Assembly: GCA_015231175.1 (NCBI GenBank)
Contig: JADGBZ010000023.1
Coordinates: 1 to 42,048, forward strand
Origin: Magnetococcales bacterium
GTDB taxonomy: Bacteria > Pseudomonadota > Magnetococcia > Magnetococcales > DC0425bin3
Length of the DNA stretch: 42,048 nucleotides
Direction of reading: 5' to 3'
Shown: piece by piece, positions 1-42,048 of the stretch
Layout: every line of letters starts with the position of its first letter
How positions within the stretch are numbered: position 1 is the first letter of the stretch
Program-made: the position numbers and the translations under genes
The notes under the pieces: generated by a model
The model's input: only the letters and a program-made list of their open reading frames with translations
The model's database searches: none
Told to the model about the DNA's origin: nothing

Positions 1-1
1 C

Positions 2-535
2 GCTTTTTGCGTCCCCGTCATATGTCAAGCCTCAAAAAACTTGAACATCGAGTTTTCAAGAGGGTTTGTAGAACACCCGAAAGTGGAATCCAAGAAAGCC
101 AACGCCATTGAGGATAACGCAGAAACGGCTAAGTGGTTGATGCCAGCAGGACACTATGCTGTCGTCCGCAGACTTTCCTCGAAGGAGGAAAAGCGCCGGA
201 TTGTTCCTGCTGTGTTCGATCCCAACAGGATCCCATGTCCCGGTGGCAAGGTCGGCTTCGAGAACCACTTGAACGTTCTTCACGAGAGGAAAAAAGGGCT
301 GCGTCCAGATGTGGCCCGGGGCCTTGCTGTCTACCTCGGATCGACTTTGGCGGACCAATGGCTGCGGCGTTTCAACGGACACACTCAGGTCAACGCGGGC
401 GACTTGCGGGTGCTTCGTTATCCCGACATGGATACCCTGGTGAAATGGGGTAAACGCATCGGTACAGTTCTTCCGCGCCAGGAGGAAATAGACGATATGG
501 TAGAGGAAGCGGTTCGTGCCAAGCAAAATAGATGA
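2..535 (+). CDS. BsuBI/PstI-type DNA adenine methyltransferase, C-terminal part (cut by window edge)
   Basis: This is the C-terminal end of a type II modification methylase. The reading frame is open to the first bases of the window, so the TTG at 41 is not the real start and the catalytic N-terminal domain lies outside. Visible are the stretches SSKEEKRRIVPAVFDP, IGFENHLN-like GKVGFENHLNVLHERKKG and the closing FNGHTQVNAGDLRVLRYP, which are characteristic of the C-terminal part of the PstI/BsuBI methylase family. The stop overlaps the start of the downstream restriction gene by 20 bp, so the two are translationally linked. By family, the enzyme would protect CTGCAG sites by adenine methylation; that specificity is inferred. 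The base composition looks more A+T-rich than the housekeeping genes, which fits a horizontally acquired cassette. Confidence 0.8.
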   Translation, partial: AFCVPVICQASKNLNIEFSRGFVEHPKVESKKANAIEDNAETAKWLMPAGHYAVVRRLSSKEEKRRIVPAVFDPNRIPCPGGKVGFENHLNVLHERKKGLRPDVARGLAVYLGSTLADQWLRRFNGHTQVNAGDLRVLRYPDMDTLVKWGKRIGTVLPRQEEIDDMVEEAVRAKQNR

Positions 536-1466
536 GGCGATGGAAATCATCGCATCCCTTGGGTTTCCAAGGGCACAACAAAATGAGCGATCGGCTCTTT
601 CGTTGCTTGCCTTGGTCCAACTTCGCGAGAATGGTTCGTGGCAAAAACTTTCTGATCCGAAACTCGGCATTCGGGCAATCCTGGATTTTTGTCGCAACGA
701 TTACGGCAAACCTTACGCCGAGAACTCGCGTGAGTCTTTCCGCAAGGAAACGATGCACCAGTTTGTGGCAGGTGGTCTTGCTTTCCAAAATCCTGACGAA
801 CCCGGTCGTGCCCCGAACAGCCCAAAGTGGTGTTACCAGATTGCTCCAAACGCAAAGATCATGCTGGAAAGTTACGGGACTTCCGCCTGGAACAAAACTC
901 TCGCCACCTATTTGGCGAAATCGGTCACCTTGGCAGAGAAATACAAATGTGAACGGGAGATGGCCATGGTGTCCTGTGTCCTTCCTGAGGGGGAGACGCT
1001 GAGGTTATCACCTGGATCTCATAGTGAACTGATCAGGGATATTGTCGAGCAGTTTGCCCCCCGTTTTGCCCCTGGAGCACGTCTTGTCTACATTGGAGAC
1101 ACTGGCAACAAGGGTGTTGTTTTCGACGAGGACCACCTTGCAACGCTTGGTGTTGTTGTTCATGAGCGAGGCAAAATGCCAGACGTCGTCATTCACGACG
1201 AAAAACGAAACTGGCTTATCCTTGTCGAGTCCGTGACCAGCGTTGGGCCGGTGGATGGGAAACGTCATGCCGAGCTTCTCCATCTTTTCGCGGCGTCAAA
1301 AGCCGGGATGGTTTTTGTGACCGCCTTCCCCGACCGCTTTTTGATGGCCCGCTTCTTGACAGATATTGCATGGGAGACCGAGGTATGGGTGGCTGATAAT
1401 CCAAGCCATCCCATACACTTCAATGGCAAGCGGTTTCTTGGTCCTTATGGGAAGCAGAGGAACTGA
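516..1466 (+). CDS. BsuBI/PstI family type II restriction endonuclease
   Basis: The 316-residue product matches the full usual length of the BsuBI/PstI restriction endonuclease family. An N-terminal helical region is followed by the catalytic C-terminal half with the family hallmarks LVYIGDTGNKGVVFDE, then PDVVIHDEKRNWLILVE and SVTSVGPVDGKRHAEL, and the closing DIAWETEVWVAD and HFNGKRFLGP. The PDVV...LVE...K arrangement is a PD-(D/E)xK-type nuclease core. Translation starts at GTG 516, with a GAGGAAG Shine-Dalgarno about 7 bp upstream inside the methylase gene; the 20-bp overlap keeps nuclease production behind methylase translation. The family cleaves CTGCAG, which is inferred for this member. 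The gene ends 6 bp before the convergently transcribed activase-like gene, with no obvious terminator between. It appears intact. Confidence 0.9.
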   Translation: MPSKIDEAMEIIASLGFPRAQQNERSALSLLALVQLRENGSWQKLSDPKLGIRAILDFCRNDYGKPYAENSRESFRKETMHQFVAGGLAFQNPDEPGRAPNSPKWCYQIAPNAKIMLESYGTSAWNKTLATYLAKSVTLAEKYKCEREMAMVSCVLPEGETLRLSPGSHSELIRDIVEQFAPRFAPGARLVYIGDTGNKGVVFDEDHLATLGVVVHERGKMPDVVIHDEKRNWLILVESVTSVGPVDGKRHAELLHLFAASKAGMVFVTAFPDRFLMARFLTDIAWETEVWVADNPSHPIHFNGKRFLGPYGKQRN

Positions 1467-1472
1467 AGTTTT

Positions 1473-4400
1473 TCAAGCGTTTTCTTGCCGGGTGCCAGCC
1501 CCCTGCATGCACCGGTGCAACCGTTCCGCCTGTAGGCAAAAGGCATCCAATCTGGCATCGATGCGTTGTGGAAAGGCGCCACCGTCCGTTTCGATGGCCA
1601 GGAAGGGGAGGGAGGGGTTTTTTTCCAGGAGGGCAGCCAAAGGTTTTTCACCGGGGCAGGCGGCGACTTTGTTGGCTGGCGTCAAGGCATCCACCATGAC
1701 GGCTTCGGCGATCCGATTGGGCAGACAGCCGAAAGGGGCGATGGCAATCACGCCGCAGACACGCGACGCAACTTCCAGAAGGCCACTGCCCACGGTCAGG
1801 ATGGTCTCTCCGGCCAGGGCGGGTGAAACAAATTTTTCTCCAGCCCGGATGATCTCCGGCAATGGTGGCGGGTTGTGAACCAGCAGACCGGATTTGAGCA
1901 GAATCCGGCGCAGGCGCCGTTCGTCACGCGCCATGACTTTTTTGCGCAAGGCAAACACCATTTTCTCCCACACTGACATGTGACCATCCACCTGGCCAGC
2001 GTCCACCAGGGCGTTGGAGTAGTGGACCCATTCGGCAATGCCGGTGGGGAGGGTGGCAAAGCCCCGTTCGGCCAGGCGTTGCACCAGGAACCCACGGGAA
2101 AAGGGGTCGCGCCGGACATAGATCTCCCCCGAAAGCGCTACCAGGGGAACCTCCTCAACCGGGCGGCGCAGAGGGATGGCCGCCAGCCTGGCTGCCGCAC
2201 TGGTCAAGGCCTTCTCCAGGGCCGCCAGGGTGCCAGTGGCCATGGCGTCCAGGACAGGACGCCACGTGTGCTGCAATGTCGTCAGGGCCGCTTCAGGCTC
2301 TTGGGCATTGGCCAATAGCATGGCGCGCACCTCCTCCATCATGTCAGCCAGAAGAATGCCCCACCAGGTGAACCGGGAAAAACGTGTTCCCAATCCACCG
2401 TAGGAATTTTCCGAGGTGAGCGAGAGGAGAAAAACATCAGGCTTGGCCAAACGACGCACCAAATCTTCCATGAAGATGGCATATTGGCCAAAGCGGCAGG
2501 GTCCAGAGGCCGTCGGCATGAAATAAAGCAAAATTTCATGCGGGTCGGTGCGGGTTTCCAGGTGTTGCACCAGCATGCCGGTGGTCAGGATCAGGGGAAG
2601 ACACTCGCGCCCCGAGACATGGGCGCGTCCGCGTTGCAAAACGGTGGCATCGGCGGCCCCATGGCCGATAGCATGAAATCCCACCAGGCGCAAAGCGGTG
2701 GTCAGGGCTTCCGTGAAAAACAGACCGACCCATGGAACCAATACCTTGACCCGGGGATCGCTGGCTGGAATCTTGGCGCCGGAGGCGGTGATGACCCAGG
2801 CGCGGCCATGACGAAAAAAGAGACGCGCCGGAGGAAGATGCGCGGTCGCAACCCCGGGTTGCGCTGCAACAGGTGGGCGCGGCATTTTTTCAAGAATGGA
2901 TGTGGCTGCCCAGGTGTTCGGTAACGCATCGGGGTCCAGGGGGCTGGCTCCCTGGCAGGTCCAGGACAGCGTCCTGGTGGGGTTCGGGGCGAAGCCCTGA
3001 CAAAGGCTTTCATATCCAGGCTTGTCTTGAAACGCATCGGGGTCCAGGGGGCTCGCTCCCTGGCAGGTTCGGGACAGCGCCCTGGTGGGGTTCGGGGCGA
3101 AGCCCTGACAAGGGCTTTCATATCCAGGCTCATCTTGAAAGGGTGCTGAGTTGTGACGCATGGAGATGCCTCGTTCTTTTGAGGCAAGGTTTGCCAACGC
3201 CACTTTCTGGTGACCCACCACGACATCCAGAAAAGCCTCGATGCGGGTCTCCAATCCGGCATCCGCCGTGTGACCGTCCAGTTCCAGGATGAGAAAAGGC
3301 TTGTGTTGAGCCTCCATGATCTCCCGAAAATAGCCCAGGATGAAGGAATCCGGTCCACAGCCAAAATAGGTGATAAACACGCCGAACAGACGGGGATGAC
3401 GGGCGGTGAAACGGGTCGCCTTCAAGAGCTTTTGACCCAAACCCCAGTACATGTTCTCCTTGGCAGGGTCGGCATGGGCGGGCAGTTGGTCAAAGGCCAG
3501 AGTGGGCATCCCCCGCGTGGCAAATTTGGTGGAGATGCCCAGGTTGGCATCCGGCGTCAACCCTCCATAGGGTCGTGAAAACAGAACGATGCCGGTCTGT
3601 TCCGAATGTTGTTCCAACGTTGCCAGGGTACGTTCCCCCTCGGCCAGGAGCGTTTGTTCCCAGGCGCGCTGTTTTTGTGCGGCGGTTTGCCAGGCCATCG
3701 CAGCCAAGCTGAGGGAGATCCCCATCTCTCTGGCCATCTCCATGAGGGGCGCCACACCCCCTTCCAGACCATGCGTAAAATCCAACAGGGGTGACAGGAT
3801 ACGCACACCGCGTTGCTGCAAGGCGGTCAACTCGGGGCGAAAGGCGGCCTGCACATAGAATGGTTCGGCCTGCACGATGGGACATGCCTGGGAAAAGGTG
3901 TGTCCGGGCTGCGCCGGTACCGCCCGAAAATGGGGCAGGAACAGATAGTCCGGCGGATCATCCAGGTTGAGAAGGGTATGCAGATAGCCATGGGCCAACT
4001 CGGCAGGATGACAGAGAGCGGCGTTGCGCCGTTCGATTCCTGCCGGCGAGCACGTCTCCGGCACCAGGGGTTGCCACCCCAGGGCGGCGAAAAAATGGGT
4101 ATAGAGGGGTTGAAATTGATGCAACATGAAACTGCGATTCAATCCCACCCTGCCCCGTGCGGCTTTGACCTCCATGCGGCTGGCGGCAAGTTGCGTGTCA
4201 CGTCGTGCCATGACCCGGTCCAAGGCGGCTGCATCGACGCGCAGGTGTTGTCGGGCGTTGACGTATTTGTTGCAGGCTCCGCCAAAAGGCACCCGATGCC
4301 CCTCCACCTCGAACACGGCGATGTCGCAATGGCGATCACAGGCCATTTGGGTGCCGGGGCAGGTAAAGTGCCTGGTTATGTGAATCTCCTTGTCGGCCAG

Positions 4401-6182
4401 TTTTTGCAGATCGAAATGTCCGGCTGCCATGGTGGCATCCCGGAGACGCCGCTCGATCTGCAAAGCCACTCCCAGGGCCCCCATCAGGCCGGGCTCAGGG
4501 GGCACGACGATGGGAACGCCCAGGAGGCCGGCCATGGCCAACGGCACGGCATGGTTGTAACAAACGCCGCCCTGCATGAAAACGCGCCGTCCCACCGGGC
4601 GTTGTCCCTTGACCCGATGCAGATAGTTGATCCCGATGGCATAGACCAGGCCGGCCACGATCTCTTCCCGGGAACAACCGGAGTGAACGGCATTGTTGAC
4701 ATCCGTTGCGATAAAGGCGGCACACTGGTCGCTGAAGGTTGGTATCCGTTCACCCCGCATGGCCGCTGTGGCGATCTCTTGCAGGGAGACTCCCAGGGTC
4801 TCCCAGGCGGCCTCCTCCAGGAAGGAGCCGGTGCCCGCCGCACAGGCTTCATTCATGGCATAATCGATGGGAACGCCGTGGGCCAGGCGGGTGTATTTGG
4901 CATCCTGGCCGCCGATTTCAAACAGGGTTTCCACCTCCGGGTCAAAGTGGGCAGCCGCTGTGGCGTGGGCGACGATTTCGTTGATGATGCCGGTCGCATG
5001 GGCGTGCAACCCGGCGATCTGGCGACCGGAACCGGTGATGCCCAGGCCCTCGATCACCACGTCGCTGGCGTCGGGAAGGGCTGCGGCAAGTTGTTGCCGG
5101 ATGGCCCGATAACAGGCCCGGGCCGCCCCAACCGGGTCACCGTTGGTTCGCAGGTAGATCGCGGCCAGAAAGGCTTGATCGTTGCTGCGCAACAAAACCG
5201 CCTTGGTGGTGGTGGAGCCGACATCCAGGCCCAGGACGCAGCGATCCCCCGGGTGGGGCGTTTGTCGGGAGAGGGTCTTGGATGTGACCAGATGGGCATG
5301 CGTGGCGAGGGGAGGAAGGGAACTGAATGTCTGGGTGCGTTGCAGAATGAATTGATCCCGGGCAGGCAGGGGCAATGTGACATGCGTCATGGCCCATATG
5401 GCAGCGCCCAGGGCTTCGAAACAGGTCGCCCAGGAGGAGACCGCCACTTGTGGATGTTCCCGGCGCAGGTACTCCAGCATGAGCCGGTTGCGCGTCACCC
5501 CGCCTGTCAGCAATACCGCTCCCGAGGTGCGTGCCTTGACGAGCAGTTCCATCACTTTGCCAGCCATCATGCGGCACAGGCCGGCAACGATTTTTTCCCG
5601 ATCCACCCCCTTGTTGGCCGCGTGGGTGCAGTCGGACTTGCAAAACACGGAGCAGCGCCCGGAGACCGGATAAGGGTCGGCAACCCATGGCAGGGAGACG
5701 GCAGCTTCCAGAGAGATGCCCAGACGGCGGACCTGCTGCAAAAAAAACTCCCCGGTTCCCGAGGCGCAGGTGCTGCCGGCCACAACACCGGATATCTGAC
5801 CGCCTGGTGTGAGGGGATAGACGAGAAACCCTTCCCCGCCCAGCGCCAGCACGGCCTGGAACCCACGGCCTTGAATATCCGGCAGGGTCAAGGCCTGTTC
5901 CACGGCCCAGGGTTCGGGAATACGTGTCAGATTGACCCGCTGGGAAAAACGCCCTCCGGTGACCGCCGCGCCGGCAAATGACTCCTCCTGCCAATGGGCG
6001 AGCAGGTCGCGCAAGTGGGTTTCCGGGTCACCCAGATGGGCGCGAGATGTGCTTTCGACCACCTGCCAGGGAGAATCTTCGGCAGCGTCGATGCAATGCT
6101 CCAGGACCACAGCCGAAATCGTTGCAGCGCCGATGCAAAGCCCCAGAGTGCGTCTTTGTCTGGACTTGTCGGGGTGTTCCAT
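1473..6182 (-). CDS. giant 2-hydroxyacyl-CoA dehydratase activase-like protein with two ASKHA ATPase domains and in-frame repeat insertion
   Basis: About 1569 residues from the ATG at 6182; the frame stays open to a TTG at 6305, but the first 41 extra residues look non-coding. Two BadF/BadG/BcrA/BcrD-type ASKHA ATPase domains come first. Domain one (about residues 10-280) contains STCASGTGEFF and CSVFCKSDC. Domain two (about 313-590) contains LGLDVGSTTTKAVLL, IGGQDAKY, ACAAGTGSF and SDQCAAF. A DUF2229/COG3580-like region (about 640-1000) and a COG3581-like C-terminal region with GRECLPLILTTG follow. Such proteins resemble the ATP-driven Fe-S activators of 2-hydroxyacyl-CoA dehydratases and benzoyl-CoA reductases; the conserved cysteines suggest [4Fe-4S] clusters. 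The substrate and partner are unknown. Residues of about 1010-1086 are encoded by two tandem 108-bp copies of the hairpin repeat, lying in the linker before the C-terminal region. The gene has no operon neighbours. Confidence 0.8.
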   Translation of the reverse strand: MEHPDKSRQRRTLGLCIGAATISAVVLEHCIDAAEDSPWQVVESTSRAHLGDPETHLRDLLAHWQEESFAGAAVTGGRFSQRVNLTRIPEPWAVEQALTLPDIQGRGFQAVLALGGEGFLVYPLTPGGQISGVVAGSTCASGTGEFFLQQVRRLGISLEAAVSLPWVADPYPVSGRCSVFCKSDCTHAANKGVDREKIVAGLCRMMAGKVMELLVKARTSGAVLLTGGVTRNRLMLEYLRREHPQVAVSSWATCFEALGAAIWAMTHVTLPLPARDQFILQRTQTFSSLPPLATHAHLVTSKTLSRQTPHPGDRCVLGLDVGSTTTKAVLLRSNDQAFLAAIYLRTNGDPVGAARACYRAIRQQLAAALPDASDVVIEGLGITGSGRQIAGLHAHATGIINEIVAHATAAAHFDPEVETLFEIGGQDAKYTRLAHGVPIDYAMNEACAAGTGSFLEEAAWETLGVSLQEIATAAMRGERIPTFSDQCAAFIATDVNNAVHSGCSREEIVAGLVYAIGINYLHRVKGQRPVGRRVFMQGGVCYNHAVPLAMAGLLGVPIVVPPEPGLMGALGVALQIERRLRDATMAAGHFDLQKLADKEIHITRHFTCPGTQMACDRHCDIAVFEVEGHRVPFGGACNKYVNARQHLRVDAAALDRVMARRDTQLAASRMEVKAARGRVGLNRSFMLHQFQPLYTHFFAALGWQPLVPETCSPAGIERRNAALCHPAELAHGYLHTLLNLDDPPDYLFLPHFRAVPAQPGHTFSQACPIVQAEPFYVQAAFRPELTALQQRGVRILSPLLDFTHGLEGGVAPLMEMAREMGISLSLAAMAWQTAAQKQRAWEQTLLAEGERTLATLEQHSEQTGIVLFSRPYGGLTPDANLGISTKFATRGMPTLAFDQLPAHADPAKENMYWGLGQKLLKATRFTARHPRLFGVFITYFGCGPDSFILGYFREIMEAQHKPFLILELDGHTADAGLETRIEAFLDVVVGHQKVALANLASKERGISMRHNSAPFQDEPGYESPCQGFAPNPTRALSRTCQGASPLDPDAFQDKPGYESLCQGFAPNPTRTLSWTCQGASPLDPDALPNTWAATSILEKMPRPPVAAQPGVATAHLPPARLFFRHGRAWVITASGAKIPASDPRVKVLVPWVGLFFTEALTTALRLVGFHAIGHGAADATVLQRGRAHVSGRECLPLILTTGMLVQHLETRTDPHEILLYFMPTASGPCRFGQYAIFMEDLVRRLAKPDVFLLSLTSENSYGGLGTRFSRFTWWGILLADMMEEVRAMLLANAQEPEAALTTLQHTWRPVLDAMATGTLAALEKALTSAAARLAAIPLRRPVEEVPLVALSGEIYVRRDPFSRGFLVQRLAERGFATLPTGIAEWVHYSNALVDAGQVDGHMSVWEKMVFALRKKVMARDERRLRRILLKSGLLVHNPPPLPEIIRAGEKFVSPALAGETILTVGSGLLEVASRVCGVIAIAPFGCLPNRIAEAVMVDALTPANKVAACPGEKPLAALLEKNPSLPFLAIETDGGAFPQRIDARLDAFCLQAERLHRCMQGAGTRQENA
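2923..3146 (-). repeat. two tandem in-frame copies of the hairpin repeat inside the activase-like gene
   Basis: Two units with a period of exactly 108 bp (2923-3030 and 3031-3138, with the conserved GCACCCTTTCAAG-type edge reaching 3146) lie on the minus strand. Because 108 is a multiple of three, each adds 36 codons; the encoded units begin FQDEPGYESPCQGF and FQDKPGYESLCQGF and both end ASPLDPDA. The DNA matches the intergenic copies at 6307, 24867 and 30312. The central stem of the 2923-3030 unit reads CCAGGAC/GTCCTGG. The two units differ at several positions, so the duplication is not brand new. Confidence 0.95.
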
Positions 6183-6306
6183 GCGACTCTTCTGAGACAG
6201 ATGCGACCTCCTTTCCTGCAACAGATACACGCCATGGGTACGATGCCCATCCCGGTCGAAAGAGACGACCTGACCGCCAGCCGACCATCTTAACAAAGAT
6301 GGCAAC

Positions 6307-6448
6307 GATTCGGCACCCTTTCAAGAAAAGCTTGGATATGAAAGCCTTTGTCAGGGTTTCGCTCCGAACCCCACCAGGACTTTGTCCTGGACCTGCCAGG
6401 GAGCCGGCTCCCTGGACCCGACTCGTTGCCGGGTGCCGAGTAGTTTCC
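6307..6448 (+). repeat. interspersed hairpin repeat, intergenic copy
   Basis: A full copy starting near GATTCGGCACCCTTTCAAG and running through three hairpin modules: the CAGGGTTTCGCTCCG region, CCAGGAC-TTT-GTCCTGG, and a perfect 20-bp palindrome of CCAGGGAGCC and GGCTCCCTGG. The distal end (CGTTGCCGGGTGCCGAGTAGTTTCC) corresponds to the GGTGAATAGTTAC end seen at 24867 and 32569. It fills the space between the divergent activase-like gene and the glycosyltransferase fusion and stops only a few bases before the ATG at 6453. Besides this repeat I see no clear promoter in 6183-6452. Confidence 0.9.
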
Positions 6449-6452
6449 GGCC

Positions 6453-8093
6453 ATGAATGAAAACCTGACGAAGCAGAATCCAGGGGACAGGCCTCCTGGC
6501 GGGCCCGGAGAGGCGCTCCGGGATCCTGACCAGCACCCGCCGATTTTTGTCTCCATCGCCAGTTATCGCGATGTGGATTGTGTCCAGACCATGACCGACC
6601 TTTTTGCCAAGGCGACTTATCCGGAGCGGGTACATGTGGGGGTTTTGTGGCAAGTCGCCCCCGAAGATGGTGAGATTTTTACCCAGGTTCCCGAACGTTG
6701 GCGTGAGAACATCCGGGGCGAGGCCGTCGATGCGGGAAAAAGTCTGGGGGTGTGTTGGGCGCGCCACCGGATCCAGGAGCGGTTTTGGCAGCACGAGCCG
6801 TTTTATTTCCAGATCGACAGCCATTGTCGTTTTGATCCGAAGTGGGACGAACGGTTGCTTGCCATGTTGCGCCAGGCCCCCTCGGGGCGGGCTGTTCTCT
6901 CCACCCATCCCAACGCATTTCATCCACCTGATCAATTGGTGCGCAACGGATTGCCCATCATGAAGGCGGGACGCTTTGATGACCATGGTACGTTGATTCC
7001 CGTGGCCAAGATGATCTCCCTGGAACATCGTCCGGCCCTGCCCATCTCTTCGCCTTTCATCGGGGCAGGTTTTTTGTTTGCTCCGGCGTCCATCATCCAG
7101 GATGTGCCCTATGACCCTTTCCTCTATTTCCATGGCGAAGAGATCACGTTTTCCGTGCGTCTCTGGTCCTGGGGATATGACCTTTTCACCCCCAACGACG
7201 TTCTGGTTTTTCACGACTATGGCACGACGCGGGGGCGCCGGCGTCATTGGGACGATCATGTGGATTGGACGCGGATCAACCGCCGTGCCGTGGCCCGGGT
7301 GCAACATGTGCTCGGTGTGCAAACATCCACGGACCCGGATGCCATCCAGCAACTGGAGCGTTATGGCCTGGGTGAGGTCCGCTCCCTGGATGAGTATGAA
7401 ACATTTGCCGATGTGGATTTTCGCAAGCGTCGTATAGGTGTTCGCGCCACGGATGCCCACTTTCCTCCGGCCCCCTCCACCCGGAAGGAGGCGCTGACCA
7501 TGCGGCGCAGTTTTACCCACATCTACCGGCAAAACAAGTGGCGGGCGCCCGAGACGCGCAGCGGGCCAGGCTCCGCCCCCCTGGTCACGGCGGCCTTGCG
7601 GGACCGCCTGGCAGGGCTTTGGCAGGAACTGAATGTACGCATTTTGGTGGATGCCGGTTGCGGAGATGTACGCTGGCTGGAGGCCATCACGCCCCGGGTT
7701 GCTTTATACCTTGGTTTCGATCTGGTGGAAGATTTGATCGCCAACAATCGTATTCTGTTTGGTTCGCGCAAAAACCATTTTTTCAATGTTGCCGATATTA
7801 CACAGGATGTGTTTCCCCGGGGGGATCTCCTGCTCTGCCGCAACACGTTGACCCACCTTCCCAACGCCCTTGTCCAGGCGGCCCTGGACGTATTTTGGGC
7901 CAGTGGCACACGTTATCTGCTCTTGACCACCTTTCCCGGCGCCGGCAATACGGAGATCGAGCCCGGCCATTGGCGCAAGATCGATCTGACAGCGCCACCT
8001 TTCTCCCTTCCTCCTCCTCTCAGGATGGTGCAGGATGGCAGCCCGGCCAATGGTTGCTACCTGGGATTGTGGGAGAACTTGAAGAGTCGTTGA
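6453..8093 (+). CDS. GlcNAc-transferase (PF11397-like) fused to a SAM-dependent methyltransferase-like domain
   Basis: 546 residues in two parts. Residues of about 31-300 resemble the UDP-GlcNAc transferase domain known from eukaryotic Skp1-hydroxyproline GlcNAc-transferase: IFVSIASYRDVDC at the start, YFQIDSHCRFDPKWDE (a D-x-H-type metal/nucleotide site near residue 121), GAGFLFAPASIIQDVPYDP and FHGEEITFSVRLW. Residues of about 375-510 look like a class I methyltransferase: VDAGCGDVRWLEAI is motif I and LGFDLVEDLI follows. The acceptor is unknown; a surface polysaccharide or protein is plausible. The ATG at 6453 lacks a strong Shine-Dalgarno and directly follows the repeat; the first 30 residues are low-complexity, so the start is uncertain. 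The next gene begins immediately after the stop codon, suggesting co-translation. Confidence 0.8.
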   Translation: MNENLTKQNPGDRPPGGPGEALRDPDQHPPIFVSIASYRDVDCVQTMTDLFAKATYPERVHVGVLWQVAPEDGEIFTQVPERWRENIRGEAVDAGKSLGVCWARHRIQERFWQHEPFYFQIDSHCRFDPKWDERLLAMLRQAPSGRAVLSTHPNAFHPPDQLVRNGLPIMKAGRFDDHGTLIPVAKMISLEHRPALPISSPFIGAGFLFAPASIIQDVPYDPFLYFHGEEITFSVRLWSWGYDLFTPNDVLVFHDYGTTRGRRRHWDDHVDWTRINRRAVARVQHVLGVQTSTDPDAIQQLERYGLGEVRSLDEYETFADVDFRKRRIGVRATDAHFPPAPSTRKEALTMRRSFTHIYRQNKWRAPETRSGPGSAPLVTAALRDRLAGLWQELNVRILVDAGCGDVRWLEAITPRVALYLGFDLVEDLIANNRILFGSRKNHFFNVADITQDVFPRGDLLLCRNTLTHLPNALVQAALDVFWASGTRYLLLTTFPGAGNTEIEPGHWRKIDLTAPPFSLPPPLRMVQDGSPANGCYLGLWENLKSR

Positions 8094-9344
8094 ATGGTTA
8101 TGGGTAACGATGCCGTGAGAGGATTGGGGATGCGGACTTTTCCTGGAGTGTTGTCGATCATTCTGCTGATGGTGTTGTTCCCTGGAGGCAACCTCCGGGC
8201 CGAGCAGAAAATGTGGTTCGTCCACCCTGTCTCCTTCCCGGCTGCCAGACTGGAGAGCGTGCGCCTGGCAGATGACAAAAAGTGCGGGGAGAACCAACTC
8301 CGTGTCGAGGAGTTGTTTGCTGTCGCCGGTTATGATCCCGCCGAGCTGCTCCTGGTCCGGGAGTCCGAGACAGGCTCCATGGATCGGGTGCCCGTGCAAT
8401 GGGTCGATGCGGCTGGCCGCATCGTCCACACCTATTGTGCGGACCGCGATATGGATACAACTGTAAAAGCCTGGTTTTTGCGTTACGATGGCCACGCGAC
8501 CCCACCCCTGGGTTACCGGATTCAGGTCAGGGGGAACGCCGCAGAGGGGTCACCCACCCCGCTGGTGCCGCTGCACCGCAAAACCCGCTACCAACAGTTT
8601 GCCAGCAAGGAGCAACCGGAAAAAGGCACTTGCTGCTGGCACTATGTTTACACCTACTATGACCAACCCTCCGCTGAAAAATTAACCTCTCTGACCATCC
8701 CCCTCACCATCAAGGAGGCGCCAGAGGCTGGAAGCCACATGTATTTCCAGTTTCACACGGCCATCAATTCTGTCAGATTTTATTTTGGGTTGCAGACTGA
8801 CTTGTTCAACAAGGGAAAAAGTCAGGGGGCAGGTGCGATTTTTTCGCGTTGGGATACCCAGGATTCTGCCGATCTTGAGGTTGCACCGGGTGGCTTTGCC
8901 GAGATTGCCGCCCATGAGGGACGTTTTGTGGGGGTGCGTCGGGTGGTTCCCTGGGGAGCGGGCCAGTGGAATCTTCAGTTGAACGTCCGCGACAAAAAAG
9001 AAACGGGCAACCCTGATCACCTTTGGCTGGAACTGACCCTCAACAGGCTTGATGGCAAAATGGAGTCGCCTTTCGTCGTGGGTTCCTTGCGCTTTCCCGG
9101 ACGGATGGCCAACCTGACCAGGGAGTTGACCGTGGTTGCTGAAAGTTATGCGTTCAGCTCCACCCGCAGCGCCAACGTTTGGCAGGTGCCCCCTTTTGAT
9201 CTGTTTGTGCACCCCCCCCAATTTAACGGGAAACCCTTCGCAACATTGCCCCGGATCACCTACCCGGAGAAAGCCCCGCGCATCGTCAAAGCCGTGATAC
9301 AAGATAATGGCGTGCGGTTGCACAGGGATGGGTTGTTGCGGTAG
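8094..9344 (+). CDS. secreted protein of unknown function
   Basis: A 416-residue product from the ATG at 8094, which abuts the stop of the glycosyltransferase fusion. A better-supported start may be the ATG at 8130, which has a GAGAGG ribosome site and leaves a clean signal peptide (MRTFPGVLSIILLMVLFPGG, cleavage near LRAEQ). The mature part is rich in beta-prone and aromatic residues. The segment MYFQFHTAINSVRFYFGLQT followed by AIFSRWDTQD and GRFVGVRRVVPWG is loosely reminiscent of DUF3472-type surface proteins with a jelly-roll fold, but I am not sure of that family. Two adjacent cysteines (GTCCWHY) could form a disulphide. Its tight linkage to the glycosyltransferase suggests an envelope or glycan-related role; this is inference. 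Confidence 0.75.
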   Translation: MVMGNDAVRGLGMRTFPGVLSIILLMVLFPGGNLRAEQKMWFVHPVSFPAARLESVRLADDKKCGENQLRVEELFAVAGYDPAELLLVRESETGSMDRVPVQWVDAAGRIVHTYCADRDMDTTVKAWFLRYDGHATPPLGYRIQVRGNAAEGSPTPLVPLHRKTRYQQFASKEQPEKGTCCWHYVYTYYDQPSAEKLTSLTIPLTIKEAPEAGSHMYFQFHTAINSVRFYFGLQTDLFNKGKSQGAGAIFSRWDTQDSADLEVAPGGFAEIAAHEGRFVGVRRVVPWGAGQWNLQLNVRDKKETGNPDHLWLELTLNRLDGKMESPFVVGSLRFPGRMANLTRELTVVAESYAFSSTRSANVWQVPPFDLFVHPPQFNGKPFATLPRITYPEKAPRIVKAVIQDNGVRLHRDGLLR

Positions 9345-9380
9345 TTGTTCTTTGCCGGTTGTGATAAAAGGAGCCCATGC

Positions 9381-9752
9381 ATGGAATCCAAGGCGGAAGG
9401 GCAGCGTTTATTATCCCTGTGGCGAGGTCTGGCCCCGCCGGATCGGGAGACTTTGTTGCAGTTTGCGGAGTTTCTGACGGAAAAAAGTCGCAGAAACGCA
9501 GTTCCGGAGGTTGTCGTGCCGGAATATCCCCTGAATATTCCGGCCCCGCCGGGTGAAAGCGCTGTCAAGGCATTGAAGCGTTTGAAAAAAAGCTACCCGA
9601 TGATCGATGCCGACATCTCTTTGCTGGAGAAGGCCTCGCAGATTCTCATGCAAAAGGTATTGGGTGCCCCGGACAAGGAGGTCATCGAACAGATGGAACG
9701 ACTGTTTCAGGAACATTACCGCCAGTGGCAGGAGGGGCGTCGGCCTCAGTGA
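9381..9752 (+). CDS. small conserved-looking hydrophilic protein, function unknown
   Basis: 123 residues from the ATG at 9381, chosen because AAGGAG lies 7 bp upstream; the same frame is open from 9345, directly after the preceding stop. The protein is hydrophilic, with predicted helices and no membrane segment or signal peptide. Features are LAPPDRETLLQFAEFL, a proline-rich middle (VVPEYPLNIPAPPGES), and a charged helical C-terminus (VIEQMERLFQEHYRQWQEG). I do not recognise a family. It closes the three-gene plus-strand cluster that begins at 6453, and its last 7 bp overlap the end of the convergent small membrane-protein gene. Confidence 0.65.
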   Translation: MESKAEGQRLLSLWRGLAPPDRETLLQFAEFLTEKSRRNAVPEVVVPEYPLNIPAPPGESAVKALKRLKKSYPMIDADISLLEKASQILMQKVLGAPDKEVIEQMERLFQEHYRQWQEGRRPQ

Positions 9753-10030
9753 AAGCGCCCCGGCACGATCTGCCCATTTTCCATATGGGGTGGCTCATAC
9801 TTGCCTTGGGGTGTGTTGGGAGTTTGCACGATGCGTTCGATTCCCAACGCAAGGAGCATAAGCAGCAACAAGGCGAGGAGCCACTTGCCTTGCTGCTCCA
9901 GGGACCATTTTCCGGAGTGTGGTTGGATGCCTTCTTTCTGCGGAACAAAGGCGCGCCAGAGCAACCTGCCCCCCAGAATCATGGCCACCAGAGCCAGAAG
10001 CGCCAAACCGATGATCGTCACAATACGCAT
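9746..10030 (-). CDS. small membrane protein, two predicted TM segments
   Basis: A 94-residue protein with two hydrophobic stretches: TIIGLALLALVAMILGG at the N-terminus and WLLALLLLMLLALGI near residue 50, joined by a short basic loop and followed by a polar tail rich in Pro, Glu and His. The start overlaps the end of the upstream Nudix gene by 13 bp, so it is probably translated by coupling, consistent with its weak Shine-Dalgarno. I do not recognise a family. Proteins of this shape next to Nudix hydrolases occur in proteobacteria, but a functional link is only inferred. Confidence 0.7.
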   Translation of the reverse strand: MRIVTIIGLALLALVAMILGGRLLWRAFVPQKEGIQPHSGKWSLEQQGKWLLALLLLMLLALGIERIVQTPNTPQGKYEPPHMENGQIVPGRFH

Positions 10031-10653
10031 GTTTTACCAACCGGGCAACCAGAAGAGGAGGGCGGAGTGTCGAGCAATTCGACAAATCGTTGGATGATGC
10101 TGGCCGTGGCTCCCCAGATGACATGCTCCTGGTAGAAGTAACGGTGATGGACAAAGCCGGAATCAGCGTCGATGATGGCTTCGTGTCGGGCAGGATCCTG
10201 GAACAATTCCAGTGGCACGGTCAAAATCTGGGCCACCTCCTGGAGCGCCGGGCGCAACCGAAGAGGGGTTTGCAACTGCCCGACGAAGGGGTGAATCAGA
10301 AATCCGGTGGAGAGCGTCACCCGTTGGGGAAGGGATCCCAAAATCTGGACGGTATCGGGGCCAATGCCCAGCTCTTCGTGGGTTTCCCGCAAGGCCGTGG
10401 CGAGAAAGCTGCCATCCTCGCTCTCCCACTTGCCGCCCGGAAAAGCGATCTGCCCCTTGTGGTGCGAAACCGCCTGGGTGCGGCGAATCAGCAGCAAATC
10501 CCAGTGGTCTTGATCCCGAATCAGGGGTACGAGAACCGCAGCCAGACGGAGAGAGGGGGAGGAAACATCGACCTTGGGATCCATGCAGTCATGTGGCTCG
10601 CCATGCAGCAACCGGTCCGAGATGACTGCGGGGGAGAGAGCAGAGAGGGTCAC
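10018..10653 (-). CDS. Nudix hydrolase of the CoA pyrophosphatase (NudL/YeaB) type
   Basis: A 211-residue Nudix protein. It shows the UPF0035 signature of CoA pyrophosphatases, LLIRRTQAVSHHKGQIAFPGG, directly followed by the Nudix box GGKWESEDGSFLATALRE and THEELGI, with the REthEE catalytic glutamates for Mg2+. By family it hydrolyses CoA or acyl-CoA to 3',5'-ADP and 4'-phosphopantetheine, clearing oxidised or surplus CoA. GTG at 10653 is the chosen start, with a G-rich ribosome site 6 bp upstream; an internal ATG at residue 24 is an alternative. It shares a transcript with the small membrane protein and lies 49 bp downstream of the MerR-type regulator, so regulation by that protein is possible. 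Confidence 0.88.
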   Translation of the reverse strand: MTLSALSPAVISDRLLHGEPHDCMDPKVDVSSPSLRLAAVLVPLIRDQDHWDLLLIRRTQAVSHHKGQIAFPGGKWESEDGSFLATALRETHEELGIGPDTVQILGSLPQRVTLSTGFLIHPFVGQLQTPLRLRPALQEVAQILTVPLELFQDPARHEAIIDADSGFVHHRYFYQEHVIWGATASIIQRFVELLDTPPSSSGCPVGKTCVL

Positions 10654-10702
10654 GTGAAGCCCCCCCCAGCCACAACATGTTCAGCAGTGGGAAACGGTAA
10701 CG

Positions 10703-11239
10703 TCAAGAGTATAAACCAACCTGGGGAGGCTCGGGGCTGACGGGAGAGCCTTTGAAGCGAATATCCAGGTGGCTTTTCAGCATGCCGATGCAGAAGCGTT
10801 TGGCATAGACCTCACACTCGCGGCATTCCTGGGAATTTTCCGTACATTCGTTTTCCCTGTTGGCCCAACAGGGGGCGTTGTTGTCGGTAATCACCGGGCA
10901 GTTTTGCTTGCCTGTAAAGTGGCACTCCCGGGTTTCCCAACAAGGAATCAGCGACATCAACCGCCGGATGCCCGGAATGCTGATGCCCGATTTGATCAGC
11001 TTGCGCAACTCCACAAGCCATTCGACATCCCGTTTGCTGAAGGATCTCGTTCCGGCTCGATTTTTGTGGGCGATGAACAAACCTTCCCGCTCGTACATGT
11101 GAATGGTGCGAATGGAAATACCCAGCTTTTCGGCGACCACGCCGATTTTAACCATATCATCCGTTGGCGTCAAAGGTGTTTCCATGTTCTGCGCAGCGCT
11201 CCCGCCTTTCACGCCCCTTGCCGCGATATGTGCCACCAT
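10703..11239 (-). CDS. MerR-family transcriptional regulator with Cys-rich C-terminal domain
   Basis: The N-terminal HTH is a clear MerR type: VKIGVVAEKLGISIRTIHMY, then EREGLFIAHKNRAGTRSFS and DVEWLVELRKLIKSGISI. After the HTH comes an unusual domain with many cysteines (CWETRECHFTGKQNCPV, APCWANRENEC, then CRECEVYAKRFC) that resembles the metal- or cluster-binding 'two-CW' motif of anaerobic proteobacteria. It probably senses a metal, redox state or an Fe-S ligand; this is inferred. The start was set at ATG 11239 because GGAG lies about 7 bp upstream; ATG 11185 is an alternative, and the frame is open to 11332. A possible -10 (TATATT) lies on the minus strand near 11355. Nudix and membrane-protein genes follow. 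Confidence 0.85.
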   Translation of the reverse strand: MVAHIAARGVKGGSAAQNMETPLTPTDDMVKIGVVAEKLGISIRTIHMYEREGLFIAHKNRAGTRSFSKRDVEWLVELRKLIKSGISIPGIRRLMSLIPCWETRECHFTGKQNCPVITDNNAPCWANRENECTENSQECRECEVYAKRFCIGMLKSHLDIRFKGSPVSPEPPQVGLYS

Positions 11240-11382
11240 TTTCCCGCTCCCCATTTTTTTGGTCCGACCAACCCGACGGCCAAGCATCGTATGTAACCAC
11301 AGGACGCATTGGCAACCGGATGGTAACAACATTCAGCAAAATGTTACGTGAATAATATATACCATTCTCTCCTCCAGGAAGC

Positions 11383-11418
11383 AAAAAAAACCCCGCCTGG
11401 AGTGATCCAGGCAGGGTG
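11383..11418 (-). terminator. intrinsic terminator of eno
   Basis: Read on the minus strand, a stem formed by CCCTGCCTGG and CCAGGCGGGG (one G:U-type mismatch, loop ATCACT) is followed by a run of eight T. It starts about 20 bp after the eno stop codon at 11437, so it ends the pyrG-to-eno transcript and separates it from the merR promoter region. Confidence 0.85.
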
Positions 11419-11436
11419 GTATGCGGTAAGTTACAA

Positions 11437-14236
<2,800 letters not shown>

Positions 14237-14237
14237 G

Positions 14238-15596
14238 TCACATCTCCAGAATTTTTTGCAGCCGGGTGGCAAAATGATCCATGGCCTCCGGGGTATGGCA
14301 CTCCGTGGTACACACCAGGAGGCTCTCACCGAGAGCGGGATAATCCTTGGTCAAGGGGTAGCCACCGGCGATACCCTCGCGAGCCAAGGCCTCCACGACC
14401 GTGGCGACGGGACGTGGCAACTCGATGACGGCCTCGTGGAAGCGGGGACGGTCGAACAGAACCTTGACCCCCGGAATGGCAGCCAGGCGTTCCAGGAGCA
14501 GGCGCAGATGGGCATGACAGGCAAGCCCGACACGCCGCAGCCCTTCCGGTCCGAGCAGGGCCATGTGGATGGTGGCGGCAATGGTCATCAACCCCTGGTT
14601 GGAGCAGATGTTCGAGGTGGCCTTGGAGCGGCGGATATGTTGTTCCCGCGCCTGGAGGGTTAGCACGAAACCGCTCTTGCCTTCCCGATCGGTGGTGCGC
14701 CCGACGATGCGGCCCGGCATTTGACGGAGCAGGGGCGTTTTGGCGCAAAGAAAGCCAAAGTAGGGGCCGCCGGAGGCGAGGGGCGCGCCGAGGGGCTGTC
14801 CGTCGCCGCAGGCGATGTCGGCCCCTTTCTTGCCCCAGGCGCCAGGGGGAGCCAACACACCCAATGTTGCCGGATTGACCACGGCAACGACCAGGGCGCC
14901 ATGGGCCTGTGCCCAGTCGGTCAGGATATCGACCTCTTCCAGGGTACCGAAAAAGTTGGGCTGCTGGATGACCATGGCGGCAAAGGGAGTGGCGGCATGT
15001 GCGGAGAGAGCTTCCGGGGCGAGGTGCCCTCCCTGTGAGCAGAACGGGATTTCCACCAGTTCGATGCCTTGTGCGACAACCATGGTTCGGGTCACGGCCC
15101 GGTAACGGGGGTGGACGGTGGCGGGCAGCAAAATACGCCGCGCCCCCTGGGGATGGGCGCGCACGGCCATCAGGACGGCCTCGCCCAGGGCTGTGGCTCC
15201 GTCGTACAGGGAGGCATTGCTGACATCCATCCCGGTCAGGGAGGCCATCATGGTCTGATATTCGTAGAGGGTTTGCAGGGTTCCCTGGCTCGCTTCCGCC
15301 TGGTAGGGGGTATAGGCGCTGTAGAATTCGCCGCGTGTGGCGATCTCCCAGACTGCGGCGGGAATGTGGTGCAGATAGGCCCCGGCGCCTGTGAAGCAGA
15401 GTTTGGAACCATCCTGGGCGGCCCGTCCCTCCATGAGTTGGTTCAGGGCCATTTCGTTCAGGGGTGGGGGGAGGCTGACCGGAGTTTCCCGACGCAGCTC
15501 CTGGGGAATCTCGGCGAACAGGTCATCCATGCCGGTGACGCCGATCACCGTCAGCATGTCACGCACATCTGCGTCGGTGTGGGGAATGAAGGGCAT
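14238..15596 (-). CDS. gcvPA: glycine dehydrogenase (decarboxylating) subunit 1
   Basis: 452 residues, the N-terminal half of the split glycine decarboxylase. [15 protein letters not shown] is a typical start, and [51 protein letters not shown]-like [20 protein letters not shown] and [12 protein letters not shown] match the family. It forms the heterotetrameric P-protein with GcvPB and contributes to the PLP active site. A GGGGAG ribosome site lies 10 bp upstream of ATG 15596. It follows gcvT by 20 bp in the order gcvT-gcvPA-gcvPB; the gcvH that normally sits between gcvT and gcvPA is missing. Confidence 0.96.
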
Positions 15597-15616
15597 GTGG
15601 GTTGGTCTCCCCAGGT

Positions 15617-16720
15617 TTATCGGTTGCCGTGGACCGGTTTGCCGGCCCGCACAAAAGGTGGACGCACCGCACGGGCGGGTTGGGTTCTGCCGCGCATCTC
15701 CACCTGGCAGAGATCCCCCTCGCGGACGCTCTGATCGACCCGGGCCAGGGCGATGCCCACACCCAGGGTGGGGGAAAAACTGCCACTGGTCAATTCGCCC
15801 ACCTGCCGACCATCCAGCATGACTTTTTGATGATCACGCAGCACACCCGGTCCTTCCAGGATCAGACCTGTTCGTTTGCGTGGGGTGGGTTTTCCCCAGA
15901 GGGGTTCCAGGGCGGCGCGACCGATAAAGTTGCGCTGAACGGGCTCCCAGGCGATGGTCCAGGTCAAACCGCACTCCAGGGGATGGGTGGCGTCGTTCAT
16001 GTCGGACCCGTACAGGTTCAACCCGGCTTCCAGGCGCAGGGTGTCTCTGGCCCCCAATCCGACCGGCGCCACGCCGACGTTCAGGAGTGTTTCCCAAAGG
16101 TCGGACACCCCTGCCTGGGGCAGGATGATTTCAAAGCCGTCTTCTCCGGTATATCCGGTCCGGGCTATGAAGATTTCGTGATCGCGCATGGCCCGAAACA
16201 CGCCCAACCCCTGGATTTGACCAGCCAGAGGAGGGGAGAAGGCGAGGGGGAGGAGTTCCCGTGCCCGCGGTCCCTGCACCGCCACCATGGCCAGGTCGGT
16301 GCGCTCCCGGATGGTGACGGCATGCGCGGAGGCTGCGGTGCGGATCCAAGCCAAATCCTTGTCACGGGTGCCGGCGTTGATGACCAGACGGTACTCCTCG
16401 GTCCCGGTGCGATAGGTGATGAGATCATCCACCACCCCGCCCTGTTCGTTGAGCATGACACCATACAGTGCTTTGCCATCGGTTGGGGCGAGGCGGCCAA
16501 CGTCGTTGGCCAACAAGAAGCGCAGAAACGCCGTGGCGTCGGGACCGTCCAGATCGACGACCCCCATGTGGGAGACATCAAAAGCGCCGCAGCTTCGGCG
16601 CACGATGTGATGCTCCCGGACCTGGGAACCATAGTGCAATGGCATCTCCCAGCCTGCAAAATCAACCATTTTGGCCCCACGGGCCAAGTGTTGGTCGTAA
16701 AGCGGTGTTCGCCGCAGCAT
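15617..16720 (-). CDS. gcvT: glycine cleavage system aminomethyltransferase (T-protein)
   Basis: 367 residues, normal for GcvT. It transfers the methylene group from aminomethyl-lipoyl-GcvH to tetrahydrofolate and releases ammonia. Visible are [20 protein letters not shown], the folate-site [11 protein letters not shown] with the catalytic aspartate, [13 protein letters not shown], and [20 protein letters not shown]. The C-terminal barrel ends with the [14 protein letters not shown] motif. The gene starts 12 bp after kdsA, too close for a glycine riboswitch or separate promoter, so it is most likely expressed from the pyrG promoter or an internal one. It is the first of the three gcv genes. 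Confidence 0.97.
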
Positions 16721-16732
16721 GGCGTTTCCCCC

Positions 16733-17572
16733 TTACCTGTTTTTTTGGACCTCATCCAGCCTCTTCAGGCTTGCCAAAAATGGTTCCAATTCCGCCAACG
16801 GCACCATGTTGGGGCCGTCGCACGGCGCCTGGTCGGGATCGGGATGCGTTTCCAGAAAGATGCCAGCCACCCCGACGGCCACGGCAGCCCGGGCCAGGGG
16901 GGTGACGAAACGTCGTTCTCCCCCAGAAGCCGAACCCATTCCCCCCGGGCGTTGCACCGAGTGGGTCGCGTCGAAGATGACCGGATACCCTGTTGTGGCC
17001 ATGACAGCCAGGGCACGCATGTCCACAACCAGATCCCGATACCCGAACGTGGTGCCTCTTTCACACAACAACAACTTGTCATTTCCTGTGCTTGCCGCCT
17101 TTTCCGCGACGCGCGCCATATCCTCCGGCGCCAAAAATTGACCCTTTTTCAGGTTGACCGGACATCCTGTGGCCGCAACGGCCTGGATGAAATCGGTCTG
17201 CCGACACAGGAAGGCCGGAGTTTGCAACATGTCGACCACGTTTGCAACGCTTCTGGCTTGTGGGGCGTCGTGGACATCGGTGACCACGGGCAAGCCGGTA
17301 CGTTCCCGGACGGCTTGCAGGATGGATAATCCCTCTTCCATGCCGACGCCGCGAAAGCCGTTCAGGGAGGTGCGGTTGGCCTTGTCAAAAGAGGATTTGA
17401 AAACCATGGGAACGCCGAGTCGGACGGAGATTTTTAGCAACTGCTCCGCACAGCGCAGCGCAAACTCTCGTCCCTCGATGACGCACGGGCCAGCTATAAT
17501 CGCCAGGGGGCATTGCTGGCCAAAAAGGACCGGTCCGACAGAGACGATACGAGGCAGTGTTTCAGCGGCCAT
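16733..17572 (-). CDS. kdsA: 3-deoxy-8-phosphooctulonate synthase (KDO-8-P synthase)
   Basis: 279 residues. It condenses phosphoenolpyruvate with D-arabinose 5-phosphate to make KDO-8-phosphate for the LPS inner core, showing that the cell has an LPS-bearing outer membrane. Visible motifs: IAGPCVIEG, VFKSSFDKANRTS, AFLCRQTDFI, VNLKKGQFLAPEDM, CERGTTFGY, FDATHSVQRPGG and ETHPDPDQAPCDGPN. The cysteine in AGPC, where the E. coli enzyme has asparagine, is the mark of the metal-dependent class. It lies 57 bp after pyrG and 12 bp before gcvT. Confidence 0.97.
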   Translation of the reverse strand: MAAETLPRIVSVGPVLFGQQCPLAIIAGPCVIEGREFALRCAEQLLKISVRLGVPMVFKSSFDKANRTSLNGFRGVGMEEGLSILQAVRERTGLPVVTDVHDAPQARSVANVVDMLQTPAFLCRQTDFIQAVAATGCPVNLKKGQFLAPEDMARVAEKAASTGNDKLLLCERGTTFGYRDLVVDMRALAVMATTGYPVIFDATHSVQRPGGMGSASGGERRFVTPLARAAVAVGVAGIFLETHPDPDQAPCDGPNMVPLAELEPFLASLKRLDEVQKNR

Positions 17573-17629
17573 TCCCGGATCCTGATCTGGTCCGCATGTC
17601 GGCAGTGGCCGTGCGTGGGAGGAGGGGAG

Positions 17630-19373
<1,744 letters not shown>

Positions 19374-19425
19374 TGCCGCTTCGTGTTGTCGGGCTGGCAA
19401 TCATTGAAATGCAAGGAAATCAAAT

Positions 19426-19678
19426 TCATTCGCAATGAGTCCACATGCGTATGACATGGACTGCATGATTTTCGGCATCCACTTTGTAGATCAGACGGTG
19501 TTGCAGGGAGATGCGACGCGAATAAAATCCGGCCAATTTGCCGATCAATTTTTCAAACCGGGGTGGTGTAGCAAAGGGATCCTCTGCCAGAAGGATTAGG
19601 AATTTTGCAGTTTGGTGGTTTCAACCCACTCCGAGAGAGGAGTTAAGCGTCTTTGACGGCTTGCCGACTCAGAACCAT
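19426..19678 (-). pseudogene. Txe/YoeB-family toxin, disrupted
   Basis: A broken RNase toxin gene read on the minus strand. It starts ATG at 19678 with MVLSRQAVKDA and hits TAA at 19645-19643, where an AAA lysine codon would be expected. The segment LLSRSGLKP follows, then one extra base near 19621 shifts the frame; in the new frame the rest reads QTAKFLILLAEDPFATPP, FEKLIGKLAGFYSRR, ISLQHRLIYKVDAENHAV and HVIRMWTHCE. This is the typical C-terminal half of Txe/YoeB toxins. The family's terminal catalytic His-Tyr is His-Cys here. With a nonsense codon, a frameshift and a changed active-site residue, it cannot make an active toxin. Total length of 253 bp (84 codons plus one base) fits one inserted base. 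Confidence 0.88.
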
Positions 19679-19686
19679 TTTCCAGT

Positions 19687-19965
19687 TCACCAAACAAGTT
19701 CCTCGAAGGGAGTTCCCTCCTCCAGGGGTTCAGCAGCGGACGTATGGATGCTGTCGATCAGACCCTCTACGCGATGCAAAAAAAGGGTTTCTTCAATGGC
19801 ATGCCAGTCATCTGCGGCAAGCACGACAAAATCTCCCCCACTTCGACGCTTCACCTTGAGAAAAGTGTGATTTTCCACCACCCTGTCAATCTCGGTTTTC
19901 AGATGTCCGCGAAGGTAGTTAGCTGTGACTTCGTTTATGGTATCCCCCCGTTTGTCGTGGTGCAC
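19687..19965 (-). CDS. Phd/YefM-family antitoxin (orphaned)
   Basis: The frame encodes an antitoxin of the Phd/YefM type: EVTANYLRGHLKTEIDRVVE, then VKRRSGGDFVVLAADDW, and an acidic C-terminal toxin-binding tail ending PLEEGTPFEELVW. It stops 8 bp before the toxin remnant, the normal antitoxin-first order. The only start available is GTG 19965, giving 92 residues; family members usually begin right at the position of the ATA codon that follows a GGGGG ribosome-site-like run, so an original ATG may have mutated to ATA. If so, expression is probably weak. The N-terminal half would bind operator DNA, but with the toxin dead the pair is decaying. Confidence 0.8.
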   Translation of the reverse strand: MHHDKRGDTINEVTANYLRGHLKTEIDRVVENHTFLKVKRRSGGDFVVLAADDWHAIEETLFLHRVEGLIDSIHTSAAEPLEEGTPFEELVW

Positions 19966-20076
19966 TTGCGCTGTATGGAAGACGGTACTTCATGGGGACA
20001 AAATCCGCAACATGAACGGGAAACGCCAAGTGGCTGGTTCTTTGCCTCTGCGAGGAGAAGGTCTTCGCAATTTTTA

Positions 20077-20105
20077 TTGCCATGGATGCAAAATTTTGAT
20101 AAAAT
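20077..20105 (+). promoter_or_regulatory. predicted sigma-70-type promoter upstream of the lysC cluster
   Basis: TTGCCA (20077-20082) and TAAAAT (20100-20105) with a 17-bp spacer, within an A+T-rich patch. Transcription would start around 20112 and read the one-TM protein gene and then lysC. The rest of 19966-20149 shows nothing else I can name. Confidence 0.6.
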
Positions 20106-20149
20106 GAGCCGCTTGCATATGCTCTGAAAGGTTTTTGGAACGACGCGCC

Positions 20150-20434
20150 ATGCGAGAAGAAAACTTTCTCCAGCAAATTTCGGGTAGCTTCCGCGACTAT
20201 GTGGCGGAGGGAACGTACTATAACTGGGGGCTTCTGGTCGTCATGATCGTCCTTGCCGTGTTGCTGGCCATCCATCTGGTCAAGTTGCACAGGGAGGAGC
20301 AGGCGAGGGAGGCCCGGCGCTTCGAGAAAATGGACGAGAAAGCTGCGAGAGTCAGGCCTCCCGTCAAGATGCCCCGCCCCAACATCGTGCTGGGGACGCG
20401 GCAGGCGAGAGAACGGTTCAGGAAAAAATTTTGA
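20150..20434 (+). CDS. single-TM membrane protein of unknown function upstream of lysC
   Basis: 94 residues from the ATG at 20150 (a TTG at 20135 is an alternative; neither has a strong ribosome site). A polar N-terminal stretch (MREENFLQQISGSFRDYVAE) is followed by one membrane helix (WGLLVVMIVLAVLLAIHLV) and a strongly basic, charged cytoplasmic tail (REEQAREARRFEKMDEKAAR). It ends with NIVLGTRQARERFRKKF. No family recognised. It is the first gene after the predicted promoter and ends 13 bp before lysC, so the two are probably co-transcribed. Confidence 0.6.
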   Translation: MREENFLQQISGSFRDYVAEGTYYNWGLLVVMIVLAVLLAIHLVKLHREEQAREARRFEKMDEKAARVRPPVKMPRPNIVLGTRQARERFRKKF

Positions 20435-20447
20435 AGCGGATACGAAC

Positions 20448-21686
20448 GTGACCCTCATCGTACAGAAATATGGCGGAACCTCCGTCGCCAACGTTGAACG
20501 CATCAAAAATGTTGCGGCCAGGGCGGTCGCCTCCCATCGTGCCGGCAACCGGGTGGTCGTCACCGTCTCTGCCATGGCCGGAGAGACAGATCGCCTGGTG
20601 GGTTTGGTCGAAGGCATCACCCCCACCTGCAACAAACGCGAATATGATGTCGTGGTCTCTGCCGGTGAACAGGTCTCGGTAGGCTTGCTTGCCATCGCCA
20701 TAGAGGCCCAAGGGTGTAAAGCCAAATCCTATCTGGGTTGGCAGGTCCGATTCATGACCGATGACGCCTTCAGCAAGGCCCGTATCCGGGAAGTGGAGGG
20801 GGCCAGGATCCATCAGGATCTTCAGGCGGGTTACATCGTGATCGTGGCAGGCTTCCAGGGTATTGATGTCAACGGCAATATCACGACCTTGGGCCGGGGA
20901 GGATCCGATACCTCTGCCGTGGCGCTCGCCGCAGCCCTCAAGGCGGATCGGTGCGACATCTACACCGATGTCGACGGTGTCTATACGACCGACCCCCGCA
21001 TCGAACCTAAAGCGCGCAAATTGGACCAGATATCCTACGACGAAATGCTGGAAATGGCCTCCCTCGGAGCCAAGGTTCTGCAAACACGTTCGGTCGAACT
21101 GGCCAAAAAATATTCCGTTCCGGTGCGTGTTCTCTCCTCCCTGGAAGAGGGCGCCGGAACCCTGCTGACTGAGGAAAATTCGACGATGGAACAGGTTCTT
21201 GTCTCCGGCATTACCTACAATAAGAACGAAGCCAAGATCACGGTCATGGGCGTTCCCGATCGCCCTGGCATGGCAGCCGTGGTCTTCAGTGCCCTGGCTG
21301 ATGCCAACATCAATGTGGATATGATTATCCAGAATGTCTCCGCCAGCGGCGAAACCGACCTCACCTTCACCGTGCCCAAATCCGATTTTCGTCAGGCCCT
21401 GGGCGTTCTGGAGACCTCCATCGACAAGATTGGGGCGCGCGAGATCAAGGGCAATTCCGAAATTGCCAAGGTTTCGGCCATCGGCGTCGGCATGCGTTCA
21501 CACTCAGGTGTGGCACAAAAAATGTTCAATGCCCTCTCCCGGGAAAACATCAACATCCAGATGATCTCCACTTCCGAAATCAAAATTTCGGTGGTCATGG
21601 ATGAAAAATATACCGAGTTGGCTGTTCGAACTCTGCATGATGCGTTTGAATTGCACAAAGAAACAGGAGACAGCATCCGTCGCTGA
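20448..21686 (+). CDS. lysC: aspartate kinase
   Basis: 412 residues from GTG 20448; the frame is open further upstream into the preceding gene but the family starts at VTLIVQKYGGTSV. It phosphorylates aspartate, the entry step to lysine, threonine, methionine and diaminopimelate. The kinase domain shows KYGGTSVANVERIKNV, VVTVSAMAGETD, TLGRGGSDTSAVALAAAL and DVDGVYTTDPRI. Two C-terminal ACT domains (around MGVPDRPGMAAVVF and IGVGMRSHSGVAQKMF) imply allosteric feedback by lysine and/or threonine. An intrinsic-terminator-like hairpin follows at 21714. The neighbour cimA supplies isoleucine by a threonine-independent route. Confidence 0.96.
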   Translation: MTLIVQKYGGTSVANVERIKNVAARAVASHRAGNRVVVTVSAMAGETDRLVGLVEGITPTCNKREYDVVVSAGEQVSVGLLAIAIEAQGCKAKSYLGWQVRFMTDDAFSKARIREVEGARIHQDLQAGYIVIVAGFQGIDVNGNITTLGRGGSDTSAVALAAALKADRCDIYTDVDGVYTTDPRIEPKARKLDQISYDEMLEMASLGAKVLQTRSVELAKKYSVPVRVLSSLEEGAGTLLTEENSTMEQVLVSGITYNKNEAKITVMGVPDRPGMAAVVFSALADANINVDMIIQNVSASGETDLTFTVPKSDFRQALGVLETSIDKIGAREIKGNSEIAKVSAIGVGMRSHSGVAQKMFNALSRENINIQMISTSEIKISVVMDEKYTELAVRTLHDAFELHKETGDSIRR

Positions 21687-21713
21687 ACCAGCCAGCCAGG
21701 ACAGCTTTACAGG

Positions 21714-21749
21714 CGGGGTGGCCATCCGGCTGCCCCGTTCGCTTTTTTT
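21714..21749 (+). terminator. intrinsic terminator or attenuator between lysC and cimA
   Basis: A 10-bp stem, CGGGGTGGCC with GGCTGCCCCG (two G:U pairs), loop ATCC, followed five bases later by seven T. A second hairpin (GCATC...GATGC around CCC/GGG) lies at 21754-21774, just before the cimA start. It could end lysC transcription or modulate read-through into cimA. Confidence 0.65.
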
Positions 21750-21799
21750 GTTGGGCATCACCCTCTGGGGGATGCGGGCCCTTTACAGCAGAATGAATC

Positions 21800-23425
21800 A
21801 TGTCGAATGCCGCGCCCCATATCCTGATCTACGATACGACCCTGCGGGATGGCGCCCAAAGTGAGGATGTCCTCTTCTCCGTCGCAGACAAGTTGCGTAT
21901 TACCGAGCAACTGGACGCACTGGGAGTCGATGTGGTTGAGGGAGGATGGCCGGGATCCAACCCCAAGGATGTGGAATATTTTCGTCAGGTACGTACTCTG
22001 AGCCTGAAGAACGCCCGTGTTGCTGCGTTCGGATCGACGCGGCGCGCCGATATGAGTGTGGAAACGGATCTCGTCTTGCAGAGTCTTCTCCGGGCTGAAA
22101 CGCCGGTGGTGACCATTTTCGGCAAAAGCTGGACGTTGCATGTGCGCAAGGCGTTGGAGATCTCCCTGGAGGCCAACCTGGAGCTGATCCACGATTCGGT
22201 TCGCTATCTCAAACAACATGTGGAGACGGTCTACTACGACGCGGAACATTTTTTCGATGGTTTCAGGGCGGATGCGACGTATGCCATGCGTACCTTGCAG
22301 GCAGCGCGGGATGGGGGTGCCGATTGCTTGGTGTTGTGCGACACCAACGGCGGAACTCTTCCGTCTGAAATCCCGGCCATCATGGCCCGGGTTGCCAGCG
22401 TGGGCGCCCCCCTGGGGATCCATTGCCACAACGATGGCGGCCTGGCAGCGGCCAACAGCCTGGTTGCCGTAGAGGCTGGCGCGGTGCATGTTCAGGGAAC
22501 CATCAACGGACTCGGTGAACGCTGCGGCAATGCCGACCTGACAGCCATCATTCCCAACCTGGTTCTGAAAATGCGCAAGCCTACACGGATCCAGGCGGAG
22601 CAGGTGCGGTCCCTGACCGCCATCAGCCGTTTTGTGAACGAGATGGCCAACCGGCCCTCACAAAAAAATCAGCCTTTTGTCGGGGCGTCCGCATTTGCCC
22701 ACAAGGGGGGCATCCATGTTTCAGCCATCCTGAAAGATTCGGGAACCTATGAACATATCTCCCCGGAGAGCGTGGGTAATTGCCAGCGCGTTTTGGTCTC
22801 CGAACAGGCCGGGCGCAGCAATCTGTTTTATAAACTCAAAAAATTTGGCATCGATGACCTGCAACAAAAGGATCCCAGAATTTTACAACTCTTGACGGAT
22901 ATCAAGGAACTGGAACATAAAGGGTATCAGTTTGACGGTGCCGAAGCCAGCTTTGAGTTGCGGGCGCGGCGGGCCCTGGGGCAGGTTCCTGAATACTTTA
23001 CCCTGCTCGGCTTCCGGGTCATCGACGAAAAACGTGAAAAGGCCGACGGAGACAGATTCATCAATGTCTCGGATGCCAGCGTCAGGGTTTCCGTTGGCGG
23101 ACATGTCGAGCATACGGCAGCCGAGGGACAGGGTCCGGTCAATGCCCTGGACCAGGCGCTTCGCAAGGCGCTGATCCGCTTCTATGGCAACCTGCGTGAG
23201 GTGACTCTGTCGGACTTCAAGGTTAGAATCATTTCCGAAGGGGGAACGGCGGCCCAGGTACGGGTGCAAATCGAGTCCAGGGATCAGGTGGATCGCTGGG
23301 GAACCGTGGGTACTTCGGAAAATATTATTGCCGCAGCCTACGAGGCTCTGGTGGATGCGGTGGTCTACAAATTGTATAAGGATCAAACCCCGGTGCGGCA
23401 TCTTGTCCAGGACGAGGGTGTCTGA
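21800..23425 (+). CDS. cimA: citramalate synthase
   Basis: 541 residues, the full length of CimA/LeuA-like enzymes. It condenses pyruvate with acetyl-CoA to (R)-citramalate, giving 2-oxobutyrate for isoleucine without threonine deaminase. The TIM-barrel shows IYDTTLRDGAQSEDVLFSV, VEGGWPGSNPKD, DAEHFFDGFRADATYA, VLCDTNGGTLPSEI, the metal-binding IHCHNDGGLAAANS and TINGLGERCGNADL. The subdomain has GASAFAHKGGIHVSAI, and a C-terminal LeuA-type regulatory dimer domain (about residues 400-530) usually binds isoleucine. It uses acetyl-CoA and pyruvate, the same metabolites handled by the PFOR encoded nearby. The ATG at 21800 has only a weak ribosome site. Confidence 0.95.
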   Translation: MSNAAPHILIYDTTLRDGAQSEDVLFSVADKLRITEQLDALGVDVVEGGWPGSNPKDVEYFRQVRTLSLKNARVAAFGSTRRADMSVETDLVLQSLLRAETPVVTIFGKSWTLHVRKALEISLEANLELIHDSVRYLKQHVETVYYDAEHFFDGFRADATYAMRTLQAARDGGADCLVLCDTNGGTLPSEIPAIMARVASVGAPLGIHCHNDGGLAAANSLVAVEAGAVHVQGTINGLGERCGNADLTAIIPNLVLKMRKPTRIQAEQVRSLTAISRFVNEMANRPSQKNQPFVGASAFAHKGGIHVSAILKDSGTYEHISPESVGNCQRVLVSEQAGRSNLFYKLKKFGIDDLQQKDPRILQLLTDIKELEHKGYQFDGAEASFELRARRALGQVPEYFTLLGFRVIDEKREKADGDRFINVSDASVRVSVGGHVEHTAAEGQGPVNALDQALRKALIRFYGNLREVTLSDFKVRIISEGGTAAQVRVQIESRDQVDRWGTVGTSENIIAAAYEALVDAVVYKLYKDQTPVRHLVQDEGV

Positions 23426-23490
23426 TCCTTGGGTCGGAATGGTGGATGGGTGCTACCGTGCGCGTCATGGCGCGGTTCTCAGGGGCGAAG

Positions 23491-23512
23491 GGTGAGGGTG
23501 GTTTCCCTCACC
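23491..23512 (+). other. hairpin between cimA and glnB
   Basis: A perfect 8-bp stem, GGTGAGGG/CCCTCACC, with a 6-base loop. No T-run follows, so it is not a standard terminator; it could stabilise the upstream RNA or lie within the glnB leader. Confidence 0.45.
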
Positions 23513-23529
23513 TCTGCGATTCAGGCTAA

Positions 23530-23901
<372 letters not shown>

Positions 23902-24015
23902 CTCTCATCCCTACCGGTAGTGTGTTGTACAGCTTGCCCCCCCTCCTTCTTCCTCCGGTTCTTTCCTCCTTCTATCGCGGTTGGGGAGGGGAGGGGGGTG
24001 CGGCCGGGCTGCGCG

Positions 24016-24819
24016 TCAGTCGATTTTCATGATAACCTTCAACTCCCGTAGCAGGCTGTGGGCCATGCTCAGGCGTGCCTCTTTCACCTGGGGGCCGCAG
24101 TAGCGTGAGCGCACGGGGTTGACTTGCAGGTTTTCCAATTCCGGATTGAATACCGGTCCCAGATCGGTGCTTTGATACGACTCCACAAGATGGATCAGCT
24201 GCCACGTCAACTGGACAAGATCCAATGGGCGGTAGCTCCCGACAAACTCTCCGAGAAAGTCTAGCCTGCGGATCTTGTCGTCGGTGGAGTTGTGCAACAG
24301 GTCCAGGATTTCCAGCAGCAGGGATTCGCGGTTCTCTCCTTGCCAGACCGGTTGTCGTACGCAGCAGAGGGCGTGCAGTTGATCGGCCTCGGGAAAGGTT
24401 TGCCGAACCCGGTGAGCCACCCTCTCGGTGATGGGCAGGTTGAGATGGAGGAGCCGAACGTAACGTTCGATGATCATCCCGGGCACATCCAGTAAGCATG
24501 AATCTCCGGCAAATTCGACGGTACATTGTGGATTTTCCTGGCTCAAGGTCTCCGTCATGCCAGCCAGGGTGCTTTCGGCAAGGCCCGCCAAAGGCAGAAC
24601 CGCCTCAAACGGCTTGCGGTCGTGGTTGTCAGGTGTGAAGAGTGATGCCAGCAGCAGCTCGACCTCGTAAGGTTCAAGACGGGCGATCCGATTGCTGACC
24701 AGGGCATCCAGAGGTTGATCCACGCGCATATGGTCACGGATGCGGATGGCAGCCCGCTCTTCCAGGCGCCGTTGCCGGGTCAGGCTGCGGCGCAATTCAG
24801 CCAGTATGCCTTGATTCAT
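24016..24819 (-). CDS. conserved-looking protein of unknown function
   Basis: 267 residues from ATG 24819, with GGAG 8 bp upstream. It is a soluble, mostly helical, leucine-rich protein: N-terminal LAELRRSLTRQRRLEERAAI, a middle region with VEFAGDSCLLDVPGMIIERY and LHLNLPITERVAHRVRQTF, and a C-terminal half beginning SLLLEILDLLHNSTDDKIR and ending HSLLRELKVIMKID. No catalytic motif, signal peptide or TM segment is evident, and I do not recognise a family. It converges with glnB and lies downstream of the PFOR genes, separated from them by a repeat copy and a terminator, so it is probably its own transcription unit. Confidence 0.7.
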   Translation of the reverse strand: MNQGILAELRRSLTRQRRLEERAAIRIRDHMRVDQPLDALVSNRIARLEPYEVELLLASLFTPDNHDRKPFEAVLPLAGLAESTLAGMTETLSQENPQCTVEFAGDSCLLDVPGMIIERYVRLLHLNLPITERVAHRVRQTFPEADQLHALCCVRQPVWQGENRESLLLEILDLLHNSTDDKIRRLDFLGEFVGSYRPLDLVQLTWQLIHLVESYQSTDLGPVFNPELENLQVNPVRSRYCGPQVKEARLSMAHSLLRELKVIMKID

Positions 24820-24866
24820 GGCCAATTCTCCGAAGAAGAAGGTGGAGTATCTCCCCCAAAAAAACG

Positions 24867-25004
24867 GTAACTATTCACCACCCGGCCACGAATCGGGGTC
24901 CAGGGGGCTGGCTCCCTGGCTTAGTCCAGGGCAGAGCCCTGGTGGGGTTCGGGGCGAAGCCCTGACAAAGGCTTTCATATCCAAGCTTTTCTTGAAAGGG
25001 TGCA
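24867..25004 (-). repeat. interspersed hairpin repeat, intergenic copy
   Basis: A full-length copy in minus orientation between the unknown gene at 24016-24819 and the PFOR terminator. It runs from a GCACCCTTTCAAG-type edge to the GGTGAATAGTTAC-type end. The central stem is CCAGGGC/GCCCTGG, the G:C version of the stem that is CCAGGAC/GTCCTGG at 2961 and 6386. The minus-strand frame through it reads GYESLCQGFAPNPTRALPW, the same frame used inside the activase-like protein. Confidence 0.92.
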
Positions 25005-25049
25005 GAAAAGTTGCAGTTTTTCATACAAGGGAACCAAATCTGCCCGCAC

Positions 25050-25084
25050 AAAAAAACGCCCCTCCCCCGGAAGGGAAGGGCGTT
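25050..25084 (-). terminator. intrinsic terminator of the PFOR operon
   Basis: On the minus strand, ACGCCCTTCCC pairs with GGGAGGGGCGT (one mismatch) and is followed by seven T. It lies about 60 bp after the stop of the beta-subunit gene. Confidence 0.85.
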
Positions 25085-25141
25085 GCTCTGTATTCTGCTC
25101 ACGATAACCCGGAAGGGCGCAGCAAACTCAGGTCACTGAAA

Positions 25142-26770
25142 TCAGTTTGCTGAATACTCAGTCTGGGCATCGACGTTCTCGATGCCAGCCAGCTCCTGGA
25201 GGCGGCGCCAGTTGTCCAGACGATCACGCATGGATCTCAGGAGGGTCTCGCTAGGTTTGCCTTCTTTGTCGAAGTGTTTCGCAAACCGGCCTTCACTCTT
25301 GGCAAAGGTGAGGAAGTCAACCTGCTCTTCACCATCCTTGCCCTTTTTGTGGTGCCAGTCACGCTTCAATGAGGGGTTGCCTTGCAGCGATAAGCGCGAA
25401 GCGATGGTTGGGCCGGCATCCGGGTTATAGACGAAAACCGGGAAAGCACGAGACTCCACCGCCAAGTTGGCCTGGGTACAGGAGACATCATCGGCCACCT
25501 GGTGCTCTGGTTGACAGGTGGTATACACGTTGATGACTGCTGGCCCGTTGAAACGCAACGCCTGTTCGACGCCACGATAGAAATGCGTGATCATGGGGCC
25601 GACGGTCTGCACCACAAAGACCCGGGGGTGCATCATGGCAATCAGACCGATCTCTTTGCGCTGCTCCTGTTTGCCAGGGACGCTGCTGCCGTGGACGGAC
25701 ATCTTGGCTTCCTGGCCGATAAAGGTTGCCGTGGAGGCTTGACCACCGGTGTTGGAGTAGACCTGGGTATCCAGGATAAGAACCTTGATGTTCATGCCTG
25801 AGGTCAGCATGCGGGAGAGGGCCTGAAAGCCGATGTCGAGCATCGCCCCATCCCCACCGAAGGCCCACAGGGCATGGTCCTGTTTGCCGAGCTGGTCCCA
25901 ATGGGCGCGGATGCCCATGGCCACCACGGAGTTGTTCTCAAAGAGCGAATTGACCCAGGGAACCCGGAAGGGGTTGAACGGATACGTGGAGCTGTACACC
26001 GTATTGCACCCTGTCGAGGCTACGATGCCATATTTGTGTCCCACCACCTCGTTGGTGATGGCCAGCAGCTGCCGAATGACGGAGGCTTCGCCACATCCCA
26101 TGCAGGAGCCGGCGCCACCCACATACTGGTTGGAATCGTCGCTCAGCATGATGTCTACGCGGAGCTTGGGATTGATGTACGCTTTTGGCGTATCTGGACA
26201 GCTCTTGTAAAAATCCCAGATGGAGAAGTAATCCGGGAGATTGTCCTTGGTCTTTTTGATCATTTTTAGGGATTTGTGATCGCCACAAGCGGTGACGCAC
26301 TCGCCGCATCCCTTGCACTTGGTCGGGTCGATAAAGATGCCAAACCAGGCGCCGCCGGGGCTATCCGGCTCTTTTTCCTTCTTTTTTTCGTAGGTTTTCC
26401 AGAACTTGGTTGTCTGGACGAGCTGGCGATGGATCAACTCCTTGGTGCGACCATCGCAAAACTTGTTGATCTCGGTCTCCAGAGTGGGCGGGGTGACGAC
26501 CCGTCCCCAGATCGCCGAATCCGGGCAGTTTTGGACACACTCCATGCAGGCCACGCAGCTTTCTGCCGCATACTCTGGCAGGTCCGGGGCGATGTAGGAA
26601 AAATCACGATAGGAGCCGGTTCCAGCAGGAACGACGGAACAGGCCACGAACGGATCGGCAGGTTGACCCGAACCCCGTCCAGAGTTGTAGGCCTCGACAA
26701 CTTCCCGTGCCCGGTTGATGTCGTACCACTTGGGGGTAGGGTGCGAATAGATCTTGGCGCGCTGACTCAT
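25142..26770 (-). CDS. pyruvate:ferredoxin oxidoreductase, delta-beta fusion subunit
   Basis: 542 residues from ATG 26770, which has GGAGGG 7-8 bp upstream. The N-terminal ferredoxin part holds two [4Fe-4S] motifs: CVACMECVQNCP (Cys72-Cys82) and CKGCGECVTACGD. The beta part follows, with a further cluster cysteine pair in GSCMGCGEAS, the TPP-binding WAFGGDGAMLDIGFQALS and LDTQVYSNTGGQAS. With the alpha-gamma subunit it catalyses CoA-dependent oxidative decarboxylation of pyruvate, or the reverse carboxylation of acetyl-CoA, exchanging electrons with ferredoxin. The direction cannot be read from sequence; CO2 fixation through a reductive TCA cycle is a possibility. The enzyme is expected to be oxygen-sensitive. 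The gene lies 45 bp after the alpha-gamma gene. Confidence 0.9.
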   Translation of the reverse strand: MSQRAKIYSHPTPKWYDINRAREVVEAYNSGRGSGQPADPFVACSVVPAGTGSYRDFSYIAPDLPEYAAESCVACMECVQNCPDSAIWGRVVTPPTLETEINKFCDGRTKELIHRQLVQTTKFWKTYEKKKEKEPDSPGGAWFGIFIDPTKCKGCGECVTACGDHKSLKMIKKTKDNLPDYFSIWDFYKSCPDTPKAYINPKLRVDIMLSDDSNQYVGGAGSCMGCGEASVIRQLLAITNEVVGHKYGIVASTGCNTVYSSTYPFNPFRVPWVNSLFENNSVVAMGIRAHWDQLGKQDHALWAFGGDGAMLDIGFQALSRMLTSGMNIKVLILDTQVYSNTGGQASTATFIGQEAKMSVHGSSVPGKQEQRKEIGLIAMMHPRVFVVQTVGPMITHFYRGVEQALRFNGPAVINVYTTCQPEHQVADDVSCTQANLAVESRAFPVFVYNPDAGPTIASRLSLQGNPSLKRDWHHKKGKDGEEQVDFLTFAKSEGRFAKHFDKEGKPSETLLRSMRDRLDNWRRLQELAGIENVDAQTEYSAN

Positions 26771-26815
26771 GCAAAATCCCTCCAATCGGGGCGGCCCAGG
26801 CCGCTTGACCGACGT

Positions 26816-28849
26816 TTAGATAAAGAAGGCGTTGACGTCTTTGCCCTTGGCATCCCAGTCCAACTTGCCCTGGGCCAGGAGCTCGGGTGGCGTGGCATCC
26901 ATGATGTCACGGGTCACTTCCATGACCCGTGAATAACCCTGCCGGGCGGCGTTGAGGTTGTCCTCGACCACTTTGTCACCGCGCTTGCCAAAGTATTTTT
27001 CCAAGGGCTTACGTACCTGGTCGAACAAAACCTGCTCGGAGAGGTTGGCATTCTCACGGAATGGGGTGACGCGCAAAAAGACCCCCAGGAGAACGACGCC
27101 CTGGAAGCGCTGGATCAGGGAGGAGTCGGACTGACAGGCATCCCGGGCGATGGCGATGGTGTCTACGCCGTAGAAGCGGATGCCGTTCTCCCGGATGAAA
27201 TATTTGGCATAGGGCGGGATCGAATCCCACAACCCTTGCGGGGTGGTCTCGTCGGTGTGCTGGAAGACGATGCCTTTGTTTTGCAGACCAACCAGGGGGT
27301 TGCCCATGAACCAGGTGGTGGGATCCATCAAGGGGACGAAATCGACCTGTTGCAATTCGCAGTGGGTCAGTATCTTCCCCGATGGTGTCACGGTCAGGTA
27401 GGTGTTGGTCGGCAGACCCTTCTTTTCCGAGCCATATTTGGGGGCTGCCTGCACCTTGAACCCGAAGGTGTCTCCAAGGATGGTGGCAATGATCTTGTTG
27501 GTGGTGACGGAGCCGTAGCCTCCAACGGAGTGCCCACGCACCGAGAAGGAGCCGATCGGGCGCACATCGGGTTCGGTCTCGGTGGCCAATCCGCTGGCGT
27601 GGTCGATACCAAGGGTGAAGTAGCGTTTGCCTTGTTGACCGGCGAGCATGTTTTTCACCACCGCCATGATATGGCCAGGGGTGACGTCGCGGGAACCCAG
27701 TCCGGCAGAGCCCGTAAACACATACGGTATCCGGTCGATTTTGACAAAGCCCGGGATGCCCATGAGGGCCTTGGCCAGAGACGCCTCGATGTCGGTGGTC
27801 AGGGGGTTGTCCACCATGGTGGGGATATCGCACCGTTCGAGGACGGCGACCGCTTTGCAGTTTTGAATGGCTCCGGCAATCTCGGCGGCTGGGAATGGCC
27901 GGTAACAGGTCACAATGACGGCGCCCAGTTTGACTCCCAGGGTCTTGCGTACCACGTCGATGGCGGAACTGGCTGTCTCTGCCAGGGTGCCCATGGCGAT
28001 GATGGCATACTCGGCATCATCCATCTGGACGGGCTCGATCAGACCATACCGCCGACCAGTCAGTTTGTAGTACTCATCCATAGCTTTTTGGATGACGCCA
28101 GGGAGTTTGTCGTAGAAGAAGCGTTGTGAGATGCGCCCCTGCATGTAGGCATCCTGGTTTTGCACTACGCCGATCTGCATGGGGTGATCTGTGTCAAACG
28201 TAGGCCGGATGCGCTCCCGGGGGTTGCCGAGGTACTCCCGGACCAACTCATCCTCGGGGTAGTTCAGGTTCTCAATGGTGTGGGTGCCCAGGAAGCCGTC
28301 CTGGATGTTCATCATGGGGGTCAGGCCATCTTCCGAGGCGCGGCGGGCGATCAGGCAGAGGTCGGCCACAGCCTGGATGCTGTGAGCGAAGAGCATGCCC
28401 CAGGCGACGTCGGCGACGCCCATCACGTCGTCGTGGCCGGCGTGGACATTCAAGGACTGAATCGTCAGGGCGCGGGCGCCGACGTTCAAGACATGCGGCA
28501 GCCGTTTGCCGGCGATGGTGTACAACACCTCCTTCATCAGGATCAGACCCTGACCGGAGGTGAAGTTGGTCACCCGCCCCCCGGCCAGTGCGAAACCTTC
28601 GCAGGCAGATGCGGAGGAGTGTTCGGATTCCAACTCCATCCAGGCCAGCGGGGTTCCCCAGACGTTTTTAAAGCCATTCGCCACGGCCACCTGGTACAAC
28701 TGGCCCATGATGGTCGAAGAGGTGATGGGATAAGCTGCTGCACCATCCGTGGCCCGGGTTTCGACATAGGCGACAGCATCCGAACCGTCCCCTGTACCCG
28801 GTATTCCGGGATAGGGAAAAAGCTGCTGCTCGGGTTTAAGAGTGGCCAT
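26816..28849 (-). CDS. pyruvate:ferredoxin oxidoreductase, alpha-gamma fusion subunit
   Basis: 677 residues. The alpha part (about 1-420) begins with AYVETRATDGAAAYPITSST and contains TNFTSGQGLILMKEV, LNVHAGHDDVMG and TVENLNYP-like HTIENLNYPEDELVREYLG; the gamma part (about 450-640) has GSFSVRGHSVGGYGSVTTNK and GNPLVGLQNKGIVFQHTD. Together with the delta-beta protein it forms the whole enzyme, so the four ancestral subunits are arranged as two polypeptides rather than one NifJ chain. ATG 28849 has AAGGAG 7 bp upstream. A good promoter (TTGATT-17-TATACT) lies about 180 bp before the start, leaving a long leader. Confidence 0.9.
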   Translation of the reverse strand: MATLKPEQQLFPYPGIPGTGDGSDAVAYVETRATDGAAAYPITSSTIMGQLYQVAVANGFKNVWGTPLAWMELESEHSSASACEGFALAGGRVTNFTSGQGLILMKEVLYTIAGKRLPHVLNVGARALTIQSLNVHAGHDDVMGVADVAWGMLFAHSIQAVADLCLIARRASEDGLTPMMNIQDGFLGTHTIENLNYPEDELVREYLGNPRERIRPTFDTDHPMQIGVVQNQDAYMQGRISQRFFYDKLPGVIQKAMDEYYKLTGRRYGLIEPVQMDDAEYAIIAMGTLAETASSAIDVVRKTLGVKLGAVIVTCYRPFPAAEIAGAIQNCKAVAVLERCDIPTMVDNPLTTDIEASLAKALMGIPGFVKIDRIPYVFTGSAGLGSRDVTPGHIMAVVKNMLAGQQGKRYFTLGIDHASGLATETEPDVRPIGSFSVRGHSVGGYGSVTTNKIIATILGDTFGFKVQAAPKYGSEKKGLPTNTYLTVTPSGKILTHCELQQVDFVPLMDPTTWFMGNPLVGLQNKGIVFQHTDETTPQGLWDSIPPYAKYFIRENGIRFYGVDTIAIARDACQSDSSLIQRFQGVVLLGVFLRVTPFRENANLSEQVLFDQVRKPLEKYFGKRGDKVVEDNLNAARQGYSRVMEVTRDIMDATPPELLAQGKLDWDAKGKDVNAFFI

Positions 28850-29026
28850 CCAGACTGCTCCTTGGGTTGGTTTGGTTCCATAATCCCCGGGTCACTGCCC
28901 CTCCCCGGGAAAGCGGGAGAAGGGGAACCGGATTTTTCGTGTCATGGGCGATTGATCAGCCACACGGTCCTTGCCTTCAGGCGCCGACCATGTAACAGAT
29001 GGGTAAATATTGACGTGTCCAGGGTG

Positions 29027-29055
29027 AGTATAGCAATCCTTTTTCGTGCAATCAA
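29027..29055 (-). promoter_or_regulatory. predicted promoter of the PFOR operon
   Basis: On the minus strand, TTGATT (29055-29050), a 17-bp spacer and TATACT (29032-29027). Transcription would start near 29020, giving a leader of about 170 bases. The leader contains CCCGGG-type self-complementary segments around 28886-28905 that could fold. The rest of the gap 28850-29167 shows poly-T/poly-A runs near 29138-29158 but no clear hairpin terminator for recR. Confidence 0.6.
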
Positions 29056-29167
29056 CGTGACGTACAGATCATCCTATCGGGCCATTGAGCCAGATTATGC
29101 CGTTTTTTCATATGATTGTTCATGTCGTGTCGTCTTTTTTTGGTCAAGAAAAAAAACGCACACCCCA

Positions 29168-29782
29168 TCAAAACTCACGCCGTCCGGCCAGAGCCTGGTA
29201 GAGGGTCGACTCATCAAGATACTCCAACTCGCCGCCCATGGGGAGACCGTAAGCGAGGCGGGTCACTTTTCCCACCAGGGGTTGGGCGATTTGCACGGCA
29301 TAGTGGGCCGTGGCTTCCCCCTCGACGGTCGGGTTGGTGGCGATGATCAGTTCACGGACAGGCCTTTGTTGAAGCCGTTGCGTCAGGGTTGCGAAATGCA
29401 AATCTTCGGGACCGACGCCATCCAGGGGTGACAGACGTCCCCCCAGGACATGGTACACGCCACGGAATGCCCCGGCTTTTTCCATGGCCAGGAGGTCCGA
29501 GGTCTCCTCCAGGAGGCAGAGCGTGTTCTGGTCACGTTGTTGATCGGCGCAGATCCAACACAGCTTCCCTTCTGCCAGATTGAAACAGACCGTACATGGG
29601 CGCACCTTATCCCGCAACCCCTCCAGGGCGAGGATCAGCAGGTCCATGTCACTTCGCTCCCGGCGCAACAGGTGCTGCACCATGCGCTGGGCCGATTTGC
29701 GGCCAACCCCGGGAAACCGGGAAAACATCTCCACTGCCTTCGCGACAGAGGGGAGTCCTGATTTGGTTTCACCGTCACGCAT
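29168..29782 (-). CDS. recR: recombination mediator protein RecR
   Basis: 204 residues, normal length. RecR works with RecF and RecO to load RecA on gapped DNA. The N-terminal HhH shows SRFPGVGRKSAQRMVQHLL; a zinc finger with CTVC and CWIC follows (residues about 62-77); the Toprim domain has GVYHVLGGRLSPLDGVGPED and NPTVEGEATAHY; and the C-terminal Walker-B-like part has VTRLAYGLPMGGELEYLD. It lies 17 bp after ybaB, in the conserved dnaX-ybaB-recR order. An AGGTGA ribosome site precedes the ATG at 29782. Confidence 0.97.
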   Translation of the reverse strand: MRDGETKSGLPSVAKAVEMFSRFPGVGRKSAQRMVQHLLRRERSDMDLLILALEGLRDKVRPCTVCFNLAEGKLCWICADQQRDQNTLCLLEETSDLLAMEKAGAFRGVYHVLGGRLSPLDGVGPEDLHFATLTQRLQQRPVRELIIATNPTVEGEATAHYAVQIAQPLVGKVTRLAYGLPMGGELEYLDESTLYQALAGRREF

Positions 29783-29799
29783 TTTTTTGTCACCTGGGA

Positions 29800-30144
29800 T
29801 CAGGGCATCTTCAAACCGGGGATGTTCAACCCGCCTGTCACCTGCGACAACTGTTGCTGGGTGATCTCCAGCAGGCGGCGTTGGGCATCGTTGAAGGCAG
29901 CCGCCACCAGATCCTCCAACATCTCCACATCCTCCGGCTGCATCAATTTGGGGTCGATACGCACCTTCAGCAGCTCTTGCTTGCCATTCATGGTGATGAC
30001 CACCAAGCCGCCACCGGCGTTACCTGTCACGGACACAGCGGACAACTCTTCCTGCATTTTGGCCATGCGCTCCTGCATTTGCTGCGCCTGTTTGAGAATA
30101 TTGCCTATATTTTTCACACTTGCCTCACTTTCAGCCTGATTCAT
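29800..30144 (-). CDS. YbaB/EbfC-family nucleoid-associated protein
   Basis: 114 residues from the ATG at 30144; a GTG at 30117 with a GAGG ribosome site 5 bp upstream would give 105 residues, closer to the usual 105-110, and may be the true start. Motifs are LKQAQQMQERMAKMQEEL and the beta strands around GGGLVVITMNGKQELLKVRI, ending with GLNIPGLKMP. The dimer binds DNA and affects nucleoid structure; its position between dnaX and recR is conserved across bacteria. Here the dnaX-ybaB gap is expanded to over 330 bp by repeat sequence. Confidence 0.93.
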   Translation of the reverse strand: MNQAESEASVKNIGNILKQAQQMQERMAKMQEELSAVSVTGNAGGGLVVITMNGKQELLKVRIDPKLMQPEDVEMLEDLVAAAFNDAQRRLLEITQQQLSQVTGGLNIPGLKMP

Positions 30145-30240
30145 TCATGGTCATGGGCATACCAGCCATGCCCCTTTGGCAAGAGCTCCCGCTGGCCGCG
30201 CACCGTATGCCCCAAAAAAGGGTCCAGCATGGTGATGATT

Positions 30241-30467
30241 CGGCACCCTTTCAAGAAAAGCCAGTGGCTCAACCGACATGATTTGAAGTGTTCACTTTTC
30301 GTGATTACTCCGCACTCTTTCAAGAAAAGCTTGGAAATGAAAGCCTTTGTCAGGGCTTCGCCCCGAACCTCACCAGGGCGCTGCCCTGGACCCGCCAGGG
30401 AGCCAGCCCCCTGGACCCCGATTCATGGCTTGCCTGCACATCAAATCAACATGGTTGAGCCACTAGG
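30241..30467 (+). mobile_element. composite hairpin repeat bounded by imperfect terminal inverted repeats (MITE-like)
   Basis: A short fragment of the repeat edge (GGCACCCTTTCAAGAAAAGC, 30242-30261) is interrupted by AGTGGCTCAACCGACATGAT and following bases, after which a second CTTTCAAGAAAAGC (30317) opens a full repeat copy with the CCAGGGC-GCT-GCCCTGG stem. The right end, GGTTGAGCCACTAGG at 30453-30467, is the inverse of the left 30261-30274. The similarity extends inward (CATGATTTGAAGTG against TTGATTTGATGTG), giving imperfect ends of about 30 bp. No transposase is encoded. It sits between ybaB and dnaX and fills most of 30145-30481. Confidence 0.75.
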
Positions 30468-30481
30468 ACATGAAAGCCCGA

Positions 30482-32257
30482 TTACGAAAGCCTTGTCGGA
30501 CGGTTCTCCAGGGGTTCCACCGCCACGACCCTGGCTTGAAACATCTGTGTCAGGCGTTGAATGATCGGGTGCTCCTGGATCTCCTCTTGCAAACTGCGTT
30601 GACACTCTTGCACCTGTCGCACCTGTCCTTCCTGCCAACTCTCCGGACGGGGGGCTGAGGAGGCATCCTCTACGCATATCCGGGTACCGGCAAACCCTTG
30701 TTGCAACAAAAATTCCGTCAACATTTGTTGCAGCCGTGCGGCTGGTCCAAAGCAGTCATTGGTCAACCGCAACCGGATGGCTTCCGGCATGCCACCTGTG
30801 CCGGGAAGAAATTCCAGGCAGGCCACCTGATTGCCCAGTTTGCGCGCCAGGGATGGTGATTTGCGCATGACCAGGGGCAGAAAATCGTCCCAGGAAACAA
30901 GGGATCGCTGGCTTCCGGTCGGGTTTTGTTCGGGGTGTAGCACTGGCAGCGACGCAGCGGTGGGGGTCGGTTCCTGGTCAAAGTATGAATTGGGATCAAC
31001 GGGTGAAGTGGCAGCCTCGGGAGTTGGCGACGGTGTGGCGTGGGAAGAGAGTGGGGTCTTCGCAGGTTTTGCCGACACGGCCTTGTTGCCGGAATTTTCC
31101 GCACTGCCGTCGCCGGCCAACTGGAGAATCAATTTCCGCAAATCCGGGATTTGCCGCAGATAGGTGACGCGCAACAGAAGCATCTCCAGGGCCTGGTAGG
31201 GGGCGTCGGAGACTACGAGATCGCTGCGGCCTCGCAACAAAATTTGGTAGAGCATCTGGAGGTGCTCCATAGGCAACGGATCGAGAAAGGGGAGGCTTGG
31301 CTCGGCACTCTGTAAGGTTTGATGTGCGCCTTCCTTGCGTTTTTCTCCAGCATGCCGACGCAGCACCTGCCCGCGTGTTGCCTGGTGCAGCAGGGCCAAC
31401 AAATCGTTGACCAGGATTTCCGGCTCCATGCCCCCGGCAAAAAAAGTTTGGACGGAGGCCAAAACCCGCTCCCCCGCGCCGGTCGTGATGGCTTCCAGGA
31501 GGCCGATTACGGCATCCTGGTCTGTCAGACCCAGCAGGAGGCGCACGTTGTCGTATGCGACCGCACCCTGGCCATGGGAGATGGCCTGGTCCAAAATGGA
31601 CAGGGCATCCCGTACCGAGCCGTCGGCAGCCTGGACCACGGCGGCCAAACCGCGTGTATCCCAGGTGACGTTCTCTTTGGCCAACAGGTCGGAGAGATGA
31701 TCCGTCATCTGTTCGCGGGAGATTCGTTTCAGGTCGTAGCGCTGGCACCGGCTCAGGATTGTTGCGGGAATACGTCGGGGTTCTGTTGTGGCAAAAATGA
31801 ATTTGACATGCCCGGGGGGTTCTTCCAACGTCTTCAACAGGGCGTTGAAAGATTGGGCGGAGAGCATGTGGACTTCGTCCAGGATGTAAACCTTGAAACG
31901 GGCGGAGGAGGGGGTGTAACGCACCATCTCCAGGACTTCCCGCATCTGGTCCACCTTGGTGCGGGACGCGGCGTCGATCTCCAGGACATCAGGATGGATG
32001 CCGGCGCGGATCTCCAGGCAGGAGTCGCATGTGCCACAGGGCGCGGGCGTAGGGCCGGTCTGGCAGTTGAGGCTCATGGCCAGAATGCGCGCCACTGTGG
32101 TCTTGCCCACCCCACGGATGCCCGTAAACAGGAAAGCATGGGCCAACCGGCCACTCTCCAGGGCATTTCTCAGGGAACGGGTGACATGTTCCTGTCCGAT
32201 CAGGGCGTCAAAACCCTGGGGGCGCCATTTGCGCGCCAAGACCTGATAGGCAGACAT
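30482..32257 (-). CDS. dnaX: DNA polymerase III subunit gamma/tau
   Basis: 591 residues from ATG 32257 (MSAYQVLARKWRPQGFDALI); the frame runs 40 codons further upstream but that part overlaps the SRP RNA leader. It is the clamp-loader motor that links the replicative polymerase cores. Visible are Walker A TGIRGVGKTTVARILA, the zinc module with CGTCDSC, Walker B ILDEVHMLSAQSFNALLKTL, sensor 1 FATTEPRRIPATILSRCQRY, and sensor 2 around DGSVRDALSILDQ. The C-terminal third (Pro/Ser/Thr-rich linker followed by a DUF-like tail) corresponds to tau domains IV-V. I see no convincing slippery heptamer for a frameshifted gamma form. It follows the SRP RNA gene. Confidence 0.96.
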   Translation of the reverse strand: MSAYQVLARKWRPQGFDALIGQEHVTRSLRNALESGRLAHAFLFTGIRGVGKTTVARILAMSLNCQTGPTPAPCGTCDSCLEIRAGIHPDVLEIDAASRTKVDQMREVLEMVRYTPSSARFKVYILDEVHMLSAQSFNALLKTLEEPPGHVKFIFATTEPRRIPATILSRCQRYDLKRISREQMTDHLSDLLAKENVTWDTRGLAAVVQAADGSVRDALSILDQAISHGQGAVAYDNVRLLLGLTDQDAVIGLLEAITTGAGERVLASVQTFFAGGMEPEILVNDLLALLHQATRGQVLRRHAGEKRKEGAHQTLQSAEPSLPFLDPLPMEHLQMLYQILLRGRSDLVVSDAPYQALEMLLLRVTYLRQIPDLRKLILQLAGDGSAENSGNKAVSAKPAKTPLSSHATPSPTPEAATSPVDPNSYFDQEPTPTAASLPVLHPEQNPTGSQRSLVSWDDFLPLVMRKSPSLARKLGNQVACLEFLPGTGGMPEAIRLRLTNDCFGPAARLQQMLTEFLLQQGFAGTRICVEDASSAPRPESWQEGQVRQVQECQRSLQEEIQEHPIIQRLTQMFQARVVAVEPLENRPTRLS

Positions 32258-32343
32258 TGAACCGGCTTCGCAGTGGCCGATTGGAACCGGCCAAGTGGAG
32301 GGAAAAATTTCGCTACAGGCAAGGGGGAAGCAGAAATGACAAA

Positions 32344-32461
<118 letters not shown>

Positions 32462-32568
32462 ACTGTCCCGACACCCAGCAATAAAATGTGCTGAAACACA
32501 ACAAAAAAAAGACATCTCAACCCCGCCCTTGATGACACACCGGGTGGTCTTTCGTCAAATTATTTTTT

Positions 32569-32620
32569 GTAACTATTCACCATCCGGCCACGTATCGGGA
32601 TCCAGGGGGCTCACTCCCTG
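32569..32620 (-). repeat. partial copy of the interspersed hairpin repeat
   Basis: GTAACTATTCACC followed by the CCGGCCACG and GATCCAGGGGGCTC segments matches the distal end of the copies at 6307 and 24867; the rest is missing. It lies just after the stop codon of the MFS transporter gene. The remainder of the gap 32462-32623 should carry the SRP RNA promoter, but I could not assign one confidently. Confidence 0.85.
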
Positions 32621-32623
32621 TTT

Positions 32624-33820
32624 TCAACTCTGCCCTTTTCCCCACAGCAGAAACCAGAGGGTGCCAACGAGCCCAAAAGCAGCGGCGGTCAGAAAATTCA
32701 CCTGCGGTCCCAGCTCCCAGAGAAATGCCCCGCTTAGTGCCCCCAGGGAAACCACCATGTCCCGCACCAGATAATAAGCTCCGAACGCTGCTGCACGATG
32801 GTCCGGTGGGGCAAGGTCAAGAATCAGAGCTTTTCGGGTCGGTTCTCCAAACTCCTTCAAGCCGCGCAGAACAAAGGCTCCCGCCAGCATGGTGAACGAG
32901 TGTGTCGCCAGCAATACCAGGGGGAAAAGGGTGAAAAGGGCGAACGTGACCAGCACGAAGGGTTTTTTCTCTGCGCGATCCGCAAGAAAGGCAACAGGCA
33001 GATAGATCAGGATCGCCGTGGCCATTTCGATGGTGGTCAACAGGCCAAATTCTGCGCCGGAGATCGGGTTGGCCATGGTCTTCATGCACCAGACCACCAC
33101 AAACGCCTGGGGGATTTGTTCGCAAAAACGCACCAGGATGTCGGAAACCAGCAACCGGCGCATGGCGGGTGTGATCAGGGCCAGCAGCCGACCCAGAGAG
33201 TGGGGGGGGCTCTCCGCCTGGGTTGGCCGATCATCGGGAATAAGGCGCTGCTGGGCAATCAACCCAACGATGGCCATGATCAAGGCGATGGTAAAGGAGA
33301 TGCGGATGCCGGCAACCTCACCCAACCGGTCGATGCACATGCCGCCGATCATCGGTCCCAGGGCCATGGGGATGCGTTTGACCAACGCATGCATGGTCAC
33401 GCCCATGGTGCGCTTGTTGCTGGGCAACACCTTGGCGATCAATCCCATGCTGGCTGGCAGGGAGAGGGAGCTCCAGGCCAGAAACAGCACCGCCCCCGCC
33501 AGGACCGCCTCCCAACGGGGAACGAGAATCACGAGCAGATACCCGGCCATGGCCGTCAGGTTGATGAACAACAAGCTGCGACGCATGCCAAACCGTTCGG
33601 CCAGATAGCCGCCGGGAAGGGAGTAGAGGGCGGAAAGCAGATTGTCCATCGCTCCCAGCAGGCCAACCACCAGGGAACCGCCCCCCAGGGCCAACAGATA
33701 GATTGGCAGAAAGCGTTCCGCCAACCGTTCCCCCATGCCGACCAACATCACAAGAAGCAACAAACCCGCTGTTTCGCGCCGCATGGCCAGAAAATCAAGC
33801 AGACGCATGGTTCGGGTCAT
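32624..33820 (-). CDS. MFS transporter, drug/metabolite efflux type
   Basis: 398 residues with about 12 hydrophobic segments, the usual size for a major facilitator. An N-terminal helix (GLLLLVMLVGMGERLAERFL) is followed by the loop-2/3 motif YLAERFGMRRSLLFI, the MFS motif A type, and in the second half by FLADRAEKKPFVLVTF, its pseudo-repeat. FVLRGLKEFGEPTRKALILD is a further conserved-looking stretch typical of predicted drug-resistance permeases. The substrate cannot be told. AAGGA lies 8 bp upstream of ATG 33820. Its neighbours upstream, a ChrB-type domain protein and a small unknown, are separated by 100 bp containing a repeat scrap; co-regulation is possible but unproven. Confidence 0.88.
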   Translation of the reverse strand: MTRTMRLLDFLAMRRETAGLLLLVMLVGMGERLAERFLPIYLLALGGGSLVVGLLGAMDNLLSALYSLPGGYLAERFGMRRSLLFINLTAMAGYLLVILVPRWEAVLAGAVLFLAWSSLSLPASMGLIAKVLPSNKRTMGVTMHALVKRIPMALGPMIGGMCIDRLGEVAGIRISFTIALIMAIVGLIAQQRLIPDDRPTQAESPPHSLGRLLALITPAMRRLLVSDILVRFCEQIPQAFVVVWCMKTMANPISGAEFGLLTTIEMATAILIYLPVAFLADRAEKKPFVLVTFALFTLFPLVLLATHSFTMLAGAFVLRGLKEFGEPTRKALILDLAPPDHRAAAFGAYYLVRDMVVSLGALSGAFLWELGPQVNFLTAAAFGLVGTLWFLLWGKGQS

Positions 33821-33891
33821 CGGCGTATCCTTTTCGGTGCCCGGGAAACGGTTGTTTTATGCTGTGGCCATATCACCGCTTGGCGACAAAA

Positions 33892-33908
33892 CGGGGTCCA
33901 GGGGGCTG
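33892..33908 (-). repeat. short scrap of the interspersed repeat
   Basis: CGGGGTCCAGGGGGCTG matches the third hairpin edge of the repeat (compare 24895-24911). Only 17 bp remain, between the MFS start and the ChrB-domain stop. It may be a deletion relic. Confidence 0.6.
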
Positions 33909-33924
33909 AACAGTCACCTTTTTC

Positions 33925-34359
33925 TTATGGACCTTTGGCCGTATCCAGGGCACACCAGGCATAGAGGGCGTCGTAAAGTTCAAATTGCCGGGCGATATTT
34001 TCCCGATCATCCGGAAAACGCAATCCATAACCCGTGGCGATGGCTTCCAGACCACGGGCCAAAGGGTCTTTATCGTAACGATGGGTATCGGCGCCATTGA
34101 CCACTTGCGCCAAACGCAGCAAGGCTTTGTCGGTGAGCTGATAGGCGCGGATCAAGACATCGAAGGTACAAAGATCGCCATCATGATCGTACATGGCTCC
34201 GGGTGAGTCGTAGGAGATGGCTCCTTCCTTGGCCGCCTCCTCCAACACCCGGCTCTTGGAGACGAACAGAAACTCGGCCTCCGAGTCGATGAAACGGGCA
34301 ATCAACCAGGGGCAGGCAACCCGATCGACATGTACATGGGAACGTGTCATCCATTTCAT
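33925..34359 (-). CDS. stand-alone ChrB C-terminal-domain protein (chromate resistance-associated)
   Basis: 144 residues corresponding to the C-terminal domain of ChrB: MKWMTRSHVHVDRVACPWLI, ARFIDSEAEFLFV, then GAMYDHDGDLCTFDVLIRAY and VVNGADTHRYDKDPLARGLE. In ChrB this domain goes with chromate-induced control of the chrA efflux gene; stand-alone copies exist and their exact role is not clear. The conserved His/Cys/Asp residues suggest metal or oxyanion binding. Its ATG overlaps the stop of the upstream small gene (TGATG), so the two are translated together. There is no chrA in the window; an MFS gene follows 104 bp downstream. Confidence 0.85.
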   Translation of the reverse strand: MKWMTRSHVHVDRVACPWLIARFIDSEAEFLFVSKSRVLEEAAKEGAISYDSPGAMYDHDGDLCTFDVLIRAYQLTDKALLRLAQVVNGADTHRYDKDPLARGLEAIATGYGLRFPDDRENIARQFELYDALYAWCALDTAKGP

Positions 34360-34667
34360 CAGGGTGCATCCCGGGTGGCGGAGTTTTGGAAGCAGCCGAA
34401 ATAGCGAAGGTTGTCTTCGGTTGTCTTGCGCATGTCGTCCAACAAATGGTTGAAACGGGCCTCCACATCATCTTGAAGATGGTAGAGATACTCCCTCGCC
34501 CCCTCTTCACCATATTTTTCCGACCACATTTTGGCATATTCCAACACTTTGCCCAGGTCATGGCGCTCATATTTTTTGTCCGGTTCGTCGATCCATTGAT
34601 GAATATCCCGGTACTCCTTGCCCGTTCTGGCCAGGCTGCGTTGATAATGCACTTCCGGTTTCGACAT
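34359..34667 (-). CDS. small conserved-looking protein coupled to the ChrB-domain gene
   Basis: 102 residues from ATG 34667, with GGAGA 5-7 bp upstream. It is hydrophilic and helical; notable stretches are YRDIHQWIDEPDKKYERHDL, EYAKMWSEKYGEEGAREYLY and HLQDDVEARFNHLLDDMRKT. The H-x-W-x-D beginning somewhat recalls small DUF6915-type proteins, but I am not confident. Its stop overlaps the start of the ChrB-domain gene by one base, so it is the first gene of that two-gene unit. No membrane segment, no recognisable catalytic motif. Confidence 0.7.
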   Translation of the reverse strand: MSKPEVHYQRSLARTGKEYRDIHQWIDEPDKKYERHDLGKVLEYAKMWSEKYGEEGAREYLYHLQDDVEARFNHLLDDMRKTTEDNLRYFGCFQNSATRDAP

Positions 34668-34939
34668 GGCTTTCTCCATGGGGTTGGGTCAGGAAACAGC
34701 GTGCCTTTCCTGGTAAAATTTGCGGAGCGATGCCTCAACTGAGGAGTTGCAACAAGAACAATATCTTGCTGCATCAACGAACAATCCTGACCGCGCACTC
34801 TACTACCTTGTGGAGCATATTGCAAAATCGGCTAACCGGCGGAAAACAAGCCGGTGGCTTCCGACAGGCACAATTCCGAGGACAGCATGCCAAACTCTAT
34901 GCCCAGTTGGCCCAGGTTTGCATGGCTTTTTCGCTCCAT

Positions 34940-35080
34940 TGAGCCAACCACTTCCCTCCCAGTACAAGATTTTGGCCTTGTCTCTGTGGTGGTTGCGAAA
35001 AACAAACGGGTTGTCATCAAAGGGATTCAATCCCAACTCTGCTTCCACCAAAAGAGTTTGAATATGGCGCGATTTGGCTT
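34940..35080 (-). pseudogene. IS66-family Orf2 (TnpB) remnant
   Basis: The minus-strand frame encodes VEAELGLNPFDDNPFVFRNH followed by HRDKAKILYWEGSG, the diagnostic core of the IS66 accessory protein TnpB. Beyond EGSG the similarity ends abruptly, and the usual FWLWYKRLEKG continuation is missing; upstream the N-terminus is also lost. No IS66 transposase or inverted repeats remain nearby. The rest of 34668-35398 holds no intact gene. Confidence 0.75.
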
Positions 35081-35123
35081 GGTGGCCTGACAATCATTTA
35101 GACACAAACGACTGAAAGCGCAG

Positions 35124-35200
35124 TCATTCCATCACTCTCCAAGAGTGGTCCGTCAACCCGGCCACCATGGCAGGCGTTCGGTGGCGATGGCGCCGCCCCG
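35124..35200 (-). pseudogene. C-terminal scrap of a second transposase
   Basis: The minus-strand frame ends RRHRHRTPAMVAGLTDHSWR and then VME before a stop. The RTPAMxAGLTDHxW motif is common at the very end of several DDE transposases. Only about 25 codons are recognisable and the family cannot be named. Together with the IS66 scrap it marks this stretch as an insertion-sequence graveyard beside a tRNA gene. Confidence 0.4.
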
Positions 35201-35398
35201 AAAACGGGTTCGCACCTGGCACGCAGGTTCGCACCCAACCAATCCCCGCCATTTTTGCACAACGTCCTGCGAAAACCGGACGGAACTCAAGGCGCACCTT
35301 CCGTTCGCAGATCATGTTCTCAAGGATCGAGCGCTTTCTTGACTTGACGGGAAAGAACGTGATTTGACGGGAAAAAAAACATGGCCGGGAACAGAAAA

Positions 35399-35488
35399 TG
35401 GCGGAGGAGCAGGGATTCGAACCCTGGGTGAAGTTGCCCCCACAACGGTTTTCGAGACCGCCCCGTTCGACCGCTCTGGCACTCCTCC
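35399..35488 (-). tRNA. tRNA-Ser (anticodon CGA), CCA encoded
   Basis: On the minus strand the acceptor stem GGAGGAG/CTCCTCC encloses a D-arm, an anticodon loop CTCGAAA (anticodon CGA, reading UCG), the long variable arm expected for serine (GTGGGGGCAACTTCAC region) and a T-arm with GGTTCGAATCC. Discriminator G and CCA are encoded, giving 90 bases. A weak promoter-like pair (TTGCCT-17-TAGAGT) lies about 25 bp upstream. Confidence 0.95.
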
Positions 35489-35570
35489 GGGAAAATCGCC
35501 ACAATCCGGGTAACTCTAGACGAAGCTTTCCGAACAGGCAAGAACTTGTCGATGGTGCGCCGTCGTGCCA

Positions 35571-35598
35571 TTGGTTCCCCGTCGGAATTGTGTTAAAT
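35571..35598 (+). promoter_or_regulatory. possible promoter of the gpmI operon
   Basis: TTGGTT (35571-35576) and TTAAAT (35593-35598) with a 16-bp spacer, 50 bp before the gpmI start. A moderate match only. Confidence 0.35.
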
Positions 35599-35647
35599 TC
35601 TCCGCCTGATTTTTTTTGCAACCCTGCTGCCGATAGAGAAATGGATC

Positions 35648-37192
35648 ATGAGACCAAAACCGATGGTACTGGTGGTGCTGGATGGCTGGGGCTTCCGAAG
35701 CGAAACGGCAAACAATGCGATTCATGCAGCACGGACGCCCCATTTTGACCACTGGATGCAAAGCCGCCCACATGCGTTGGTGGAGACATCAGCCGGACAT
35801 GTGGGACTGCCAGACGGGCAAATGGGCAATTCGGAGGTGGGCCACATGAACCTGGGAGCGGGCCGAATCGTCTACCAGGAGTTGACCCGGATCAGCCTGG
35901 CCGTCAGGGAGAAAACATTCCACAAAAATCCGGCGCTGGTGGAAGGGATCGCCAAAGCCGTCGCGGTCGGGGGCGCCGTCCATATCTTGGGTCTGCTCTC
36001 CCCCGGGGGGGTCCACTCCCACACGGATCACATGCTGGCCGCAGTGCAGACTGCCAAAGAGAATGGCGCAAAAAAAATATTCGTCCATGGCTTCCTGGAC
36101 GGCAGGGATACCCCTCCGCGCTCCGCCGTGGAGTTTGTGGCTGACTTCGAGAAGGGTTTGCAGGCCATCGGCGCCGGACGCATCGCCACAATATGCGGTC
36201 GCTATTACGTCATGGATCGCGACAAACGCTGGGAACGGGTGGTCCAGGCCTACGATATGTTGACCCAAGGCAAGGGCTTTACCGCCCCGAACGGGTTGGC
36301 AGCCGTCAAGGCCGGTTACGAACGGGGTGAGGATGACGAATTCGTCAAACCAACCGTGATCCTGGAAAATGGCGCCGCACTGGGAACCGTCCAGGATGGA
36401 GATACCATCCTGATGCTGAATTTCCGTGCGGACCGGGTACGAGAGATCAGCCATGTTTTTACGGATCCCACCGAAGGGCCCACGGCGTTCAAGGGTTTTC
36501 CGCGCGAACGCCTGCCGCGTCTGGCCGCCTTCGTCACCTTGACCCTCTACGACGAATCCTTGCAAAACGTTGCCGTCGCCTTTCCCCCGGAACGCCTGAC
36601 CGAGCTGTTGGGACAAGAGATTTCGCGGCATGGGCTGAAACAGTTGCGCGCCGCCGAGACCGAGAAATATGCCCACGTCACCTACTTTTTCAACGGCGGC
36701 GAGGAGGCGCCCTTCCCGGGCGAGGATCGGCTGCTCATTCCGTCACCCCGTGTCGCGACCTACGACTTGCAACCGGAAATGTCGGCAGCCCAGTTGACCG
36801 ATGCCGTGTTGGAGCGCATGCAAGGCGGCCAGTTCGATCTGGTCGTGGTCAACTATGCCAACCCGGACATGGTCGGACATACCGGCAAGTTTGATGCCGC
36901 TGTCAAGGCGATCGAAACCGTCGATCAGTGCCTGGGGCGGCTGGCCACAGCTGTCCTGGCCTCTGGTGGTGAAATGCTGATCACGGCAGATCATGGCAAC
37001 GCCGACCAGATGGTTGATGAAAACAACCAACCCCATACCGCTCATACCAACAATCCGGCGCCCTTGATCTACCTGGGACGCAAAGCAACCCTCAGCAATG
37101 GCGCCTTGTGTGATGTTGCACCCACCCTGTTGCGGCTCATGGGGTTGCCGCAACCGGCTGCCATGACCGGGCATCCCCTGGTTACCTTGTAA
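35648..37192 (+). CDS. gpmI: 2,3-bisphosphoglycerate-independent phosphoglycerate mutase
   Basis: 514 residues, full length for the Mn2+-dependent iPGM. It interconverts 3- and 2-phosphoglycerate, the step before enolase. The alkaline-phosphatase-fold active site is visible: Asp12 in [10 protein letters not shown], the phosphorylated Ser62 in [80 protein letters not shown] and [11 protein letters not shown]. The gene opens the gpmI-envC-ctpA-deacetylase cluster, an order also found in E. coli (gpmM-envC-yibQ). Confidence 0.97.
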
Positions 37193-37221
37193 CGTGGGAA
37201 CGCCCCCAGACTGAAACAGCC

Positions 37222-38799
37222 ATGACCGGTGGATCACGGAGAAACATGCAGCGGAATGTCCCCATCCACCGCAAATGGCGCAAAGATCGGAGTCGCCCGG
37301 ATGCCCGGTTGCCTTTACCGGGCTCCTTCGGCGGAGGTTTTGTCCGGTGGGGCCTGTTTTCAACCGGTTTTCTCTGGCTGCTCATCCTGACGCTGGGGTT
37401 ATGGCCCCCGGCAGGCTGGGCTGCCCGGGATCGTGCCCGTGCCCTGGAACAGAATCGTTTGCGTCTGCAACAAGTCGTCAGTCGTCTCCAGGCGGAACAG
37501 ACCGCCCGGGAGCAGGCCAAAGGCCAGGAGAAGACCCTGACAGGGGAACTGGAACAGTTGGATCAGCAACTGGCCGAAGGAGAGCAACGCCGCAAGGAGA
37601 TGGCCGGTCATGCCAACCAATTGACGGAACAACTCCCCGAACTGAACCGACAGATCGACATCCTCAAGAGCGAACTGGAGCGGTCCCGGCGCTTGCTGGA
37701 CCAACAATTGCGCATGGCATATGGCATCGGAGAGCAAGGCATGCTCAAAATGCTGTTCTCTCCTCGTGACACCGGGCAATGGCGAGAAGGGATTCAATAT
37801 TTCGGCTACCTGATTCAGGCACGCAATAGACGCTTCCTGGAGTATCGGGATACTGTTACGCGCCTGAACTCTGCCATCAAAGGACATCGGGAGTTGTTGG
37901 AACGCTTGGCAGCCATCACCGCCAAACAGGAAGAGGCTCGCCAGCAACTGTTGCAACGCCGGGAAGAACGCGCCACCTTGTTGCAGCGGGTGCAAAAGGA
38001 TGCGCGCCTGCGGGAACGCCAGGTCACCGAACTGGCCCGTTCCCAGGAACGACTGGAAAACTTTGTCACCCGCCTGGAGACGCTCCTCCAGGAGGAGAAA
38101 GAGAAGGCCGCCCGAGAAAAGGAAGCCAGGGCTGCCCGAAAAAAAGCCGCCCAACTGGCCAATGAAGAGGCCGCCCTGGCAGCCAAGGAGGCCAAGGCAG
38201 CCCGGGAAAAGGAAGCCCGGGCCATGAAAGAAAAATCTGCCAAGGATGACAGACAACAGGAAAGTTCGGCCACCGCCAAAAATTCCGAATCCGCTGAGGA
38301 TTCCGCCGAGTCTTCCATAGGGGAGGATGAAGATGCGTCCCAGGCACCGCATGGCCCTGGCGAGGCCAATCGCAAACAGGTCGAAAAGGGAGTGCCCCAC
38401 TCAGGCGCAAAAAAGGTTGCCTTTGGCCAGATTGGGGAGCATCGCGGACACTTGCCGCATCCGGTCCCGGGGCGTGGGCGCCGAAAGCCCCCCGGCATGT
38501 TTTTTCAGGCTTCGCCCGCCACACCTGTGCGAGCCGTGTTTCGGGGTGAAGTCGTTTATGCGGACTGGTTTCGCGGATACGGGTTGATGATCATCCTGGG
38601 TCATGGTCATCGTGCATACTCCCTGTACGGACACAACCAACGCCTTCTGGTCAACCAGGGCGATTGGGTCAACGAAGGAGACAAGATCGCCGAGACTGGA
38701 GATACCGGATCCCTGGAAGGAGTCCCCGGTCTCTACTTTGAAATCCGCCACCAGGGAAAGGTGGAAAATCCCACTCAATGGCTGGCATCGGGCGGTTGA
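37222..38799 (+). CDS. envC: murein hydrolase activator EnvC
   Basis: 525 residues. A basic N-terminus precedes a hydrophobic signal segment (GLFSTGFLWLLILTLGLWPP, ending near GWAARDRA), then a long coiled coil (about residues 70-300) with QxxAxxxQ/E heptads, a K/E/A-rich low-complexity stretch (about 300-345), an acidic-Ser linker, and a C-terminal LytM/M23 domain from about residue 425. In that domain the zinc ligands are lost: the usual HLHFE is GLYFE (in GVPGLYFEIRHQGK). This degeneration is what makes EnvC an activator of the cell-division amidases rather than a peptidase. It acts in the periplasm at the septum. The extended, highly charged linker is larger than in E. coli EnvC. Confidence 0.9.
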   Translation: MTGGSRRNMQRNVPIHRKWRKDRSRPDARLPLPGSFGGGFVRWGLFSTGFLWLLILTLGLWPPAGWAARDRARALEQNRLRLQQVVSRLQAEQTAREQAKGQEKTLTGELEQLDQQLAEGEQRRKEMAGHANQLTEQLPELNRQIDILKSELERSRRLLDQQLRMAYGIGEQGMLKMLFSPRDTGQWREGIQYFGYLIQARNRRFLEYRDTVTRLNSAIKGHRELLERLAAITAKQEEARQQLLQRREERATLLQRVQKDARLRERQVTELARSQERLENFVTRLETLLQEEKEKAAREKEARAARKKAAQLANEEAALAAKEAKAAREKEARAMKEKSAKDDRQQESSATAKNSESAEDSAESSIGEDEDASQAPHGPGEANRKQVEKGVPHSGAKKVAFGQIGEHRGHLPHPVPGRGRRKPPGMFFQASPATPVRAVFRGEVVYADWFRGYGLMIILGHGHRAYSLYGHNQRLLVNQGDWVNEGDKIAETGDTGSLEGVPGLYFEIRHQGKVENPTQWLASGG

Positions 38800-38865
38800 T
38801 GCGGGATCGATGGTTCAACCATGGCAGGAAAGAATTTGCGCAAGCCCAACGGGCAGGAGTCACCC

Positions 38866-40323
38866 ATGATCGTTTCGTTGCAAAAAGGCAGTCGTTTTTG
38901 GTACGTGTTTGTGGTGCTGGCCGTCCTTGTGGGCCTGCACGTGTCGTCGGAGAAAGTTCTGGCCTTCGACCAGGTCGCCTACGAGAAACTCAAGGTATTT
39001 TCAGAGGTTTATGATCAAATCAAACAGAATTACGTCGAAGAGATCGACAACAAGAAAGTCTTGTACGGCGCGATTTCCGGCATGCTGAAAACCCTGGATC
39101 CCCACTCTTCCTTTTTGCCGCCGGAGAGTTTCAAGGAGATGAAAACCGAGACCCAGGGGGTTTTTGGCGGTCTGGGGATCGAAATCACCCGAGGCAACCG
39201 GGCCATCAAGGTGGTGTCTCCCATCGAAGATACTCCTGCCTTTCGGGCTGGCATGAAAGCCGGGGATCTGATCATCAAGATCGAAGAGGAGAGCACCCAG
39301 GACATGGATCTCATGGAGGCTGTCAAACGGATGCGAGGCAAGCCCGGGACAGCAATCAATCTGACCATCCTGCGGAAAGGTGAAAACAAGCCTCTGACGT
39401 TCAACCTGGTGCGCGCCGTCATCAAGGTCCACAGCGTCAAGTGGCGAATTGAACCAGGCGATATCGGCTATGTGCGCATCATCCAGTTCAACGAACAGGC
39501 CTATCCGTTGCTCCGCTCCTCCCTGGATGAGATGAAAGCTCAGGCCAGCAAAAGTGGCAAAGGCAGAATTCACGGATTGGTACTGGATTTGCGTAACGAC
39601 CCGGGCGGTTTGCTGGATCAGGCAGTCCAGGTTGCCGACGCTTTCCTGGATAGTGGTCGGATTGTCTACACCAAGGGACGCATTCCAGGAAAGGACATGT
39701 CCTTTGACGCCCAACCGGGGGATTTGACAGACGGCGTGCCGATGGTCGTGATGATCAATGGCGGGTCGGCATCGGCCTCTGAGATTGTGGCTGGTGCGCT
39801 ACAGGACCATAAGCGAGCCGTGATCCTGGGAATCCAATCATTTGGCAAGGGGTCCGTGCAAACCATTTTCCCCCTGCCTGACGGGTCAGGGTTGCGCCTC
39901 ACCACAGCGCAATACTTCACCCCGAATGGCCGTTCCATTCAGGCCAAGGGCATCGCACCGGATCTGGTTGTTGAAGATTTGAGCTTCAGTGCCAAACGGG
40001 AACCGGGTGATCGACCCAAAGAGAAGGATTTGAAGGGCCACCTCAGAAGCGAAGATGAGACGGAAGCACCACCCAGCGATGAGGATTTCGTTGAACAAGG
40101 CAAGGAATTGGACAAGTCCAAGGACAAGGAGAAGGACAAAGAGAAAGAGGACGACAAGAACAAGGATAAAGAAAAAGATCTCGCCGACGCCGACAAGATA
40201 ACAGGTCACAGCAAGGAAGATTATCAGTTGCAAAGAGCGTTGGATCTCTTGCGGGGGTACCAGGTGTTCTCCCGTCGGTTGGGTTTGGATTCCGCTCCCG
40301 CCGCCGGGGAGCAGGAACAATGA
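38866..40323 (+). CDS. ctpA: carboxy-terminal processing peptidase, S41 family
   Basis: 485 residues from ATG 38866, which has AGGAG 6 bp upstream; the ATG at 38821 lacks one. A membrane signal or anchor (FWYVFVVLAVLVGLHVSS) leads to the periplasm. The N-terminal cap contains YVEEIDNKKVLYGAISGMLK and LDPHSSFLPPE; the PDZ domain is GGLGIEITRGNRAIKVVSPI through AGMKAGDLIIKIEEE; the protease core has LRNDPGGLLDQAVQVADAFL, the nucleophile serine in INGGSASASEIVAGALQD and the lysine in GIQSFGKGSVQT. It trims C-termini of periplasmic or peptidoglycan-associated proteins. A K/D/E-only tail (about residues 415-445) follows the core. It lies between envC and the deacetylase. Confidence 0.94.
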   Translation: MIVSLQKGSRFWYVFVVLAVLVGLHVSSEKVLAFDQVAYEKLKVFSEVYDQIKQNYVEEIDNKKVLYGAISGMLKTLDPHSSFLPPESFKEMKTETQGVFGGLGIEITRGNRAIKVVSPIEDTPAFRAGMKAGDLIIKIEEESTQDMDLMEAVKRMRGKPGTAINLTILRKGENKPLTFNLVRAVIKVHSVKWRIEPGDIGYVRIIQFNEQAYPLLRSSLDEMKAQASKSGKGRIHGLVLDLRNDPGGLLDQAVQVADAFLDSGRIVYTKGRIPGKDMSFDAQPGDLTDGVPMVVMINGGSASASEIVAGALQDHKRAVILGIQSFGKGSVQTIFPLPDGSGLRLTTAQYFTPNGRSIQAKGIAPDLVVEDLSFSAKREPGDRPKEKDLKGHLRSEDETEAPPSDEDFVEQGKELDKSKDKEKDKEKEDDKNKDKEKDLADADKITGHSKEDYQLQRALDLLRGYQVFSRRLGLDSAPAAGEQEQ

Positions 40324-40335
40324 CCACAACCGGGG

Positions 40336-41997
40336 ATGACTTTGGACAATTCCGAAAAAGGGCACGATGCGGACGACAAGTCTGCGGATAATGAGGCTCC
40401 AGCACCAGAAAAACCCCTGCGCAAAAGGGGCGTTCTGGCCGTCGGGCTTTTGGTGGTTGCTTGGATCGGTATGGGAGTCTATCTATGGCCGGTGTTGCGG
40501 GATCCGCAACACCTGGCCATGGCTTCATCCTCTCGCGAAGGAGGGGGAGCGGGTTGGGATGGGGGGTCTGATCGTGTCACCCTGGGGGATGTTCCTGCCG
40601 AGAGTGTTCAGGGTGGTATCGGTGCAAGGCTCCTCTCTTTATCGCGTACCCTTTCGGAGAGTAGTGCCACCCCTGCTGACTTCCCCTCTCCCGGGGCGTC
40701 CCACGGGGTTGTCCTTTCCTCTGCCGCTTCCCCGGACAGTGCCGTGCATGCGGTCCCTTCTGCCGTGTCAACCTCTGCCTCCTCTGCACCGGAAACATTG
40801 TCGGTCTCGGACTCTGCCACCGATGTTGAAGCAGGGGCAGGTGCCTCTCCGGTGTTTACGCCCATATCCATCGCTCCCCTCCCGCCCCCTGTGGCGCCGT
40901 TGCCCAACATCGTGACAGGTACCGCACCTCCCCTGCCCTCTGCTGCTCGGACAACCGCAGCAGTTCCCACTCCGGCTGCGAAACCTGTTCCGGGCTGGGT
41001 GTCTTCTTCAGCCACCCAGCCGGTCGCTTCGACCCAGCATGCAGAACCAGGAGTGGACACCAACGTCTCCACCCCAACCCAGGCAGGGAGTTCAACCCCA
41101 CAGCCCACATTGCTGGTTGCTTTGGAGCGGAAAACAGACAAAACTGCCGATGATGGAAACAGATCCGTTCTGTATGAAGAGCATTTTTCCGACGATGCCG
41201 AGTTGTCACAGCACCCCTCCGATACGCCGCCACCATCACCCCGTTCGCCTGCGGAGATGCGTGGGCACCGTCAAGGCTGGGCCCAGGTCGCTGTGATCAT
41301 CGATGATCTCGGTTATAATGGCCCGGTTTCGGAGGGTATCGCCCGCCTGCCAGCGGATTTGACCCTGGCCATTCTCCCAGGTGGGGGTCACTCTCGCGCC
41401 GTGGCCAACCTGGGCAAAGCGACAAACAAAGAGATCATTCTGCATCAGCCGATGGAACCACGGGGTTATCCGCATCTCAATCCGGGGCGTGGCGCCCTGT
41501 TGATGGGGATGGATCGGGAGCGCACCCGGCGCATCCTTGAGGCCAACCTAAATCAATTTCCGGAAGCCAGGGGTGTCAACAACCACATGGGTTCGCGGTT
41601 CACAGCCGATTCCGTCGGCATGGGCAGGGTGATGGAAGTACTGGCGGAGCGTGGGTTGTTTTTTGTCGACAGCCGAACCGCTGGAAGGTCGGTCGGGGTG
41701 CGCGAGGCGGTTGTCCACCATGTTCCACGTGTACAACGCGATATTTTTCTGGACAATGTTCCCAACGTTCGAGCGATCAATCAACAACTGGCCCGTCTGG
41801 AAGCGGTGGCCCACAGGCATGGATCAGCCGTGGCAATTGGCCACCCTTACCCGGCAACATTGGCCGCTCTGCGGAGCTGGCTGCCAGAGGCGAAAAGCCG
41901 CAGGATCGAGGTGATTCGCGCCTCGCAACTCCTGGGGCCGGCGTCCTCCCGCGCCCGCTATCCAACCCGCACACCTGTGGTTGCCCAGGCGCACTAG
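40336..41997 (+). CDS. divergent polysaccharide deacetylase family protein (YibQ-like)
   Basis: 553 residues. A charged cytosolic N-terminus, one TM anchor (GVLAVGLLVVAWIGMGVYLW), a long Ala/Ser/Pro/Thr-rich linker (about residues 60-310), and a C-terminal NodB-fold domain that starts QVAVIIDDLGYNG. Motifs include ILHQPMEPRGYPH, ARGVNNHMGSRFT, GLFFVDSRTAG and AVAIGHPYPATL, the pattern of the DUF610/YibQ group. By family it is linked to envelope polysaccharide or peptidoglycan processing, with the exact substrate unknown. It starts 12 bp after ctpA and completes the gpmI-envC-ctpA cluster. The TAG stop at 41995-41997 lies in the terminal inverted repeat of an interspersed element. Confidence 0.9.
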   Translation: MTLDNSEKGHDADDKSADNEAPAPEKPLRKRGVLAVGLLVVAWIGMGVYLWPVLRDPQHLAMASSSREGGGAGWDGGSDRVTLGDVPAESVQGGIGARLLSLSRTLSESSATPADFPSPGASHGVVLSSAASPDSAVHAVPSAVSTSASSAPETLSVSDSATDVEAGAGASPVFTPISIAPLPPPVAPLPNIVTGTAPPLPSAARTTAAVPTPAAKPVPGWVSSSATQPVASTQHAEPGVDTNVSTPTQAGSSTPQPTLLVALERKTDKTADDGNRSVLYEEHFSDDAELSQHPSDTPPPSPRSPAEMRGHRQGWAQVAVIIDDLGYNGPVSEGIARLPADLTLAILPGGGHSRAVANLGKATNKEIILHQPMEPRGYPHLNPGRGALLMGMDRERTRRILEANLNQFPEARGVNNHMGSRFTADSVGMGRVMEVLAERGLFFVDSRTAGRSVGVREAVVHHVPRVQRDIFLDNVPNVRAINQQLARLEAVAHRHGSAVAIGHPYPATLAALRSWLPEAKSRRIEVIRASQLLGPASSRARYPTRTPVVAQAH

Positions 41998-42048
41998 TGG
42001 ACCAACCGACATGATTTGAAGTGTTCACTTTTCTTGACTATTCCGCAC
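41993..42048 (+). repeat. left end of a TIR-bounded repeat element, cut by window edge
   Basis: CTAGTGGACCAACCGACATG and the following bases up to TTCCGCAC match 30261-30314 (AGTGGCTCAACCGACATG...CTCCGCAC) with few changes. The element presumably continues into the hairpin repeat beyond the window. Confidence 0.85.

What the first reader, a model, noticed from the sequence alone, without database searches (positions are those of the whole stretch)
2923..3146. Interspersed hairpin repeat domesticated inside a coding sequence, twice and in frame
Two tandem 108-bp copies of an otherwise intergenic repeat (other copies at 6307, 24867, 30312) are translated within the giant activase-like protein, adding 2 x 36 residues (units begin FQDEPGYES / FQDKPGYES and end LDPDA). 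They sit in the linker before the C-terminal COG3581-like domain, keep the frame because 108 is divisible by 3, and use the one repeat frame without stops. This parallels Rickettsia palindromic elements that insert into genes, but the sequence is unrelated as far as I can see. It may be a new class of protein-inserting repeat.
Basis: partly seen in the sequence, partly recalled or inferred. Interest (0 to 1): 0.85.

Follow-up and report, generated by a model that had tools for sequence, protein, structure and literature searches.

The report
Transposon fragment tolerated inside enzyme gene
A very common 147-bp non-autonomous jumping element (a MITE) once landed in the linker of a large enzyme gene and was later partly duplicated, adding 88 amino acids without breaking the reading frame; this is a neat, real example of a known kind of event and not a new class of protein-inserting repeat.

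Summary
Two 108-bp copies (94% identical) lie in frame in a 1,610-codon activase-like gene. They are the duplicated interior of ONE larger insertion at 2902-3157: a MITE with terminal inverted repeats and a decayed 8-bp target duplication (CTCCATGC/ATCCATTC). In the same genome the family consensus is 147 bp with 17-bp GTAACTATTCA... ends; 22 sampled copies have perfect 8-bp duplications. The ends resemble the genome's one intact IS66 element. Homologues of the gene, in two sister species and dozens of distant bacteria, all lack the insert. The gene is under purifying selection on both sides of it, and AlphaFold predicts the insert disordered. The interpretation as a new class of protein-inserting repeat fails: about 330 copies per genome are estimated; 0 of 32 copies in a blind 400-kb sample are in-frame internal insertions, and only one other internal case was found (MutL linker). 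A standard copy adds 155 bp and shifts the frame. This gene keeps frame because its copy is a 148-bp variant (148+8=156) lacking the usual stops, then duplicated by 108. In-frame MITE fusions are documented, so this is a new member of a known kind.

The parts
1473..6305 (-). Host gene: 2-hydroxyacyl-CoA dehydratase activase-related protein (two BcrAD_BadFG ATPase stretches, DUF2229, conserved C-terminal domain); open frame of 1,610 codons, start probably ATG at 6182 or a little downstream
2902..3157 (-). Whole inserted MITE copy, 256 bp (148-bp variant plus 108-bp internal tandem duplication), about 85 residues (P0001 residues 1050-1135)
3141..3157 (-). Left terminal inverted repeat, GTCACAACTCAGCACCC (consensus GTAACTATTCAGCACCC)
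2902..2919 (-). Right terminal repeat, stop-free variant GAACACCTGGGCAGCCAC (consensus GGGTGCTGAATAGTTAC; variant seen elsewhere as GGGTACCTGGGCAGTTAC)
3158..3165 (-). Putative target-site duplication, left copy CTCCATGC
   Evidence: 6 of 8 match with the right copy
2894..2901 (-). Putative target-site duplication, right copy ATCCATTC
3033..3140 (-). Core copy 1, FQDEPGYESPCQGFAPNPTRALSRTCQGASPLDPDA
2925..3032 (-). Core copy 2, FQDKPGYESLCQGFAPNPTRTLSWTCQGASPLDPDA
6302..6447 (+). Copy of the same MITE just upstream of the gene
24867..25014 (-). Another copy of the same MITE
30261..30466 (+). Second MITE type (CTAG-bounded ends TGGCTCAACCG...CGGTTGAGCCA) carrying the same hairpin core

Best explanation
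The feature is one old insertion of a high-copy MITE (GTAAC... terminal inverted repeats, 8-bp target duplication, IS66-like) into the linker between two folded domains of an activase-related protein. The inserted copy was a 148-bp variant whose right end lacks the usual stop codons, so insertion plus target duplication added 156 bp and kept the frame. An internal 108-bp tandem duplication then added 36 more codons, again in frame. The product is a tolerated, disordered linker extension, kept open because the host gene is selected. Shown: element anatomy, absence in homologues, open frame, constraint on both flanks. Inferred: mobilisation by an IS66 transposase, order of events, neutrality of the peptide.
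For: In 696 kb of the same genome 96 TIR pairs enclose the core; 22 have identical 8-bp flanking duplications and 30 match at 7 or 8 of 8, while 0 of 68 TIR-like pairs without the core match at 7 or more; 23 of the 36 core-bearing copies with at least 6/8 match are exactly 147 bp. The window copy aligns to that consensus across the left TIR and both cores and shares its right-end variant with other copies such as L104 and L098. The genome's one intact IS66 element (1,699 bp) ends GTA(A/G)(C/T)CGTTCAG..., close to the MITE over the first 12 nt, with a near-perfect 8-bp duplication. Orthologues in two sister species (73 and 67% identical) lack the insert. In 57 measured homologues the spacing across the site is 127-131 residues in 54 and 133-161 in 3; in the window it is 239, and 151 after subtracting 88. 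All 36 aligned homologues lack the insert. dN/dS against the closest sister is about 0.16-0.17 on both sides of the insert. The insert is predicted disordered (pLDDT <50 at segment residues 117-214) between confidently folded regions.
Against: The target duplication of this copy is imperfect (6/8; about 0.4% by chance for fixed ends) and its TIRs are degraded, so insertion is inferred through the family. dN/dS mostly measures time before the insertion. The link to IS66 rests on about 12 nt of terminal sequence, the GTAA start and the 8-bp duplications. No transcript or protein data exist here.
Confidence: 0.88

Rival explanations
1. A specialised protein-inserting repeat, as Rickettsia palindromic elements are read: evolved to be translated and to spread through coding sequences.
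For: In-frame cases exist: this gene, the MutL linker, and C-terminal tails on a NUDIX and an HD protein. Two sense frames are open through the core.
Against: 0 of 32 evaluable copies in a blind 400-kb sample are in-frame internal insertions. The standard copy shifts frame (147+8=155). Tandem spacings of 48 neighbouring copies are spread over all three phases (20/15/13). Open frames are expected in G+C-rich sequence. The few genic cases sit in linkers or at protein ends.
Confidence: 0.04
2. The insert peptide is domesticated: it has a selected function in the activase or in MutL.
For: The frame has stayed open in an old insertion; the element lies between conserved domains.
Against: Differences between the two copies are 3 synonymous and 4 non-synonymous, too few to decide but giving no sign of strong constraint; predicted disordered; MutL uses a different reading frame of the same element, so there is no common peptide.
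Confidence: 0.06
3. The gene is a pseudogene or split gene and the open frame through the repeat is accidental.
For: Mobile-element insertions usually inactivate genes.
Against: 1,610 codons are open; the C-terminal domain downstream of the insert is as constrained as the N-terminal part (dN 0.186, dS 1.18), although TIR and target duplication have decayed.
Confidence: 0.04

Closest known systems
Prokaryotic MITEs with IS66-type ends (GTAA..., 8-bp direct repeats)
   Same: Short non-autonomous element, terminal inverted repeats starting GTAA, 8-bp target duplications, high copy number; an IS66 element with similar ends is present in the genome. IS66 is described with 20-30-bp ends starting GTAAGCG and 8-bp repeats (PMC11946415).
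   Different: No Rfam family and no match in the plasmid collection; TIR agreement with the resident IS66 is limited to about 12 nt; it carries a three-hairpin core that is also found without these ends.
Rickettsia palindromic elements (RPE)
   Same: About 100-150-bp hairpin repeat that can be translated in frame within host proteins; target proteins tolerate it.
   Different: RPEs are in genes in nearly half of cases in R. conorii (review PMC10969869); here internal in-frame copies are about 1% of loci. No RPE sequence was available for a direct comparison.
Intragenic MITEs with in-frame ORF fusions (ERIC, BOX, Anabaena and Coxiella MITEs as listed in PMC10969869)
   Same: In-frame fusion of MITE sequence to host ORFs is described there as not unusual.
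   Different: New family and host; here the inserted copy was also tandemly duplicated in frame.

Membership tests
MITE | Short element with terminal inverted repeats and no transposase gene | tested here: met
   147 bp, 17-bp TIRs, many exact copies
MITE | Target-site duplication of constant length | tested here: met
   22 copies with identical 8-bp flanks, 30 with at least 7/8; none at 7/8 or better among 68 pairs without the core
MITE | Target-site duplication at the window copy itself | tested here: inconclusive
   CTCCATGC/ATCCATTC, 6 of 8
IS66-derived MITE | Ends match those of an IS66 family element | tested here: inconclusive
   GTAAC start and first 12 nt resemble the resident IS66; inner TIR differs
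IS66-derived MITE | Mobilised by an IS66 transposase | not testable with these tools
   needs a transposition assay
Rickettsia palindromic element-like protein-inserting repeat | Frequent in-frame location inside genes | tested here: not met
   0 of 32 evaluable loci in the blind sample; two internal cases among about 172 loci
Rickettsia palindromic element-like protein-inserting repeat | Insertion length keeps the reading frame | tested here: not met
   Consensus 147+8=155; only a 148-bp variant keeps frame
Rickettsia palindromic element | Sequence homology to an RPE family | not tested
   no RPE sequence at hand; no Rfam family hit over the element

The most novel reading that the evidence does not exclude
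The 66-nt three-hairpin core is itself a selected or selfish module of the whole order, held independently by two unrelated MITE families (GTAAC ends with 8-bp duplications; CTAG-bounded ends) and also found without either, so that a hairpin passenger moves from one transposon end system to another and occasionally becomes protein sequence.
Probability: 0.3. Interest if true: 0.5.

Novelty: new member of a known kind. Interest (0 to 1): 0.33.

Why it matters
It documents with unusually complete evidence (element ends, target duplications, dozens of homologues without the insert, constraint on both flanks) how a bacterial MITE can lengthen a protein linker, and it shows the condition required: a 1-nt longer, stop-free end variant. 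It cautions against reading in-frame repeats as specialised protein-inserting elements. The hairpin core shared by two MITE families and across an order is the part worth following.

Tried and rejected
Most long open frames that contain a copy are not genic insertions: they look like antisense ORFs, or the gene's start codon lies downstream of the element (KdsB, Tex, leucine aminopeptidase, RelA-like and others). A single-codon coding measure was too weak and was replaced by a periodic Markov model. No plasmid hit and no Rfam family. Literature searches found no description of this repeat family in Magnetococcales. The Ogata 2002 RPE paper is not held, so the RPE comparison rests on a review.

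Full report
WHAT IS THERE. The minus-strand frame 1473-6305 encodes a 1,610-codon protein with BcrAD_BadFG ATPase domains and DUF2229. It contains two 108-bp tandem copies at 2923-3138, 94% identical. The same sequence recurs all over the genome: 51 listed DNA matches from 653 candidates, over 150 peptide matches, and 35 loci in a blind 400-kb sample, which scales to about 330 per 3.8-Mb genome.

THE REPEAT IS A MITE. Aligning complete copies with their flanks shows fixed ends, GTAACTATTCAGCACCC...GGGTGCTGAATAGTTAC. Of 96 TIR pairs enclosing the core in 696 kb, 22 have identical 8-bp flanks (for example GCAAAATC, ACATGGTA, GATTGATC) and 30 match in at least 7 of 8; of the 36 with at least 6/8, 23 are exactly 147 bp; none of 68 TIR-like pairs lacking the core reaches 7 of 8. 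The consensus folds as one long hairpin of about -65 kcal/mol. The only intact IS66 transposase gene found in the genome lies in a 1,699-bp element with ends GTAGTCGTTCAGAGACCCC / GTAACCGTTCAGAGACCCC and flanks GTAGATTC / GTAGACTC. Its first 12 nt resemble the MITE ends, and IS66 elements are described with GTAAGCG-type ends and 8-bp repeats (PMC11946415). I therefore infer IS66-type mobilisation; this is not proven.

THE COPY IN THE GENE. Reading the gene strand, the element starts GTCACAACTCAGCACCC at 3157 and ends GAACACCTGGGCAGCCAC at 2902: 256 bp, flanked by CTCCATGC and ATCCATTC (6 of 8). It equals a 148-bp element plus a 108-bp internal duplication. The right end belongs to a rare variant, seen also at L104 and L098 as GGGT(A/G)CCTGGGCAGTTAC, that is 1 nt longer and lacks the TGA/TAG of the common right end. 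Arithmetic: common copy 147+8=155, frame lost; variant 148+8=156, frame kept; plus 108, total 264 bp = 88 codons. So '108 is divisible by 3' is only the second half of the story. The consensus has two sense frames without a stop through the core and one open antisense frame.

HOMOLOGUES LACK IT. Two same-genus orthologues (73 and 67% identity) align across both domains with linkers far shorter than the window's. In 57 homologues where two anchor motifs could be measured the spacing is 127-131 residues in 54 and 133-161 in 3 (these include the two sisters at 136 and 161); the window has 239, which becomes 151 after removing 88. None of the homologues holds the peptide motifs, and an alignment of 36 shows the gap directly. 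dN and dS against the closest sister are 0.196/1.175 before the insert and 0.186/1.184 after it, so both parts are constrained, with the caveat that most divergence predates the insertion. AlphaFold2 on the 391-residue segment gives folded regions on both sides and pLDDT below 50 over residues 117-214, which covers nearly the whole insert (residues 111-196). The two copies differ by 3 synonymous and 4 non-synonymous changes: too few to decide, but no sign of strong constraint on the peptide.

HOW OFTEN DOES THIS HAPPEN. In the blind 400 kb, 32 of 35 loci could be classified with a periodic coding model (83% correct on its own validation windows): 13 lie between non-coding flanks, 13 have one coding flank, 6 have coding flanks on both sides but on opposite strands, in different frames or with stops between; none is an open in-frame internal insertion. 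Over the whole 1.1 Mb, including regions chosen because copies lay in long frames, I found two internal in-frame cases: this gene and MutL (L099:2385-4424). In MutL a degraded partial copy with its own 69-bp tandem duplication lies in the linker (insert at residues 399-454, between DNA_mis_repair ending at 337 and MutL_C starting at 495) and is read in a different frame; the sister species' MutL linkers lack it. Two genes (a NUDIX and an HD protein) run into a copy and end in its right TIR, giving element-encoded tails of about 40-45 residues. A transposase-like gene is truncated by a copy (L276). In a few lipoprotein or secreted-protein genes the right TIR may supply the start codon. The coding classifier is imperfect and the MutL case was missed by its length cut-off, so these counts are lower bounds. 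Spacings of 48 same-strand neighbouring copies fall in all three phases (20/15/13), so duplication is not tuned to the reading frame; only the copies in genes are filtered.

WHERE ELSE. The full MITE is present in one sister species (94% identity) and, at 90-99%, in one genome of another family of the order (G039), which suggests transfer between lineages. The inner 66-nt core alone gives matches in many genomes of the order; in all, 30 of 61 genomes match, all of the same order, and none of 13 genomes from elsewhere in the phylum. On 24 diverse cores the three hairpins keep 93.6% of pairs, with changes on both sides at 7 pairs, beyond all shuffles and slid controls. A second MITE family with CTAG-bounded ends carries the same core. 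The order is probably Magnetococcales; this is my inference from the relatives listed (no class-level outgroup between order and phylum; one 4.7-Mb single-contig member), not a database statement.

COMPARISON. A 2024 review (PMC10969869) states that in-frame fusion of intragenic MITE ORFs is not unusual and that Rickettsia palindromic elements do so at unusually high frequency, nearly half of them in genes. The present family works like other intragenic MITEs and, on frequency and frame arithmetic, fails as a protein-inserting class. I file it as a new MITE family with a well-documented tolerated in-frame insertion.

Noticed in passing
window 30261-30466 and 41996-42048; L090:4611, L127:4282, L098:12526 and about a dozen more: A second MITE family (about 200-247 bp, ends TGGCTCAACCG...CGGTTGAGCCA bounded by CTAG) carries the same hairpin core; the L090 and window copies look inserted inside copies of the first family.
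   Followed up: partly
L099:2385-4424 (-): MutL with a degraded partial copy of the element, tandemly duplicated by 69 bp, in its linker and in a different reading frame.
   Followed up: yes
L105:8678-9349 (+) and L097:6304-6999 (+): A NUDIX protein and an HD-domain protein end in tails of about 40-45 residues encoded by the MITE, stopping at TGA in its right TIR; the copy at L097 has a perfect target duplication.
   Followed up: partly
L121:17988-19487, L102:975-2006, L107:13995-15719: Elements abut secreted or lipoprotein genes so that the right TIR may provide the start codon (GTG or ATG) and first residues.
   Followed up: partly
30 of 61 genomes of the order: The 66-nt three-hairpin core occurs widely in the order without the MITE ends and shows compensatory changes.
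   Followed up: partly
G039:C109 and C157 (L213, L014): Copies 90-99% identical to the MITE in a genome of another family, suggesting transfer between lineages.
   Followed up: no
L070 (G001:C90), activase linker: The sister species' linker carries its own unrelated short tandem repeat (PLAAVSSYPPAD twice), so this linker tolerates expansion repeatedly.
   Followed up: no
window 516-1466 (+): BsuBI/PstI-type restriction endonuclease gene directly next to the 3' end of the activase gene.
   Followed up: no
window 38080-38241: Imperfect 24-bp tandem repeats inside a peptidase M23 gene.
   Followed up: no
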